Position numbers and translations under genes: made by a program. The notes beneath the pieces are model-generated. The model was not told where the DNA came from. It was given only the letters and a program-made list of their open reading frames with translations, and searched no databases. 64,000 nt of DNA from Sporocytophaga myxococcoides DSM 11118 (GTDB lineage Bacteria > Bacteroidota > Bacteroidia > Cytophagales > Cytophagaceae): contig NZ_AUFX01000013.1 of NCBI RefSeq assembly GCF_000426725.1, positions 1 to 64,000 on the forward strand, written 5' to 3'. The stretch's first letter is position 1. Each line of letters starts with the position of its first letter. Positions 1 through 64,000 of the stretch are shown here, one piece after another.

Positions 1-83
1 AGGTAACCATGTTATTTAAACTCAATACATAAAATTTAAAATGACAATTAATTTAGGCTCAAGCAAAGTCATGAACTTAATAA

Positions 84-114
84 TTGATGCCATCGCTTTA
101 AGTGATGGCATCAA
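84..114. terminator. Strong stem-loop, possible terminator
   Basis: Two perfect 11-base arms (84-94 TTGATGCCATC and 104-114) surround a 9-base loop. There is no clear U-run on either side, so it could be a terminator for a gene left of the window or the edge of a repeat. Confidence 0.45.
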
Positions 115-123
115 TCAAATCTA

Positions 124-140
124 TTAAGTTGACGGCTATG
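124..140. repeat. Solo terminus of a MITE-like repeat
   Basis: TTAAGTTGACGGCTATG is the reverse complement of the left end of the repeat at 11182 with one difference, and nearly matches the right end of the copy at 19134-19320. Only the terminal 17 bases are recognisable here. Confidence 0.5.
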
Positions 141-222
141 GTCTTCCGACCTGACACATTTGGCTAATTTAAGCAATAACTTGTCAGTGGTTCGTTGCTT
201 TATTTCTAATAGTGTGTCTTTA

Positions 223-960
223 TTACCAAGGAATTTCGCCTGTTTCCGGATTATTTTCTTCACTGAAAAACTTACCTGTTGGTCCGTCTTTGTCAATCAA
301 AGCATATTTTACAATTCGTTTTCCGGCATCTTCTAAAGTTCCTGTTCCTCTATGTCCATTGAAATCTGTTTTAGTATATCCAGGACATACTGCATTTACT
401 TTAAAAGAACTTTCCTTCAATTCGTAAGCCAATACAACCGTGTACATATTTAAAGCAGATTTTGATGAAAGATAAACAGCCCCTTTATAATCATAATATT
501 TATAGGCAGGGTCACTATGCAAAGTAATCGAGCCTTGACTTGAAGTCACATTGACTATTCGTGGCTCCGAAGATTTTTTTAATAAATCAATGAATGTTTG
601 AGTCATTCTAACGGCACTGTAGACATTAGCATCATAGGCTGCTTTAAATTGGTCAATAGTTGAATCTAAAGCTGTTTGCGGATACCCCCCATAAATGCCT
701 GCATTATTAATAAGAATGTCCAGAGCCTGTATTTTCTTACCGATTTCGATACGGGCTGCTTGTATCGATTCATCATTTGTTACATCTAACTGAATGACTT
801 CTATATTTTTTATTCCCTCCGCTTTTAGTTTATCAATTGCTTCTCTACCTTTTACTAAATCACGAGAACCAAGGAAAACATAAACTCCTTTTTGTGAAAG
901 TTGACGGGCGACTTCAAAGCCAATGCTTTTATTGGCACCTGTTATTAATGCTGACTTCAT
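223..960 (-). CDS. SDR family NAD(P)-dependent oxidoreductase
   Basis: This 245-residue protein is a classical short-chain dehydrogenase of the carbonyl-reductase-like group, predicted to be a cytosolic NADPH-dependent carbonyl or alcohol oxidoreductase. The N-terminal dinucleotide site reads TGANKSIG, the NNAG motif follows near residue 87, and a YxxxK catalytic pair (YLSSK) sits near residue 165 with an upstream serine (VTSSQGS). Length is normal for the family. It follows an AraC regulator on the same strand with a 69-base gap, so that regulator may control it. The substrate cannot be read from the sequence. Confidence 0.88.
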   Translation of the reverse strand: MKSALITGANKSIGFEVARQLSQKGVYVFLGSRDLVKGREAIDKLKAEGIKNIEVIQLDVTNDESIQAARIEIGKKIQALDILINNAGIYGGYPQTALDSTIDQFKAAYDANVYSAVRMTQTFIDLLKKSSEPRIVNVTSSQGSITLHSDPAYKYYDYKGAVYLSSKSALNMYTVVLAYELKESSFKVNAVCPGYTKTDFNGHRGTGTLEDAGKRIVKYALIDKDGPTGKFFSEENNPETGEIPW

Positions 961-986
961 TTTTTATTTGTTTAAAATTTATGAAG

Positions 987-994
987 CAAAAGTA
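987..994 (-). promoter_or_regulatory. Candidate -7 element for the SDR gene
   Basis: Read on the minus strand this is TACTTTTG, an exact match to the Bacteroidota -7 consensus TAnnTTTG, about 27 bases upstream of the SDR start codon. No good -33 TTG lies at the usual spacing, which would fit a promoter needing an activator such as the adjacent AraC protein. The activator link is inference. Confidence 0.35.
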
Positions 995-1029
995 GTCAGT
1001 CAATATATAGTGGGAATGGACAAATCTTT

Positions 1030-1908
1030 TTATTTGCCCGACAAATCCTGTTGGTTTGCTAAAAATTCGCTTACGCTTTGTCCAGTGCTTTTTTTGAAAA
1101 GTCGTGAAAAATAATCGGGATCATTGAAGCCCAATTCGTAAGCCAATTCTTTCACAGAAATTTTTGAATAGTGCAGTTTTCGTTGTGCCTCAGTCATCAA
1201 ACGATTAATAATAAATTCCTTAGGTGAAACACCTGCAAACTCTTTTACAATTCCATATAAACTATTTGAGCTTAGCGCTAATTTTTCGGCAATAGAATTT
1301 ATTGAATGTTGCTCGGTCAGATTTTTTTCAACCACAAGTTTAAATTCAATGTATTTTGAGAGCTTAGGATTCGATATAATACCTTGCTGTGTACCTTTGA
1401 AGTAGGCACTGTTGAGTTCTGTTAAGAGAGCATTCAAATGTGCTAAAATTATTTCTGTATCCGTTTGCTCCTTATTTGTGTATAGTATTTGATTTAAAAT
1501 TTCAAAAACCTTTTTTACTCTTAGTTTAGCTGCAGGATCAAAATTTAAGGTTTGTTTGTTTAGCGGATTAACTAAAAAAGCAAACTGTTGGGGAAGTAAA
1601 GCTAAAGTGTTTTCATCAAACCCTAGTTTATAATATTCAAGTTTACCTGTTTTAGAAGGTGGCTCGAAAATTTGATTGGGTAAGGCAAAAAGTAAGTGTC
1701 CATCAGAAATGGTAAAGTCCTGTAGGTCCACTCCGTAAGTTAAAGAGCCACTGTCTATAAAAACAAAGAAATAGAAATTCAATCTATGAGGTTGAAATGC
1801 TTTTGGTAAGATTTCAGCAGGCACAAAATGATTTTCGCTTGAACCAACTTTTATTCTAAGTTTGTCATGCTGTTTTTCGATGTCTAATATTCCTTTATCT
1901 TCTTGCAC
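1030..1908 (-). CDS. AraC family transcriptional regulator
   Basis: This 292-residue protein has an N-terminal cupin-like effector-binding half (about residues 20-170) and a C-terminal pair of helix-turn-helix motifs (about 185-285), including SINSIAEKLALS and the typical second motif VKELAYELGFNDPDYFSRLFK. That layout is standard for single-component AraC activators. It lies directly upstream of the SDR gene on the same strand, the usual arrangement of a regulator with the redox enzyme it controls. The ligand is unknown. Confidence 0.9.
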   Translation of the reverse strand: MQEDKGILDIEKQHDKLRIKVGSSENHFVPAEILPKAFQPHRLNFYFFVFIDSGSLTYGVDLQDFTISDGHLLFALPNQIFEPPSKTGKLEYYKLGFDENTLALLPQQFAFLVNPLNKQTLNFDPAAKLRVKKVFEILNQILYTNKEQTDTEIILAHLNALLTELNSAYFKGTQQGIISNPKLSKYIEFKLVVEKNLTEQHSINSIAEKLALSSNSLYGIVKEFAGVSPKEFIINRLMTEAQRKLHYSKISVKELAYELGFNDPDYFSRLFKKSTGQSVSEFLANQQDLSGK

Positions 1909-2001
1909 TGTGATTGTTTAATTTTTTCAGGTTGTCGCTTTACAATGACCGATAACGGCTGAGCTATGATCCGTGGATTTGTATTAAGTCACGAATTCTC
2001 A

Positions 2002-2083
2002 ATAGTCCTAATATGATTTGCCTCACATATGGCGAGTTAAAATAAGATTAACGAGGATTCACGAGAATAGCGATTTCTTCGCT
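2002..2083. repeat. 82-bp dispersed repeat, copy 1
   Basis: This segment aligns without gaps to 3540-3621. Shared blocks include ATAGTCCT, CCTCACATATG, TTAAAATAAGATT and AGGATTCACGAGAATAG. The pair brackets the BNR-repeat gene at 2130-3320 in direct orientation. Confidence 0.65.
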
Positions 2084-2087
2084 ACTT

Positions 2088-2122
2088 CAGTGGTTTCAGG
2101 TCGGAAAGACCTGAAACCACTG
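2088..2122 (-). terminator. Perfect 15-bp inverted repeat after the BNR gene
   Basis: Arms 2088-2102 (CAGTGGTTTCAGGTC) and 2108-2122 are perfectly complementary around a 5-base loop. It lies 8 bases beyond the stop codon of the minus-strand gene. There is no strong U-run, so it may terminate transcription or only protect the 3' end of the transcript. Confidence 0.6.
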
Positions 2123-2129
2123 GAAGCTT

Positions 2130-3320
2130 TTACTGCATTACAATCCTTTTTACTTCATACCTGTTATTGTCGTCACTTATCTTTACAAAGTAATTTCCTT
2201 TAAGATTTAATGAGCTTAGATCGAAAGACCAAGAGTTTTGGTCGAGTGTTGTTTTATAGACTTCGTGCCCGAAAGTATTAAATATGGTTAACTTTAAGTC
2301 AGATCCATTCACTTCAAGTTTTTCAATCGAAACTTGTCCATTTGAAGGATTAGGATATAGTTTAAACAGTTCTGCTTTTTCTTTTTTTGAATTGATAGCT
2401 GTAATTATTTGTAATTTATAAAAGCCCCCATCAAAACCTACGGAATATCCTTCTGAATTGGACAGCATTTGAAAATCAATAATAGATGATGAAAAACCTG
2501 TCATTTCTGAAAAACTTTTTCCATCATCATAGGAAACCTTAAGGTCTCCGCTACGAAGATATAATGTACCGTCTACTACTTGTATTTTAGCTCCACTTAA
2601 ATCGGTTGTAATAGGTGTCCAGTGTTCACCACCATCAGTTGTTTTAAGAATCTCAGTTACGGCAAGTGCATATCCGATGTTGGTGGTAGTAAAGAATACA
2701 TTATTAAAATGCTCACTCGTCGGTTGTGAGATTTGCGACCAGGTCTTTCCTCCGTTAACGGTTTTAAAAATCTTACCACCCTCATTTGTAACAGCGTAAC
2801 CTATTTTAGACTTTGGATAAGGGAAATGTATTGCAGAGATGGCAGCGCCACCGAATGCATTATTGGGATAGTGCGTCCAGGTTTTACCGCCATTAAAAGA
2901 ATAAGACACGTCATCATTATTATCTGAGAATGCAAATGCTGTATCTGCATTTTTGATGTAAATTTCTCCTATGTCAATAAGAGCGGTGTTTATTTTTGTC
3001 CAATTTTCTCCGCCGTCTGTTGTTCTGAAACCTTCAGAAGGAGCATCTGTTGAAAGGATACCGATTTGTTTATTTGCAAACTGGATCGTGCGAATTGAAT
3101 TATTAGTGCTGATATTCGGGGTTTTCCAGGTTTTACCACCGTCTTTTGTTTTTAAAAGTGTTGTTGTAACTCCAGCATCCCCTCCGACAAATCCAGTATC
3201 ACTGTTAATAAAACAAACTGCAATTAAAGTTTCTGTTGTCGGGGTCTTTAATCGAGTCCATTGAGCAAATAGATTAATTGAACTAAATAATGCTAAAACC
3301 AGGAAATAATATATTTTCAT
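2130..3320 (-). CDS. Ycf48/BNR-repeat protein with T9SS type A sorting domain
   Basis: This 396-residue protein has a signal peptide (about residues 1-19, ending NLFAQ). Its beta-propeller is built of BNR-type repeats with the Asp-box-like motif DGGxxW, seen as KDGGKTW, TDGGENW, NGGKTW and TDGGEHW. From about residue 318 a T9SS type A domain begins with LYPNPSNGQVSI and ends in a beta-rich tail (GNYFVKISDDNNRYEVKR). It should be exported by T9SS and either anchored to the cell surface or released. Ycf48-like propellers occur in photosystem assembly factors and in many Bacteroidota surface proteins; the ligand here is unknown. Direct 82-bp repeats flank the gene. Confidence 0.87.
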   Translation of the reverse strand: MKIYYFLVLALFSSINLFAQWTRLKTPTTETLIAVCFINSDTGFVGGDAGVTTTLLKTKDGGKTWKTPNISTNNSIRTIQFANKQIGILSTDAPSEGFRTTDGGENWTKINTALIDIGEIYIKNADTAFAFSDNNDDVSYSFNGGKTWTHYPNNAFGGAAISAIHFPYPKSKIGYAVTNEGGKIFKTVNGGKTWSQISQPTSEHFNNVFFTTTNIGYALAVTEILKTTDGGEHWTPITTDLSGAKIQVVDGTLYLRSGDLKVSYDDGKSFSEMTGFSSSIIDFQMLSNSEGYSVGFDGGFYKLQIITAINSKKEKAELFKLYPNPSNGQVSIEKLEVNGSDLKLTIFNTFGHEVYKTTLDQNSWSFDLSSLNLKGNYFVKISDDNNRYEVKRIVMQ

Positions 3321-3539
3321 TTTCTTTATGTTAATGTTATCCTATTCATAAGGCTTTTGGTGCCGCCTCGTTTTAATGAGGTTTCGAACTCCTCTTGTAA
3401 AATTAATTTACCTATACACTCTCTTATATGCAATTCAGTTTATACTTAAATAAAAGAGCCTTAGTATCTTTGCTAATGCTAAAGTAATATAAATTTAACA
3501 ATTTTCTTACAGGTTACTCCTGATGACAATTCCCGAACT

Positions 3540-3621
3540 ATAGTCCTCGTTTGACTCACCTCACATATGACTATTTAAAATAAGATTCAGGAGGATTCAC
3601 GAGAATAGGAAATGCATCGCT
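3540..3621. repeat. 82-bp dispersed repeat, copy 2
   Basis: Ungapped partner of 2002-2083. A related short string (GATTGACGAGGACTGAC) follows near 3730. The rest of the 3321-3910 gap holds no gene I can support. Confidence 0.65.
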
Positions 3622-3852
3622 TTATGTAAAGTTTAAAAAGATATTCTTGATCATAGATAACAGATAATATTTTAATTAAGCATTGAATGATTCCGTCCGC
3701 TGCAGACAATAGGACAGGGTAAACAATTAAGATTGACGAGGACTGACAAAAAAATCGATAGCATCCCTATTTCAAAATCCCCCTAATACAATCTAACTTT
3801 CTATTTATAAATACAGAAATCCAACCATTTAAAACAAATCATTAAAATTATT

Positions 3853-3884
3853 TTGCATCCTCAAACATTTATCGTAATATTGCA
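3853..3884 (+). promoter_or_regulatory. arsR promoter overlapped by candidate ArsR box
   Basis: TTG at 3853-3855 is followed after 19 bases by TAATATTG (3875-3882), close to the Bacteroidota TTG/TAnnTTTG promoter. The -7 element sits inside ATCGTAATATTGCA (3871-3884), which recurs with one change at 4257-4270 upstream of arsM. Overlap with the -7 region fits repression by ArsR that is relieved by arsenite. Site function is inferred from the repetition and position. Confidence 0.5.
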
Positions 3885-3910
3885 TTATTATAATTAATTA
3901 ACCTATTCAA

Positions 3911-4237
3911 ATGGGAATTACCAAAACAGACAACTTCAACGATAAACAAAACAGAATGGCAAGCCTTGCAAAAGCTATCGGACATCCTGCACGTATTGCC
4001 ATCCTGGAGTTTTTATTAAAGAAAAATACATGTATCTGTGGCGATCTGGTAGAAGAACTTCCACTTTCCCAGGCAACCGTCTCACAACATCTAAAAGCAT
4101 TAAAAGAAGTTGGCCTAATCAAAGGCGAGATTGAAGGCACCAGCGTTTGCTATTGCATTGATGAGAAGGTCTGGAATGAAGCTAAAGAGGCCTTCAGCAA
4201 GCTGTTCGGTTCCTACAAGGGAGTTAAGTGCTGTTAA
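3911..4237 (+). CDS. arsR: ArsR/SmtB family arsenic-responsive repressor
   Basis: This 108-residue winged-helix protein fits the ArsR family in length and layout. ATGxPxRIAIL-type helix 1 sequence ([12 protein letters not shown]) is followed by the metalloid-site region [27 protein letters not shown], where CxCGD matches the ELCVCDL-type arsenite site, and then the beta wing. It ends in a vicinal Cys-Cys pair (VKCC), which could add thiol ligands. It opens the arsenic cluster and should repress it until As(III) binds. Candidate operators lie before this gene and before arsM. Confidence 0.92.
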
Positions 4238-4256
4238 AAATTTTTTGACCCAAACT

Positions 4257-4270
4257 ATCGTAATATTACA
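4257..4270 (+). promoter_or_regulatory. Second candidate ArsR box, upstream of arsM
   Basis: ATCGTAATATTACA differs by one base from the site at 3871-3884 and has a 10-base palindromic core (GTAATATTAC). It lies 45 bases before the arsM start, so arsM and the genes after it may have their own ArsR-controlled promoter. Confidence 0.45.
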
Positions 4271-4314
4271 ATGTACCAATATAACAATAACGAACTTAAA
4301 CAAACAGTATAACA

Positions 4315-5163
4315 ATGGAAAATACAAATGAAAGACTAAAAGGGATAGTAAAAGAGGAATACAGCAAAATTGCTTTACAATCCAAAGGACAAAATGAAAC
4401 AAGTTGTTGCGGCGCCGGAAGTTGTGGAACCGGTACTTATAAAATTATGAGCGAAGATTATTCAAACCTCGAAGGATACAACCCCGATGCAGACCTTGGA
4501 CTTGGCTGTGGCCTACCTACCGAATTTGCAAAGATCAAAAAGGGTGATACAGTTGTAGACTTAGGTTCCGGAGCAGGAAATGATAGCTTCGTCGCCAGAT
4601 CAATTGCAGGCGAAGAAGGAGAAATCATAGGTATAGATATGACAGAAGCAATGATTCAGAAAGCTAAAGCCAATGCAGAGAAATTAGGATTCAACAATGT
4701 GCAGTTCAGATTGGGTGATATTGAAGATATTCCTCTATCTTCCAAAAGAGCTGATGTAGTAGTAAGCAACTGTGTAATGAACCTGGTTCCTGATAAGAAA
4801 AAAGCTTTTGATGAAGTCTACAGAATACTCAAACCTAATGGTCACTTTAGTATTTCAGATATTGTTTTAAAAGGCGAACTACCCGAATCAATTAAGAAAG
4901 AAGCAGAGATGTATGCAGGTTGTGTTTCTGGGGCCATTAAGAAAGGTGATTACCTGGAAATATTGTCTGATGCGGGATTCACTAACATTACTGTTCAGAA
5001 AGAAAAACAGATCAATATTCCCGATGAAATCCTCTTGAATTACCTGAATTCAGAACAATTAAACGAATTCAAATCAAAAGGATCCGGAGTTTTCAGCATA
5101 ACAGTTTATGCGGAAAGACCAGAAACAGAATGTGGGTGCGAACCTGCTGCTAAGTGTTGTTAA
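4315..5163 (+). CDS. arsM: Arsenite methyltransferase ArsM
   Basis: This 282-residue enzyme transfers methyl groups from S-adenosylmethionine to As(III), giving methylated and volatile arsenicals. The SAM-binding motif I reads VVDLGSGAGND (near residue 82). The three conserved ArsM cysteines can be placed in LGLGCGLP, SNCVMNLVPDK and GCVSGAI. An N-terminal cysteine cluster (CCGAGSCG) and a C-terminal one (CGCEPAAKCC) probably help capture or chaperone arsenic. It follows arsR after 77 bases, with a second ArsR-like site between them, and precedes the arsenate reductase-like gene by 23 bases. Confidence 0.93.
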   Translation: MENTNERLKGIVKEEYSKIALQSKGQNETSCCGAGSCGTGTYKIMSEDYSNLEGYNPDADLGLGCGLPTEFAKIKKGDTVVDLGSGAGNDSFVARSIAGEEGEIIGIDMTEAMIQKAKANAEKLGFNNVQFRLGDIEDIPLSSKRADVVVSNCVMNLVPDKKKAFDEVYRILKPNGHFSISDIVLKGELPESIKKEAEMYAGCVSGAIKKGDYLEILSDAGFTNITVQKEKQINIPDEILLNYLNSEQLNEFKSKGSGVFSITVYAERPETECGCEPAAKCC

Positions 5164-5186
5164 ATACTTGTATAAATTTATAATTC

Positions 5187-5825
5187 ATGTTATTTCAAAC
5201 TATTGAAAGTTATATTCAGGATGCTATCAGATCTTTTGATAGCATCCCTGCTGAAAGAAAAAAGACATTAGAGACAATCAGTCATTTCATTCAAAAGAAG
5301 GTAGATACAGGTAAAACATCAGAGCTTATTTATGTCTGTACACACAATTCCAGAAGAAGTCATTTAGGTCAAATATGGGGAAAGACGGCTGCCAGCTATT
5401 ACGGGTTAAAAAATATAAATACCTATTCTGCCGGAACAGAAGTCACTGCATTCAATCCCAATGCTATTAAAGCATTGGAGAAAGCAGGATTTAAAGTTTC
5501 CAAATCAGAAGGAGAAGAAAAAAATCCTCAATATGCAGTTTCATATGATGACGAAAAGGAGCTTCCGATTATTTGTTTTTCTAAAACCTATGAAGATACT
5601 TCCATTCCCAAAGAAAGTCTTTGTGCAATCATGACCTGCACAGAAGCCGATGGAAATTGTCCGTTCATACCTGGAACAGAATTACGGATCTCCTGCCCTT
5701 ACAATGATCCAAAAGTCTTTGATGGTACAGCACAACAGGATGAAATGTATAGTGAAAGATGCAAACAGATTGCAATAGAAAACCTTTACATTTTTTCACT
5801 AATGATACATTCAAAACGAAAATAA
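5187..5825 (+). CDS. Arsenate reductase, low-molecular-weight phosphatase type
   Basis: This 212-residue protein carries the P-loop signature CX5R as VCTHNSRRS near residue 50, typical of low-molecular-weight tyrosine phosphatases and thioredoxin-linked ArsC enzymes. Downstream cysteines in MTCTEADGNCPFIPG and DPKVFDGT match the Bacteroidota phosphatase/ArsC-like group. In this setting it should reduce As(V) to As(III), feeding ArsM. It lies 23 bases after arsM and 2 bases before the following acetyltransferase, so it is probably co-transcribed. A phosphatase acting on protein substrates is the alternative, judged unlikely given the operon. Confidence 0.82.
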   Translation: MLFQTIESYIQDAIRSFDSIPAERKKTLETISHFIQKKVDTGKTSELIYVCTHNSRRSHLGQIWGKTAASYYGLKNINTYSAGTEVTAFNPNAIKALEKAGFKVSKSEGEEKNPQYAVSYDDEKELPIICFSKTYEDTSIPKESLCAIMTCTEADGNCPFIPGTELRISCPYNDPKVFDGTAQQDEMYSERCKQIAIENLYIFSLMIHSKRK

Positions 5826-5827
5826 AA

Positions 5828-6301
5828 ATGGTTCAGATTAAAAAAGTCGTCTCTTTTGAAGAGTTAGAAATGATCAAAGAGCTCTTCAAAGAATATGAAC
5901 AATATTTAAATACTGATCTTTGTTTTCAAAGTTTCAAGGAAGAATTACAAAGTCTTCCAGGATGTTATTCCAGCCCGGATGGAGGATTATGGCTCGCTTT
6001 TGATAATAATAAACCAGTTGGATGTGTCGCATTAAAGAAACAAGACTCAAAATACTCTGAAATGAAAAGGCTTTATGTAAAACCAGAATATCATGGAAAT
6101 GGAATTGGTAAAAAATTGATCGAAGCTACTATTCAGAAATCTAGAGAATTAGGATATGAATTTGTTAGATTGGATGTACTTCCCAAATCAGAAATTGCAA
6201 TTGCAATATATAAATCTCTTGGATTTTCACCAATTCCCCCCTACTATCAGACAAATCAGGAAGTATATTTTTTTGAATTGAAATTAAAAAATCGTATTTA
6301 A
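5828..6301 (+). CDS. GNAT family N-acetyltransferase in arsenic operon
   Basis: This 157-residue GNAT-fold protein has motif A visible as MKRLYVKPEYHGNGIGKKLIEATI (Q/RxxGxG/A form: HGNGIGKK) and a C-terminal motif B (AIYKSLGFSPIPPYY). I start it at ATG 5828, two bases after the preceding stop; the frame extends upstream inside the reductase gene, but that part would be an overlap. Such acetyltransferases are common in arsenic clusters, where some are named ArsN2, but the acetyl acceptor cannot be read here. Confidence 0.78.
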   Translation: MVQIKKVVSFEELEMIKELFKEYEQYLNTDLCFQSFKEELQSLPGCYSSPDGGLWLAFDNNKPVGCVALKKQDSKYSEMKRLYVKPEYHGNGIGKKLIEATIQKSRELGYEFVRLDVLPKSEIAIAIYKSLGFSPIPPYYQTNQEVYFFELKLKNRI

Positions 6302-6355
6302 CAATATAAGCAAGCACAAGCGTGACTATCTCCTATTCATATAATATTCTGGAAA

Positions 6356-6863
6356 ATGGTAAGAACTGCTACAATTAATGATATAACTCAGATTTTAGAA
6401 ATCTACAATTACTACATCAAAGAGACGGTAGTAACTTTTGAAATAGAACAGCTCGATAATGTTGAAATGACAAGAAGGTTTAATGAAACTATAGACAAAT
6501 ACGAATGGATAGTTTGGCAAGATGAAAGAAATAATATACTAGGTTATGCATATTATAATTCCTTTAGACCACGTGCCGCGTATCAATACAGTGTTGAATC
6601 TACAGTTTATTTAAGACATGATTCAAGAGCTAAGGGAATCGGAAAACAACTGTATCAGGAGTTGCTGAAAAGATTTAATAAAAGCAAATACCGTGTTATT
6701 CTGGGAACAATTTCACTTCCAAATGAACCCAGTCCGGTTGCATGAATTGTTTGGTTTCAAAAAGGTAGGACATCTTGAATCAGTGGGGTTCAAATTCGGA
6801 CAATGGATTGATGTAGGATACTGGCAGCTTTCAAAATCTAATAAAGAACCAGCCAAAGGATAA
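6356..6863 (+). pseudogene. Frameshifted ArsN1/phosphinothricin-type acetyltransferase
   Basis: From ATG 6356 the product is a clear phosphinothricin-acetyltransferase family GNAT (YNYYIKETVVTFE, YAYYNSFRPRAAYQYSVESTVYL, RAKGIGKQLYQEL, GTISLPNE), but it meets a TGA at 6743. The missing C-terminus continues in another frame from about 6732: VRLHELFGFKKVGHLESVGF, then GQWIDVGYWQL, stopping at 6863. Restoring GT in the string GAACCCAGTCCGG would give the expected NEPSVRLHE, so a two-base loss within a GTGT tract is the simplest explanation. ArsN1 members detoxify the arsenical antibiotic arsinothricin. It is either a pseudogene or a sequencing error. Confidence 0.8.
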
Positions 6864-7031
6864 AATATCATTTAAACTCAAAAGCAAGTTAGCTGATCCA
6901 TTAGAGAGAAAGCGCAAGCCTTGTGGGTGGAAGATTTAATGGTTCTTGATTTTTCTTTGGTTTGTAATATTGCTCCGGCAAAGATCTATTTGACTTAAAA
7001 ATTAGAGCTCATAAAAAATACTCACAAGCGC

Positions 7032-9050
7032 CTATTTTGGTATAGTAAAATAAAAATTACTTCCCTTTCCTAATTCACTTTCTACCCATACTCTTCCACC
7101 ATTTGCCTCCACGAGCTGTTTAACAATAGAAAGACCAAGGCCATAACTTTCAATGTTCTCTTTGCTATGCGCTATTTCAAACCGCTCAAATATTTTGGAC
7201 AACTTATCTTCAGTAATACCCGAACCATTATCACGGACATAAATCTGATAATATTTATCTTTTTCAACAGCTCCGATTTTAATATCCGGGATTTCTTTGT
7301 CCATGTATTTGAAGGCATTGCCTATAAGATTCTGGAGAATTTGCTTAAGAGACGTCCTGTTATAATTAACTATAGGCAAATTATATGAAATATGAATTTG
7401 AAAATGAGAAGGCGGATTTAATGTAGTTAGAACATCTTGACAAAGATGCAAAAGATTGATAGGCTCTTTGATCTGCTTTTGCATTTTTGCTGTTTTCAAA
7501 ACATTTTCAATAATGTCTTTCATATCCTCAACCTTTGCACCAACCATATCCAGCATTTTCATTCCTTCCTCACCAAAAGGTCTGGCCTGACAATCTTCTT
7601 TAATAAAAGGCACTAATCCTTCAATTACAGTAAGAGGAGCCTTGAGGTCATGAGAAATGATATAAGCATAGTTATCAAGTGAGTCATTTAACATTTTTAA
7701 GTTATCAATGATTATGGACAATTCTTTCGTTCTATCTGTCACACGCATTTCAAGCTCAGAATTAAGGGTCTTTAGTTGTTCAAGAATCTTAACTCTTTCT
7801 GTTATATCCTGAACAAATCCAGTGATCCTTATTATTTGCTTATTTTCATTCTTAATTACCCTTGCTTTCCCATAACTCACGCCTAACGAAGAATCTTTCC
7901 TAATGAATCTAAACTGATATTCAAATTCATCCTCATAAAAAGTAGTCTTGGTAAATAATTTTTTAATATATTCTTTATCTTGAGGATGTACTACCATAAA
8001 TAGATTGTCTTCTTTAGGTTCGAATTCATTGGGCTCGTAACCATAGATCCTGAATAATTGATCAGACCAGATGGCACTTTTATTTTCAATATCGAATTCA
8101 TAACTACCAAGATTTGCCATTCCCTCTGCAAGATTCAAAAGGATTTCTCTTTTCTGGATTTCATGTCTACTTCTTTTCCATTCGGTAATATCCAGGACCG
8201 TGCTTATTATTTTAATAGGATTTTCATGGTTATCATAAAATACCTTTCCCCTTGACCAAACATATTTAATTCTATTGCCCGGACATAAAATTTTATATTC
8301 AATATCGTAAAGCTTATGGTCAAAAATTGCTTTCTTAATTGCCTTGTTAGCTTTTTCCCTGTCGTCAGGATGAATGAATTCTTCAAAGGGATGACTTTCC
8401 AATGATATAGCATCAACATTTTTAATGATGACCGAACAAAGTATTTCACGCATCTCAGGACTTAAGGTTAATTTCCTGGTCACAAAATTCCATTCGTAGC
8501 TTCCGATTTTACCTAAGGCCTGCGATTGAAGGAAGATAGACTGAAGGTTTTCCAAGTCAATATCGGCCTCTTTTTGTTTGGTGATATCATCAAAGGTAAC
8601 AAGAAGTTCAGTTTCACTTATTTTAATCATCACGTTCTTATACCATTTATTAAGACCTTGAAATCCATAATAAAAATCTATTTTAATTGATTCTCCAGTT
8701 TCTATGACATTTACTTGTAAATCGAAAACTCCTACTTCTCTCAGATAAGGATATTCTTCCAGCTGTCTTTTTCCAATGAGGTCAGTTCGTGTGTTGCCAA
8801 GTAAAAATTCAGCCCAACGGTTGATAAGGATATATTCAAAATCTATAATTTGATTTGAGGAATCTCTTATTACCTTGAATAATAAAATCCCTTGTTCCAC
8901 CGATTCAAATACTGTGGAAAAAATCCCTGCTTCATTCACTAATTTCTTTTCAAGTCTTTCCCTCATATATTGAAAGAATGTTACAACATCCCTAACCTGT
9001 TTTGATTTACTTACTGGCTTCCACTCCTTTATAACAATTATCCTTTCCAA
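7032..9050 (-). CDS. Multi-PAS sensor histidine kinase
   Basis: This 672-residue soluble kinase has three PAS-type sensor domains (about residues 35-155, 170-295 and 300-430). A short coiled linker follows, then a HisKA-type dimerisation segment with the phospho-accepting His near residue 467 (IISHDLKAPLTVIEG) and a HATPase domain (NLIGNAFKY, DNGSGI, YGLGLSIVK). No membrane segments or receiver are present, so signal and partner are unknown. The start is uncertain: TTG 9050 gives the full frame, while ATG 8966 would remove 28 residues of weak domain content. It diverges from the ethylene-receptor-like kinase, separated by only 41 bases. Confidence 0.88.
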   Translation of the reverse strand: MERIIVIKEWKPVSKSKQVRDVVTFFQYMRERLEKKLVNEAGIFSTVFESVEQGILLFKVIRDSSNQIIDFEYILINRWAEFLLGNTRTDLIGKRQLEEYPYLREVGVFDLQVNVIETGESIKIDFYYGFQGLNKWYKNVMIKISETELLVTFDDITKQKEADIDLENLQSIFLQSQALGKIGSYEWNFVTRKLTLSPEMREILCSVIIKNVDAISLESHPFEEFIHPDDREKANKAIKKAIFDHKLYDIEYKILCPGNRIKYVWSRGKVFYDNHENPIKIISTVLDITEWKRSRHEIQKREILLNLAEGMANLGSYEFDIENKSAIWSDQLFRIYGYEPNEFEPKEDNLFMVVHPQDKEYIKKLFTKTTFYEDEFEYQFRFIRKDSSLGVSYGKARVIKNENKQIIRITGFVQDITERVKILEQLKTLNSELEMRVTDRTKELSIIIDNLKMLNDSLDNYAYIISHDLKAPLTVIEGLVPFIKEDCQARPFGEEGMKMLDMVGAKVEDMKDIIENVLKTAKMQKQIKEPINLLHLCQDVLTTLNPPSHFQIHISYNLPIVNYNRTSLKQILQNLIGNAFKYMDKEIPDIKIGAVEKDKYYQIYVRDNGSGITEDKLSKIFERFEIAHSKENIESYGLGLSIVKQLVEANGGRVWVESELGKGSNFYFTIPK

Positions 9051-9091
9051 TTAGTTATCCCAGACATTTTTATTAATTCTTTCCTTATACT

Positions 9092-11128
9092 ATGGAATTA
9101 TTACGCAAGCTATTCGAATCTGACTTTATGCCTCATGGCCATTGTTATTTTTGGAAGCCGGAAATTTATTTGACCAATGCAATCAGTGACACCATTATTG
9201 CTATAGCCTATTTTACTATTCCATTTAGTATTGTATATATTGTTAAAATCAGAAAGGATTTTAAGTATTATTGGTTATTGATTCTATTTGCCATATTTAT
9301 TCTGGGATGTGGAACAACACATGTGATGGATGTGATAAACATTTGGAAGCCTTACTACCATCTTGATAGCTTGTTTAGAGTAATTACCGCATTGGCATCT
9401 ATAGGAACAGCAATTGCTTTACTTAAGTACACTCCGGAAATAATATTGATACCTAATACAGAAGAATTCAGAGGGATAAATATAAAACTACAAGAACAGA
9501 TCGTATTATTAAATCAAAAAGAGGAGCAGTTACGTATCGCCCAGATTCAATTATCCAAAGTAAATGAAGAGTTGGAAAAAAAGGTAAATGAAAGAACTAC
9601 TGATTTAAGAAATGCGAATGAACAATTATCAAAAAGGTCTTTGGAATTGGAGCTAAGTGAAGGAAAACTTAGAACCTTAGCAGACAATATACCTAACCTT
9701 GTATGGATTGCAAACAAAGAGGGGGCAATCTCATGGTATAACAGCAGGTGGTATGAATATACAGGTAAAACACCTGAAGAAATGGAAGGTTGGGGATGGC
9801 AATCAGTGCATGATCCTTCTATCCTACCGGTAGTACTTGAGAAATGGAAAAATTCAATATCCACCGGACGACCTTTTCAAATGACTTTTCCAATTAAAGG
9901 AAAGGATAATAATTATAAACAGTTCCTCACAAGAGTGGTGCCGATAAAAAATTCAAAGGGAGAAATTGAAAATTGGTTTGGAACCAATACTGATATCACT
10001 CAGGAAATAATGGCACAAAAAATCTTAGAAGAATTGGCCTATAGTCAACGTCAGTTTAAATCAACTTTTGAGCAAGCAGCAGTTGGTATGGCCCATGTAG
10101 CACAAAATGGAAAATTCCTTTTACTGAATCAAAAGTATTGCGAATTACTTGATTATTCCTTAAATGAGCTCATTGATATACCTTTTAAAGATATTACATT
10201 TCATGAGGATATTAATGCTGATTTGGAACTATTTCAAAAACTCAAAGAAAAAGATATTCCTTATTATAAGATTGAAAAAAGATACATAAAAAAAGATGGT
10301 AGTATTATTTGGGTTAATCTTACAGCTTCCATTGTTTGGAATGAAAAGGGAAATTATGAATACGCAGTTGCCATTGTTGATGATATAACCGTACGTAAGC
10401 AAATCGAAGAAAAATTAATTCACTCCAATATTGAATTAAAAAAAATCAATACTGACTTGGATAATTTTATATATACCGCTTCTCATGATTTGAAAGCTCC
10501 TATCTCTAATATGGAAGGACTCCTACATACTATTTTCGATGAGACTAAAGATATATTTACAATAGATGTTCTTCAGCTTTTGAAAATGATGGAAGAGTCT
10601 ATTAACCGGTTGAAGATAACAATAAAAGAACTGGCAGAAATTAGCAGAATTCAAAAAGATACCGAAGATAAAAGAGAGCCAATTTCTGTGATGGAAATTT
10701 ATAACGAATACATAGAAGTTCATAAGGATAAGTTAGCAAAATGTAATGCTATTTTCACCACCGAATTTAATGAAAAAGAAGTTTACCTTTCCAAACAAAA
10801 TTTCAGAACAATTATATACAATCTAATCAATAACTCCATTAAGTATCACCATCCGCAACGGAGTCCAGTAATTCATTTAAATACTTATCGGGAGGATAAT
10901 TTTGTAGTTTTTAAAATAACTGACAATGGCATTGGATTTGACATGAGCCAAAAAGATAAAATTTTTGGAATGTTTAAGAGATTGCATGCACATGTTCCTG
11001 GATCTGGGGTTGGTTTGTATTTAGTTAAAAGAATTGTCGAAAATTCAGATGGAAAAATAGAAGTCAACAGCGAAGTTCAAAAAGGTTCTGAATTCAGAAT
11101 ATATCTACCTATTATTGATTTTAGGTAA
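9092..11128 (+). CDS. Histidine kinase with ethylene-receptor-like membrane domain
   Basis: The N-terminal 125 residues of this 678-residue kinase form three membrane helices resembling the ethylene-binding domain of plant ETR1. D33, Y40, I70, C73 and H77 fall at a constant offset of 8 from ETR1 D25, Y32, I62, C65 and H69, and C73/H77 (CGTTH) are the copper ligands. A coiled coil (about 150-195) leads to two PAS domains (about 195-310 and 325-440). Then come a kinase core with His near residue 464 (YTASHDLKAPISN) and a HATPase domain (DNGIGF, GSGVGLYLVK). It should sense a signal in the inner membrane, possibly a Cu(I)-bound small ligand. No receiver is fused, and no regulator gene is adjacent. 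Confidence 0.9.
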   Translation: MELLRKLFESDFMPHGHCYFWKPEIYLTNAISDTIIAIAYFTIPFSIVYIVKIRKDFKYYWLLILFAIFILGCGTTHVMDVINIWKPYYHLDSLFRVITALASIGTAIALLKYTPEIILIPNTEEFRGINIKLQEQIVLLNQKEEQLRIAQIQLSKVNEELEKKVNERTTDLRNANEQLSKRSLELELSEGKLRTLADNIPNLVWIANKEGAISWYNSRWYEYTGKTPEEMEGWGWQSVHDPSILPVVLEKWKNSISTGRPFQMTFPIKGKDNNYKQFLTRVVPIKNSKGEIENWFGTNTDITQEIMAQKILEELAYSQRQFKSTFEQAAVGMAHVAQNGKFLLLNQKYCELLDYSLNELIDIPFKDITFHEDINADLELFQKLKEKDIPYYKIEKRYIKKDGSIIWVNLTASIVWNEKGNYEYAVAIVDDITVRKQIEEKLIHSNIELKKINTDLDNFIYTASHDLKAPISNMEGLLHTIFDETKDIFTIDVLQLLKMMEESINRLKITIKELAEISRIQKDTEDKREPISVMEIYNEYIEVHKDKLAKCNAIFTTEFNEKEVYLSKQNFRTIIYNLINNSIKYHHPQRSPVIHLNTYREDNFVVFKITDNGIGFDMSQKDKIFGMFKRLHAHVPGSGVGLYLVKRIVENSDGKIEVNSEVQKGSEFRIYLPIIDFR

Positions 11129-11181
11129 TTAAGTTTGAACAAACATAATTAATCCTCCTATTCCTCAGCCTGTGTTTGCTC

Positions 11182-11350
11182 CATAGCCGTCAACCTAACA
11201 TTGTTCTGTAAACCATAATCGGCTGTTTGGTCATCCTGAGCCCTGCGAAGGATCTGATAGTCACAAAAAATTTGTTATTTAAACTACCATTCTGCCAGAT
11301 AGTTAATTTTATTCATTTTGAAAGCGCAGAGTGACAAAGAAAAGATTCTC
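11182..11350. repeat. MITE-like dispersed repeat, copy lacking right terminus
   Basis: This 169-bp segment matches 19134-19303 over most of its length, including CATAGCCGTCAACCTAA at its left end and the shared body TGATAGTCACAAAAAATTT, AACTACCATTCTGCCAGATAG. The right terminal inverted repeat seen in the other copy is absent. It fills most of the gap after the ethylene-receptor-like kinase. Confidence 0.7.
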
Positions 11351-11358
11351 CATAAAAC

Positions 11359-11390
11359 AAGAAGCCCCGACCAAATCGGGGCTCCTTGTT
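11359..11390. terminator. Bidirectional intrinsic terminator
   Basis: AGCCCCGA and TCGGGGCT form a GC-rich stem around CCAAA, extended by CAAG/CTTG. A-rich sequence precedes it and T-rich sequence follows, so it can serve the convergent genes ending at 11128 (+) and 11437 (-). Confidence 0.75.
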
Positions 11391-11436
11391 TATATTGAAA
11401 TACAAGCTTTTATTGAAAATGAAAGCCAATGATAAT

Positions 11437-12903
11437 TTACTTTTTAACAACTTTCATTATTTCCGTCTGACCTTCCACATACACAAAGTAAATCCCGCTT
11501 GACAAATGTGAAAGGTCAATAATACCGGCGATGGATTGTTCCTGATGTACAATAGTGCCTAATGCATTAGTCAGCGTAACGGATTTGCTATCACAATTCT
11601 TCAATTGCAATTTATCATAAAAAGGATTTGGGAAAGCTGTCATTTTTGTATCAGGCTTCTCCACTACCGAAGTAACAACTTCAGTCAGGAACGGAGAACT
11701 ATACTTCCATAATCTCGGAGTTTGATCTGTGCTAAAAGCTCCGGCATTTAAATATCCTGTAGCGAAGTACAATGTTCCATTTACATTAGTAAGATTATAA
11801 GTTCCAATATAACTGTCTGCAGGATCCGTAGTAAGTTTATTCACCTGATGCGGAATGGTATCATTTATATTCATTTGAAAAAGTCCATAGTCACTTATAA
11901 AATCACTAAGATTATCTTCATCTGTCTGACTAATATAAAATAAAGTAGGGCCAATATTTTCAACACCTCTATACTCTGAATAATAAGCTTCTATAAATAA
12001 GAAACGAAAAGTATTTTCCGGAGTTCCATCTGTTTGCCAGAAATATCTACCGGATTCACCTGCTATGATCAGAACAGCCTTCCCGTCAACTTCCTTGAAT
12101 TCTACTGAATGTGGATCAAATCCAATAGGTTCAGTCAACTGTACTGTACCTTCAGCTGTTCCATCTGTAATAAAGACAGGGAAATTCATTGCCAGATTAT
12201 TATTTACAACAAACAGAATCTTGCCTTTGTAATATTCTATAAGACTAAAATTATAACCAATATCTATTCTTTGTAAAAAAGTAGTATCACCTATCGACCC
12301 GTTCGTTGAATATATTTTAAGGACATCATCTCCTGTACCATATTCATGAAAACTAGTAGCAAAGATCAACTTATCATCAAGCACGCCCAGTATCCTGACA
12401 AATGCAAAATTATTATCTTGCGTTCCGTCTATATTATCAGCAAAATCATCATCCTCCAGAATTACTTCAGGTGTAGCTCCAGGGCCATTAGTTCGAAGCA
12501 AAGAATCACCAGAAATATAGTATGTGTATCCATTTAATACGTATGGTGCACTTTCGGATGGAGGAAAGGGAAAATCATCACCGTTTGGTTGAAGAACAGT
12601 TCCAAGAGCTGTACCATCTGAAATATAATATTTCGGCGAAGGATCTTGAGTAACGATATATATATTCTCATTATCTGTTAAAATTGAAGCAATATGTTCA
12701 TTCAGATCGATCACCATTTGAGTATTTGCCGGGTTACCACTGGAATGCCACAATTGATCTTTGATAGCAAAGTAAAGATCTTCGCCCTCTCCAAATGGGG
12801 TAAAATGACTTGGACGGTCTGGCAGTTCAGAAACTAGTTGTGGTTGTGACATCAGCAGGCCACTAAGTAAAAAAAAGACGACGAAAAGTAAATTTTTCTT
12901 CAT
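11437..12903 (-). CDS. ELWxxDGT-repeat protein with T9SS type A sorting domain
   Basis: This 488-residue secreted protein starts with a signal peptide (about residues 1-19). The body contains degenerate ELWxxDGT-type repeats, seen as YYISDGTALGTV, VFITDGTAEGTV and YFWQTDGTPENT, which usually build beta-propeller-like surface modules. The last 80 residues form a T9SS type A domain: AFPNPFYDKLQL, then LSSGIYFVYVEG and a basic tail MKVVKK. It is therefore expected at the cell surface or outside the cell. No catalytic motif is visible and the function is unknown. It stands alone, with terminators on both sides. Confidence 0.82.
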   Translation of the reverse strand: MKKNLLFVVFFLLSGLLMSQPQLVSELPDRPSHFTPFGEGEDLYFAIKDQLWHSSGNPANTQMVIDLNEHIASILTDNENIYIVTQDPSPKYYISDGTALGTVLQPNGDDFPFPPSESAPYVLNGYTYYISGDSLLRTNGPGATPEVILEDDDFADNIDGTQDNNFAFVRILGVLDDKLIFATSFHEYGTGDDVLKIYSTNGSIGDTTFLQRIDIGYNFSLIEYYKGKILFVVNNNLAMNFPVFITDGTAEGTVQLTEPIGFDPHSVEFKEVDGKAVLIIAGESGRYFWQTDGTPENTFRFLFIEAYYSEYRGVENIGPTLFYISQTDEDNLSDFISDYGLFQMNINDTIPHQVNKLTTDPADSYIGTYNLTNVNGTLYFATGYLNAGAFSTDQTPRLWKYSSPFLTEVVTSVVEKPDTKMTAFPNPFYDKLQLKNCDSKSVTLTNALGTIVHQEQSIAGIIDLSHLSSGIYFVYVEGQTEIMKVVKK

Positions 12904-13140
12904 GAGTATATTAAAATTTAAGATTAAACATAGTCACCCAACCCCTGGAAAAATAAAATGTTTTAGGAGGTAATATCGCTAACCCGATTCTAAAAAAAGT
13001 TATTCCTATATCTTCCTATAGCTCAAACTGTTGCTCCTCTCCTACTCCTTCGCAAACTACTTCCTCTTATTGGGTCTGTCACAGTTATTCTATTGTAAAT
13101 ATTTGGGATTGATTCTTTTAAAATATTTATCTTAAAAATA

Positions 13141-13175
13141 AAAAAAGGTCCAGGAAAATTTCCCGGACCTTTTGT
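13141..13175 (-). terminator. Intrinsic terminator of the BNR/PA14 gene
   Basis: On the minus strand GGTCCGGGAAA pairs with TTTCCTGGACC (one mismatch) and a run of T follows. It lies about 30 bases beyond the stop codon at 13201. Confidence 0.85.
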
Positions 13176-13200
13176 TCACTAAACTAACTGATACTTGAAT

Positions 13201-16200
13201 TTATTTTGTTTTCAGAATTTTCACAATTTCTCTGCTGCCGTCTGTATAAATGACAGAGAGGTTGTAAATGCCAAATTCGAAATCTTTACCAAATTCGAGA
13301 TCGGTACCTTGAGCTATCTCGGCATTTGTATAAATCTGCTTTCCCTGGCCATCTGTAACATAGATCATTTCTATAGCTTTTTCTGCTCTTAGAGTAAATG
13401 TTTCGATAGCGGGGTTAGGCATTACAATAAGCGAGTTTTCATTGGTTTCAGCTATTCTTAAACCTGAAGCATTGCAGACATTGATATTTTTGATAAAATC
13501 TGCCACCTGCGAACTTGGCTGTCCGTTCCATCTTAACCTAAATACCAGATTGACATTTGAAGCTGTAACAGATGAAGTGATATTCACGGATTTGGTTGTA
13601 AAGGCAGATGAAGAATAACCTGCAGGAGCAGCTACCATTGACTGAGGAAGCTGCGGGCCGTTATTGGATGAATTCAGTCCCTGTGCAAAACCCACATCTA
13701 CTCCTGTTACAGGTGCATTAGCATAATCTTTGAAATCAAAGCTGATCGTATAAACCTGTCCACTTGTTAAGCTGATAGTTTTACCGGTTTCAATCACATA
13801 CAGTTCATTTTGCCCATAAGCTCTGTGAGTAACCTTCATAGATCCTGTAGCAGCATCTGCAGTTACCGAAGATCCATTGTTGTTATCGCCCCAAAGGTTC
13901 CTCACCACATAAAGTGACGGAGCAGGCGTAGGTTCAGTGATAAGGCATGTTGAAGTTGTACCGTTTACCGTAATTGATACAGGAGCAGAAGTTGTAAACT
14001 GACCAAGATTGTTGTAGGCCCTTGCTGTTATTGAATAAGTATTCGCACTTACTCCTGACCATGAATATGTGTAAGGATAAGTCGGATCTTCACCCAGCTT
14101 TACAGTGCCACTGTAAAACTCCACCTTTGAAATTGCAGCACCTGTCGCCGTCGCATTGGCTGAAAGCTGCACAGTTACAGGTGCTGTATATGTCTGTCCG
14201 TTTGCAGGAGAAGTAAGGCTGACTACAGGCAAGGTATTCACTTGTGTCTCTATAAACAAACGACTGGCCGGTAAGGGTTGCATTGGAGTATTAGGTCCGT
14301 AGTAACCTAAGTTCATATATTGTTCTCCTCCACCTTCAAAATATGCAGCGGAAATTTTGTGCTTTCCTGCTCTCAGTGCAATCGGGAATTCCTTGTCCTC
14401 CGACTGTCCTGAAAAGCCATCATTGTTGATTAGAATAGTGTCACCTATAGAAAGGACAAAACCATCATCAGATCTGATCAGGTTGAAAAAATAAATACCA
14501 GGATCAGTAATTTCAAGGAAACCATTGTACTTAAATCCAAAGTCGTCGTCCCTATCTCTGTCATCTATGCTGATCTCAGTTCCTGTTGTTTTCCTCACAA
14601 GTGTTGAGCTGTTCATATCGTATACAGAACCAAAAGAGCCCTGGTGATATTCAGTTGTGATCCCAGGAGCTGTACCTGCCGGGTTGTCAGGATTTCTCCA
14701 TCTCAGGAAGGTCAGATCTTTAACAGTACTGGTTGATGAAAAACCAGACGCGTCAGTTACTTTTGCATAAATCCGGTAATTTCCTGCTGCAATATTGGTC
14801 CAGATATGACTAAAATCAGGTCCTGTTTCTACTCCAAGGTTTACACCGTTTACAAAATATTCTACTTTTGAGATAGCACCAGTAGCCTGAGTCAGTTCAA
14901 CCTGTAAAGGAAGAGATGAACCAGCTGTATAATATAACTTGTCTAAGGGTAAAATCAGCTTTATTCCCGGAGTATTGGCCACTCCCTGATAAGGGGAAAG
15001 TCTGTGACCTGCAATTGGTCTTTCCATTTCACCGCTTGGTAACTGCCAGCCTACAGCCAGGTTATCGTTGCCACTGTTCTCTTTGTGCAATACTTCAATA
15101 TAATAATTCTGTCCGGCTACCAGGCTGATGGATGCAGATTGCTGTGATGTATAAGCATACCAGTCTCTTGCACCGGTGCTGTTTGTCAGCTCAGCAATTT
15201 TTTGCTTCAGGCCTGGAGTCTGATCTGTACTCAGCCACAGTTGCGCCGCTTCATCACTGGATAACCAGAATTTGTAGGCGCCGGTATATGGAGCACAGAT
15301 GTATCCTCTTAGCCTTACCCCATACTCATCTCCCATGTCTGCCCTTTGTTCAAGCAGGTTGCCCAGCTGATCCTGAATGTGAGGAATAGTTGTAACAGGA
15401 ATATCAGCTACACTGGAGCCCGGTGCTTGTTTCCATATTTCACGGCTTATTGCACCGCCACCTGCGCAAACCATCTCGGCAGGTAGTTTGAACAGCCTTG
15501 AGGCAGGTAATACCTGTTTTGCAAGTGTTGGTGATGAAAATGAAATGGTCATAGAAGGTACACCGGTATTGTTGAAATATTCAACACGGATTGCGTGCCT
15601 GCCAGTCTTCAGTCCGATTGTCCCGCTCTTTTCCGTAGTTGAGTTAAGCACGTCGTTGTGAACTACCAGCTGGTCACCTATGTACAATTTGCTTCCATCC
15701 TGAGAGCTCAGGAAAAATGTATATACAGCATCTGCAGGAACGCTTACGTATCCTGTGTACACGACACCGAAATATTCCTCTCTTTGTCTGACAGCAAGAT
15801 TAAAATCTGTTGTAGTGCCAATCTGTGCAGGAACAAGTGAATTAAAGTTTGGCAGATGGTTCCAAGTACCTTCGTAGTATTTATAGTTTAATCCGGCGCC
15901 AAAATTCGAAGGATTTTCAGGATCTCTGAGAATTGCAGGTTTCCCGCTCAGGCTTCTTCTGAATACACCTCTTCCTGATGCAACGATCCTTAATTCAGAA
16001 TTACTGGTTCCGTCATTGTATATAAGGAAATTGGTGTATTTGGCAAAAGCAGGAAGACCTTTCGAATAATTTGTCCAGGTGTTGACTGTGCTGTTGTTTT
16101 TATACCATACTCCTAATCCGGAAGCCGCATAAATCGACTCATCTGTACTGTAATCATCATGTATAAGTTTTATAATATTTACGTTGGATGGTAATACTGT

Positions 16201-17991
16201 TCCATTTATCGGACTTCCCCAGCTTGCACCTTTATTACCGGACCTGTAAACACTACCACCGCAGCTGATATAAACAACATTCTGATTTCCTTTTACCGGA
16301 GCAATGCTGGCAGCATTCCATGCAGCAGCAGGGGCGGGATACGTATTAAATGTCGGTACCGGATCCAGGGCATTTTCAGATACATAAAAGTTGTTGTTCG
16401 CATCTACAGCATATAGCAGATTGGGATTGGCAGGATGAGATGCCAAAGCCATGATTCTTGTACCGATACTTTTTATCTTTGTCCATGATGGAGAACCCGT
16501 AATATTGGTGGATCTGTAAATATCAGTTCTGGAAAGAAATGCAACATTCAGATTGGAAGGGTTAAATACCAGCTTTTCTTCCTCTCCATTATTGGATGCT
16601 CCAAAAGTATAATTAAGACTTTCAGTGTGGCCGTTAGGCAGATACCTTCTTTCTCCTGTTAATCTGTATACATAATCTGCGCTGTTGTAGTCAAACTCCA
16701 TTCTTGTATGGAAGTCACCTCCGCCATTTGTAAACCAGACATTGTCAGTATAAACAAGTTCACCATTGTCCTGTGTACCGATGCACAATCTGTCTTTTCT
16801 GACCGGGCTCTGGGCGGCAACTGAAGCCTCCGCACCTGCAATACCATCGTTAAGATGTGTCCATGTAAATCCTCCGTCTTCACTCGACCAGATTCCACCG
16901 TCATTGGTATTGTATAGCCTTCGGTCGTTATGAGGTGAGTAGATCAGGTTGTGCATATCTGTATGTACACTTGTGTGCCATGGATTAGTTCTGATCCAGT
17001 TTACACCGCCATCTGTTGATTTGTATACTACATGTCCGCCTGCATACAAAGTGTTTGCATTCAGAGGATCAACAGTGAAACAGAAATTATAGTCGCCTTG
17101 TCCGCCTTCAAATTCGGTATAACCGTTGAGATTGATTCCTCCGGCTGGTTTTACAATTTCAAATGACAGACCTGAATTATAAGACCTGAGTACAGGAGTA
17201 CATGTTCTTGGTTTCGAATTGTTGTCACCGACAAAAGTTAAATAAACAACATCAAGAGAAGCTTTGGTAACACCAATTCGTCCACCGCCGCTGAGCCCTG
17301 TTCCAGGTAATGCAATTGGGTCCCATGAGTCACCAAGGTTTACACTTCTAAAGAAACCGCTGTTTGATGCCGCATACATGATAGTCGGGTTGTCATTCAT
17401 TCTGAAAACCATAGAAGAAAATTTTCCTTCAACCTTTTTTGTCCAGCTGTTTCCACCGTCAAGTGATTTCCAGATACCGTCATCAGTAGAGGCAATCAAT
17501 ACATTGTGATCTGCGGGAGACATCAGTATTTCTGAAGCAGATCTGTCGCCGATGGTTGATTCACCTATTCTGAACCATGTTTTGCCACCGTTTACAGTCT
17601 TCCAGACACCGTTGGTTCTCCCCCATGATTCGAAAAAGTGTTCATCCCCGGTTCCGAAGTACAAGATCCGGTCGTCTGTATAGTCTATACAGACAGTAGT
17701 ACCATGTGCCTGCGGAATGGTGTCTGTCCCCCCGGAGGTCCAGTTTTTACCTTCATCGTTGCTGATAAACAGACCTCCCACAACACTTACTGCATACATT
17801 TTTTTAGGATCTGTAGGGTGAAATTTAAGATCACCTGTCCTTGATATTCCGTTGATCTGTCCTATTTTATTCAGGGGAAATTTTACAGGTCCGAGTGGTT
17901 GCCAGTCGGTAGCCTGCTGCCCCATAAGGCTGCCGATACTATTAAGTATCAGCAATATTGCCAATGTTAAAATTGAGTATTTCTTTTTCAT
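13201..17991 (-). CDS. Giant BNR-propeller/PA14/Ig-like surface protein, T9SS type A
   Basis: This 1596-residue secreted protein has a signal peptide (1-24) and a long BNR/VPS10-like propeller region (about 25-700) with many Asp-box-like motifs (NDEGKNW, NGGKTW, DGGNSW, DGGVNW, DGGFTW). Three PA14-type modules lie at about 705-850, 855-1010 and 1115-1250, with Ig-like domains between them (about 1015-1105 and 1255-1345). A carbohydrate-binding-like beta-sandwich follows (about 1350-1500) and then a T9SS type A tail (IVMPNPAIETFTL to VKILKTK). The propeller resembles the GH74 xyloglucanase fold, but I cannot confirm its catalytic acids, so polysaccharide binding or hydrolysis is inferred. A 169-residue partner gene lies 19 bases upstream. 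Confidence 0.85.
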   Translation of the reverse strand: MKKKYSILTLAILLILNSIGSLMGQQATDWQPLGPVKFPLNKIGQINGISRTGDLKFHPTDPKKMYAVSVVGGLFISNDEGKNWTSGGTDTIPQAHGTTVCIDYTDDRILYFGTGDEHFFESWGRTNGVWKTVNGGKTWFRIGESTIGDRSASEILMSPADHNVLIASTDDGIWKSLDGGNSWTKKVEGKFSSMVFRMNDNPTIMYAASNSGFFRSVNLGDSWDPIALPGTGLSGGGRIGVTKASLDVVYLTFVGDNNSKPRTCTPVLRSYNSGLSFEIVKPAGGINLNGYTEFEGGQGDYNFCFTVDPLNANTLYAGGHVVYKSTDGGVNWIRTNPWHTSVHTDMHNLIYSPHNDRRLYNTNDGGIWSSEDGGFTWTHLNDGIAGAEASVAAQSPVRKDRLCIGTQDNGELVYTDNVWFTNGGGDFHTRMEFDYNSADYVYRLTGERRYLPNGHTESLNYTFGASNNGEEEKLVFNPSNLNVAFLSRTDIYRSTNITGSPSWTKIKSIGTRIMALASHPANPNLLYAVDANNNFYVSENALDPVPTFNTYPAPAAAWNAASIAPVKGNQNVVYISCGGSVYRSGNKGASWGSPINGTVLPSNVNIIKLIHDDYSTDESIYAASGLGVWYKNNSTVNTWTNYSKGLPAFAKYTNFLIYNDGTSNSELRIVASGRGVFRRSLSGKPAILRDPENPSNFGAGLNYKYYEGTWNHLPNFNSLVPAQIGTTTDFNLAVRQREEYFGVVYTGYVSVPADAVYTFFLSSQDGSKLYIGDQLVVHNDVLNSTTEKSGTIGLKTGRHAIRVEYFNNTGVPSMTISFSSPTLAKQVLPASRLFKLPAEMVCAGGGAISREIWKQAPGSSVADIPVTTIPHIQDQLGNLLEQRADMGDEYGVRLRGYICAPYTGAYKFWLSSDEAAQLWLSTDQTPGLKQKIAELTNSTGARDWYAYTSQQSASISLVAGQNYYIEVLHKENSGNDNLAVGWQLPSGEMERPIAGHRLSPYQGVANTPGIKLILPLDKLYYTAGSSLPLQVELTQATGAISKVEYFVNGVNLGVETGPDFSHIWTNIAAGNYRIYAKVTDASGFSSTSTVKDLTFLRWRNPDNPAGTAPGITTEYHQGSFGSVYDMNSSTLVRKTTGTEISIDDRDRDDDFGFKYNGFLEITDPGIYFFNLIRSDDGFVLSIGDTILINNDGFSGQSEDKEFPIALRAGKHKISAAYFEGGGEQYMNLGYYGPNTPMQPLPASRLFIETQVNTLPVVSLTSPANGQTYTAPVTVQLSANATATGAAISKVEFYSGTVKLGEDPTYPYTYSWSGVSANTYSITARAYNNLGQFTTSAPVSITVNGTTSTCLITEPTPAPSLYVVRNLWGDNNNGSSVTADAATGSMKVTHRAYGQNELYVIETGKTISLTSGQVYTISFDFKDYANAPVTGVDVGFAQGLNSSNNGPQLPQSMVAAPAGYSSSAFTTKSVNITSSVTASNVNLVFRLRWNGQPSSQVADFIKNINVCNASGLRIAETNENSLIVMPNPAIETFTLRAEKAIEMIYVTDGQGKQIYTNAEIAQGTDLEFGKDFEFGIYNLSVIYTDGSREIVKILKTK

Positions 17992-18010
17992 AAATTCTTT
18001 TCTGAAAAAA

Positions 18011-18520
18011 TTATTCCTGTATCTGACTGTTAATTATCTGCAGCTGCTGTTCCCTGGTTAATATTTTACCGTCAGGTTGTATAAATGGCTGTACGTCTTT
18101 CATCCAGTGTTGATAAGCTTTCCATTCAACAACCAGGCGATCACTTTCCCGTTTTAGCTTTTTATCAGATTTAAAGAGTCTTTTAAGAAGAGATCTCTTC
18201 TTTTCCTTTTTTCCCTTTTTCTCTTTTTCAAGTTCTTTTTCTTTAGGTTCAGGACGCTCTTCCCAGAAAGTTTCAAATGCAGTTACCGTTTCATAATAAT
18301 TGAGTTGAGACTGGTCCTTTAACATATCCACCCAGACAGGATGCTTTTTGTATTCTTTCAGCTTCTTTTTCTGATCTCTGGTCAGACTCTTTTTATCTCT
18401 GCCATGGTATGGCCCTGCCGCAACTGATTCTTTCTGCTGGGCAAAAGCGTTTACAGAAAAGAAAAGGCAGATCAGTATCTGAGCCAGAATCATTAATGGC
18501 CTGAAAACAGGTCTTTTCAT
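18011..18520 (-). CDS. Lysine-rich exported protein paired with BNR/PA14 protein
   Basis: I do not recognise this 169-residue protein. It has a signal peptide (about residues 1-27, ending NAFAQQ), then a highly charged, mostly helical body rich in Lys and Glu. Around residues 90-125 is a very basic block (KEKKGKKEKKRSLLKRLFKS), and the C-terminus contains a DGKILTREQQLQI segment that could be an EF-hand-like or helical cap. It lies 19 bases upstream of the 1596-residue T9SS protein on the same strand, so the two are likely co-transcribed and this may be a periplasmic helper or a binding partner for acidic polymers. That role is inference. Confidence 0.7.
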   Translation of the reverse strand: MKRPVFRPLMILAQILICLFFSVNAFAQQKESVAAGPYHGRDKKSLTRDQKKKLKEYKKHPVWVDMLKDQSQLNYYETVTAFETFWEERPEPKEKELEKEKKGKKEKKRSLLKRLFKSDKKLKRESDRLVVEWKAYQHWMKDVQPFIQPDGKILTREQQLQIINSQIQE

Positions 18521-18958
18521 AATATTTAATTTAATTGTAAGATTTGATGTACTTTTTAGCGGTATAAAGCTTTACCCAGGAGTAAAAATGGGATTTTTAA
18601 AAGCTGAAGTTTGTAACCTAAGTTGCATTAACCTTTTTTTTTTGAAAGTTGTGAAACGATTGTTATTACTTCTGTCATCTCTGGCTGAACCAAATAAACA
18701 ACTGAGTATTGACTTGCCTTAAGGAATGTATTTGCTATAAGTAATGAATGGTACAGGTATCAGAGTGCAGTTGATCTGGAGAAAGTAGTTTGCCAGCTCT
18801 GACTGGTTGAAAAATTTTGATAAATCCATAGATCATCAATGGATTGCAATTACTCCCGGACGGAATCTTTCCATAACTTCATAATCATGAAGTTCTCTGC
18901 AACCTTTTCTTTCTTTTTACAGAAGAATGGTTAAAACAAATTTCGATTTTCATTTTCC

Positions 18959-19068
18959 AATCCTGAAGGGATTGAATATTTATAGGAAAATGGAATAGCA
19001 CTGGTGTGCCTCCGAAGGGGTCGGATAATATTTGCAGATTACTATAAACATCTGACCTCTTTGAGGTC
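18959..19068. other. REP-like intergenic stretch with short stem-loops
   Basis: The region contains AATCC/GGATT around TGAAG (18959-18973) and GACCTC/GAGGTC around TTT (19054-19068), joined by an AT-rich spacer. This resembles the short palindromic intergenic repeats common in Bacteroidota. The rest of the 18521-19133 gap shows no gene. Confidence 0.35.
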
Positions 19069-19133
19069 TTAACTCCTACTTCCAGGTCTGTAACTGCATA
19101 GGACGAAATCTACTCCTCGGTTGGCGTCTGCCA

Positions 19134-19320
19134 CATAGCCGTTAACTTAACATTTTTTTGTAAACAACAATTGGCAGTTTGGTCATCCTTAGCCTTGCAA
19201 AGGACCTGATAGTCACAAAAAATTTCTTATTTAAACTACCATTCTGCCAGATAGCTTAATTTTATTCATTTTGAAAGCTCAGAATGACAAAGGAAAGATT
19301 CTGTTAAGTTGACAGCTATG
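19134..19320. repeat. MITE-like element with terminal inverted repeats
   Basis: The left end CATAGCCGTTAACTTAA (19134-19150) and the reverse complement of the right end (19304-19320) match at 15 of 17 bases. The 150-bp body is shared with 11182-11350. There is no coding capacity, so it would need a transposase supplied from elsewhere. Confidence 0.65.
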
Positions 19321-19396
19321 GTTCTGAGACAGGTCTTAGTGGAAGAAAGAAAACCTTATGGAATGGATTTAGTAATAACCATATTACCTTTCTCCA

Positions 19397-19900
19397 CTAT
19401 ATTTTGGTGTAATGTAATTGTATAATATCTCCAACATTCTTTTGATTCCCTGGCTTCAATCCGATTAGCAGATCTTCATTTAAACCTATAACTCCTCCAC
19501 TTCCGGATATAATTGGGATTAAATTTAAATATAGCTCAGATACAAAGTCTCCTTTAAGAAAAGCATTATAAACCTGTGTCCCTCCTCCAATAACTATTTC
19601 AGAGCATCCTTTCTGCTTAAAATACTCAATTGCCTTTTCAGGTGAACTGGCCACTTTATAGTTTTCACCATCTGTTTTATGTTCGGAAAGAATCACCATA
19701 TCAACACCGGAAAGGGCCTGAATAGCAGCAGGGTATTTTGCCATAATGTCAAATGTTTTACGTCCAAGGATGAGATTCCCGGCTTTATTAACCATTTGCA
19801 TAAATTCACCTAGAATCTCCTGAGGAACCTGATGATTAGGGTTTTCTGCCAGCAAGACTTTCCCGTTAACAGAAACTGATGCGAATAATTTTACATTCAT
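19397..19900 (-). CDS. Dihydrofolate reductase/RibD C-terminal family protein
   Basis: This 167-residue protein belongs to the DHFR-like family. Features are the N-terminal strand KLFASVSVNGKV, the nucleotide-binding GRKTFD segment, and the EIVIGGGTQVYNAFL motif that binds the NADPH diphosphate. Such stand-alone members are common in bacteria and usually lack a proven substrate. It diverges from an HxlR-type regulator across 80 bases that hold an operator-like repeat, suggesting redox-linked control. Confidence 0.85.
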   Translation of the reverse strand: MNVKLFASVSVNGKVLLAENPNHQVPQEILGEFMQMVNKAGNLILGRKTFDIMAKYPAAIQALSGVDMVILSEHKTDGENYKVASSPEKAIEYFKQKGCSEIVIGGGTQVYNAFLKGDFVSELYLNLIPIISGSGGVIGLNEDLLIGLKPGNQKNVGDIIQLHYTKI

Positions 19901-19956
19901 TTTATTTCAAGATTTAGAATGTAAAGTTCCGTTTAATTTATTTTAAATTTACTATC

Positions 19957-19974
19957 ACTTACCTCAAGGATAGT
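19957..19974. promoter_or_regulatory. Candidate HxlR operator between divergent genes
   Basis: ACTTACCT and AGGATAGT form an imperfect inverted repeat (6 of 8 bases paired) with a 2-base centre, ending 6 bases before the regulator start codon. The ACTTAC/GTAAGT type half-site resembles sites of HxlR/YodB-like regulators. Confidence 0.4.
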
Positions 19975-19980
19975 TACAAT

Positions 19981-20331
19981 ATGGCTTTAGTAGAATCAAA
20001 CAAAGACAGCTGCAAGGAAAAGTATTTGGCATTAAGAGATGCGATTGAGCTTTTAGGTGGCAAATGGAAAATCTGCATATTACAGAACCTTTCATTCGGA
20101 ACAATGAGATTTAAAGATCTCCAGGAAGGTGTATATGGAATTACCCCAAAAGTATTATCAAAAGAGCTACGGGAACTGGAAGAGAATTTACTTATCACAA
20201 GAACTGTTAATGACACCAAACCAATAACAGTATCTTATACACTGACCACACATGCAATGGAAACAAAGCATGTGATTGCAGCCTTGATGGATTTTGGCTT
20301 AAATCATAGAAAAAAGATCAAAGAAAAATAA
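19981..20331 (+). CDS. HxlR family transcriptional regulator
   Basis: This 116-residue winged-helix protein has the HxlR hallmark: an N-terminal Cys (C12 in KDSCKEKY), then AIELLGGKWKICILQNLS, FKDLQEGVYGITPKVLSKELRELEE and a wing ending VSYTLTTHA. Family members often sense electrophiles or oxidants through the N-terminal cysteine. It probably controls the divergent reductase-like gene, and itself, through the repeat at 19957-19974. Confidence 0.9.
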   Translation: MALVESNKDSCKEKYLALRDAIELLGGKWKICILQNLSFGTMRFKDLQEGVYGITPKVLSKELRELEENLLITRTVNDTKPITVSYTLTTHAMETKHVIAALMDFGLNHRKKIKEK

Positions 20332-20405
20332 GTATCCCTTGCATTGGGCATACTCATATTCCAGATTCATCATGTCCGTTTACATTATACTTGCTATAAA
20401 CAGAA

Positions 20406-20427
20406 TGGCCTGTCGGAAGACAGGCCA
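20406..20427. terminator. Stem-loop between convergent genes
   Basis: TGGCCTGTC and GACAGGCCA form a perfect 9-bp stem with a GGAA loop, between the convergent genes ending at 20331 and 20462. The same stem, with a GGAC loop, recurs at 29869. Confidence 0.6.
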
Positions 20428-20461
20428 CAGCGGAGACATTTAATTTAATATCCTATTTAGT

Positions 20462-20869
20462 CTAAGATTGCTGAGGAAATTTTGAGATGTCCATATAAAA
20501 AACTTCCCAGGTATGTCCGTCAAAATCCTCAATGGTTCTTTGTTGCATAAACCCATAATCTCTCATCTCATTTGGCTCGGTTCCACCAGCTTTTAGACCG
20601 TTTGTAACAATTCTGTTTACTTCATCAACACTATCAACAGATAATGAGAAAAGTCCTGCTAACTTCGATTTAGTGTCTGCAATAGGTTTGGTTGCAAAGG
20701 ATGAAAACTTTTCGTGGGTCATTATCATTAAAAAAATGTTTTCACTCCAGACCATACATTTTCCCTGGTCATCTGAAAACTGAGGATTATTTGTAAATCC
20801 TAATGCAGTATAAAAGTCCATAGATTTTTGCACGTCTTTTACTGCCAAATTGATAAATACTTGTTTCAT
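20462..20869 (-). CDS. VOC family (glyoxalase/bleomycin-resistance fold) protein
   Basis: This 135-residue protein shows the two beta-alpha-beta modules of the vicinal oxygen chelate fold: INLAVKDVQKSMDFYTALGF at the start and a C-terminal half ending RTIEDFDGHTWEVFYMD, where the terminal Glu is a usual metal ligand. It resembles the PhnB/YaeR-like extradiol or glyoxalase group of unknown substrate. It is a single gene on the minus strand, opposite the HxlR gene. Confidence 0.85.
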   Translation of the reverse strand: MKQVFINLAVKDVQKSMDFYTALGFTNNPQFSDDQGKCMVWSENIFLMIMTHEKFSSFATKPIADTKSKLAGLFSLSVDSVDEVNRIVTNGLKAGGTEPNEMRDYGFMQQRTIEDFDGHTWEVFYMDISKFPQQS

Positions 20870-21262
20870 TATAATTGCTTATTTTATTTTTTAATTTAAT
20901 TTTTCTTTTGAATATAATGTATTGCAGATTGGTTAATTGGATATTTTTCTATAGTCCCTTCAATATAATAAATTTATAGAGTGGACTGTCGAGAGACAGG
21001 CTATAATTTTCCTTCTTCTAAATCTTCGCCCGTGGCTTCTCCCACGTCGACCCACATTTTTAATTAATCAAACAAAAAGTAAATACCACGTAATTTTAAA
21101 TTGGTAAGTAAACTCAGCTTAATCATAATAGTAAATGGAAGGTATTTCAGTGGCTTTGAAAGAGCATCAAAGATAATCCTTTCTATCTCCCCAATCCCAT
21201 AATCCTTGCATGGAAGACCTGTCAGGGAACAGGCCTTGAAGGAGCAGAAGCACCAGCTCAGA
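20870..21262. other. Intergenic region with weak stem-loops, no gene seen
   Basis: It holds AAGACCTGT/ACAGGCCTT at 21213-21237 (one wobble) and a small CGTGG/CCACG loop near 21027-21050, possibly serving the end of the aldo/keto reductase transcript. No coding sequence is supported. Confidence 0.4.
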
Positions 21263-22123
21263 TTATTTTTTGGCATATATTGGAAATATGCTGGCCTCTC
21301 CATAATCTAAGATTTGCTCCACATTTTTTAAGAACTCCATATCTCCATCAGAGATCACAAAATCTACTTCTGCATTCGTTTTCATATGATCAGCATTAGC
21401 TGTTTTAGGTAACGGAAGCAGGCCAAGCTGGAGACAGTAACGGATACCTAATTGAGGCACTGATACATTGTATTTTTTTGCTATTGATTTTATTGACTCA
21501 TTCTTCAGTAATTCTCCGTGTCCTATGGGTGAATAAGCCTCTACTAGCATTCCTTTATCCTGAGAATACTGAATCAGTTCTTTAGGTGTATTGCTTATAT
21601 GCACCAATATCTGATTAACCATTGGTTTTATAGAACAGGAATAAAGAATGTTATCTATGTCTGCTTTTTCAAAGTTAGAAAGTCCGATGGCTCTGAGTTT
21701 TCCGGCTTTATAGGCTTCTTCAAGCGCTCTCCACGCTTCCCGGTTTCCTTCAAAGTAAGGCTCACTTTTTGTGAACTGGGCCCATGGCTTCGGACTATGT
21801 ATGATCATCATGTCAATATAATCAAAACGTAATTTTTTCAGTGATGCATCAATAGATGCAGCAGCTTCTTTATATGACTTCATCTCAGCAGCAACCTTTG
21901 TAGTCACAAAAATATCCTCTCTGTGCACACCACAGGCCCTGATTCCCTCTCCAACTCCGCTTTCATTCTGGTATGCCTGAGCTGTATCAATATGCCGATA
22001 ACCAATTTTTATAGCATCCTTCACTGCCTGAGCGACACTGTCATTGCTTATAAACCATGTTCCAAGACCTAGTTTCGGAATTTCAACGCCATTAGATAGC
22101 GTAAACTTTTCTTTTAAAATCAT
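21263..22123 (-). CDS. Aldo/keto reductase
   Basis: This 286-residue NADPH-dependent oxidoreductase has the (beta/alpha)8 barrel of the AKR superfamily, close to 2,5-diketo-D-gluconate reductase-like members. The catalytic tetrad is visible: Asp and Tyr in YRHIDTAQAYQNE, Lys in VTTKV, and His in MIIHSPKPW. GLSNFEKADI and the C-terminal NADPH-binding segment LPLPKTANADHM are also present. It is cytosolic and monocistronic by position. The physiological substrate is unknown. Confidence 0.9.
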   Translation of the reverse strand: MILKEKFTLSNGVEIPKLGLGTWFISNDSVAQAVKDAIKIGYRHIDTAQAYQNESGVGEGIRACGVHREDIFVTTKVAAEMKSYKEAAASIDASLKKLRFDYIDMMIIHSPKPWAQFTKSEPYFEGNREAWRALEEAYKAGKLRAIGLSNFEKADIDNILYSCSIKPMVNQILVHISNTPKELIQYSQDKGMLVEAYSPIGHGELLKNESIKSIAKKYNVSVPQLGIRYCLQLGLLPLPKTANADHMKTNAEVDFVISDGDMEFLKNVEQILDYGEASIFPIYAKK

Positions 22124-22461
22124 AATTCATTTTTTATATAAAATAAACAGAATACTTTGCGTATTGTCATCTCAACACCCTGGCCAAAGACAGGTCATTA
22201 CTTTACTTCCCTTTGCTGCACCATGCCCTCCCTCTTTCAGACCATAAATTTCACCTCTGCTAAATCTTTCCATAGACTAACTTTTCCCTCTACCTATCCC
22301 AATTGTTACCTTCCTGCCTTTCACAATTTTATAATTTTTTCTGCTTAAGTAAACATTATATTCCAATGTGTGTTTTTTTCATCTTGATATTCTTTAAGTC
22401 CAATTTCATAGATAAGTTTAATCTTAAATTGTTTATATCCTATTATATATAGTAATAATTC

Positions 22462-22492
22462 TTAGACAGTATTAATAGATAAGTTATCTTTG
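22462..22492 (+). promoter_or_regulatory. Candidate promoter of the giant repeat protein
   Basis: TATCTTTG at 22485-22492 is an exact TAnnTTTG -7 element. A weak TTAG lies about 19 bases upstream in the -33 position. It would start transcription roughly 35 bases before the ATG at 22533. Upstream to 22124 nothing else is recognised. Confidence 0.5.
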
Positions 22493-22532
22493 TAGTTGTA
22501 ACATTGATTTATACCGCTTTTTTACTTACGAT

Positions 22533-25500
22533 ATGAATAAAAGAATTACCGCCTTAGTATTCTTATTGGGCATTTATGTACAATTTCAGAGTTATGCTCA
22601 ATGTGATAATTGTACTACTTCTTATGCTGCAAATGCGTCAATTGTCGCCACAGCAAATAATCAGACAATTTGCATTTCCGGGGGAAGTACATTTACTTTT
22701 AGTTCAACCTATAGGAATGTTACAGTAAAAATATGTGCTCCGAATGTTCAATTATCAAATGTTCAGATAAGCACAGGAGCATTGAATAATACTATTGAAA
22801 GTTTTGGGGATAATACCCGGATTGTCAATTTAGTAACCGAACCGGATACCTTTTCATTTATTGCCCACAATACGGGAGCTCTTTTATCTTCGGCTACGAT
22901 TAACGGGATGTCATTTTTTAAAACGACAAAAGGTGCAACACTTACCATTGCTCAAAATTTAAATCCGGGAAATAAAATATTTATAACTGCAGAAGACGAT
23001 TCAAAAATCAATACAGCTGACATTACTTCCAATAAAGGTGGAAGGATCATTGTTGGCAAAAAGTCAACCTTTACTTCTACAGGAAAAGTATTTCTGCAAA
23101 ACGAAGGATTTATATTTAACACCGGTGATGTAACTGCTGCAGGTGATTTCACCGTACAGAATGCCGGTAATGCTATGACAAATTATTGCGGCGAATCTAC
23201 AATCAAGATTGGCGGTAAACTTACTATTAACAGTGGTAAAATATATAGTGCAGGTATTATAATCGCTGGAACCATAGCCGTGAATTCTAATGCAGGTCCG
23301 ATCTATCTGAATCAAGGGGCTGTGATGCAGGCCACCACGTTAGAAACTAACAATACAGCGAATTTATTCAGAGGAGATAGTATTAGTGCGGGTGAATGTG
23401 CTTTATTTAAAATCACTTCTTATGGTTCGTTTAATGCGCCCTTATCTAATACACCTAAAATTAAATACTGCGGTCCGGCGACTTCACAATTAGGACAGGC
23501 AACCCCTGACTGTAATTGTGCAACGGAAAGACAATTATGTGTACCTCTTTGTGAGGCACCAACAACAGTAACCATAACAGGCCCTCTGTCGAACATATGT
23601 GCAGGGGACTCTGCAGTATTGACAGCAAATCCAACCGGATTGAAAGCTGGCGATACTTATACATACAGCTGGTATAAAGATAGTGTGGCTCCTGCCAACC
23701 TGATTGTAACCAAAACAAACATTGCTACCTTAACTGTTAAAGAAAGTTCAACGTATTTTGTGGTTGTGGCGAACACCATTAATCCGATTAAGTGTTTTAA
23801 TCAAAATACCACTGGTTTTAAATTCACTGTTCATCCGAATCCTCCAAAACCGGAGATAGTGGCCAGCGGTCCATTAACATTCTGTAACGGTGGTTCGGTA
23901 GATCTTACTGCCAGCAGCTTAAGCTTTACTGGCGGTACCTTTACCTGGTCCACAGGATCAACTGCCAATCCTTTGCATGTTACGACTTCAGGAAAATACA
24001 CAGTCACTTATGTCTCTGACGATGTCTGCTCATCGCCTGTATCTTCAGAGGTAACTGTTGTAGTTCATCCTAATCCTCCAAAACCAACAATAGTAGCCAG
24101 CGGTCCTTTGATCTTTTGTGATGGAGGGTCAGTAGATCTTACCGCCAGTAGTTCAGGTTTTACCGGCGGTATCTTCACCTGGTCAACAGGCTCAACCGCT
24201 AACCCTCTTCACGTTACTTCCTCTGGAAAATATGCTGTCAGTTATGTATCTGGCAACGCATGTCCTTCTGTTGGATCAGACAGTATTACGGTTATCGTGC
24301 ACCCTGTTCCTCCCAAACCTACAATAGTAGCCAACGGTCCACTGATTTTCTGTGATGGCGGGTCGGTAGATCTTACAGCAAGCAGTTTAGGTTTTACAGG
24401 CGGTACTTTCACTTGGTCTACAGGTTCAACAGCAAATCCTTTACATGTAACGACATCTGGTAAATATGTAGTTACGTATAAATCTTCCGAACTATGTTCA
24501 TCTGCAGTATCAGACAGTGTTACAATTATCGTTCATCCAAACCCTCCCAAACCACAAATAGTAGCCAGCGGTCCATTGACCTTCTGTGACGGTGGGTCTG
24601 TAGATCTTACTGCAAGCAGTTCAGGTTTTACCGGTGGTACTTTTACCTGGTCGACAGGTTCAAATGCTAATCCTTTGCATGTAACTACTTCAGGGAAATA
24701 TACAGTCACTTATGTTTCTGATAATGTCTGCTCATCACCTGTATCGGCAGAGTTAACTGTAGTAGTATATCCGAATCCTCCAAAACCAAAGATACTAGCA
24801 AGCGGTCCGTTGACATTCTGTAATGGTGGTTCGGTAGATCTTACTGCCAGCAGTTTAGGTTTTACCGGTGGTACCTTTACCTGGTCCACAGGATCAATTG
24901 CGAATCCGCTGCATGTAACGACATCAGGTAAATACACAGTTACCTATAAAAGCTCTAACCTTTGTCCTTCTGTAGTTTCAGACAGTGTTACAGTTATAGT
25001 TCATCCTAATCCTCCGAAACCAGAGATAAAGGCAAGTGGTCCATTGACCTTCTGTGACGGAGGTTCAGTAGATCTTACTGCCAGCAGTTTAGGTTTTACA
25101 GGCGGTACCTTTACCTGGTCCACTGGTTCAACTGCAAATCCTTTACATGTAACCACCTCAGGGAAATATACAGTCACTTATGTTTCCGACGATATATGTT
25201 CATCGCCTGTTTCAACTGAAGTAACAGTTGTAGTGCATCCGAATCCTCCTAAACCAAAGATAGTAGCAAGTGGTCCGTTGACATTCTGTGATGGTGGTTC
25301 AGTAGATCTTACTGCCAGCAGTTTAGGTTTTACTGGTGGTACCTTTACCTGGTCAACAGGTTCAACTGCGAATCCTTTGCATGTAACTACTTCAGGGAAA
25401 TATGCAGTTACTTATAAATCTAACAATGCTTGTCCTTCTTTAGTCTCAGACAGTTTGACGGTTGTTGTTTATCCGAATCCTCCAAAACCAGAGATCCTTG

Positions 25501-28500
25501 CCAGTGGTCCATTGACCTTCTGTGATGGTGGTTCAGTGGATCTTACTGCCTCCAGTTTAGGTTTTACGGGAGGTACCTTTACATGGTCAACAGGTTCAAC
25601 TTCCAACCCTTTGCATGTAACGACTTCAGGAAAGTATACCGTAAATTATAAATCTGACAATGCTTGTCCATCACCTGCATCTGCAGAGGTAATAGTTGTA
25701 GTTAATCCGAACCCTCCTAAGCCAAAGATAGTGGCAAGTGGCCCATTGACTTTCTGTGATGGTGGTTCTGTAAATCTTACTGCCAGCAGTTTAGGTTTTA
25801 CAGGTGGTACATTTACCTGGTCCACAGGTTCAACTGCGAATCCTTTGCATGTAACTAAATCGGGTAAATATTCAGTTATATATAAAACATCCAACCTTTG
25901 TCCTTCTGTGGTGTCAGACAGTGTCACAGTTATAGTTAATCCGAATCCTAACAAACCAAAGATTGCAGCCAGCGGTCCGTTGACCTTCTGTGATGGCGGC
26001 TCGGTAGAGCTAACTGCCAGTAGTTTAGGGTTTACAGGTGGAACCTTTACCTGGTCAACAGGCTCAACTGATAATCCACTCAAGGTTACTACTTCTGGAA
26101 GATATTCGGTAAGTTATGTTTCGAACGATGTTTGTGGTTCTGTAACCTCAGACAGTATCACCGTTGTCGTTTATCCAATTCCTCCAAAACCAAAGATAGT
26201 AGCCAGTGGTCCATTGATATTCTGTGACGGTGGCTCAGTAGATCTTACTGCGAGTAGTTTAGGTTTTACCGGAGGTAAATTTACATGGTCAACAGGTTCA
26301 ACAGACAATCCTTTGCATGTAACGACTTCGGGAAAATTTACCGTAATGTATGTTTCTGATAATGCTTGTCCTTCCGGAGTATCAGACAGTGTCACTGTTA
26401 TTATTAATCCGAATCCTCCAAAACCAGAGATAGCAGCCAGCGGACCGTCGACCTTCTGTGATGGAGGTTCGGTAAATCTTACTGCCAGCAGTTTAGGTTT
26501 TACGGGTGGTACATTTACGTGGTCCACAGGTTCAACTGCGAACCCTTTGCATGTAACTAAATCGGGTAAATATTCAGTTACTTATAAAACATCCAACCTC
26601 TGTCCTTCTGTAGTTTCTGACAGTGTAACAGTTATAGTTAATCCGAATCCTAACAAACCAAAGATAACCGTCAGTGGTCCTCTGACATTCTGTGACGGCG
26701 GTTCGGTTGATCTTACAGCTAGTAGCTTAGGCTTTACAGGTGGTACCTTTACCTGGTCAACAGGTTCAACTGATAATCCACTCAAGGTTACAACTTCTGG
26801 AAGATATTCAGTAAGTTATGTTTCTGACGATGTTTGTGGTTCTGTAACTTCGGACAGTATCACCGTTGTCGTTAACCCGATTCCTCCAAAGCCAGAGATT
26901 GCAGCAAGCGGTCCATTGACATTCTGTGATGGTGGTTCGGTAGATCTTACAGCAAGCAGTTTAGGCTTTACTGGTGGTACATTTACCTGGTCAACAGGTT
27001 CAACTGATAATCCTCTGAAAGTAACAACTTCAGGAAAATATGTAGTCAGTTATGTTTCAGACAATGTTTGTCCTTCTGGAGCATCAGACAGCATTATAGT
27101 TATAGTTAATCCGATTCCTCCAAAACCAGAAATAGCAGCCAGCGGTCCGTTGACCTTCTGTGACGGTGGTTCGATAGATCTTACTGCCAGCAGTTTAGGC
27201 TTTACTGGTGGTACCTTTACATGGTCAACAGGTTCAACTGATAATCCTTTGCATGTAACTGTCTCAGGAAAATATTCAGTCAGTTATGTTTCTGACAATG
27301 TTTGTCCTTCAGGAGCATCAGACAGTATTACAGTTGTAGTTAATCCGATTCCTCCAAAACCAGAAATAGCGGCCAGCGGTCCGTTGACATTCTGTGACGG
27401 TGGTTCAGTAGATCTCACTGCCAGCAGTTTAGGGTTTACTGGCGGTACCTTTACGTGGTCAACAGGTTCAACTGATAATCCTTTGCATGTAACTATTTCT
27501 GGAAAGTATGTGGTTAGTTATGTTTCTGACAGTATTTGTCCATCTGGAGCATCAGACAGCATTATAGTTGTAGTTCACCCAAATCCTCCAAAACCAGAGA
27601 TATCAGCCAGCGGTCCGTTAACTTTCTGTGATGGAGGTTCGGTAGATCTTACTGCCAGGAGTTCAGGTTTTACAGGTGGTACATTTACCTGGTCAACAGG
27701 TTCAACTGATAATCCTTTGCATGTAACAACTTCAGGGAAATATAAGGTAAGTTATGTTTCTGACGATGTTTGTCCTTCAGGAGCATCAGACAGTATTACA
27801 GTTATTGTTAACCCGGTTCCTCCAAAGCCAAAGATAGCAGCCAGCGGTCCGTTGATCTTCTGTGATGGAGGTTCGGTAGATCTCACTGCCAGCAGTTTAG
27901 GTTTTACTGGCGGCACCTTTACGTGGTCAACAGGTTCAACTGATAATCCTTTGCATGTAACTATTTCTGGAAAGTATGTGGTTAGTTATGTTTCTGACAG
28001 TATTTGTCCATCTGGAGCATCAGACAGCATTACAGTTGTAGTTCACCCTAATCCTCCTAAACCAGAGATATCAGCCAGCGGTCCGTTGACCTTCTGTGAT
28101 GGAGGGTCAGTAGATCTTACTGCCAGTAGTTCAGGCTTTACAGGCGGTAAATTTACATGGTCCACGGGTTCAACTGATAATCCTCTGCATGTGACTACTT
28201 CAGGGAAGTATATAGTAAATTATGTTTCTGACGATGTTTGTCCTTCAGGTGCATCAGACAGTGTTACTGTTGTTGTTAACCCGAATCCTCCAAAACCAAA
28301 GATAGCAGCCAGCGGTCCATTAATCTTCTGTGACGGAGGTTCTGTAGATCTTACTGCCAGCAGCATAGGTTTTACAGGTGGTACCTTTACGTGGTCAACT
28401 GGTTCTACTGATAATCCTTTGCATGTAACGACTTCAGGGAAGTACACAGTAAGTTATGTATCTGACAGTGTGTGTCCTTCCGGAGCATCCGATAGCATTA

Positions 28501-29816
28501 CAGTTGTAGTGCATCCGAACCCTCCAAAGCCAGAGATAGCAGCCAGCGGTCCGTTGACCTTCTGTGACGGAGGTTCGGTAGATCTCATTGCCAGCAGTTT
28601 AGGTTTTACTGGCGGTACCTTTACGTGGTCAACAGGCTCAACCGATAATCCTTTGAAGGTAACTACTTCAGGAAAGTATACAGTCAAATATGTTTCTGCG
28701 GATCTTTGTCCGTCAGATACATCTTTGTCCGTAACTGTGACGGTCAATCCGATACCACCCCAGCCAACCATAAAGGCAGATGGTCCTATGATTTTCTGTC
28801 CCGGTGGAACAGTTGGCATACATGCTGAATCAACAGGTTTTACTGGTACATTTGAATGGTTTAAGGGGAATGTAGCACTAGGTAGTGATGCTTCAATTAC
28901 GTTAAGTGAAGCTGGTAATTACACCGTGTATTTTACTTCTGATTCAGGTTGTGTTGCAAACCTTTCCACTGATTTTGCAATCAGCCATGCACCAGATAAT
29001 TCTCCAGTCGATTTAGGAAAGGATATTATAACCTGTAAGGCATACATTGATTTATATGCTTTAAGCCCTGCTGTAGGTAAAGGTGTTTGGTTAGCGTACG
29101 ATGCTAATGATGCAATAATTACAAATCCCGATTCTGATAGTATTCGTGTATCAGGTTTAGAAGCTGGTTCAATCTATTCCTTTATATATACGATCTCCGG
29201 AGGATGTGGCCCTGATAAATCAGATACGATAACAATTACTGCCGGCCTTCCGGGATTTGATATAACATCATTGGAAACGCCGATGGATACCCAGTGTGTC
29301 GGTGTATCGAGAAGAGTAACGGTTTTTGCCAAGGGAGGCTCTGATCATTATAGCTATGAATGGATCAATGCTGCAAGCATGGATACATTAACTACAGCAC
29401 AGAATTATTTAGATATTATACCAAACGGCCTTGATAATGTATACTATGTATATGTAAATGATTTAGATCAGCCGGGGTGCAAAACATTTCAGGATACTTT
29501 AACCATTCACGCCGTCCATAAACAAACGCTTTTTATTCCAAATTTAATTACACCTAACGGAGATGGGAAGAATGACGAATTGAGAATTGTAGAAGCAAAT
29601 AATTACGATAATCTGATGTTTCCGGCAGGATCATTTATTGAGATATATAATCGTTGGGGAAATCGGGTTTATGAAGCTAAAAATTATGATGGAACCTGGA
29701 AAGGTAATGACACCGTTGATGGTATGTATTATTATTATTTAAAGACAGGCTGTGGGCATGACGAATACAAAGGGTGGCTTCAGATTTTATCTAATACCGA
29801 ATCAGATTTGAGATAA
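22533..29816 (+). CDS. Giant Ig-like repeat protein with T9SS type B (gliding-type) C-terminus
   Basis: This 2427-residue surface protein has a signal peptide (about 1-23, ending SYAQ), then a Cys-bearing, Asn/Thr-rich beta-helix-like region (about 24-330) and one divergent Ig-like domain (about 340-435). Next come 21 near-identical 78-residue Ig-like (CHU_C-associated) domains (about 436-2073) and a degenerate 22nd copy. A linker leads to a C-terminal type B sorting domain (FIPNLITPNGDGKND, EIYNRWGNRVYE, YDGTWKGN, GMYYYYLKTG). Each repeat has one Cys in FCDGG and one near its end, probably a disulfide. It is likely an adhesin or stalk-like filament exported by T9SS, perhaps for surface contact; that role is inference. 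Confidence 0.92.
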   Translation: MNKRITALVFLLGIYVQFQSYAQCDNCTTSYAANASIVATANNQTICISGGSTFTFSSTYRNVTVKICAPNVQLSNVQISTGALNNTIESFGDNTRIVNLVTEPDTFSFIAHNTGALLSSATINGMSFFKTTKGATLTIAQNLNPGNKIFITAEDDSKINTADITSNKGGRIIVGKKSTFTSTGKVFLQNEGFIFNTGDVTAAGDFTVQNAGNAMTNYCGESTIKIGGKLTINSGKIYSAGIIIAGTIAVNSNAGPIYLNQGAVMQATTLETNNTANLFRGDSISAGECALFKITSYGSFNAPLSNTPKIKYCGPATSQLGQATPDCNCATERQLCVPLCEAPTTVTITGPLSNICAGDSAVLTANPTGLKAGDTYTYSWYKDSVAPANLIVTKTNIATLTVKESSTYFVVVANTINPIKCFNQNTTGFKFTVHPNPPKPEIVASGPLTFCNGGSVDLTASSLSFTGGTFTWSTGSTANPLHVTTSGKYTVTYVSDDVCSSPVSSEVTVVVHPNPPKPTIVASGPLIFCDGGSVDLTASSSGFTGGIFTWSTGSTANPLHVTSSGKYAVSYVSGNACPSVGSDSITVIVHPVPPKPTIVANGPLIFCDGGSVDLTASSLGFTGGTFTWSTGSTANPLHVTTSGKYVVTYKSSELCSSAVSDSVTIIVHPNPPKPQIVASGPLTFCDGGSVDLTASSSGFTGGTFTWSTGSNANPLHVTTSGKYTVTYVSDNVCSSPVSAELTVVVYPNPPKPKILASGPLTFCNGGSVDLTASSLGFTGGTFTWSTGSIANPLHVTTSGKYTVTYKSSNLCPSVVSDSVTVIVHPNPPKPEIKASGPLTFCDGGSVDLTASSLGFTGGTFTWSTGSTANPLHVTTSGKYTVTYVSDDICSSPVSTEVTVVVHPNPPKPKIVASGPLTFCDGGSVDLTASSLGFTGGTFTWSTGSTANPLHVTTSGKYAVTYKSNNACPSLVSDSLTVVVYPNPPKPEILASGPLTFCDGGSVDLTASSLGFTGGTFTWSTGSTSNPLHVTTSGKYTVNYKSDNACPSPASAEVIVVVNPNPPKPKIVASGPLTFCDGGSVNLTASSLGFTGGTFTWSTGSTANPLHVTKSGKYSVIYKTSNLCPSVVSDSVTVIVNPNPNKPKIAASGPLTFCDGGSVELTASSLGFTGGTFTWSTGSTDNPLKVTTSGRYSVSYVSNDVCGSVTSDSITVVVYPIPPKPKIVASGPLIFCDGGSVDLTASSLGFTGGKFTWSTGSTDNPLHVTTSGKFTVMYVSDNACPSGVSDSVTVIINPNPPKPEIAASGPSTFCDGGSVNLTASSLGFTGGTFTWSTGSTANPLHVTKSGKYSVTYKTSNLCPSVVSDSVTVIVNPNPNKPKITVSGPLTFCDGGSVDLTASSLGFTGGTFTWSTGSTDNPLKVTTSGRYSVSYVSDDVCGSVTSDSITVVVNPIPPKPEIAASGPLTFCDGGSVDLTASSLGFTGGTFTWSTGSTDNPLKVTTSGKYVVSYVSDNVCPSGASDSIIVIVNPIPPKPEIAASGPLTFCDGGSIDLTASSLGFTGGTFTWSTGSTDNPLHVTVSGKYSVSYVSDNVCPSGASDSITVVVNPIPPKPEIAASGPLTFCDGGSVDLTASSLGFTGGTFTWSTGSTDNPLHVTISGKYVVSYVSDSICPSGASDSIIVVVHPNPPKPEISASGPLTFCDGGSVDLTARSSGFTGGTFTWSTGSTDNPLHVTTSGKYKVSYVSDDVCPSGASDSITVIVNPVPPKPKIAASGPLIFCDGGSVDLTASSLGFTGGTFTWSTGSTDNPLHVTISGKYVVSYVSDSICPSGASDSITVVVHPNPPKPEISASGPLTFCDGGSVDLTASSSGFTGGKFTWSTGSTDNPLHVTTSGKYIVNYVSDDVCPSGASDSVTVVVNPNPPKPKIAASGPLIFCDGGSVDLTASSIGFTGGTFTWSTGSTDNPLHVTTSGKYTVSYVSDSVCPSGASDSITVVVHPNPPKPEIAASGPLTFCDGGSVDLIASSLGFTGGTFTWSTGSTDNPLKVTTSGKYTVKYVSADLCPSDTSLSVTVTVNPIPPQPTIKADGPMIFCPGGTVGIHAESTGFTGTFEWFKGNVALGSDASITLSEAGNYTVYFTSDSGCVANLSTDFAISHAPDNSPVDLGKDIITCKAYIDLYALSPAVGKGVWLAYDANDAIITNPDSDSIRVSGLEAGSIYSFIYTISGGCGPDKSDTITITAGLPGFDITSLETPMDTQCVGVSRRVTVFAKGGSDHYSYEWINAASMDTLTTAQNYLDIIPNGLDNVYYVYVNDLDQPGCKTFQDTLTIHAVHKQTLFIPNLITPNGDGKNDELRIVEANNYDNLMFPAGSFIEIYNRWGNRVYEAKNYDGTWKGNDTVDGMYYYYLKTGCGHDEYKGWLQILSNTESDLR
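23838..28751 (+). repeat. 21 tandem 234-bp coding repeats
   Basis: Unit starts at 23838, 24072 and so on to 28518 fall exactly 234 bases apart with no indel in 21 units; a diverged unit begins at 28752. Units 9-10 closely match 12-13, and 16-17 match 18-19, showing multi-unit duplications of 702 and 468 bp. Confidence 0.95.
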
Positions 29817-29868
29817 TTAGGTATTATACACTCTTTTGAAATTAGCTCACTTTTTTTGAATAATACAC

Positions 29869-29901
29869 ATGGCCTGTCGGACGACAGGCCATATTTTTTC
29901 T
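29869..29901 (+). terminator. Intrinsic terminator of the giant gene
   Basis: ATGGCCTGTC pairs with GACAGGCCAT around a GGAC-type loop and is followed by TATTTTTTC. It lies 52 bases after the stop. The remaining bases to 30063 hold no supported gene. Confidence 0.85.
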
Positions 29902-30063
29902 TGGTTATTATATATAACTATATATACTACAAATTCATCCTTCTCTTAGTCATAGCCAGATTATATAACTACTGCCTCTCTCAAAAAGACCCGATTAGCA
30001 AAAAGGATATTGGCTTTTATAAACTCATTCTTCTTCACATTATTAATATATTGCAATAAAACA

Positions 30064-31293
30064 TTATCGATTATTATCTTTTACAATTTTGCTTACTCGA
30101 TAAACTAACCAAATAGCTAATACAGTAAGGCCTACAACTACATATCCCAACAATTCAAAATTTTGAAGAGGGCTTGTTGGCGTTGGTTGAAATGCAATGT
30201 TGCTTGCGATAAGAATTCCCAGACCTCCTGCCATTTGTGATAATGATGCTGAAATACTCATGTATGCTCCTCTATTACCTGGGTTCGGAATAATAGAATT
30301 AAGAGCCTGAAATGGTCCCATTCTACTCATAATTACAGCAAACATGGTTACATTCAAAATCAGTACAACCCAAAGAGGAACAACTGGCAAATGCGTATAA
30401 ACCGGGATAATGGCCATCGTTGCAAATGAACCGATTAGGAAAATTTTAAACTTGTCAAATTTATCTGATAACTTCCCTACTAATGGCATAATAAAAAAAG
30501 CTGCAGCACCGGTTACCATAAAAATAATGGGGACTTCGTCATTCGTTAGATGAATATTGTTTACTAAAAAAATACTCACAAAAGGTTGGAGCATCATGCC
30601 CATTCCTAAAATAATTGTTGCAGCAAATCCGATCTGGTGTGATTTATTTTTTAAATTGTGGAATAAGTGCGACACGATAGTTTTGTCTGATTTCGTTTTT
30701 AAATGTTCATTAATCGGTTTTAGTTTTAGAATAATGACAAGAAGAATAGGAATTGAAAGGAGAACGATCAGAAAAAATGTGTACTGCCATCCTAAATTAT
30801 TAGCAATAAATAATCCTAATGGGATTCCTAATATCTGACTTGCAGCAAATGCCATTTGTACTGTGCTCATGGCTCTGCCTCGCTGGTTGGGTGGAAATAT
30901 ATCGGAAACAATAGTCATAGTTATTGAACCTATTACACCACCAAATATTCCTGTAAAGATTCTTGAAGCTAATAAGGTGTGGAATGAATTTGACAATGCA
31001 CAAAATAAAGTTCCTGCGACAAATCCTATAGAGAAAAAGAGCAGCACTTTTTTTCGGTCATACTTGTCGATAAATCCTGCAGAAATTAATCCTGAAGTTG
31101 CTGCACTAAAGATGTAAGATGAGACAACTAATCCAAATTGATTTGTGGTGATATTTAAATCTTTAGAGAGAATATGTCCGATAGGTGCAATGATCATAAA
31201 ATCTAAAAACACCATGAATTGCAAAAGCGCTAATATTGCCAATACAATTCTTTGATAGGAAATAAATTTTTCAGCTGTTGAAATTGTGTTCAT
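30064..31293 (-). CDS. MFS transporter, drug-efflux type
   Basis: This 409-residue protein has about twelve hydrophobic segments and major-facilitator motifs, including GFIDKYDRKKVLL (motif A-like, loop 2-3), RIFTGIFGGVIGS (TM4) and PLVGKLSDKFDKFKI in the second half. The family exports small molecules by proton antiport across the inner membrane. It is preceded by a MarR regulator with a 6-base gap, the classic arrangement for an inducible efflux operon, and should be repressed through the operator at 31759-31793. Confidence 0.9.
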   Translation of the reverse strand: MNTISTAEKFISYQRIVLAILALLQFMVFLDFMIIAPIGHILSKDLNITTNQFGLVVSSYIFSAATSGLISAGFIDKYDRKKVLLFFSIGFVAGTLFCALSNSFHTLLASRIFTGIFGGVIGSITMTIVSDIFPPNQRGRAMSTVQMAFAASQILGIPLGLFIANNLGWQYTFFLIVLLSIPILLVIILKLKPINEHLKTKSDKTIVSHLFHNLKNKSHQIGFAATIILGMGMMLQPFVSIFLVNNIHLTNDEVPIIFMVTGAAAFFIMPLVGKLSDKFDKFKIFLIGSFATMAIIPVYTHLPVVPLWVVLILNVTMFAVIMSRMGPFQALNSIIPNPGNRGAYMSISASLSQMAGGLGILIASNIAFQPTPTSPLQNFELLGYVVVGLTVLAIWLVYRVSKIVKDNNR

Positions 31294-31299
31294 TATTAA

Positions 31300-31755
31300 T
31301 TAGTTTTTCTTGTGCGACTCTGTTGTTTCATTTGTTATTTCAAGCGCTTTTAAAAAGTAGGTTTCAATAGTTTTAAGTTCCTTGCTTGAAAATGATGCAA
31401 TAAGTTCTTCAGACTTCCTTCCAAATTCTGCAAAAAGCGGTTCTAAGAGAGCCATAATATTTTTAATGTTTGGTTCAATTATAACCTTCCGTCTGTCTTC
31501 TTTTGAAAATTTTCTTTTCACTAATTTTTTCTTCTCAAATCTGTCTATCAAACCTGTGACTGCACCTGTCGTTAGCCCAGTCAATTTTGAAAGCTCACCT
31601 GCTGTCATTGACCCGTTAACAATTAAAAATCCTAAGTATTTATGGTCAGTTCCGGAAAGACCTGCCTTTGCAGCAATAGCCTCGTGCATCTTAATAGAGT
31701 CATAAGCATATTGTTGACTTAGTTTTCTTATTCGGGTTCTTAATTCGTCAGTCAT
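31300..31755 (-). CDS. MarR family transcriptional repressor
   Basis: This 151-residue winged-helix protein shows the MarR core: YKYLGFLIVNGSMTAGELSKLTGLTTGAVTGLIDRFEKKKLVKRKFSKEDRRK-type sequence (as separate helices and wing, residues 40-95), followed by a C-terminal dimerisation helix. It is the first gene of an operon with the MFS pump. A perfect inverted repeat overlapping the promoter lies just upstream, so autoregulation and ligand-relieved repression of the pump are likely. Confidence 0.92.
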   Translation of the reverse strand: MTDELRTRIRKLSQQYAYDSIKMHEAIAAKAGLSGTDHKYLGFLIVNGSMTAGELSKLTGLTTGAVTGLIDRFEKKKLVKRKFSKEDRRKVIIEPNIKNIMALLEPLFAEFGRKSEELIASFSSKELKTIETYFLKALEITNETTESHKKN

Positions 31756-31758
31756 TTA

Positions 31759-31793
31759 TATCTTTGTTACTAATTATCTTAGTAACAAAGATA
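31759..31793 (-). promoter_or_regulatory. MarR operator overlapping -7 promoter element
   Basis: TATCTTTGTTACTAA (31759-31773) and its exact reverse complement (31779-31793) are separated by 5 bases. On the minus strand the right arm starts TATCTTTG, an exact -7 element about 30 bases before the MarR start codon, so bound repressor would block the promoter. The rest of the gap to 32138 shows nothing else. Confidence 0.75.
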
Positions 31794-32138
31794 ATATATT
31801 TTAGAAAGATTATAAAATTGCCATAGTAAAAAATGAGATCAATTTTTAAACTTCTCCAAAGATTATTTTAATAAATATTTTATCAATATCTGATTCAGAT
31901 AGGAATATTCCGCCTATACTACAGGCACCTGGCGATACCTTTTAAATGATTTACACCTTTAATCTATCTGGCTTTATGAATAAAAATTAAAATCTTTTTC
32001 TTTGCTTGCCTCTTCGGTAAGACATTAGAAATAGAAAAAAATCTACCTCACTCCTTCTCTTTCACTCTATTCTTGAATTGATAGTATTACAAAAATTAAC
32101 TTCCAATACCTTCTATTCACTTTAAAAAATATTTAGCT

Positions 32139-33200
32139 TCAATTAGTTATCACTCCTTGTAGATATCCAGTATTGCCAGTCGCTTTTAGAGCTATGGTCT
32201 GATTATCTACCCAAACTAATTCTTCAATTTCCCATTCTTTCGTATCAAAGGAATCATATTCAGCAAAGTTAAAAATGCCGGTTTTAGGGTCTTTTTTATA
32301 TAAAATCATATATGTACCAAATTCAGTACTTGGTGTTCCTGGAGTGAATATTATAAATTGAGTTTCATCTTTAGATATATAAGGTAGGCTGGTACCTTGT
32401 ATATAAGGTCCGCCATCAAGGTATAATAACTTCCCTGTAGATTTATCTATCAAATATGTAGAACAGGCATCCCGACTGCATCCTTCTATGCCATAAGCAT
32501 TGAGAGGTATAATGTAACCCATATAATTATCATAATGCTCACATGCATTGTTGTAGTGAAACTTATAAAGCTGATTCCCTATAGGTAGAGTGAAAAATCT
32601 TTTACCAGCTGCACTTTTGCTAGTATCTTCGATAATTTGCCTGGCATATGCAGATTTATATATGTTGAATTCTGTCGAGCTGATTTTAGAAAACTTAAAT
32701 TTTAACTTACCCACATTATTTTTCCCCAAAGGGTATCTATTCAGTTCTTTTGAATATTCTTTTGGGATTATGGAAAAATCTACTACTGATGAATCGACAA
32801 CGTCAAACCTAGAAACATATCCGGATAAGTCTCCGCAGCTACCATTACGCATTTTTACCTTAATCCAAGAAGAATCAAGTTTCTGTTTATCATCATTAGA
32901 ATATATCCGAAATAATTTTGTTCCAAATTCTATAGTAGAATTATTAGGATGTTCTATGTTTTCTGATTCTTTTAACTGGGTACCATCATTATTTTTCACA
33001 TATACAATTCCTATTACAGAATCAGATTTCGAGATAACTTTATTACCTGAATCTGCTTTTGGTATTGAATCTAAGATTTGATTTTTTAATGTTATTGAGC
33101 TATCGCTGTTTACCTTAGATGAATCTGTCTCTTCAGGGTTAGTGTTGCAAGAAAAAGATATCACAACTATAAAAATTAAATATAAATATGTCTTCATCAT
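32139..33200 (-). CDS. Lipoprotein with possible SH3-like region, function unknown
   Basis: This 353-residue protein begins with a lipoprotein signal (VVISFSCNTN, Cys 18) and then a Ser/Asp-rich linker (about 20-65). Residues about 66-140 resemble a bacterial SH3-like segment (GIVYVKNNDGTQL, SSWIKVKM, LSGYVS). The larger C-terminal half has a paired-cysteine stretch (GIEGCSRDACSTYLID) and beta-rich, propeller-like sequence without catalytic motifs. It is likely anchored to the outer or inner membrane facing the periplasm. It stands alone on the minus strand, divergent from the beta-lactamase. Confidence 0.7.
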   Translation of the reverse strand: MMKTYLYLIFIVVISFSCNTNPEETDSSKVNSDSSITLKNQILDSIPKADSGNKVISKSDSVIGIVYVKNNDGTQLKESENIEHPNNSTIEFGTKLFRIYSNDDKQKLDSSWIKVKMRNGSCGDLSGYVSRFDVVDSSVVDFSIIPKEYSKELNRYPLGKNNVGKLKFKFSKISSTEFNIYKSAYARQIIEDTSKSAAGKRFFTLPIGNQLYKFHYNNACEHYDNYMGYIIPLNAYGIEGCSRDACSTYLIDKSTGKLLYLDGGPYIQGTSLPYISKDETQFIIFTPGTPSTEFGTYMILYKKDPKTGIFNFAEYDSFDTKEWEIEELVWVDNQTIALKATGNTGYLQGVITN

Positions 33201-33469
33201 TTTAATTTGTGGTTAATGGTTGTTCCACATTCGCTGCTTCAAAAAGTTTTAAAGTTTTTATATTGTTCTAGCGCTCCCGGCGGTACATCAAACTGAATCT
33301 TTTAATAAAAGATAAGCAAAAAAAATTCCCCAAGCTAACATTTTATCAGACCTCAATGAATACGTAACTTTAAAACGAAAAATCCCTTTCTTATAACTTA
33401 AACTTTTCTAAAGCCTTACTTTTTTATTTATCTTTAAAAGACAAGATTAAAACAACACTCGAACAAGAA

Positions 33470-34375
33470 ATGATTAACAAAAGTTTTACACTTTTAGCAA
33501 TACTGCTAATTATTACAACATGGACAAAAGGTCAACCGATCGAGTCACTGAGATCAGATATTGAGGCACTATTATCAACGAAAAAGGCAAAAGTTGGAGT
33601 CTCCATTATGGGAGACAACTTAAGAGATACTTTGTCCATAAACGGAGACCAACATTTTCCAATGCAAAGTGTCTTTAAGTTTCATATTGCATTGACAGTT
33701 TTATCACAAATTCAGCAAGGTAAATTCTCTTTAGATCAATTAATAAAAATTAATGAGGATCAAATGTTACCGGAACTGTATAGTCCTCTTCGTGAAAAGT
33801 ATCCCAAAGGTGTATCCTTGAAAATCTCAGAAATATTGGAATATACTGTATCGCAAAGTGACAATGTCGGATGTGACGTTCTATTAAAACTTATCGGAGG
33901 ACCTCAAGTAGTTGAGAATTTTATTCAGGAAAAAGGATTTAAAGACTTTTCAGTAAAAATCAATGAAGAAGTGATGCAGAGCAATTGGGACTTGCAATTT
34001 AAGAACTGGACTACACCAAAAACATCTAATCAAATACTTGTATTTTTTTACAACAATGACAAAAAAAATCTTTCTCCTGTACATCATGACTTCATTTGGA
34101 CAATCATGAAACAAACAGAAACAGGAAAGAACAGATTAAAAGGAAAACTTCCTAAAGGGACAGTGGTTGCTCACAAAACAGGTTGGTCTGGTACAAACAA
34201 AGAAGGGATTACAGCGGCAGTTAACGACATTGGTATTATCTTTCTGCCTAACGGACGTCATTATTTTATAAGTGTTTTTGTAACAGATTCAAAAGAGGAC
34301 ACAGCAGCCAGTGAAAAAATTATTGCAGATATATCAAAAATGGCATGGGAATATTTTATTAAAAAGATGAAATAA
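33470..34375 (+). CDS. Class A beta-lactamase (subclass A2-like)
   Basis: This 301-residue periplasmic enzyme has a signal peptide (about 1-21) and all class A motifs: S67-V-F-K70 (nucleophile and general base), S130-D-N132, E166 in the omega loop (EEVMQSNW) and K236-T-G238. The omega loop and the C-terminal block (AAVNDIGIIFLPNG, ISVFVTDS) match the A2 group of Bacteroidota (CfxA/CblA/CepA, and VEB/PER) more than TEM-like enzymes. Trp follows KTG, where Thr or Ser is usual, so substrate range may differ. The spectrum cannot be predicted. It looks chromosomal, with no mobile element next to it. Confidence 0.92.
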   Translation: MINKSFTLLAILLIITTWTKGQPIESLRSDIEALLSTKKAKVGVSIMGDNLRDTLSINGDQHFPMQSVFKFHIALTVLSQIQQGKFSLDQLIKINEDQMLPELYSPLREKYPKGVSLKISEILEYTVSQSDNVGCDVLLKLIGGPQVVENFIQEKGFKDFSVKINEEVMQSNWDLQFKNWTTPKTSNQILVFFYNNDKKNLSPVHHDFIWTIMKQTETGKNRLKGKLPKGTVVAHKTGWSGTNKEGITAAVNDIGIIFLPNGRHYFISVFVTDSKEDTAASEKIIADISKMAWEYFIKKMK

Positions 34376-34891
34376 GTAGAAGCTTGTGGGCTTCAAATCC
34401 AGGGACAACGCTACATAAGTATTTTCCTTAAACTATTTATAACATAAAACTTATTTCCACACCAGTGTAATGCTTCGGACGAAATTCATAAAAAATTAGC
34501 AAATAATGTCGAACAAATATTAAATAATCAACCAGCTCAAAAACCACCAGTCATTTTCTTAAAACTTAATACTTAGAACGTAGAACTTTATTGGGATCGC
34601 TACCAGACATGATAATGGCAAAAGTATATCCCAAAACTAAGACAAGCTATTTGCGTAAGAATTATTGAATTTAATAATTATTATTGGTAGAGGGAATAAT
34701 GACATCTGTAAATCAATAGCTTGAGCGATTTCAATAACCTTTAATAACAATCTAACCAGATTGGCAAAATAATACTTCATTCCGATTAACCGCTTAATAA
34801 TAAATACCTATTGATAATTAAGCATATTATGGACACCAATAATTGATATATATTTCCTTCTAAAGTTATATTAAGATAATATCTAATCAAC
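34376..34891. other. Intergenic region, nothing supported
   Basis: This AT-rich stretch between the beta-lactamase and the LuxR-type gene has no convincing frame, RNA gene or strong hairpin that I can identify. Confidence 0.5.
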
Positions 34892-35560
34892 GTGAAACCA
34901 CAAACACTTGAAGAAAAGATCAGAAGCATTGATATAGTTGCCCAAGAGATACCAGCCGTCATCATTATTCATCAACTTGAAAATTTGGTTGTTAAATACA
35001 TGTCTCCTTGGGGATTATCTATTTTAAGAACTACTAAAGAAGATTTATTTGACCTTCCAGGCAACGAATATTATGATCGTTACTTTGCAAAAGACTTTAA
35101 TGATGATTATTCTTCAAAAATAGTTGCCATGATGGAAAAAGGAGATGAAAAAGAAGTAGTTACCTACTTCCAACAGGTTCGTTCTTCTCCTCAGGAAGAT
35201 TATAAATTGTATTTAAGTACAACTAAAATTTTCATGAAGGATGCAAATGGAAGAACTAGTCATTTAATCACAACCTCTGTTCCTGTGGATCCGGAACATC
35301 ATATTACGTCTAAAGTAAATCGATTATTAGAACAGAATATATTCCTTAAAAAGAATTCTAATGTTTTCTCCTCTCTTACAAAGAGAGAAAAAGAAATTCT
35401 AAAAGGCATGGCCCTAGGACAGAATTCAGATCAAATAGCGGATACCTTACATATATCAGAAACAACTGTAAATACACACAGAAGAAACATCCGAACAAAG
35501 TTAAATGTGACAAACAACTATGAACTGGTACAGTTTGCACAGGCTTATAATCTGATATAA
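34892..35560 (+). CDS. PAS-LuxR type transcriptional regulator
   Basis: This 222-residue protein joins an N-terminal PAS-like domain (about 15-145; AVIIIHQLENLVVKYMSP, GNEYYDRYF) to a C-terminal LuxR/FixJ-type HTH (about 158-220): LTKREKEILKGMALGQNSDQIA then HISETTVNTHRRNIRTKL. It has no receiver domain, so it is a one-component regulator sensing through PAS. The start is GTG at 34892; no ATG is available before the PAS core. The target genes are unknown. Confidence 0.88.
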   Translation: MKPQTLEEKIRSIDIVAQEIPAVIIIHQLENLVVKYMSPWGLSILRTTKEDLFDLPGNEYYDRYFAKDFNDDYSSKIVAMMEKGDEKEVVTYFQQVRSSPQEDYKLYLSTTKIFMKDANGRTSHLITTSVPVDPEHHITSKVNRLLEQNIFLKKNSNVFSSLTKREKEILKGMALGQNSDQIADTLHISETTVNTHRRNIRTKLNVTNNYELVQFAQAYNLI

Positions 35561-35643
35561 AAAATGATACAGTTTAAAATACTTATTGCAGCTATTCACT
35601 CCTGCAAGCTGTTTATTAATAAGGCAACAAAATCAATCAATAT

Positions 35644-35688
35644 AAAAAAAGAGGCTATCCCCCAATTGACGGACAGCCTCTTCTTTTT
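35644..35688 (+). terminator. Intrinsic terminator after PAS-LuxR gene
   Basis: GAGGCTATCC pairs with GGACAGCCTC (one mismatch) around a 10-base loop, with a preceding A-run and a following TTCTTTTT. It could act in both directions. Confidence 0.8.
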
Positions 35689-35725
35689 ACGAATGAAAAA
35701 AAAAATTAATTAAATCAAATTAATA

Positions 35726-35815
35726 CTATTGAATAACGACTTTGCCTACCATCTTCCTATCACCTGATTCAAGATGTATAAAATATATTCCCACAGCATG
35801 ACCTGTTAAGTCATG
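35726..35815 (-). pseudogene. Orphan T9SS type A tail fragment
   Basis: The minus strand reads HDLTGHAVGIYFIHLESGD then RKMVGKVVIQ and a stop, which is the last third of a T9SS type A sorting domain. Immediately upstream the frame is poor (a TAA lies about 39 bases further), and no start or body is present. It looks like the remnant of a deleted secreted-protein gene. The rest of the 35561-36095 gap holds only the terminator at 35644. Confidence 0.65.
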
Positions 35816-36095
35816 GCATTTTTCTTCCCTCAAAAAAAGTCTATAAACTCCAGATTATAAAGCATACATCATTTACAATCCATGATCATTTTTTTGAAAA
35901 TAATCCGGATTATAGTGTTAAATCCTCCGAACATTTTGTTATTCCTTTAAAATTCAGAAATTGTAGATGTATAAAGTAACTTAACAATAAAGATCTACAC
36001 ACGTTTTGTTTGTTATTTTACTGATAATCAAGAAATGACTTTTTGACTAATCAATCAGTTAACTAATTGGATAAGAAAGTAAATATGTTGGAGTG

Positions 36096-39000
36096 ATGGA
36101 GAAAAAAGTTAATAAGCCTTTCGATGAATTTTCAAGATTAGGAGAAATGGGAGCGTTAATAGCTTCTAAAGACTGGGAACAAACCTCTTTGGGACCTATA
36201 GAGCAATGGTCTGCCAGTTTAAAATCCTATCTGAAACTCATGCTTGGCTCGAAATACCAGATGTGGCTGGGCTGGGGCCAGGAATATCTCAAATTCTACA
36301 ATGAAGCATACGCTCCCACTCTTGGAGTGAAACATCCTGAATCTTTAGGTAAATCTGCTAAAATCATCTGGAAAGAAGTTTGGGATGTCGTAGGGCCGAT
36401 GTGGGACAGAGTTATGAATAGCGGAGACTCTCTGTATTATGAAAATCTACTCCTTATTTTGGAAAGGCATGGATTCAAAGAAGAAACATACCATACGTTC
36501 TCCTATAGCCCATTACCGGATGACAATGGAGATATCGGAGGCTTCTTTTGCGCGGTAAGTGAAGAAACCAAAAAAGTAATAAGCCAACGAAGGCTTACCA
36601 CCTTGCATGACCTCTCCAATGCTTTCACCAAAGTTAAAACAGAAAAAGAGGTTTTAAATTACTCTTCAGAAATACTTAAAAGAAATCCTAACGATATTCC
36701 CTTCGCACTAATTTATCTTTTCGACAAAGAGCAAAAGCATGTAATTTTAAAAGAAGCTATAGGGGCAGAAAGTGGGCAGGATTATTCACCTTTAAAAATA
36801 GATCTTCAATCAGTAGACCAGGATATCTGGAGATTTTCAGAGATATTAAGTTCCCATCAAAATTTACTTATAGAGGATTTAACTGAATTTAGTTACATTC
36901 CTCAAGGTCCATGGGATGAATGTCCCACAAAAGCAATGATCCTGCCCCTGCTGAAATCCGGACAAGATCAACTCGCAGGATTTCTTATATCAGGAATAAG
37001 CTCGAGGCTTATAGCGAACGAAGAATATACAAATTTTCTGGGGCTCGTAACCGGTCAGCTCTCTACAGCTCTCGGCAATATAAGAGCACTGGAAGAGGAA
37101 CGCAGAAGAGCTGAAGCTTTGGCAGAAATAGACAAGTCTAAGACTGTTTTTTTCAGCAATATAAGTCATGAATTCAGAACTCCTTTAACCTTAATCCTGG
37201 GGCCTGTAAAGGAACTGATTTCGAACAATTCCTTTGTTAATCAGGATGACAAAGAACAGCTTAATATTATACACAGGAATAGTCTCAGGCTGCTGAAACT
37301 GGTAAATACCCTTCTGGATTTTTCACGGCTTGAAGCAGGAAGGGTTCAGGCTGTATTCCGCGAAACCGATCTCGCTAGGTTTACCAGTGAACTAAGCAGT
37401 TCATTCCAATCCGTTGTAGAAAGTGCCGGTCTGACATTCACGGTCAGTGCCGGAAAAATTTCCGAACCAGTGTATGTTGATCATACCATGTGGGAAAGGA
37501 TATTATTCAATCTCATCTCCAATGCATATAAGTTTACCTTCAAGGGATCCATAGGGGTGTATCTGGAGCAGGTAGATCAGCAAATTGAATTAAGAGTAAA
37601 AGATACCGGTACAGGTATATCAGAATCCGAGCTCCCCAAGCTATTCTCAAGATTTCACAGAATAGAAAATGCCAAAGGAAGAACTCATGAAGGATCAGGT
37701 ATCGGATTAGCTATGGTATATGAACTTGTTAAAATACATTATGGAAGTATAAGAGTAGAAAGCAAAACTGACAAAGGCACAACCTTTATAGTATCCATTC
37801 CAATGGGTAAAGCGCACCTTCCGGAAGACCGTATCGCCAGTCTTGATGCTAAAAAAACAATAACACTGAATGCTTTGCCCAATCTAGAGGAAGAATGGTA
37901 TAGCTTAAATAGTAACACTTCAGAATACTCCGTTTCAACCCCTCTCGGTGTAATTTCATCCGATAAGAAAACAGAAAGAATCCTCGTAGCAGATGATAAT
38001 CCGGATATGAGAGAATACATTTCCAGGTTGCTGAGAGATCATTATGAAGTTATTGAAGCAGGTGACGGAGAAGCAGCGCTAAACGCAATAAAAACAGAAA
38101 ATCCCTCTCTTGTTCTTTCAGACGTCATGATGCCTAATCTGGACGGAATAGGACTGGTAAAACAATTAAGGTCGGTTAGCCAAACCAGCACTTTACCTGT
38201 TATCCTGATCTCTGCAAGAGCCAATGAAGAAGCAACCATCGAAGGTATAAAAGCAGGTGCGGACGACTATCTGATCAAACCATTCAGCTCAAAAGAATTG
38301 TTTGCAAGAGTTCAAACCCATCTGGAAATGGCTGATCTCAGGAAGGAAGCAAAGGAAGCGGTAAACACCGAAAGACAGAAGCTCTACGATCTTTTCATGC
38401 AGGCTCCGGCTATTATAGCAGTGCTAAAGGGGCCTGAGCATACCTTTGAATTGGCGAATCCAAGGTACATGCAGTTAGTGGGCCAAAACCGCAATATAAT
38501 CGGAAAGCCCATTCGTGAAGCATTGCCAGAATTAGCGGGACAGGGTTTTTATGACATTTTAGATGATGTATACGAGTCCGGTAAATCATATTCAGGTAAT
38601 GAAGCATATGTAAAATTAGACCGCAACAATGATGGACAGTTAGATGAAGCATTTGTTAATTTTATATACCAACCAATGGTCGATGTAAAAGGGAGCATTT
38701 ATGGTATTCTTGTTTATGCAGATGAAGTAACAGAACAGGTAAAATCAAGAAAGCAGGTAGAAGAGCAAAACAAGGTGCTCGAAATGATAACAAAAGGGCA
38801 TCCACTTTCCGAATCACTTAGCCAGCTCTTATTGAGTGTCGAAAAGTGGTCAGACCATGAAATGATAGGTTCTGTTCTTCTTTTAGATGATGATGAAAAA
38901 CGATTATGGCTCGGCGCTGCCCCAAGTTTGCCTGAAGAGTACAGCGATGCGATTGATGGGATTTACATAAGTGAATCTGTTGGTTTGTGCGGAACAGCTG

Positions 39001-40373
39001 CTTTCCTTAAAAAAGAAGTTATTGTACAAGATATTGCTGCTGACCCTCTCTGGAAGAAGTTTAAAGGCCTGGCACTAAAGCATGGATTAAGAGCATGCTG
39101 GTCAACACCAATTCTTTCTGGTGATAAAGTACTCGGTACTTTTGCAATATATTACAAAAAGCCCCATGTCCCTGATTACGCAGATAAAAAGAATGTAGAG
39201 TTTGCTTTAAGAACAATAACCATTGCCATTGAGCGCAAGCGTGCAGAGGAAAGATTGCAGGCTTCAAAAGATGAATCTGACAGGCAGAAACGGCTTTATG
39301 AGACAATTACAGGAAACACCCTGGATCTTATTTATGTATTTGATCTTAATTACAGATTTACTTATGCAAATGAGGCTTTACTCAGAATGTGGGGAAGTAC
39401 ATTTGAAAATTCCATTGGCAAAACCTTACTTGAAAACGGCTATGAACCCTGGCATGCAGAAATGCATGAAAAGGAAATAGACCAGATTGTGGCCACCAAA
39501 AAACCCATACGAGGCGTGGTTTCATTTCCCCATGCAACACTGGGAAAGAGAGATTACGATTATATATTTGTTCCCGTCATGAACGAATACGGAGAGGTGG
39601 AAGCGGTGGCAGGAACTACTCGCGATATCACTGATATTAAAAATGCAGAAAATTCCCTGGCTGAAAAAAACAAGGAACTGATTAGTATTAATAACGACCT
39701 TGACAATTTTATCTATACTGCTTCTCATGATCTTAAAGCACCTATTTCCAATATAGAAGGTTTAGTCGAGTCTATGTTAGAAAATATAGATGAAGAGGCA
39801 AGGGCAAATAAAGAGTTTAATTATATTCTGAGCTTAATTAATACATCCATCCAGCGATTTAAAGCAACCATTCTAGATCTTACTGAAATAAGCAAAGTAC
39901 AGAAACAAACACAGGAAATTGCAGAAGAAATAAATTGCAGAGAGGTAATTGAAGAAGTAAAATTTATTATTCAGGATCAGATAAAAGCATCCGGTGCTGT
40001 GGTAAAGATTGACGACTCCAGTGTCAGCCAAATCAAATTTTCGAGGAAGAACTTTCAAAGTATAGTTTACAATCTTATAAGCAATGCGGTTAAGTATCGT
40101 CATCCGGACCGTTGTTCTGAAGTATTTGTCAATATTGAATATAAAGATAAATTGAACATATTAACAGTGAAGGACAATGGAATGGGTATAGGTGAATCAA
40201 ATATTAATAAATTGTTTACCATGTTCAAACGCTTCCACGACCATGTAGAAGGTTCTGGAGTAGGCTTGTATATTGTAAAAAGAATTATAGATAATGCAGG
40301 AGGCAAAGTTGAAGTAGAAAGTAAAGAAGGTATAGGTACCACATTCAGAGTATACTTGCCCATACCCCAATAA
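36096..40373 (+). CDS. Hybrid kinase-receiver-kinase with PAS and GAF domains
   Basis: This 1425-residue cytosolic protein has, in order: PAS (about 5-160), GAF (about 165-330), HisKA with His near 356 (SNISHEFRTPLTLI), HATPase (DTGTGI, GSGIGLAM), and a receiver (about 628-745) with phospho-Asp near 675 (VLSDVMMPN) and Lys in LIKPF. These are followed by PAS (about 765-880), GAF (about 895-1050), PAS (about 1065-1180) and a second HisKA (His near 1211, SHDLKAPISN) with HATPase (DNGMGI, GSGVGLYIVK). Two complete kinase cores in one chain suggest an internal relay. The preceding GTG at 36093 is an alternative start. Output partner unknown. Confidence 0.88.
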   Translation: MEKKVNKPFDEFSRLGEMGALIASKDWEQTSLGPIEQWSASLKSYLKLMLGSKYQMWLGWGQEYLKFYNEAYAPTLGVKHPESLGKSAKIIWKEVWDVVGPMWDRVMNSGDSLYYENLLLILERHGFKEETYHTFSYSPLPDDNGDIGGFFCAVSEETKKVISQRRLTTLHDLSNAFTKVKTEKEVLNYSSEILKRNPNDIPFALIYLFDKEQKHVILKEAIGAESGQDYSPLKIDLQSVDQDIWRFSEILSSHQNLLIEDLTEFSYIPQGPWDECPTKAMILPLLKSGQDQLAGFLISGISSRLIANEEYTNFLGLVTGQLSTALGNIRALEEERRRAEALAEIDKSKTVFFSNISHEFRTPLTLILGPVKELISNNSFVNQDDKEQLNIIHRNSLRLLKLVNTLLDFSRLEAGRVQAVFRETDLARFTSELSSSFQSVVESAGLTFTVSAGKISEPVYVDHTMWERILFNLISNAYKFTFKGSIGVYLEQVDQQIELRVKDTGTGISESELPKLFSRFHRIENAKGRTHEGSGIGLAMVYELVKIHYGSIRVESKTDKGTTFIVSIPMGKAHLPEDRIASLDAKKTITLNALPNLEEEWYSLNSNTSEYSVSTPLGVISSDKKTERILVADDNPDMREYISRLLRDHYEVIEAGDGEAALNAIKTENPSLVLSDVMMPNLDGIGLVKQLRSVSQTSTLPVILISARANEEATIEGIKAGADDYLIKPFSSKELFARVQTHLEMADLRKEAKEAVNTERQKLYDLFMQAPAIIAVLKGPEHTFELANPRYMQLVGQNRNIIGKPIREALPELAGQGFYDILDDVYESGKSYSGNEAYVKLDRNNDGQLDEAFVNFIYQPMVDVKGSIYGILVYADEVTEQVKSRKQVEEQNKVLEMITKGHPLSESLSQLLLSVEKWSDHEMIGSVLLLDDDEKRLWLGAAPSLPEEYSDAIDGIYISESVGLCGTAAFLKKEVIVQDIAADPLWKKFKGLALKHGLRACWSTPILSGDKVLGTFAIYYKKPHVPDYADKKNVEFALRTITIAIERKRAEERLQASKDESDRQKRLYETITGNTLDLIYVFDLNYRFTYANEALLRMWGSTFENSIGKTLLENGYEPWHAEMHEKEIDQIVATKKPIRGVVSFPHATLGKRDYDYIFVPVMNEYGEVEAVAGTTRDITDIKNAENSLAEKNKELISINNDLDNFIYTASHDLKAPISNIEGLVESMLENIDEEARANKEFNYILSLINTSIQRFKATILDLTEISKVQKQTQEIAEEINCREVIEEVKFIIQDQIKASGAVVKIDDSSVSQIKFSRKNFQSIVYNLISNAVKYRHPDRCSEVFVNIEYKDKLNILTVKDNGMGIGESNINKLFTMFKRFHDHVEGSGVGLYIVKRIIDNAGGKVEVESKEGIGTTFRVYLPIPQ

Positions 40374-40716
40374 TAAATATTGATCATTCCTTCTCCCCGA
40401 CTATGTCCTATAGTCACGACAAATTGACAGAATCGTTAAATGAACAAATAAAAAAAAATCATATATAAAGTCTTACTAGTATAGAAAGAACTGGTAATTG
40501 CATATAGGCGTATAATAACTACTTAAATTCCTTTTAATACTACCCATCTTCCTACAAATGCGCTTCTTTAAATTCAGCTTTTACATTTAATATTATTTAC
40601 AGGCATGATATACTACATTTTATAAAACACATGCAGAAATAAGCCTGAAAATCAGATTTATAAAACCCATATAAGTCAGGGTCGTATATGAAGACACAAA
40701 TAAACCAGTAAAATTT
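40374..40716. other. Intergenic region, weak hairpin only
   Basis: GACTAT/ATAGTC around GTCCT (40399-40415) lies 26 bases after the kinase stop. Nothing else is recognised before the beta-barrel gene. Confidence 0.4.
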
Positions 40717-41334
40717 ATGATTAAAATTAACATCTATTCTTTAATTTTTATTTGTTCTTTATTCGTTAGCCAGCTAGCTAAGGCACAAGTTTATGAAAAA
40801 GGTAATGTAATTGTGGACGCGTATTATGGAGGCCCTAATTTATATACCGGAGTTGTAAAAACATTTTACAAAGCAGATCAGGCTTTAGGTAATTTTGCAG
40901 ACTTAAAGTATAAATCTTTAGGACCTGTAGGACTTAAGTTTGAATATCTGGTAGGTGCAAAAATTGGTATTAGTATCCATGCTAATTACGCTATGACCGG
41001 AGTTGAAGGAAAGTCTGTAGATGGAGGTACAACTTACAGTTACGAGGCATCTTATTCAAGATTGAGAATTATGCCAACATTTAATATCCACATGGGAAAT
41101 TCTAAAAGATTTGATCCATACTTTTCATTTGGCGTAGGATATGCTAACCGCAAGTTTAAAGAAACAACAGATAATCCAAACATCCCTGAGCTTTCAATTA
41201 AAAATGCATCTCCGCTAGCATTCCGTGCTGAATTTGGTATGAGATATTTCTTTACTGATCATATCGGTCTCAATGTCCTTGTAGGTGTTGGTGGTGGCCC
41301 ACTAGCAGGCGGAGGATTGTCCTTTAAATTTTAA
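40717..41334 (+). CDS. Outer membrane beta-barrel protein
   Basis: This 205-residue protein has a signal peptide (about 1-23, ending LAKAQ) and alternating hydrophobic strands with aromatic girdles, ending in GGGLSFKF with a terminal Phe suited to the BAM machinery. It resembles the small OmpA/OmpX-like eight-stranded barrels (PF13505 type) common in Bacteroidota. Its specific function is unknown. It is followed by a strong terminator, so it is likely monocistronic. Confidence 0.8.
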   Translation: MIKINIYSLIFICSLFVSQLAKAQVYEKGNVIVDAYYGGPNLYTGVVKTFYKADQALGNFADLKYKSLGPVGLKFEYLVGAKIGISIHANYAMTGVEGKSVDGGTTYSYEASYSRLRIMPTFNIHMGNSKRFDPYFSFGVGYANRKFKETTDNPNIPELSIKNASPLAFRAEFGMRYFFTDHIGLNVLVGVGGGPLAGGGLSFKF

Positions 41335-41354
41335 TCAACCTTATTAACCTTTAC

Positions 41355-41393
41355 AATAAATCCGGAAATGATAGTTTCCGGATTTATTTTTTT
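41355..41393 (+). terminator. Intrinsic terminator of beta-barrel gene
   Basis: AATAAATCCGGAAA pairs with TTTCCGGATTTATT, followed by a T-run (41387-41393), 20 bases after the stop. It may also serve the convergent pectinesterase transcript. Confidence 0.9.
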
Positions 41394-41457
41394 ATAGCCT
41401 ATCTTACTGGATATTTTGCCTGAGATAGATATGATTTCTAGTAACCTTTCATAGATA

Positions 41458-43686
41458 TCAATACTTCACAACCTTATATACTTTGCTTTGAACTTTAGCA
41501 AAATACAATCCAGGCTTTAAGTCGTTTCCAAATTCAAGCTCTGAAACATTGACATATGTTTTCAATAACTTCCCATCAGCATCTGTAATTTCTATGTTTA
41601 AAGGAGCTGGCATTTTTATATAAAAGCTGTTCTGACTTGGATTAGGATATATAACTATCGTTTGTGTTTTACTTTCTTCAGCTATATCTGTGACTACTTC
41701 TTCACAGGAACCATTACTTAAATCTGCACTTACATATCCTATCTGATCAATGTTTGCTAAACCATCAGTTGTTGCAGAAGCAAGTTCGATAAAGTGAGAA
41801 CCTGAGCTTAAATTTAAAGTAAGATCAACAGCCTTATAGGTTGTAAATTCACCTGTGCTTGGAAAACTTAATGTAGAAGATAAGGCCACACCATCCACTT
41901 TAATCGTTGCTGGTCTTTCAGTTGTACCACCATTAGAGTATCTGAAGCTGATCGTTTTATTTCCAGATGAAGCGGCACTAATAGAAAATACAATCTTTGT
42001 TCCAATTGCATTGTCAATATTAAGATAGGCTGTCCCTTTGAATCCTGCATTTTTGGTTTCAAGAACTCCATCAAAACTACAGGCTTCATCTTCTGCTTCT
42101 CCTACTGATGAGCAAGATGTTTTGCCTGTTGTTCCTCCTATACAGCGACCGCAATTATCGAGCGTTGCAGTTCCGTTTGCTACTCCATTGCAATCTTTAG
42201 CACAAGCAGTTTTACCTGTAGTACCACCAACACAAGTACCACAGTCATCCTTAAAGGCTGAACCTCCGATAACTCCGGCACAATCTATCACACCATAAGC
42301 TGGCACTGCGGGAACCCATCCGTTAAAAAACCAGTTCAAGTCTCTATATTGAGTTGCCTGACTTGCGCTAAGCTGCTTTGATTTAGAATTTCGTCCTGAA
42401 GTGTTTATCAATGCTCCTGATTCATTTACACTTTTGTATTCTGCGAAAATTATATTGGAAGCATCTAAAGAGCTGTTTATGCTCCATCCAACAGTTGGAA
42501 TATGTGGCCCCAGAGTACAGTTGAGATATACGATTTCGGCATATAGATAACTGGCTCCCGCATCTCTTCCTAAATAATGTGTGGTTGTAGCTGAAGAGGT
42601 ACGTGTAAGCTTACAATCTGCAAACGCATAGCCATGAACGGTGTTACTGTTTCTTGCCATAACATTATAGCCACCATTATCATTGGCTCTGATCTCACAA
42701 GACTGGAAAAACACTGCTCCTGTTCCCCATATAAAATCTACATCTCCTTCTAGCATACAGTCTTTTACATAAACTTTTCCATCCAGCAAAACAGTATCCT
42801 GATAACTGTAAAACTCGCAATTTGCAATGACCATTCTTGCTCCGCTTGCTTTCAAAGCTTCTGCCTGGGTTCCGCCATTTGGAGTAGTATTGATAAAAGT
42901 AAGGCTTATCAGATTGATATCATCACCTTGAATATTAACAACTGATCTCCAATGAGTACTTGCATTTAAATTTGAGTTGTTATAGCCTTTGATGATTACT
43001 CCTGTTTTGCTCTCCCCCTCTATAGTATATTTGTTCTTACCTTTTATGTATGCAAGTCCGACATATATACCGTTTTTCACTAATATTTTTGCATTTGTAT
43101 TACCAGCAGGCAGAAAATCAAAAGCTCCCTGAAGAGTGGCAAAGTCACCTGTACCATCAGCTGAAACTGTGTATTCCAAATCTGCAGCAGGTTTGGATCT
43201 GGTTGTAAAACTCCAGTTGTTTGCAGTAATGCCATTGAATCCAAGACTGGATGCATTTGAGAAAATAGATTTATCGACTGTTATATAATAACCTGTACTA
43301 AAATCCATAGCTCCTATTGAAAAACGGATATAGACCGATTTGCTATCTACTGTGACTGGAATAACTCTTATGGTTGTTCCATTGAGTGTCTCTGTCCAAG
43401 GCCATGTTGCAGACATAGGCGTCCCCGAAGGCATCTTGGAAAGGTCAATAGTTTCTTCTAAAGTTCCATTTGATTTATACAGGCTTATCTTACCTGAGCT
43501 TTGCAAGGTTGGTGTTGACGAAAAGGTAAGCTTAAACTGCATATCATTGCTCACATTTATCGCATTATCGACAGGAACCAATGTTTGTGCATTGATTCTA
43601 AATGCGACATTAATGATAAGTCCCAAGGTTAGAACTATTTTTAACATCCAGGACTGGAGGTATTCTTTGTTTCTCAACTGTTTCAT
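41458..43686 (-). CDS. Pectinesterase with CBM and T9SS type A sorting domain
   Basis: This 742-residue secreted enzyme should de-esterify homogalacturonan. After a signal peptide (1-33) and a Big_5-like domain (about 35-160) comes the CE8 beta-helix (about 168-455). Catalytic motifs are visible: YQDTVL near 296-300, GDVDFIWG with the nucleophile Asp near 315, and LGRDAG with Arg near 374, where plant and Erwinia enzymes read LGRPW. A Cys/Gly-rich calcium-type repeat region (about 466-525; DCGTCVGGTTGKT twice) leads to a CBM6/35-like beta-sandwich (about 535-655) and a T9SS tail (IYPNPSQNSFYI to YKVVKY). It fits plant polymer degradation. No other pectin genes are adjacent. Confidence 0.92.
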   Translation of the reverse strand: MKQLRNKEYLQSWMLKIVLTLGLIINVAFRINAQTLVPVDNAINVSNDMQFKLTFSSTPTLQSSGKISLYKSNGTLEETIDLSKMPSGTPMSATWPWTETLNGTTIRVIPVTVDSKSVYIRFSIGAMDFSTGYYITVDKSIFSNASSLGFNGITANNWSFTTRSKPAADLEYTVSADGTGDFATLQGAFDFLPAGNTNAKILVKNGIYVGLAYIKGKNKYTIEGESKTGVIIKGYNNSNLNASTHWRSVVNIQGDDINLISLTFINTTPNGGTQAEALKASGARMVIANCEFYSYQDTVLLDGKVYVKDCMLEGDVDFIWGTGAVFFQSCEIRANDNGGYNVMARNSNTVHGYAFADCKLTRTSSATTTHYLGRDAGASYLYAEIVYLNCTLGPHIPTVGWSINSSLDASNIIFAEYKSVNESGALINTSGRNSKSKQLSASQATQYRDLNWFFNGWVPAVPAYGVIDCAGVIGGSAFKDDCGTCVGGTTGKTACAKDCNGVANGTATLDNCGRCIGGTTGKTSCSSVGEAEDEACSFDGVLETKNAGFKGTAYLNIDNAIGTKIVFSISAASSGNKTISFRYSNGGTTERPATIKVDGVALSSTLSFPSTGEFTTYKAVDLTLNLSSGSHFIELASATTDGLANIDQIGYVSADLSNGSCEEVVTDIAEESKTQTIVIYPNPSQNSFYIKMPAPLNIEITDADGKLLKTYVNVSELEFGNDLKPGLYFAKVQSKVYKVVKY

Positions 43687-44067
43687 TTATAGACCTTTGC
43701 TAGTTACAATAGTATTTTCAAGTAGAATACCCAGAGCAATGTCGAGAAGTAACATTTTTTTATAAAAATCTGAAATGATTTGTAAGTGTTGCTTTAAAGG
43801 AACATGCTGAATTTATACCATAACCTGAACTTTACCATAAATGTCTGAATCAGGTATTAATGTATTTTAAGATTTAAACCGAATACAAAAGGAATTACAT
43901 AGTCCTAAAAATCAAAATCAGATGGTTAATTTTCCAATTTTATTCCTTCAAGATGCTATATCTGCGTCCTACATCTGATTTCTTTAATTTTACTCTTATG
44001 TAAGAAAAATCTGAATCCTAAAGAAGGAAAAGCCTTCTACTTTTGTTATAAATCAAAAGAGAAAGAT
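43687..44067. other. Intergenic region, nothing supported
   Basis: It presumably holds divergent promoters for the pectinesterase and the small unknown gene. I could not identify convincing elements. Confidence 0.4.
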
Positions 44068-44385
44068 ATGAAAGACTGGAAAGATGAAACTCATTTATTA
44101 AAAAATGAAAAATTCAGTAAAGGTATTGGTAAAGATCTTGAAGCCAAGCTAAATAAACGATATGCTGTTTCATCCAGGATTGATGACGTATTCCGTGGGA
44201 ACGATATAACCTTTTTTACGAATGAATACGGAGAACCTGTTACTTTATTTATTGGCTCAAGAAGAGAGGATGGCAATATTGCTGGGGAGTGTTATGTGAG
44301 GAGAATAAAAGAAAGAGACGAAACAAAAATCATAAAGAGCCACTGGGATAACAAAGGAAAAATTAAAGGCAATATGAGGAGGTAA
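44068..44385 (+). CDS. Small soluble protein of unknown function
   Basis: I do not recognise this 105-residue protein. It is cytosolic by appearance (no signal or membrane segment), charged and Lys/Arg-rich, with a predicted helix-strand pattern: VSSRIDDVFRGNDITFF, GEPVTLFIGSRREDG, GECYVRRI. The pattern is compact enough for a small alpha/beta domain. Its last codons lie inside a long hairpin that includes the stop. A purine-rich stretch (AGAGAAAGAT) precedes the ATG. Confidence 0.65.
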   Translation: MKDWKDETHLLKNEKFSKGIGKDLEAKLNKRYAVSSRIDDVFRGNDITFFTNEYGEPVTLFIGSRREDGNIAGECYVRRIKERDETKIIKSHWDNKGKIKGNMRR

Positions 44386-44421
44386 TTTAGTCCATAGCAT
44401 TGGACTTTATTACCTCCTCAT
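44374..44421 (+). terminator. Long hairpin spanning the stop codon
   Basis: ATGAGGAGGTAAT (44374-44386) pairs perfectly with 44409-44421, and inside it AGTCCA pairs with TGGACT around a 6-base loop. The stem contains the TAA at 44383-44385 and places GGAGGT opposite ACCTCC. No U-run follows. Confidence 0.65.
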
Positions 44422-44552
44422 ACAGGCTTTCATTTCTTATATAAGTATTCACTCTCCTATATATTTATCAAATTTAACTTCAATTTTATTTTTTAAATTT
44501 TGCTATAGTCAGTTATATTGGTTGTATATCAACTATTATAGCACACTAAGGT

Positions 44553-44846
44553 ATGTTTATGGATATAAGTAAATTTAAGAAATATAATACAATAATAGCT
44601 TTTGTTAGTAGTCTGGCAGTTTATATCATGCTATTCGGATTCATTCTTTCAATACCAGAGTACTTTTATCTTGACATTTTAATCATTGTTATAGTTATTA
44701 TTATAGGAATAAATATTAAGCCTAAATTTAAAATATACAAAACCAATATCTCTGATATTGCAAAAGGTATAATCTGGAGTTCTTTTTTTATTTTGATATA
44801 CTTTATCTATGTTTTGGCAGATTTAATAATCAACTACCCTAAATGA
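44553..44846 (+). CDS. Small three-helix membrane protein, unknown
   Basis: This 97-residue protein has three hydrophobic segments (about residues 12-32, 35-50 and 68-92), so it is probably an inner membrane protein. I recognise no family. It is followed by a strong terminator, which supports it being a real transcript unit. It sits 167 bases after the small soluble unknown on the same strand, with a hairpin between. Confidence 0.6.
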   Translation: MFMDISKFKKYNTIIAFVSSLAVYIMLFGFILSIPEYFYLDILIIVIVIIIGINIKPKFKIYKTNISDIAKGIIWSSFFILIYFIYVLADLIINYPK

Positions 44847-44901
44847 GATTTTATCAACTCTCTTTACTAATATTCGCTTTATAATATAAACTTAATACAT
44901 A

Positions 44902-44937
44902 AATAAAGGCCAGATAAACTGGCCTTTATTGTTTTTA
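44902..44937. terminator. Bidirectional intrinsic terminator
   Basis: AATAAAGGCCAG pairs perfectly with CTGGCCTTTATT around ATAAA, with a T-rich tail on the plus side and A-rich sequence upstream. It serves the convergent membrane-protein gene and the RND operon. Confidence 0.9.
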
Positions 44938-44952
44938 CAAATCTCATTAAAA

Positions 44953-46377
44953 TCACTTCCATCCCCCTCCTAAAGCCCTGTATAACTCCACCTTGGCAAT
45001 CAACTGCTGATACTTTATGTCTGCACTTGTTAGTTCAGTCTGTATCAAATTACTTTGTGCTGTTATTACTTCAAGGTAATTAGCCAGTCCTCCAGCAAAA
45101 AGGTACTTTGCATTTTGTACTGCATTCAACTGAAGATCTACCTGTGCTCTCACAATCTGCTCTCGCTCATTTAGTCGATCCAATGAAACCAATGCATTGC
45201 GCACTTCACCAAATGCCTGAACAACTGTTTGTCTGAATTGAAGCTCTGCTTCCTTTCTTCGAATTATTGCAACTTCCAGATTAGTTTTCAAAAGTCTTCT
45301 CTGGAATATTGGCTGCGTAAGACCTCCTGCTACAGTCCCAAATAATGAAGCAGGTGCTACAAGCCATTTACTTGCCTCAAATGCATTCAATCCTCCTGAT
45401 GCATTAATCAAAAGTGAAGGGTATAGATTTGCCCTTGCCATTCCAACCCTAAAATTAGCAGCTTCAAGATTCTGTTCACTGGCTTTTACTTCCGGACGAT
45501 TACTCAGAACTTTAACCGGAACACCCGCACTTAAAGTATCAGAAACAACCTGATCAATAAGCTTTGCAGACCTTGTTATTGCTCCTGGTAATTTCCCTAA
45601 TAAGATCGCCTGATAATTTTCTTCAACCGAAATCTTTTGCTTTAACTCTGAAATCAATAATGCAAAAGTCTGATTCTGAAAAGTTGTTTGCTGCACACCC
45701 AATTCTGTAATCAATCCAGCTTGTTTTTGTAACTGCATCATTTGAACTAGCGTATCGCTCAACTGTTTATTAGCAATGGATACTTTAAGCTGTTCATCCA
45801 ACATCAACAATCTGTAAAAACTCCTGGCCACTTCTGAGACCAGCCTGGTTTGAATAGCTCTGCTTGCCTCTTTAGTGTATAAGTAATTTGCAAGTGCTGC
45901 TTTCTTCTGCTTTCTTATCTTACCCCAGATGTCTACTTCCCAGGACAACCCCACGCTTGCATTATAATCCTCAATATGTTCCCTTCCCAGAAAATTCTTC
46001 AAACTTAGTCCTGTAAGACTATTCTCAGAAGGATTTAAAGTAGAGGCGGAAACATTCGCATTGATGGAAGGCAGCCAGTTTAACCTTGCCTGTTTGGCAT
46101 AAGCCTCTGCTTCTTCCACACGGCGATAAGCCACATTCAGATCGTAGTTAAGGGCCAAAGCAGTATCTATAAGCTGAACAAGTTCTTCATTATTATAAAA
46201 AGCTTTCCAGGATATGCCACTTATGCCTGAATCAACATCAGTATTATTGGTTGTGTCTGAAAATGAATTTGGCAACGCTACTGGCAATTTCTGATAATCT
46301 TTTGCAGTTCGACACGATACTGCAACCATCAGTAATAAGAGCGAGAGCAGAACATTAATTGAATTATATGATTTCAT
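44953..46377 (-). CDS. TolC/NodT-type outer membrane efflux lipoprotein
   Basis: This 474-residue outer membrane channel of a tripartite pump has a lipoprotein signal (LLLMVAVSCRTA, Cys 22) and the two repeated outer membrane efflux protein domains (about 65-260 and 275-465), rich in long amphipathic helices. Family motifs include DLNVAYRRVEEAEA and RPEVKASEQNLEAANFRVG. It overlaps the RND permease gene by 14 bases and is the last gene of the operon. Export substrates are unknown. Confidence 0.93.
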   Translation of the reverse strand: MKSYNSINVLLSLLLLMVAVSCRTAKDYQKLPVALPNSFSDTTNNTDVDSGISGISWKAFYNNEELVQLIDTALALNYDLNVAYRRVEEAEAYAKQARLNWLPSINANVSASTLNPSENSLTGLSLKNFLGREHIEDYNASVGLSWEVDIWGKIRKQKKAALANYLYTKEASRAIQTRLVSEVARSFYRLLMLDEQLKVSIANKQLSDTLVQMMQLQKQAGLITELGVQQTTFQNQTFALLISELKQKISVEENYQAILLGKLPGAITRSAKLIDQVVSDTLSAGVPVKVLSNRPEVKASEQNLEAANFRVGMARANLYPSLLINASGGLNAFEASKWLVAPASLFGTVAGGLTQPIFQRRLLKTNLEVAIIRRKEAELQFRQTVVQAFGEVRNALVSLDRLNEREQIVRAQVDLQLNAVQNAKYLFAGGLANYLEVITAQSNLIQTELTSADIKYQQLIAKVELYRALGGGWK

Positions 46378-49300
46378 GAGTAATTTCTTTTTGAATATGT
46401 GTTTCCTTCACTTCAGGCTCAAAATCTATTTCATCAGATTTTAATGGCCTAATCTTTTCCTGAAGGGATTGAAAAATTACAAATAGCACCGGGATTAAAA
46501 ATACCCCGAATACCACTCCGGTTAACATACCTCCTGCAGCACCTATACTAATAGAATGATTCCCCTGAGCCGAAGATCCTGTTGCTAACATTAGAGGGAT
46601 AAGTCCAACGATAAAAGCAAAAGAAGTCATCAGGATCGGTCTTAACCTCAATCTGGAGGCTTCCACTGCTGCCTTCCACAATACCATGCCAGCCTGACGT
46701 CTTTGCAATGCATATTCTACAATCAGAATAGCATTTTTGGCAAGTAATCCGATCAGCATAATCAGTCCAACCTGCACATATATGTTATTGTCTATGCCGA
46801 AAAGGCCAGTAAAGGCAAATACTCCAAAGATTCCAAGAGGAATAGTTAAAATCACAGAAAGAGGTAGAATATAACTTTCGAACTGAGCAGCCAGAAGGAA
46901 GTATACAAACAAAAGGCTTAGTATAAATATAATAGTAGATTGTCCACCAGAAGCTATTTCTTCTCTTGTCATGCCTGTCCATTCATAAGAATACCCCCTT
47001 GGAAGGGATTTTTGTGCTACTTCCTCCACGGCCTTGATTGCATCTCCGGAAGTATAACCTGGCTTTGGAACCCCATTGATTATTGCCGCATTGTAAAGGT
47101 TATTGCGTGTAACTGTTTCTGGTCCATAAACGCGGTTCAGTGATGCAACAGTTGTTAATGGAACCAACTCTCCTTTTATATTCTTCACATATACCCTGTC
47201 AAGTGTGGAAGGTGTGGCTCTGTCGGGTGCATCTGCTTGTACAATTACCCTGTAGAATTTCCCAAAACGGTTAAAGTCCGAAGCATAGGTGCTGCCATAA
47301 TATACCTGCATGGTTTGCAGAATGTCTTTAACAGAGACACCGAGTTGCTTGCTCTTTACTTCATCTATATCCAATATATATTGAGGATTACTGGTGTTGA
47401 AGGTAGTAAACGCATAAGCAATTTCAGGACGCTGCATCAACTCCCCCAAAAATTCATTAGTTGTCTGACTCAGTTTATCCAGTTTTCCTCCGGATCGGTC
47501 CTGCAAGGTCATTTCAAAACCATTTACATTTCCAAAACCTGGCACGGTAGGCAGTACAAATAAAAAGATAGTCGCTTCATTTATAGAAGAAATACGTCCG
47601 TTTAGCTCCTGCATGATAGCATTCAGATCTTTGATCTTCCCACGTTCCTTATACGGTTTAAGTCTTACAAAACCCAAAGCATATCTGGGACTTGTTGAAT
47701 TGGTAAGAATATTTAAACCCGAGATACCTACATAATGACTTATAGCTTCCGTGTTTTTTACAATATTTACTAATTTATCTACAGCCTTTTGTGTTCGCTG
47801 CATAGAGGTTCCAGGAGGTGTGCTTAGTGAATACACAATAAAACCCTGATCCTCTGATGGAATAAAACCTGTTGGCGCTTTTCTGATCATATAAAATGTA
47901 ACTGTTGATATCAGAAGCAATCCTGTTACAGCTACCGCCTTATGACGCAGTAAGAAATGCAATGAGCGTACATATTTATGCGTCATGGTATCAAAACCTG
48001 CATTGAATGCATTAGCGAATTTCTGCCAAAGACTTTTTCTCTTACCCGAATGATCCTCATGATTTTTAAGAATCAGCGCACATAATGCCGGACTGAGGGT
48101 AAGTGCATTTACTGCAGATATCAGGATAGCAATAGCCAGTGTAAATGCAAACTGCCTGTAAAACACTCCTGCCGGTCCCTGCATAAAGCCAACAGGAATA
48201 AATACTGCAGACATGACAAGCGTAATGGAAATGATAGGTGCAGAGATTTCTCTCATAGATTGAATAGTGGCATTTCTCGGTGATATCTTGGATTTACCCA
48301 TTCTTGCATGAACCGCTTCTACAACAACAATTGCGTCATCCACTACGATACCGATTGCCAGCACCAGGGCGAATAGAGTAAGCTGATTAATAGTAAATCC
48401 GAAAAGCTGCATAAAGAAAAATGTTCCTACAATCGCCACAGGCACTGCTATAGCAGGGATCAGCGTGGATCTAAAATCCTGAAGGAAAATAAATACAACA
48501 ATAAATACAAGAATGAAAGCTTCAACGAGTGTCTCTTTCACCTGACTGATCGATTCATCAAGATATTCTTTTGTACTATAGATAATTGTATGTGCTACTC
48601 CTTTAGGAAATGATTTTGCCGATTCTTTTACAAGGTCATTGATAGCAATCTGTATCTCATTGGCATTTGATCCTGAGGTCTGGAATATCGCAATGCCAAT
48701 AGCATTCATTCCATTTAAAGTGGTGTTACTGTTATAGGCAAAAGAACCAAACTCCACCCTTGCCACGTCTTTCACTCTGATTGTAGAGCCATCATTACCA
48801 GCTCGCAGGATAATATTTTCAAACTGTTCATTTTTATTCAGCTTTCCTTTATACTTGATCGTAAATTCAAATGATTCCTTGCTGCTTTCTCCGAACTTGC
48901 CTGGCGCTGCTTCCAGATTCTGTTCTTGAATGGAGGCGATTACCTCCTGAGGTGTTAGGTTATAGGCCGCCAGCCTATCCGGCTTCAACCAGATTCTCAT
49001 AGAATAATCTTTTGAACCGAACACTATTGCCTGTCCTACTCCCGGAATCCGTTGTATTGCAGGGATTATATTGATCTTGGCATAATTCTGTAAAAAAGTC
49101 TCATCATAAGTTTCTTCCTTACTCATCAGATTGACAACCATGATCATACTATTCTGCTGCTTCTGTGTGGAAACTCCTGCTTGCACAACCTCTTGAGGTA
49201 GCTGACTGACAGCCTTGGCCACCCGATTCTGAACGTTTACCGCTGCCACATCAGGATCAGTACCTAGTTTGAAATAAACAGTAAGTGCCATTGTACCGTC

Positions 49301-49552
49301 ATTATTGGAATTGGATGTCATATAGGTCATCCCCTCGACACCATTGACCGATTCTTCTATTGGAGTGGCCACTGATCGTGCCACAACTTCTGCATTTGCA
49401 CCAGGATAAACGGCCTGCACCTGCACGCTCGGTGGAGCTATATCCGGGAACTGTGTCACCGGCAAAGACAGCAGCGATATACCTCCAAGCAATACTAGTA
49501 TTATGGAGATCACCGTAGCCAGAACTGGCCTTTTTATAAATTTCTCTAACAT
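46364..49552 (-). CDS. RND efflux permease, HAE-1/AcrB type
   Basis: This 1062-residue inner membrane pump has twelve transmembrane segments and two large periplasmic loops. The proton-relay residues are present: the Asp pair in LAIGIVVDDAIVVVEAV (TM4) and Lys in MLIGLLAKNAILIVEYA (TM10). The start LEKFIKRPVLATVISI is typical. HAE-1 members export hydrophobic and amphiphilic compounds using proton antiport. It lies between the adaptor gene (72-base gap) and the outer membrane channel gene (14-base overlap). Confidence 0.96.
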   Translation of the reverse strand: MLEKFIKRPVLATVISIILVLLGGISLLSLPVTQFPDIAPPSVQVQAVYPGANAEVVARSVATPIEESVNGVEGMTYMTSNSNNDGTMALTVYFKLGTDPDVAAVNVQNRVAKAVSQLPQEVVQAGVSTQKQQNSMIMVVNLMSKEETYDETFLQNYAKINIIPAIQRIPGVGQAIVFGSKDYSMRIWLKPDRLAAYNLTPQEVIASIQEQNLEAAPGKFGESSKESFEFTIKYKGKLNKNEQFENIILRAGNDGSTIRVKDVARVEFGSFAYNSNTTLNGMNAIGIAIFQTSGSNANEIQIAINDLVKESAKSFPKGVAHTIIYSTKEYLDESISQVKETLVEAFILVFIVVFIFLQDFRSTLIPAIAVPVAIVGTFFFMQLFGFTINQLTLFALVLAIGIVVDDAIVVVEAVHARMGKSKISPRNATIQSMREISAPIISITLVMSAVFIPVGFMQGPAGVFYRQFAFTLAIAILISAVNALTLSPALCALILKNHEDHSGKRKSLWQKFANAFNAGFDTMTHKYVRSLHFLLRHKAVAVTGLLLISTVTFYMIRKAPTGFIPSEDQGFIVYSLSTPPGTSMQRTQKAVDKLVNIVKNTEAISHYVGISGLNILTNSTSPRYALGFVRLKPYKERGKIKDLNAIMQELNGRISSINEATIFLFVLPTVPGFGNVNGFEMTLQDRSGGKLDKLSQTTNEFLGELMQRPEIAYAFTTFNTSNPQYILDIDEVKSKQLGVSVKDILQTMQVYYGSTYASDFNRFGKFYRVIVQADAPDRATPSTLDRVYVKNIKGELVPLTTVASLNRVYGPETVTRNNLYNAAIINGVPKPGYTSGDAIKAVEEVAQKSLPRGYSYEWTGMTREEIASGGQSTIIFILSLLFVYFLLAAQFESYILPLSVILTIPLGIFGVFAFTGLFGIDNNIYVQVGLIMLIGLLAKNAILIVEYALQRRQAGMVLWKAAVEASRLRLRPILMTSFAFIVGLIPLMLATGSSAQGNHSISIGAAGGMLTGVVFGVFLIPVLFVIFQSLQEKIRPLKSDEIDFEPEVKETHIQKEITHEII

Positions 49553-49624
49553 AAGTATATAGATTTTTATGAAGCAAAACCATGAGTCTTGCCTTGATTA
49601 TACTTTTAGCTTTAATGATTGATT

Positions 49625-50812
49625 TTATTGCGCAGTACCTATTTTAAAAAGACTGTCAGCGGATATTAGTTGAGGATTGATAATCACACTATCTCTGAGT
49701 CTGTCATGACCTGAATACACAATCAATTCATCAGCTGCTACTCCATGAACAATGAAAGATTGTCCCGCCTTTCCCTTGATATCAATAACTTTACTGCTCA
49801 CTCTTTTCTCTTTACTTACAGTGAAAATAAATGTCTTATCCTGAACTTCGTAAGTAGCTTCCTGAGGAATGATTAAAGCATGGTCATGCAGCTTTGGGAT
49901 ACGTATGTTGCCTGTGCTGCCGGACCTGAGTATTCCTTTGTTATTCGGAAACGATGCCCTGAACCGAATCGATCCTGTTGTATTATCAAACTGACCTTGA
50001 ACAATTTCGATCTTACCTTTTTCTGCATAGACACTTTTGTCTGCCAGTACCAGCTCCACTAATGGTAAATTGTTGATCTTCTCTCCTATTGTTGTTCCAT
50101 TCACCTCTTCCTTGAACTTAAGGAAATCTATTTCACTCATAGAAAAGTAAGCATATATCTCTCTTGTATCAGATATAACAGTCAATGGCTGCTGCTGGCC
50201 GCGGCTAATAAGGCTGCCTGTTTTAAAGGGAAGTGCGCCTGCATAACCGCTCACCGGGGCTTTGACTAATGTGTAACTTAAATTTATATCTGCATCCTGT
50301 GCCAAAGCTTTGGCCTGCGCCAGAGTGGCCTCTGCATTCTTATATGCAGCCTGAGCAATATTTAATTGTACTTCTGAAACAACATTATTCTTTACAAGGG
50401 GTTCTAGCCTAGACACCTCAAGTCTGCTCCTTTCGAGCTGCGCTTTTGCTGCTTGTAAACTTGCTTCAGCATTTCTTGATTGTTCCTGGTATCTCTGAGC
50501 TTCTATTCTAAAAAGTACCTGACCAGCTTTAACAAAGTCTCCTTCATCAAAATAAGTCTTTTCCAGATAACCATCTGCTTGTGGACGTATCTCAACATTT
50601 TCCCTTCCCTCAAGTATTGAAGGATATTCTTTAAAGGTAGATGTAGTTTGAGAAAGAACTTTAACAACAGGCAATGACAAAGGTGGTGGAGTCATCTCAA
50701 TAGAATCACTTGTGCCGCAACTTTGCAGAAAAAGCAGACTTGTTGCAACACCTGAAAAGATCAATGATTTATACCGATTATTTATATTCGTTTGTAAGGA
50801 TATTATATTCAT
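49625..50812 (-). CDS. RND efflux periplasmic adaptor lipoprotein
   Basis: This 395-residue membrane fusion protein has a lipoprotein signal (LLFLQSCGTS). Biotinyl-lipoyl-like halves (IRPQADGYLEKTYFDEGDFVKAGQVLFRIE and YTLVKAPVSGYAG, visible in parts) flank an alpha-hairpin (about 90-165), followed by beta-barrel and membrane-proximal domains. I start it at ATG 50812; the frame extends 15 codons upstream without a signal-peptide-like beginning. It is the first gene of the RND operon and diverges from a sigma-54 activator across about 470 bases. Confidence 0.92.
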   Translation of the reverse strand: MNIISLQTNINNRYKSLIFSGVATSLLFLQSCGTSDSIEMTPPPLSLPVVKVLSQTTSTFKEYPSILEGRENVEIRPQADGYLEKTYFDEGDFVKAGQVLFRIEAQRYQEQSRNAEASLQAAKAQLERSRLEVSRLEPLVKNNVVSEVQLNIAQAAYKNAEATLAQAKALAQDADINLSYTLVKAPVSGYAGALPFKTGSLISRGQQQPLTVISDTREIYAYFSMSEIDFLKFKEEVNGTTIGEKINNLPLVELVLADKSVYAEKGKIEIVQGQFDNTTGSIRFRASFPNNKGILRSGSTGNIRIPKLHDHALIIPQEATYEVQDKTFIFTVSKEKRVSSKVIDIKGKAGQSFIVHGVAADELIVYSGHDRLRDSVIINPQLISADSLFKIGTAQ

Positions 50813-51240
50813 AATTAAATTAATGAAGAGTAGATAATTAGACGATTTTATTGACAATGCTTCTCCTATAAATCACAGAAAGCTCTTACATTTATACAGT
50901 ATGGCTTGTCTCCACTTCCTGATTGGCCCTTTGTTAATGCCTTTATCTGCATCCCCCAATCGCTATTCATTCTCCAAGTGTTTAAAAAGTTTCTCATAGG
51001 TATTATATAATTTGTTTGTTAATTATTCTTAAATATTGCTTTAATAAAGACCGACTTAAACTCCAACCATCCTGTTCATCTGAAATAAAAGACAAGATTT
51101 TCATATCAAAACACATCTGATTGAAGGCTTGCAAACCAAATAGCTTGCCACATTTTTAATTAACTACAAATCAATTTTTTACAAAAAATACAATCTGAAT
51201 TATTTGAAAAATCTCCAAAATTATCGTAATTTATACTTAC

Positions 51241-51267
51241 AATAACTCCAATAAATTTGGAGTTATT
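51241..51267 (+). promoter_or_regulatory. Inverted repeat before the sigma-54 activator gene
   Basis: AATAACTCCAA (51241-51251) and TTGGAGTTATT (51257-51267) are perfectly complementary with 5 bases between, 15 bases before the ATG at 51283. It may be an autoregulatory operator or an mRNA leader hairpin. The rest of the 50813-51240 gap is AT-rich; one imperfect sigma-54-like site reads toward the RND operon near 51135-51152. Confidence 0.5.
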
Positions 51268-51282
51268 TAATTAAGATGCCAT

Positions 51283-53403
51283 ATGAAAAAAAATAACAAT
51301 GGAATAACTTCTGATTATAGCAAGCGAATAGCATTGGCGAGAAATATCAATGATCTTTCAGAAGCAATCCGATTTTTCCTTTATAATGAAGAGCAGGTTA
51401 ACCCGGACTTTATGATTGTATACAGACGTTATGAACCGGGAGAAGTCTTTCCTATCATACAACTGGACAAAGACAATGCCTTTGAAGATGCAACAATTGA
51501 TCCGGAGAACATCCGTCACTTTTTACAGCAAATAGAGAAAGACAATAAAGTGATTGTCACAGAATATGATCCCGCTTATGAAGGAAAACCAAAGGCTTCC
51601 AAAAAGCAATTAAACAACTCTGATTTAATCTTTGCTCCGCTGAAGATCAACGATCAATGGATCGGCTTTGCTTGCTTAAAGATTACTAAGACAAACAAGG
51701 CAGCTCGCGAGCTCCTCACTGCTTGTCCTACTTTTTTCGATCTTACAGCTATTGGTGTAAGCAACATTCTTAGAGAAGAGGAATTGCAACGCAAGAATGA
51801 AGAGAAATCTTTACAGCTTTCTCTTTCGCATATACTTGCCAGCAGCAAAGACTGGAACGAGATATTCAAACAAACTTCTGTAGAGTTAAAGAAATATGCT
51901 CCACTGGATTTTTTTGCTCTTTGCCTTCAAAGTAATGGAGACCTGGTGCGCACCTGCATGTTTTCCAGACAGTCTGATAATCTCTTTGTAAATCTTGACG
52001 ATAGAAAAGACTCTGTCATTGGAGAGTTTTCAGATGCAGAACTTAAGAAAGAACTTGAAGCTATTGTTCATCTGAATCAGGAACCAACGCTCTACGCTAC
52101 TCATGAATATGTAGAACTATGCTGCAAATCCAGGATTTTAAATCTTAATCGTGAAAAGTTCAAAATCAGCACAGCGGTCTTTATACCTGTCACATTGAAG
52201 AATCATGATAATGCACTTCTAATGCTTGCCAGTTGTGTTCCTGACGCCTTTAACTGCACGCATTTACAATTGTTTTCCAGTATAGCACCACAGGTATCGA
52301 TGGCGTTGAACAATATTCTGGCTTTTGAAGAAATAGAAAATCTGAAGAAACGTCTTGAATTGGAAAATACTTGTTTGATTGAAGAAGTAAATACCAATGC
52401 CGATTTTGAAGAGATTGTCGGATCTAGTATTTCATTAAAACAAATATTTCGGACAATCAAACAGGTTGCCCCTACAGATTCAACTGTACTCATACAGGGT
52501 GAAACAGGCACAGGCAAAGAACTGATTGCTCGTGCTATCCACAATCATTCTCAGCGAAAGCACAAGGTGATGGTAAAGATCAACTGCGCCGCACTTCCTG
52601 CTAATCTTATAGAATCGGAATTGTTTGGTCATGAAAAAGGAAGTTTTACAGGAGCCTTCGAACGCAGGATCGGCAAATTTGAAATGGCTGACAAAGGAAC
52701 AATATTCCTTGATGAAATAGGAGAACTGCCATTGGAGCTGCAGTCTAAACTGCTGAGAGTCCTTCAGGAGAAAGAATTTGAAAGAATAGGTGGAAATAAA
52801 ACCATCAAGACCGATGTTCGCATCATTGCAGCAACTAATCGTAATTTACAGAAGCAGGTTAATGAAGGGAAGTTCCGTGCTGATCTTTATTACAGATTGA
52901 ATGTGTTTCCGGTTTCACTTCCTCCTCTCAGAGAAAGAAAAGAAGACATACCTTTGTTGGCAAATTATTTTGCACAGCGTTTTGCTAAAAAGATGCAAAA
53001 GTCATTTCTCTGCATCAAAGAAAAAGCGATGTTGGAATTGATGAATTACCAATTTCCGGGAAACATCAGAGAGCTTGAAAACATTATAGAACACGCTGTA
53101 ATTATTTCAGATGGTAAGCCTCTTGACTGGGGCCGTCAACTCTCAGGCAATCATTCAAAACAGAAAATAACAGCACTCTCAGGAGAATCTGGCGTTATAA
53201 ATGGCACAAACGAAGCCATCAGAACAATCAATCAAATCAAAACAGAAAAAGACAACTCTGAACGTGAAGGGATATTAAGTGCCCTTTCTCAGACCCATTG
53301 GCGCATTCGTGGAGACAGAGGGGCAGCGGAATTATTAAAGGTTAAACCGACTACCCTGGAAGCAAGAATGAAGAAATTAGGCATCTCTAAAAAGGTGTTG
53401 TAA
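51283..53403 (+). CDS. Sigma-54-dependent transcriptional activator with GAF domains
   Basis: This 706-residue protein combines two GAF-like sensory domains (about 1-170 and 185-350), an AAA+ domain (about 378-610) and a Fis-type HTH (about 660-706). AAA+ motifs are Walker A GETGTGKE, the sigma-54 contact loop [13 protein letters not shown] (GSFTGA in place of GAFTGA), Walker [13 protein letters not shown] and the arginine region. The HTH reads [29 protein letters not shown] in part. FhlA-like activators respond to small molecules via GAF. It diverges from the RND pump operon and is its likely regulator, but that link rests on gene position. Confidence 0.92.
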
Positions 53404-53409
53404 ATAAAG

Positions 53410-53441
53410 ATGCCTATGGAATTTATAAATTCCATAGGCAT
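53410..53441. terminator. Perfect 15-bp palindromic terminator
   Basis: ATGCCTATGGAATTT (53410-53424) and its complement (53427-53441) form a near-continuous palindrome. It sits between the convergent activator gene and the outer membrane protein gene. Confidence 0.75.
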
Positions 53442-53466
53442 AATGCTTAATCATTTACTTCCTGCA

Positions 53467-54399
53467 TTAAGCCTTAAGCTTCTTAATCGGGCAAGTCAAC
53501 GTCACACACCAAATCGGTCCAACATAATTGCTCTTAGCTCCAAACTCTATTAAATAACGAATTGAAAAAACACCTTTAAAAGCTACAAATTCAGGACCTA
53601 GTCCGTATATGTGAGCATACGGGCCATCGATGGGGCCTAAGTCTTGTTCATACTTTGTTCTTACTGTTATCCACTGTGCAAATCCAGCTACTCCAAGCCA
53701 ACCACTTAATAGCTTGTCCGGATTGCCATAATTAGCTCCAATACCGCCCTGTAAGGTGAGAGGCCAACCAGTCCTATAAGAAACCCCTCTCTTTTTACTA
53801 TTTATGTCGTAATTGGCTTCTATTGAAAAGTGGATATTCTTTTTACGGTCAAGATAAACAGTTGTACCGATATTGATCTCTTGTGTCCACATGCCCAAAC
53901 CATAATTGTGCTGGGCTAACCAGGTCCATTTACCTGTAGGCAGATAAACAGCATAACCGGCAATAAAGTCAGCTCTAGATGTTTTCCATCCAAGATTAAT
54001 GGGTTGTATGTAAGTGGATGTGATTCCATAAGGATAAGATCTGCTTGCACCTATAATATTGGGAACTTCAAGCCGGGAATTGCATATTGCTCCAGTTATA
54101 GAAAAACCGTAATTGCCACCAAGTATTTTCCTTCTGGTAACAACAACTACACTTAAAGAAGGAGCTTTTAAATGCAGTACATCACCATTTAGAAAAGAAT
54201 GTATATTACCGTTTCTATCAGCAACTTTTTTGACATTCATTCCCCAGCCATAGGCCACACCATAAATGCCCGGATCCCCTTGACTACCGCACATTAGTCC
54301 AGCGAAACCCGGTAAAAAATTTTGTTGGCATTTCGCTGAGGATGTGAAATTCAGAACCAATACACCAATAATAAAAACGGTTTTTAAAACCTGTTTCAT
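53467..54399 (-). CDS. Outer membrane transporter-like protein (phenol MetA family type)
   Basis: This 310-residue protein has a signal peptide (about 1-24) and beta-barrel-like alternation throughout. It resembles the MetA-pathway-of-phenol-degradation/SphA-like channel family in length and layout: a loop GLMCGSQGDPGIYGVAYG at the start, Y-x-P-T-G turns (GYAVYLPTGKW) and repeated Gly-aromatic pairs, with a short terminal CPIKK stretch. Such proteins act as outer membrane channels for hydrophobic compounds. The family call is moderate because I rely on pattern alone. It converges on the sigma-54 activator gene. Confidence 0.6.
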   Translation of the reverse strand: MKQVLKTVFIIGVLVLNFTSSAKCQQNFLPGFAGLMCGSQGDPGIYGVAYGWGMNVKKVADRNGNIHSFLNGDVLHLKAPSLSVVVVTRRKILGGNYGFSITGAICNSRLEVPNIIGASRSYPYGITSTYIQPINLGWKTSRADFIAGYAVYLPTGKWTWLAQHNYGLGMWTQEINIGTTVYLDRKKNIHFSIEANYDINSKKRGVSYRTGWPLTLQGGIGANYGNPDKLLSGWLGVAGFAQWITVRTKYEQDLGPIDGPYAHIYGLGPEFVAFKGVFSIRYLIEFGAKSNYVGPIWCVTLTCPIKKLKA

Positions 54400-54566
54400 G
54401 CATTCTGGAAACCATCTCGGAAGGGTATTGTTCTGTTATATTTATTTTAAGGAATGGCTACTATTTCAACATGCTTCACCTCAACTTCTCCTATAAGATT
54501 TTTATAATCAATATTTTATAACTACATTTCTGTTCTATTTTTAACCACTCTATAAAACTTATCATT

Positions 54567-54836
54567 ATGCTTTATATGATTATCGAACGCTTCCATCCAG
54601 GAAAAGCAAAAGAAATATATCAGGAACTAGATAAAGCCGGACGAAAAATTCCTGAAGGTGTCCATTATATAAATAGCTGGATTGATGAAGACTTAACGAC
54701 CTGTTATCAGGTAATGGAAAGTGATTCTGATGAAAAAATGCAGGAATGGGTGAACATGAATAAAGGCCCGGTTGACTATGAAGTAATAAAAGTTATTACC
54801 TCAGCTCAGGCTAAAGAAAAAGCCCTTAGAAGCTAA
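54567..54836 (+). CDS. DUF3303-like small protein
   Basis: This 89-residue protein matches the DUF3303 (ferredoxin-like dimeric alpha/beta barrel) pattern: MLYMIIERFHPGKAKEIY at the start, GVHYINSWIDEDLTTCYQVME in the middle and a C-terminal strand DYEVIKVIT. It resembles antibiotic-monooxygenase-type small folds, but no activity is known. It is monocistronic, with a possible terminator following. Confidence 0.75.
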   Translation: MLYMIIERFHPGKAKEIYQELDKAGRKIPEGVHYINSWIDEDLTTCYQVMESDSDEKMQEWVNMNKGPVDYEVIKVITSAQAKEKALRS

Positions 54837-54864
54837 GTTTGATTCTGAACTTTTCATTGCACTT

Positions 54865-54902
54865 TAAAGCCCAACTGATAAAGAATCGGCTGGGTCTTTT
54901 AA
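54865..54902 (+). terminator. Probable intrinsic terminator
   Basis: AAAGCCCAACT and GGCTGGGTCTTTT can form an imperfect stem followed by T-rich sequence, about 30 bases after the DUF3303-like gene. Confidence 0.5.
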
Positions 54903-55110
54903 TTAACGCCCTTAATACTTCCCTTTGCATAATTCCTCTCTTCAAGGATTTTTTAAAGCTTCTTACTTTAAACTTCAACTTTTCTTCCCATGTTCCAAAA
55001 GTTCCCCATTGACCAAAATATTTTAAACCTAAGAATGATAACAGAAAATTATAAGCACCTGGAATTTGTTATGATTAGTAGGGTAAGATTAAAAAGGAAA
55101 GGAGAAAGAT

Positions 55111-55821
55111 ATGGAATTAGGAATAAAAGAGAAATGGAACAAACTGAAAGGTAAGCTGAGCGAAAAGGCCAGCGATTTCGGTGAAAAGATAGGTAAGCAT
55201 GGCCCGTTCCAAGCCCTTGAAAAGGATGCTAAGCTCGGGCGTACTCTTCACTCCGAATGCATTGCTGCAATGAACATTCTGCAGGAAAAACAGCCATCTG
55301 TAAAGGAATTGCTGCAAAAATCATATGGATTTGCTGTAATTCCAGCTATTGGTAGTGCATCACTCGTACTTGGTGGAGACTATGGAGTGGGTGAAGTATT
55401 CGTGAAAGATCATGTAATTGGCTACGCCGGAATTGGTAAAGTTACTCTCGGCGTACAAGTTGGTGGAACGAATTTTCATCAGATGATAGTATTCAACAAC
55501 GAGGAAACCTGGAAACAATTCAAGGCTGGTAAATATTCTTTTGCAGCTGACGCAGGCATTGCCATTGTGAAAGCTGGAGCACAAGCATCCAAAGGATTCG
55601 GAGCCGGCACGGTAGCCTTTGTCTTTAACGAAGGTGGTATGCTTCTGGACCTTGACATTGGAATACAGAAGTTTGTCTTCAAACCCTCTGTTCTCGGGAA
55701 GATGCGTACTACTGAAGGCGCGAAGGAAGAGGGATCAAAAGAAGAAGGTGAAAACGAAGAAAGTGATCAAAATAATGAGAATCAATCCTCAAAGCAGCGG
55801 CCCCCAGAGCCTCGCAAGTAA
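55111..55821 (+). CDS. SYLF-domain (Ysc84-like) lipid-binding protein
   Basis: This 236-residue protein has an N-terminal charged segment (1-45) and a SYLF domain (about 45-200): KSYGFAVIPAIGSASLVLGGDYGVGEV, GYAGIGKVTLGVQVGG, and the C-terminal GAGTVAFVFNEGGMLLDLDIG. SYLF domains bind phosphoinositides in eukaryotes; bacterial roles are poorly defined. Unlike many bacterial members it lacks a signal peptide, and it ends in an acidic/Gln-rich tail (about 205-236). It appears cytosolic. Nearby genes give no functional clue. Confidence 0.82.
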   Translation: MELGIKEKWNKLKGKLSEKASDFGEKIGKHGPFQALEKDAKLGRTLHSECIAAMNILQEKQPSVKELLQKSYGFAVIPAIGSASLVLGGDYGVGEVFVKDHVIGYAGIGKVTLGVQVGGTNFHQMIVFNNEETWKQFKAGKYSFAADAGIAIVKAGAQASKGFGAGTVAFVFNEGGMLLDLDIGIQKFVFKPSVLGKMRTTEGAKEEGSKEEGENEESDQNNENQSSKQRPPEPRK

Positions 55822-55949
55822 AGGAACACAATAAAAATTGGTAAGCTCAACCCCACAGTTCTGCCTATCGTGGCAGAGCGTATTCTGGGCTTTTGATGGG
55901 TACGTCTTAAAACACATGCCCACCAAATATTAAGCTTCTAATAAATAAA

Positions 55950-55980
55950 ATAGCCAGTTCCGTAAGACTGGCCATTTTTA
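55950..55980. terminator. Intrinsic terminator between convergent genes
   Basis: GCCAGT pairs with ACTGGC around an 8-base loop, with T-rich sequence after and A-rich before, between the SYLF gene and the minus-strand TPR gene. Confidence 0.65.
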
Positions 55981-56019
55981 AACATTTCTCAAATGCATGA
56001 ATACGATTCATTTGGTATT

Positions 56020-56721
56020 TTATTTATTATCACATAAATCTTTTATTGCTGCTTTATATTCTTCAGTAATAGGATCTCCTCCTAGTTTTAAACATTCATT
56101 ATAATACTTGAGAGCGCTTGAACAGTCCTTTTTATTTAAATAGCAAGCTGAAATCTTAAAAAGGGTATTTTGATTTTTTTTATCAATCTTATAGGACTTT
56201 GTTAAAATATCGATTGCAGTATCAAGTTTTGCATTAGCCTTTCCCGGTTCATTTTGTGATAAGTTATAATATTCAATCATATAACATGTTGCAAGATCTG
56301 TCATTATTTTTGAATTACGATCATCTTTAGAAAGTCCTAACTGGTATTGTTCTTTGGCTCTTTCTATGTCACCCAAAACCAAATAAACTCCACCATATCC
56401 CCAATATATATCAACATTTGTTGAGTCCATTAAGTAAGCCTGGTTAAAACGATACATAGCAGTTTTGATATCTTTATACAGATATTTGAACCCTAAATCA
56501 ATAAATTCTTCAGATGCTTTTCGCCTGGTGAATCCTTTATTTAACATATCGTTTATTAAACTTTCATCTGCTTCCTTTTGCTCTTTTGTTTTAGGAACTA
56601 ATCCATACCTAGGTAAAAGTCTGATATTTGTTTTTGCTTGTTGATTCCATTCTTCTAGGCTAATTTGTTGAGCAGATGACTTAATGGAGATTAGTAATAG
56701 AAACAGAAATAATATTCTCAT
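56020..56721 (-). CDS. Secreted tetratricopeptide repeat protein
   Basis: This 233-residue protein has a signal peptide (about 1-18) and several TPR-like helical pairs (about 75-230): AMYRFNQAYLMDSTNVDIYWGYGGVYLVLGDIERAKEQY-type units, then ALKYYNECLKLGG. It is probably a periplasmic protein-interaction scaffold. Partners cannot be named. It is the downstream gene of a pair with the unknown protein at 56795. Confidence 0.8.
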   Translation of the reverse strand: MRILFLFLLLISIKSSAQQISLEEWNQQAKTNIRLLPRYGLVPKTKEQKEADESLINDMLNKGFTRRKASEEFIDLGFKYLYKDIKTAMYRFNQAYLMDSTNVDIYWGYGGVYLVLGDIERAKEQYQLGLSKDDRNSKIMTDLATCYMIEYYNLSQNEPGKANAKLDTAIDILTKSYKIDKKNQNTLFKISACYLNKKDCSSALKYYNECLKLGGDPITEEYKAAIKDLCDNK

Positions 56722-56794
56722 TTTTAATTTTTTTTAAATGGAGCTTAAGGTATCAGAACAACCGTCGGCATGACTCAAATATAGCGAGTATTCT

Positions 56795-57361
56795 CTACTT
56801 CAATTTTCTCTTAAATTCTTCTTCCTCTTTTTTGTTTGCCTCGTAAATGTGAGGATTGTGTTCCTTCATATATTGCTCAAATTCTTGCTTTGATTCCTTA
56901 AGAAAATTCCTGCATATACTAACATCCGTTTTTGAACAAAAGATAAGGTTTGGATCCCATCTTTTCTTTTGTCCGTAAAACTTAAGTGAATTCAAAATAT
57001 CTGGCCCCCCATTTTCAAATTCAAAAATTGCATGGTGGCTGTGTCCCTTCCAGAGCTTTGTATGGAATTTGGATTTATAATTAAAACATCCGCTTAAGGT
57101 TGCCTTAGTAAAAAAAGGTTCGGTTTTAAAATCATCTAAAAAAACACAATCAAACTCAACAGGTAGTTGAGTGTCATCGAAAGTATGTGTGATCGTGAAG
57201 CCAACAAAGTTGGCTGGATTTAAATCTTCGAACCTAGTTATACCTTTTTGTGCACAAATTTCATCCTGAACAACTTTCAACTTCATAAAGTGGCTCTTTT
57301 CATCTCGATCCTCTGCTCTTATATAATTAACATTATCCATATTTGGCATAGCTCCTAACAT
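56795..57361 (-). CDS. Unknown soluble protein, 188 residues
   Basis: I do not recognise this protein. It lacks a signal peptide or membrane segment and is mixed alpha/beta with a conserved-looking core (NFVGFTITHTFDDTQLP, DCVFLDDFKTEPFF, WKGHSHHAIFEFENGG). The C-terminal helix is strongly charged (KKEEEEFKRKLK). The HSHH cluster could bind a metal, but that is speculation. The start may be ATG 57361 or the ATG at 57349. It precedes the TPR gene by 73 bases. Confidence 0.55.
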   Translation of the reverse strand: MLGAMPNMDNVNYIRAEDRDEKSHFMKLKVVQDEICAQKGITRFEDLNPANFVGFTITHTFDDTQLPVEFDCVFLDDFKTEPFFTKATLSGCFNYKSKFHTKLWKGHSHHAIFEFENGGPDILNSLKFYGQKKRWDPNLIFCSKTDVSICRNFLKESKQEFEQYMKEHNPHIYEANKKEEEEFKRKLK

Positions 57362-57765
57362 TAAAATACAGCGTATATCTACCTATTAAAACTAATCCAA
57401 ATTTTTAATTATATTAAAAATATTTATAAACAACTATAAATTACGTTAAGCTTTATCCTTCTCATAACTTAAACCATTATTTTAATAATATTAAACCTTC
57501 AATTCTAACTATGTTATCCCTTCCTATGAGGCCACCAAAGCTTATAGTCACTGCGAAGGGTATAGTAACAAAAAACATCTTACCTTTTCTATATCTTCAA
57601 TGATCCAACTTTTGTGTATTGTATTTTCTACCGAATGTATTAATTAAAATTATTTTGTTAAGTAGCTATAAATTAGCCTTAAAAACTTTACCTTTTGGCT
57701 CAATTTGTTTTTTAAATTACAGTTTTTATACAATTATTAATTTTTAACCAACTAAAACTAATTTC
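57362..57765. other. Intergenic region, nothing supported
   Basis: AT-rich and lacking a convincing frame or hairpin. It must hold the promoters of the unknown gene (minus) and the lipoprotein gene (plus). Confidence 0.4.
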
Positions 57766-58677
57766 ATGATGAAAAAATCAAAAGTATTTTTTTTAGGATT
57801 GCTGGCACTTGTTGTAGCATGTAAACAGAACGATCAAGAAGGTATTCTGCCAAAATCTGATCCGGAGTCTGAAGCTAAAAAAGCTGCTACCTTTAGTGTC
57901 CAGAATCTTGATCAGCACCATTTTTTAGTAAGCTTAACCAATATCAATGCTCTTGACCACACTTTCAAATATTCCAATGGTGAAAGTTCTAAGTCAGTTA
58001 TTGATACGGTATATTTTCCTTTCAAGGGCTCTTATGAAATAACATTGGAAGTACTTACAGCTAATGGAACATCATCTTCTTCAAAGAAGGTAAAAGTGAA
58101 CAAAGATGATGCATCTAATCCTGACCTTAACGACCCTATAGTTAAACTCCTTACAGGAGGACTTCAAGATATCGATGGTAAAACATGGGTTGTTTCTGCA
58201 GCACCATTTCAGTCGGGTATGGGACCTTTTAATACATTAACACCTGACTGGTACAATTTTCCTGAAGGTTTAATCGGTTTTGCTTGGGAAAATGGTATAC
58301 TTCAAAATTCCTTTACATTTAATTTAAGAAATTACCAATACACTCCTAAAAATACCTCGGTTACTGTTCACTATGCTTATGCCAACAGATATTTTGGGAC
58401 TTCTCAACCTATGTATGGCGATATTGCCTTATCGGATCCGGATCATGTGCAAGCACCATTCACGGTTAAAAATGCACATACTGGTATAGGAACCGGCTAT
58501 ACAATTGATATAGCCAATAACAGTTACATCGGCTATTGTGAAAAACGCAATCATTATGAGATTGTAAGTATCACTAATGATACTCTTCGTATAAGAAACC
58601 CTTATAGTGATGACGCTTATACAGACCCTTCCAATGATGTAGGGGTAAGATACTTTACACTTGTAGCAAAGCATTAA
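57766..58677 (+). CDS. Lipoprotein with PKD-like domain
   Basis: This 303-residue protein has a lipoprotein signal (ALVVACKQND, Cys 19), followed by an Asp/Glu-rich stretch typical of surface lipoproteins in Bacteroidota. A PKD/Ig-like domain (about 40-120; YSNGESSK, FKGSYEITLEVLTANG) and a larger C-terminal beta-sandwich-like domain (about 140-300) follow. The layout resembles the lipoproteins of polysaccharide-uptake loci, but no SusC/SusD genes are near. It is likely on the outer membrane surface and binds glycan; that role is inference. Confidence 0.7.
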   Translation: MMKKSKVFFLGLLALVVACKQNDQEGILPKSDPESEAKKAATFSVQNLDQHHFLVSLTNINALDHTFKYSNGESSKSVIDTVYFPFKGSYEITLEVLTANGTSSSSKKVKVNKDDASNPDLNDPIVKLLTGGLQDIDGKTWVVSAAPFQSGMGPFNTLTPDWYNFPEGLIGFAWENGILQNSFTFNLRNYQYTPKNTSVTVHYAYANRYFGTSQPMYGDIALSDPDHVQAPFTVKNAHTGIGTGYTIDIANNSYIGYCEKRNHYEIVSITNDTLRIRNPYSDDAYTDPSNDVGVRYFTLVAKH

Positions 58678-58705
58678 TTGATAACAATATTATGCTATTA
58701 ATAGA

Positions 58706-58735
58706 ATGGCTTGCGTTTGCAAGCCATCTTTTTTT
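58706..58735 (+). terminator. Intrinsic terminator of the lipoprotein gene
   Basis: ATGGCTTGC pairs perfectly with GCAAGCCAT around GTTT and is followed by C and a run of eight T. Confidence 0.95.
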
Positions 58736-58929
58736 TCAGGACAACTATATCTTTTAATACTTTCTCTTTCACAGATTGCATAGCTAAAAAGTAATTGTAG
58801 CTATTTTCTTAAAAAAGTTTACCCTGCTTTACCAATACATTTTTTATTCAATTCCGAAAAAGCTAGAGACAAGCCTTCATATCTGGAATTCATTTATGTA
58901 AATTTCACATTCTTGACTGAGAATTTCTT

Positions 58930-59195
58930 TTTCCTTTTCAGGATTTTAAACTCCTATATAGGAAGTTCAATTTTATATGTAGCTATTTCTTATTTCTATG
59001 TAGGAATTTCTTTTTCCTATGTGGGAATTTCTTTTTCCCATATAGGAATTTCATTTTCCTATATAGGAATTTCTTTTTTCCACATAGGAATTATCGATTC
59101 CTATGTAGGAATTTCTTTTTCCTATATAGGAATTGTCTTTTCCTATGCAGGAATTTCTTTTTCCTGAATAGGAATAGCTTTTTCCTAATTAAGGT
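58930..59195. repeat. Array of 12-13 palindromes at exact 21-bp spacing
   Basis: Palindromic 14-mers of the form TTCCTATATAGGAA start at 58951, 58993, 59014, 59035, 59056, 59077, 59098, 59119, 59140, 59161 and 59182. Degenerate units sit in register at 58930 and 58972. The linker between them is mostly TTTCTTT. Spacing never departs from 21 bp, so all sites lie on one face of B-DNA. The array lies between a terminator and the FnIII gene. It could be a phased binding array or a minisatellite. Confidence 0.9.
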
Positions 59196-59473
59196 TTTAA
59201 ATAATCAAGAATATGATGTATACTTTTTAGAGTTCAACTGAGAGAAAGCATTATTAATATATAAATTGATTTTGTCGTAGAAATCTTTAATTCTTATTTA
59301 ATTTCTATTTTTTCTTATTTAGTAGTAAAGTCTGTTTACCATACAGAACAAATCATAAAATCAACTGATATTTAATTACATGTACAAAATTTTTTTGAGA
59401 AATTTCTTGCTTTTGATTCATGATATATAAATTTTTATCTCAACATTTTTTTAAACATCAAAAACATACAGCT

Positions 59474-60109
59474 ATGTCCAGCACCAAAAAAGCCAAGGTT
59501 AAGCTTAACCTTAAAGGTTCTACTCTAGAAGAAAAGCTTATTCTATCAAGACAAATATTACAGGCACTTACAGAAAATGAACAGTTTCCATCCCCCATTC
59601 CAACGCTGGAGACATTATCTGCTGCAATAGTGGAACTGGATAAAGCAAATGCAGATTTAAAACAATCCCGTCAAGCTGTTTCAACCAACCTTAGTATTTT
59701 AAAGGATAAATCTATAGAACTTAATTCTGTACTAAATCAACTGGCTGCTTATGTAGAATGCACTGCAAAGGGAGATGAGATCAAAATTAAACAAGCAGGT
59801 ATGAATATAAAAGCTCAAAAGACTTCCTCCGGAATTCCTTCTGCACCGGAGAACTTGCAGGCTGTTGCAGCCAATGAAAAGGAAATAGAACTTTCCTGGG
59901 AATCTGTAAAGCATGCTAAAAGTTATGTTGTACAACTTACTTCTGACTTGAGCAAAGATGATAACTGGAGCATAGCCATTATTTCTACCAAGTCCAAAGC
60001 CACAATAAAGAATCTGGAAAGTGGAAAAAAATATTGGTTTAAAGTTGCAGCAATAGCATCGGCTGGTCAGAGCGCATGGAGCGATCCGACAACCAAATAT
60101 GCTATTTAA
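59474..60109 (+). CDS. FnIII-domain cytosolic protein of the terpenoid-like cluster
   Basis: This 211-residue protein is started at ATG 59474; an upstream in-frame ATG at 59420 gives a poor extension. It has a helical N-terminal region (about 15-110; TLEEKLILSRQILQAL, ADLKQSRQAVSTNLSIL) and a C-terminal fibronectin type III domain (about 118-211; PENLQAVAANEKEIELSW, YVVQLTS, GKKYWFKVAAI, SAWSDPTT). No signal peptide is seen, unusual for an FnIII protein. It is the first gene after the palindrome array and 130 bases before the HEIIH gene. Its role is unknown; a scaffold is one guess. Confidence 0.75.
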   Translation: MSSTKKAKVKLNLKGSTLEEKLILSRQILQALTENEQFPSPIPTLETLSAAIVELDKANADLKQSRQAVSTNLSILKDKSIELNSVLNQLAAYVECTAKGDEIKIKQAGMNIKAQKTSSGIPSAPENLQAVAANEKEIELSWESVKHAKSYVVQLTSDLSKDDNWSIAIISTKSKATIKNLESGKKYWFKVAAIASAGQSAWSDPTTKYAI

Positions 60110-60239
60110 TCAGCATGTGCAGATTTCTGCTTATCTCTCATAAGTTATGTCCTTGCGGGGATGGTATTAGGCGGAGGTGTATGGATAGATGTAAAATTAA
60201 AATTAATCTTTTTTATAAACCTTTAAACCAAATAAAGCT

Positions 60240-60863
60240 ATGCCAAAATGGAAAACACGCAAGGAAGGTGGTTCCTGGGTCGGAGGAGGAACTGAAATTG
60301 AAACTTGCAATATACAAATGAAAAATGCGATTACTGCTGCATTTAACCAGATCAATACCCATCCCAGTGTTGGTTGCTTTCCTACACTTGCCCTTAACCT
60401 CGTCACACTATGGGGCAATGGTGACGGTGAAGGATCTCTTCTGATAGATTGTGGGGATACAGGATGCAACGGAAATGAGGGTGCAAGCACATCTCCACCA
60501 CCTCTTAGAATATTTGCTGCAGGAGAGTTGAAAATATGTACCAGAGAGCCTAGCAGAATAGGTCCTGTTTTAATTCATGAAATTATACATGTTACAGGAG
60601 GCACTAAGCTTGATTCCAAAGCTGCGGAACATGCCATTTTTGCAGGCAATGGCGCGCTCCTTCCCACAGCCGATGAATGGAACCAGATTGTAGCACAAAC
60701 TAAGCCAGGGGAAGATCTTCAGGTGAGAATAGGTAAATATGTCATTTATGATGCCAGGACCGGAGAAATTTTCTCCAACGAACGTGACCAGAGAGGCGCA
60801 CGCTGCTTTCAGAGCAATGATTGGATAAGAACCTTGAATACTGGCAGTGGAAGTTGGGTATAG
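60240..60863 (+). CDS. HEIIH-motif zincin-like protein, Cys-rich
   Basis: This 207-residue protein carries a zincin-type motif HEIIH at residues 113-117, preceded by VLI and followed by a candidate third ligand, E130 (AAEHAIF). It has six cysteines (C23, C46, C71, C76, C100 and one near 183), many for a protein without a signal peptide. A Ser/Pro-rich linker (STSPPPLR) divides it. The spacing between the first motif and E130 is short for gluzincins, so metal binding is likely but peptidase activity is not shown. It overlaps the next gene by 17 bases, which indicates translational coupling. Confidence 0.7.
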   Translation: MPKWKTRKEGGSWVGGGTEIETCNIQMKNAITAAFNQINTHPSVGCFPTLALNLVTLWGNGDGEGSLLIDCGDTGCNGNEGASTSPPPLRIFAAGELKICTREPSRIGPVLIHEIIHVTGGTKLDSKAAEHAIFAGNGALLPTADEWNQIVAQTKPGEDLQVRIGKYVIYDARTGEIFSNERDQRGARCFQSNDWIRTLNTGSGSWV

Positions 60864-61869
60864 CATATCGAAAGCAGAGCAATTTCTCTTTTCTTCGACT
60901 GGAAAGTTCAGTTTATGGAATGACTTTCACACACTGGCCGGAAAAAGTTCTGAATGGGTAAGCTGTTATGTATTGTCTGCACTTCTTTCCCAACCGATGG
61001 CTAAGAAAGAATGGATGAATGATATGCAGATTAAATTAAATCTGCTAAAACTCCGTGATTTCCTGAGAGTACCCAAGGGATATAATTTTAAAGTACCAGC
61101 AGATGCTGATTCATCTGCATGGTACCTTTCTGTATTAACTCAGGTTGGAAGTCCAAAAAACAATGACCGGATTGACAAGCTTATCTGCTTCCTGAACAAG
61201 CACAGAACAAGCGATGGAGGTTTCTCTACTTTTCATTCAGGTTCTCCTATCCGGAACTTTATTAAAGCGAGTCCTCTTCATAATATGGATGGCTGGCAGC
61301 AATCACATGCTTGTGTTGCACCTTTTGTAATCATGTTGCTTTCAGATAAAGAGCGAGGATCACAAGAATATATTCTCCGCAATCAGAAACAGGATGGTTA
61401 CTGGGCATCTTATTGGTGGACGGATGATTTGTATTCTACTTTTTTAAATGTTCAATGTCTCGCATCTCTGTTTCCGGAAGAAGAGAAAGCCATTGCAAAA
61501 GGAAAAGACTGGTGCAGGAGGCAGTTTGTAAATGATAGTTATATAGCCAATTTTAAATTTCCTTTTGGTTCAGCTTTCACGACAGCATTGGGAATTTCAA
61601 CATTGCTGCAAGGAATTGTTTCGAAAGATGATATTTATATTTCCCGTAAGGCAAGTGAATGGCTTATTGATTCACAATTGTCCGAAGGAAACTGGCAACC
61701 TTCAGCACTGCTGCGCATCCCCTTCCCGGATTGCATTCATCCTGGTAGTATGAATTATTCCGAACAACTAAAGGGCGGTGGAGCATTATGCATAGATGAG
61801 CATACCTTTTTCACGACTGCTACAGTAATGCGGGCGTTAAAGTTATTTCACCAAAGGAATCTCTCATGA
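60847..61869 (+). CDS. Half-size squalene/terpene-cyclase-like alpha-barrel protein
   Basis: This 340-residue protein starts at GTG 60847 inside the preceding gene. It has repeated helix pairs of the prenyltransferase/squalene-oxidase (alpha/alpha-barrel) type: EWVSCYVLSALL (near 36-47), DADSSAWYLSVL (86-97), GGFSTF, the QW-like QKQDGYW and SQLSEGNW, and TTATVMRALKLF. DADSSA aligns with the class II cyclase DxDDTA motif, keeping the two outer Asp but with Ser for the third. Full squalene-hopene cyclases are about 630 residues, so this is a single-domain form. It ends in a 4-base overlap with the next gene. A class II cyclase or an inactive carrier are both possible. Confidence 0.7.
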   Translation: MEVGYSISKAEQFLFSSTGKFSLWNDFHTLAGKSSEWVSCYVLSALLSQPMAKKEWMNDMQIKLNLLKLRDFLRVPKGYNFKVPADADSSAWYLSVLTQVGSPKNNDRIDKLICFLNKHRTSDGGFSTFHSGSPIRNFIKASPLHNMDGWQQSHACVAPFVIMLLSDKERGSQEYILRNQKQDGYWASYWWTDDLYSTFLNVQCLASLFPEEEKAIAKGKDWCRRQFVNDSYIANFKFPFGSAFTTALGISTLLQGIVSKDDIYISRKASEWLIDSQLSEGNWQPSALLRIPFPDCIHPGSMNYSEQLKGGGALCIDEHTFFTTATVMRALKLFHQRNLS

Positions 61870-62816
61870 ACGATATCTATTCCTACAGATCCAAAGCTTA
61901 CAATCTTTTGAACCAATTTCAACTGGTCATGAGTCCTTCTGAGCTGAGAACATTTCATCAGAAAGTGATGGAGTGCGGGAAAAATGAATTCGAATACCTG
62001 ATCAGTGAACTGAACAAAAAAGATCAACTGGTAATGGAGCTCGTTAAGCAAAGACTGGAAAATGAAGGTCTATTGTCATTGGAAGAAGTAATGCAACGTG
62101 TGCTCGGATTCGGATACTTTCAAACAGAAGGTTTTTCTTGCTTATGTAGCAATTTAAACTCCAATAACAAACGGAGATCTTCACTTGGAGCCAGGGCAAA
62201 TTTCATTCTTTCATTCTATGACTTCTTAGTTGACTCGGATTTAATAAGAATAATTGAGGCACATGAATTTGACAATTTGCTTCGAAACAACAAGCCATTC
62301 TATTCACCATTGATTTTATTTTATCGGAAAGAAAATTGCGAAAGGATGATAGAAATGCTGGTAAAAAATTTCAGGGAAGGTGTTTCTGCCTCTTTAAAAG
62401 ATAAGGAGCAGAATGATTTGTTTACTATCATTTTAATGGCATGTAAAATACAGAACAGCATTACCAAACCTGCGAACACTTCTTATGAGAAACTGGAAGA
62501 GAAATCTATCTACCCTTTCTTAATTCTTGCTTATATATCTCAACAAACGCCTCTCCCATCTTCTGTTATCAACTGGGCAAGTGATTTCGGGAGACTGATA
62601 GGTTTAGTAGATGATCTTAGCGACTATGAACTAGACCTGCTTAAAAATTCTCCTAATGGCATATCTGATTGTTTTATGAAAGATAGCCAGGGCATCAGCC
62701 ATTTTGAAGAGAAATTCATAGCCCTTCTCAATCGCCTGTTCAGGACTACCAATCTAACTCCTTCTCCCATATTTACTGCAACTATTAACTCATGGATAAG
62801 CAGTTGGAATATTTGA
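61866..62816 (+). CDS. Putative class I isoprenoid synthase-like enzyme
   Basis: This 316-residue, mostly helical protein has two Asp-rich motifs about 130 residues apart: YDFLVDSD (118-125) and DDLSDYELD (249-257), the latter following GRLIGLV. Two facing Asp clusters that hold magnesium are typical of class I terpene synthases and head-to-head condensing enzymes, and the layout parallels the Bacillus YtpB type. Sequence similarity to a named family is weak, so this is a motif-based assignment. It overlaps the cyclase-like gene by 4 bases (ATGA) and ends the operon. A non-enzymatic helical protein remains possible. Confidence 0.6.
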   Translation: MNDIYSYRSKAYNLLNQFQLVMSPSELRTFHQKVMECGKNEFEYLISELNKKDQLVMELVKQRLENEGLLSLEEVMQRVLGFGYFQTEGFSCLCSNLNSNNKRRSSLGARANFILSFYDFLVDSDLIRIIEAHEFDNLLRNNKPFYSPLILFYRKENCERMIEMLVKNFREGVSASLKDKEQNDLFTIILMACKIQNSITKPANTSYEKLEEKSIYPFLILAYISQQTPLPSSVINWASDFGRLIGLVDDLSDYELDLLKNSPNGISDCFMKDSQGISHFEEKFIALLNRLFRTTNLTPSPIFTATINSWISSWNI

Positions 62817-62891
62817 ATTTCTTATTCACTAGGCCAATCGATTTCAATAGTCCCTGCTTTTAAAACTTTCCTCTTAAACTCTCCTGCACCA

Positions 62892-64000
62892 TTACTCTAT
62901 CACAATCCCAGAAGAGATTTTGAATTCATCACCTTCCACGACAATGACGTAAATACCATTGCCTACTTTTCCGGTTTCAATAGCTTGATCACCTTGTAAA
63001 TTACCTGTTAACTTTACAATTTCTTTTCCGCATAAGTCAAAAAGTGAAATTTTACTGGCACTTAAATCCCCGAGTGATACATATATTTTTTCTCTTGCAG
63101 GATTAGGATAAACCCTTATCTGTGCAGAAGCTGAAAAATCTCCAATTGAAGTTATTATATCTGCTGACTGAAAACTCCACTGTTGATTGTTGTTGTTGGA
63201 AGAATAGTCAGAATACTGTACAACAGGATTGCCATCTGTAAGTTTGCCATCTTTGTTGTCAAGCACTTTTCCGCTCATTCTGTTCATGATCCTGAAATAA
63301 CCATTCCCCATATCAGTGAGCTCCCATTGTTGAGCAAACGTTGTTGGGGCTGCACCATCTTGCACAATCGGATCCAGATTGGTGACCGAATTATCATTAC
63401 TTAAAAACTTTCCATCCAGAGAATTCTTAATAGAATAGTAACCATTTTTCAGATCGGTAATTTCCCAAATCTGGCTTCCTGAATTAGCAGTACCATTCTG
63501 CACAACCTGATCTGCTGAGATGCCATCCAGCACTTTACTACTGGTTCTGTTGACAATCCTATAGGTTTTACCAGATTGAGTTTTTTCGCTTACAGCGGTA
63601 ATTTCCCACAACTGGTTGTTACTATAATTAAATACACCTAACTCTGCATCGGCTCCTGCTGCATTTGATGAACCGAAAATCTGCAGGGCTTTACCCAATG
63701 TATTTACACTTACAAATCTATGGTATCCGTTTCCACAATCAATGATCTGCCATTTCTGATTGTAGGCATCGCTCCAATTGTATTGGATGGCCTTTGCACC
63801 TGCATCTTTTGATGCTCCATTTATATCAATAACTTTTCCGCTTTCAATATTCGTAATTCTAAAAAAAGAAGCTCCCAGATTTTGAATTCTCCAATGCTGA
63901 CTGGCAGTGCCTATATAATTCTGCTGTTGAACAGCGCTTCCGTTTGTACCCAATACTTTTCCTGAATGCTTGGCAGTGATTTTATAAACTCCATTTTGAA
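62892..64000 (-). CDS. Ricin-type lectin repeat protein with T9SS tail, 5' end off window
   Basis: The gene is incomplete: its open frame continues past the right edge, and the lectin sequence (NGVYKITAKHSGKVLG) extends to base 64000. In-window it encodes at least 369 residues, with ricin-type beta-trefoil repeats whose QxW motifs read QHWRI, QKWQI, QLWEI, QIWEI, QQWEL and QQWSF. A T9SS type A tail follows (VYPNPAREKIYV to SGIVIE). The missing N-terminus probably holds the signal peptide and a catalytic domain, often a glycoside hydrolase in such proteins. It converges with the isoprenoid-like operon. Confidence 0.9.
   Translation of the reverse strand, partial: QNGVYKITAKHSGKVLGTNGSAVQQQNYIGTASQHWRIQNLGASFFRITNIESGKVIDINGASKDAGAKAIQYNWSDAYNQKWQIIDCGNGYHRFVSVNTLGKALQIFGSSNAAGADAELGVFNYSNNQLWEITAVSEKTQSGKTYRIVNRTSSKVLDGISADQVVQNGTANSGSQIWEITDLKNGYYSIKNSLDGKFLSNDNSVTNLDPIVQDGAAPTTFAQQWELTDMGNGYFRIMNRMSGKVLDNKDGKLTDGNPVVQYSDYSSNNNNQQWSFQSADIITSIGDFSASAQIRVYPNPAREKIYVSLGDLSASKISLFDLCGKEIVKLTGNLQGDQAIETGKVGNGIYVIVVEGDEFKISSGIVIE

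Follow-up and report, generated by a model that had tools for sequence, protein, structure and literature searches.

Near the end of the stretch analysed here (the window, 64,000 nucleotides of Sporocytophaga myxococcoides DNA), four open reading frames follow one another at 59474-62816. The initial annotation read them as a possible operon of a terpenoid type, in which a half-size protein with a class II cyclase motif is paired with a class I-like protein. What chemistry would such a gene set carry out, and on which acceptor? The features that bear on this question are collected in Table 1.

Table 1. Features of the gene set and its surroundings in the window
Feature	Position	Strand	Evidence and remarks
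fnIII protein P0001	59474..60109	+	fn3 match 1.9e-11; inside insertion; genus-wide repeated stand-alone gene
P0002, 207-aa HExxH protein (HEIIH...D), zincin-like motif	60240..60863	+	homologues in G261, G450
P0003, 340-aa monodomain class II terpene (prenyl) cyclase (predicted), GTG start	60847..61869	+	MstE match; Pfam SQHop_cyclase_C 1.6e-9
P0004, 316-aa putative class I trans-IDS-like prenyltransferase	61866..62816	+	homologues in G261/G450; hhalign to P domains
Inserted segment, ~4.15 kb, contains module + fnIII	58740..62890	.	missing at same site in congener G002

The four frames are present as described, and both reported overlaps, of 17 and 4 bases, join the last three. On sequence grounds these frames are genes and not chance, because the whole length of P0003 can be aligned with an enzyme of solved structure (2e-41) and linked homologues of P0002 and P0004 are found in distant genomes. 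No hydrophobic N-terminus is visible by eye in the four translations. The claim of a single four-gene operon stands for P0002-P0003-P0004, which form the functional set. It does not stand for the fnIII gene, whose family occurs in the genus as multiple stand-alone copies. This gene was rejected as an operon member because further copies occur in unrelated contexts, both elsewhere in the source genome (G000, C21) and in G001 (C6, C8) and G002 (C1, C62).

A tandem array with a 21-bp period, about 8-11 copies long, lies a few hundred bases 5' of fnIII copies in the genus. Such arrays were seen at 58952-59187 in the window and at three other loci (L044 10141-10346, L045 9160-9383 and L046 8961-9139). 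The unit sequence varies between the fnIII copies, and some units are palindromic (TCCTATGTAGGA).

The three genes and the fnIII gene are the cargo of an insertion at an otherwise syntenic site. The flanks at window positions 58739 and 62890 are only 113 bp apart in G002 (L048 4234 and 4120), and therefore about 4.15 kb is inserted in the window relative to that congener. Likewise, the flanks at 55903 and 62876 are only 76 bp apart in G003. None of the 58 relatives searched, three congeners among them, yielded P0002, P0003 or P0004. The source genome is 6.34 Mb in size and belongs to the phylum Bacteroidota. Judging from these comparisons, the insertion of the gene set looks recent. The inserted segment holds no further biosynthetic gene of the kinds looked for (UbiA-type aromatic prenyltransferase, P450 or transporter).

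The clearest member of the set is P0003. Its closest match of known structure is MstE (6sbf; phmmer E 2.3e-41, 31% identity, residues 4-331 of 340), followed by another prenylcyclase (6ij1, 1.6e-30) and by 8pak (1.3e-15) and 8paj. The large squalene-hopene cyclases are matched only weakly, at 1e-4. The DxD motif noticed in the barrel protein is DADS at residues 86-89, and it lies in register with the DADT of MstE (DADTTGW/DADSSAW). The YWW..Y.T and LRIP.P blocks of MstE are retained as well.

MstE is reportedly a monodomain class II terpene cyclase (PDB 6sbb-6sbg; Moosmann et al. 2020), a small-molecule cyclase of cyanobacteria. Squalene/hopene-type cyclases are two-domain proteins of about 620-640 positions. 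Because P0003 matches the monodomain enzyme over its full length, the size that had been called half is the normal size of its group, and the idea of an undescribed half cyclase was rejected. From this alignment P0003 is a full-length monodomain class II terpene cyclase, with a predicted role in the cyclisation of a prenyl chain. It differs from MstE in being coupled to P0004 and P0002. In a plasmid search only two distant relatives of P0003 appeared. One candidate there, on a Streptomyces plasmid (L017), is a larger cyclase adjoining a squalene/phytoene synthase and was put aside as a different arrangement.

Closer to home, a search of 395 Bacteroidota genomes with P0003 gave matches in seven others. 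Five of these seven (L022, L024, L025, L031, L033) are fusion proteins, and a sixth fusion (L055) was found with a fused protein as query. They are about 650 aa long. Their N-terminal domain, called P here, is about 300 aa long and has the motifs DxxxD and DDxxDxxxD; the C-terminal domain, called C, is a P0003-like cyclase with DxD[SD]. Of the remaining matches, L023 is a stand-alone cyclase, and L032 (G154), a 665-aa barrel protein that is not a P+C fusion, was left out. The P domains show weak matches to prenyl synthases (8hdl, 0.0017; PF00348, 0.0046).

The surroundings of the fusions are those of ribosomal peptide clusters. Short leader-type peptides with F.VEELE.R.EM..W or a close form lie near the fusions of L031, L025 and L022, and variants lie near those of L024, L033 and L055. 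Nearby proteases resemble the daptide metalloprotease (M50; 3.5e-39 and 2.3e-40), and SPASM radical SAM enzymes and a radical SAM RiPP maturase are also found. In a small tree, P0003 groups with MstE and apart from the C domains of the fusions, with a support of 92/95 that falls under the 95/80 mark and with long branches.

Some of these loci are of interest in their own right. At L031 5319-6364, six tandem short peptide genes, each with the leader VEELEKRYEM or a close form followed by Trp, lie directly upstream of the fused prenyltransferase-cyclase gene and a daptide-like metalloprotease. By its gene content L031 is apparently a complete terpenoid-RiPP cluster with a precursor family. At L024 4108-6797, the neighbours of the fused gene are a P450 and a radical SAM/SPASM RiPP maturase, and the predicted product is possibly a more heavily modified terpenoid peptide. 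At L056 6909-8528, two Os1348/NHLP-type precursors, which end in KVPWGQT and KVPWS, are directly followed by a P-type class I protein (310 aa, QILDDLLDYEEDL) that stands alone, with no adjoining cyclase.

P0004 is far more elusive, and it has no convincing match in Pfam, NCBIfam or the PDB. Homologues were found in G261 (L006/L018, 20-24% identity) and in G450, a Candidatus Kapaibacterium record (JANWLI010000081.1; L019/L029, 21-25%). A scan of 84,980 species returned the G450 locus alone, and the plasmid search gave no relatives of P0004. Viral contigs yielded no homologues. Relatives of P0004 are thus very rare, with three loci found: the window, G261 and G450. All three members conserve the two Asp-rich motifs that had been pointed out in the last protein. 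These are a FARM-like D119xxxD123 and a SARM-like D249DxxDxxxD257, and their spacing is within the range of about 110-140 residues expected for a trans-IDS-like prenyltransferase.

Evidence for the nature of P0004 comes from a profile comparison between the three family members and seven class I domains, namely the six fused P domains and a stand-alone protein of G549. The hhalign score is 39.5 (E 1.3e-4, probability 54%), against a maximum of 20.5 in 200 column shuffles and 10.4 for the reversed profile. In the extended alignment both Asp motifs of the two groups are in register. A structure prediction from a two-sequence alignment was uninformative (pLDDT 39). The remote profile similarity supports a placement of P0004 as a divergent class I trans-IDS-like enzyme related to the P domain of the Bacteroidota fusions.

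Membership in a narrower class is another matter. A Gln immediately before the SARM is reported as a mark of Trp prenyltransferases. It is present in the P domains of L022, L025, L031, L033 and L055 and in the G549 protein, and it is missing from L024. At this position the P0004, G261 and G450 members have Gly or Ala, and therefore the comparison supports a relation of P0004 to the isoprenoid-synthase fold class and does not support membership among the Trp prenyltransferases. The earlier view that a class II cyclase-like and a class I-like protein are translated together is shared here, and the chemistry is probably that of isoprenoids.

The third protein, P0002, has no match in Pfam, NCBIfam or the PDB and no relatives in the plasmid search. 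In both G261 and G450, a related HExxH protein is encoded no more than a few kb from the gene of the P0004 homologue (hhalign 37.1 and 42.4, shuffle maxima 20.7 and 17.5; single BLASTP comparisons 6e-5 and 1e-6). H113, E114, H117 and D125 are invariant in the three proteins. One of the homologues is weakly SprT-like (0.04). A likeness of HEIIH...GTKLD to M35-type aspzincins had no support in any library and was dropped, and a prediction from a two-sequence alignment was again uninformative (pLDDT 33).

The checks proposed with the initial annotation, gene co-occurrence and motif conservation, came out in its favour. The HExxH protein and P0004 occur together in three of three loci, and the homologues keep the DxD and Asp motifs. 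An HExxH profile run against the 395 genomes matched only the source and G261, the same two that have a well-supported P0004 homologue. Since the neighbourhoods were picked through P0004, this result describes linkage and cannot serve as a blind test of co-occurrence. In two of the three loci, the window and G261, the P0004 family member is adjoined by a cyclase or DxDD barrel. In G261 the gene of a barrel-like protein lies directly upstream, in the same C-then-P order, and its PDLDDT falls on the DxD site in the alignment (score 37.1, against a null maximum of 23.0). In G450 no class II cyclase stands beside the P0004 homologue, and a FAD oxidase gene lies downstream of it.

A family of small proteins with no convincing Pfam match is shared by G261 and G450 and encoded near their P0004 homologues. 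These proteins end in GG[ST]W or GGIW plus xW, and such GG[STI]WxxW-like tails were seen at L020 10395-10907 and 13391-13870 and at L029 6447-6812, 6822-7223 and 8426-8776.

A known system offers a model for how these parts could work together. ChrPC (Hubrich et al. 2024), as outlined in a 2026 review (PMC13290415), is a RiPP prenyltransferase-cyclase fusion of the P+C type. According to this outline, its trans-IDS-like P domain prenylates a Trp of a ribosomal peptide with C10-C20 donors, and the C domain then cyclises the chain. NctPC, another P+C fusion with an MstE-like C domain, also acts on Trp (PMC13290415). The module resembles ChrPC in having a trans-IDS-like P part and an MstE-like C part. 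The word "ChrPC-like" rests here on architecture and context, because the sequence of ChrPC was not itself compared. There are also clear differences. ChrPC is one fused protein, whereas the window has two genes with C before P. ChrPC-type clusters contain a leader peptide, an M50 protease and a radical SAM enzyme, whereas the module contains none of these and has an HExxH protein instead. Finally, the Gln before the SARM of the ChrPC type is missing from P0004.

PalQ and ComQ provide a second comparison. PalQ uses D89/D93 and D200/D204 (PMC10853753), which are comparable to D119/D123 and D249/D253 of P0004 when set side by side by description, and the fold is presumed to be the same. The acceptor of these enzymes is a Trp near the peptide end. 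Unlike the module, they have no cyclase partner, and they carry the conserved Gln that P0004 lacks.

The reading preferred here, to which an even chance is given, is that P0002-P0003-P0004 represent a split P and C pair with an HExxH protein, by which a prenyl chain is put on a polypeptide and then cyclised. By analogy with the families concerned, P0004 would use Mg2+ bound at D119/D123 and D249-D257 to ionise a prenyl diphosphate of C10-C20 length, and would hand the prenyl group to a nucleophile. The DxD aspartate of P0003 would then protonate the distal alkene and close the rings, as ChrPC does on the Trp of its peptide. The acceptor is the least certain step. P0002 contains EGGSWVGG near its N-terminus and ends in GSGSWV, so that the Trp of either the C-terminal ...GSGSWV or the N-terminal GGSW would be a candidate site. 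Alternatively, P0002 could be a soluble protease in place of the M50 protease of the fusion clusters. In sequence terms, P0002 may thus be an acceptor protein or a maturation protease. Points against the preferred reading are the remoteness of the profile similarity that links P0004 to the P domains, the Gly or Ala before the SARM, the lack of a VEELE-type leader in the insertion and the G450 locus, where the P0004 homologue has no class II cyclase next to it.

Another explanation is a small terpenoid or meroterpenoid as the product of P0004 and P0003, which would prenylate or cyclise a small molecule, with P0002 unrelated or accessory. The grouping of P0003 with the small-molecule cyclase MstE and not with the fusion C domains speaks for this, as do the missing Gln and the FAD oxidase adjoining the G450 homologue, a usual tailoring enzyme. 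So does the lack of a leader: among the small ORFs in window 58600-60300 and 62700-63000, there is no VEELE-type or other short leader precursor. However, the insertion carries no other biosynthetic gene, the HExxH protein accompanies P0004 in all three loci, and the relatives of P0003 in Bacteroidota lie mostly in peptide clusters. A small-molecule product is therefore considered somewhat unlikely.

The module might also have arrived with a recent insertion as cargo that is decaying or has no function, given its absence from 58 relatives, including three congeners, and its location in the insertion. Against this, the three frames are intact with tight overlaps, and the residues of the DxD, FARM-like, SARM-like and HExxH motifs are kept in proteins whose identity to their relatives is otherwise 18-31%, which makes decay improbable.

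The initial annotation had compared the pair with YtpB (DUF2600) and a squalene/hopene-type cyclase of Bacillus, which is likewise a class I and class II pair. The YtpB system uses a two-domain cyclase and PF10776, whereas P0003 is monodomain; PF10776 has no match in P0004 or anywhere in the genome, although the Bacillus subtilis control is matched. The P+C fusions that accompany RiPP precursors are nearer relatives. A Bacillus-like route, in which a long acyclic or monocyclic terpene from P0004 would be cyclised by P0003 to a membrane terpenoid, would suit a class I-like and a class II protein translated together, but with PF10776 unmatched and P0003 far nearer the monodomain group (2e-41) than the two-domain cyclases (1e-4), it is most improbable.

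Returning to the split pair that modifies a polypeptide, one lead toward its acceptor is the abundance of Gly-rich segments with Trp. Nine [GS]G[STI]W segments occur in proteins of the three P0004 loci, where the frequency in the rest of the window and in nine other loci predicts 0.33. The small p-value of this count overstates the case because the motif was chosen after it had been seen, most hits fall in one small-protein family and several of the nine are paralogues. A more specific version of the proposal is that P0004 prenylates the whole folded P0002 on the Trp of a Gly-rich segment (GSGSW-V or GGSW), as well as small GG[ST]W-tailed proteins in related loci, and that P0003 makes a polycyclic terpenoid of the chain. 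This version is speculative and unlikely as it stands. If it were true, the module would represent a bacterial modification for protein anchoring, carried out by paired class I and class II terpene enzymes.

Terpene-ringed peptides from prenyltransferase-cyclase fusions were described only in 2024. The module suggests that the same chemistry may also exist as separate enzymes, outside leader-peptide clusters. It further suggests that this chemistry may involve a very diverged prenyltransferase that domain libraries miss, with a full protein as its possible acceptor.
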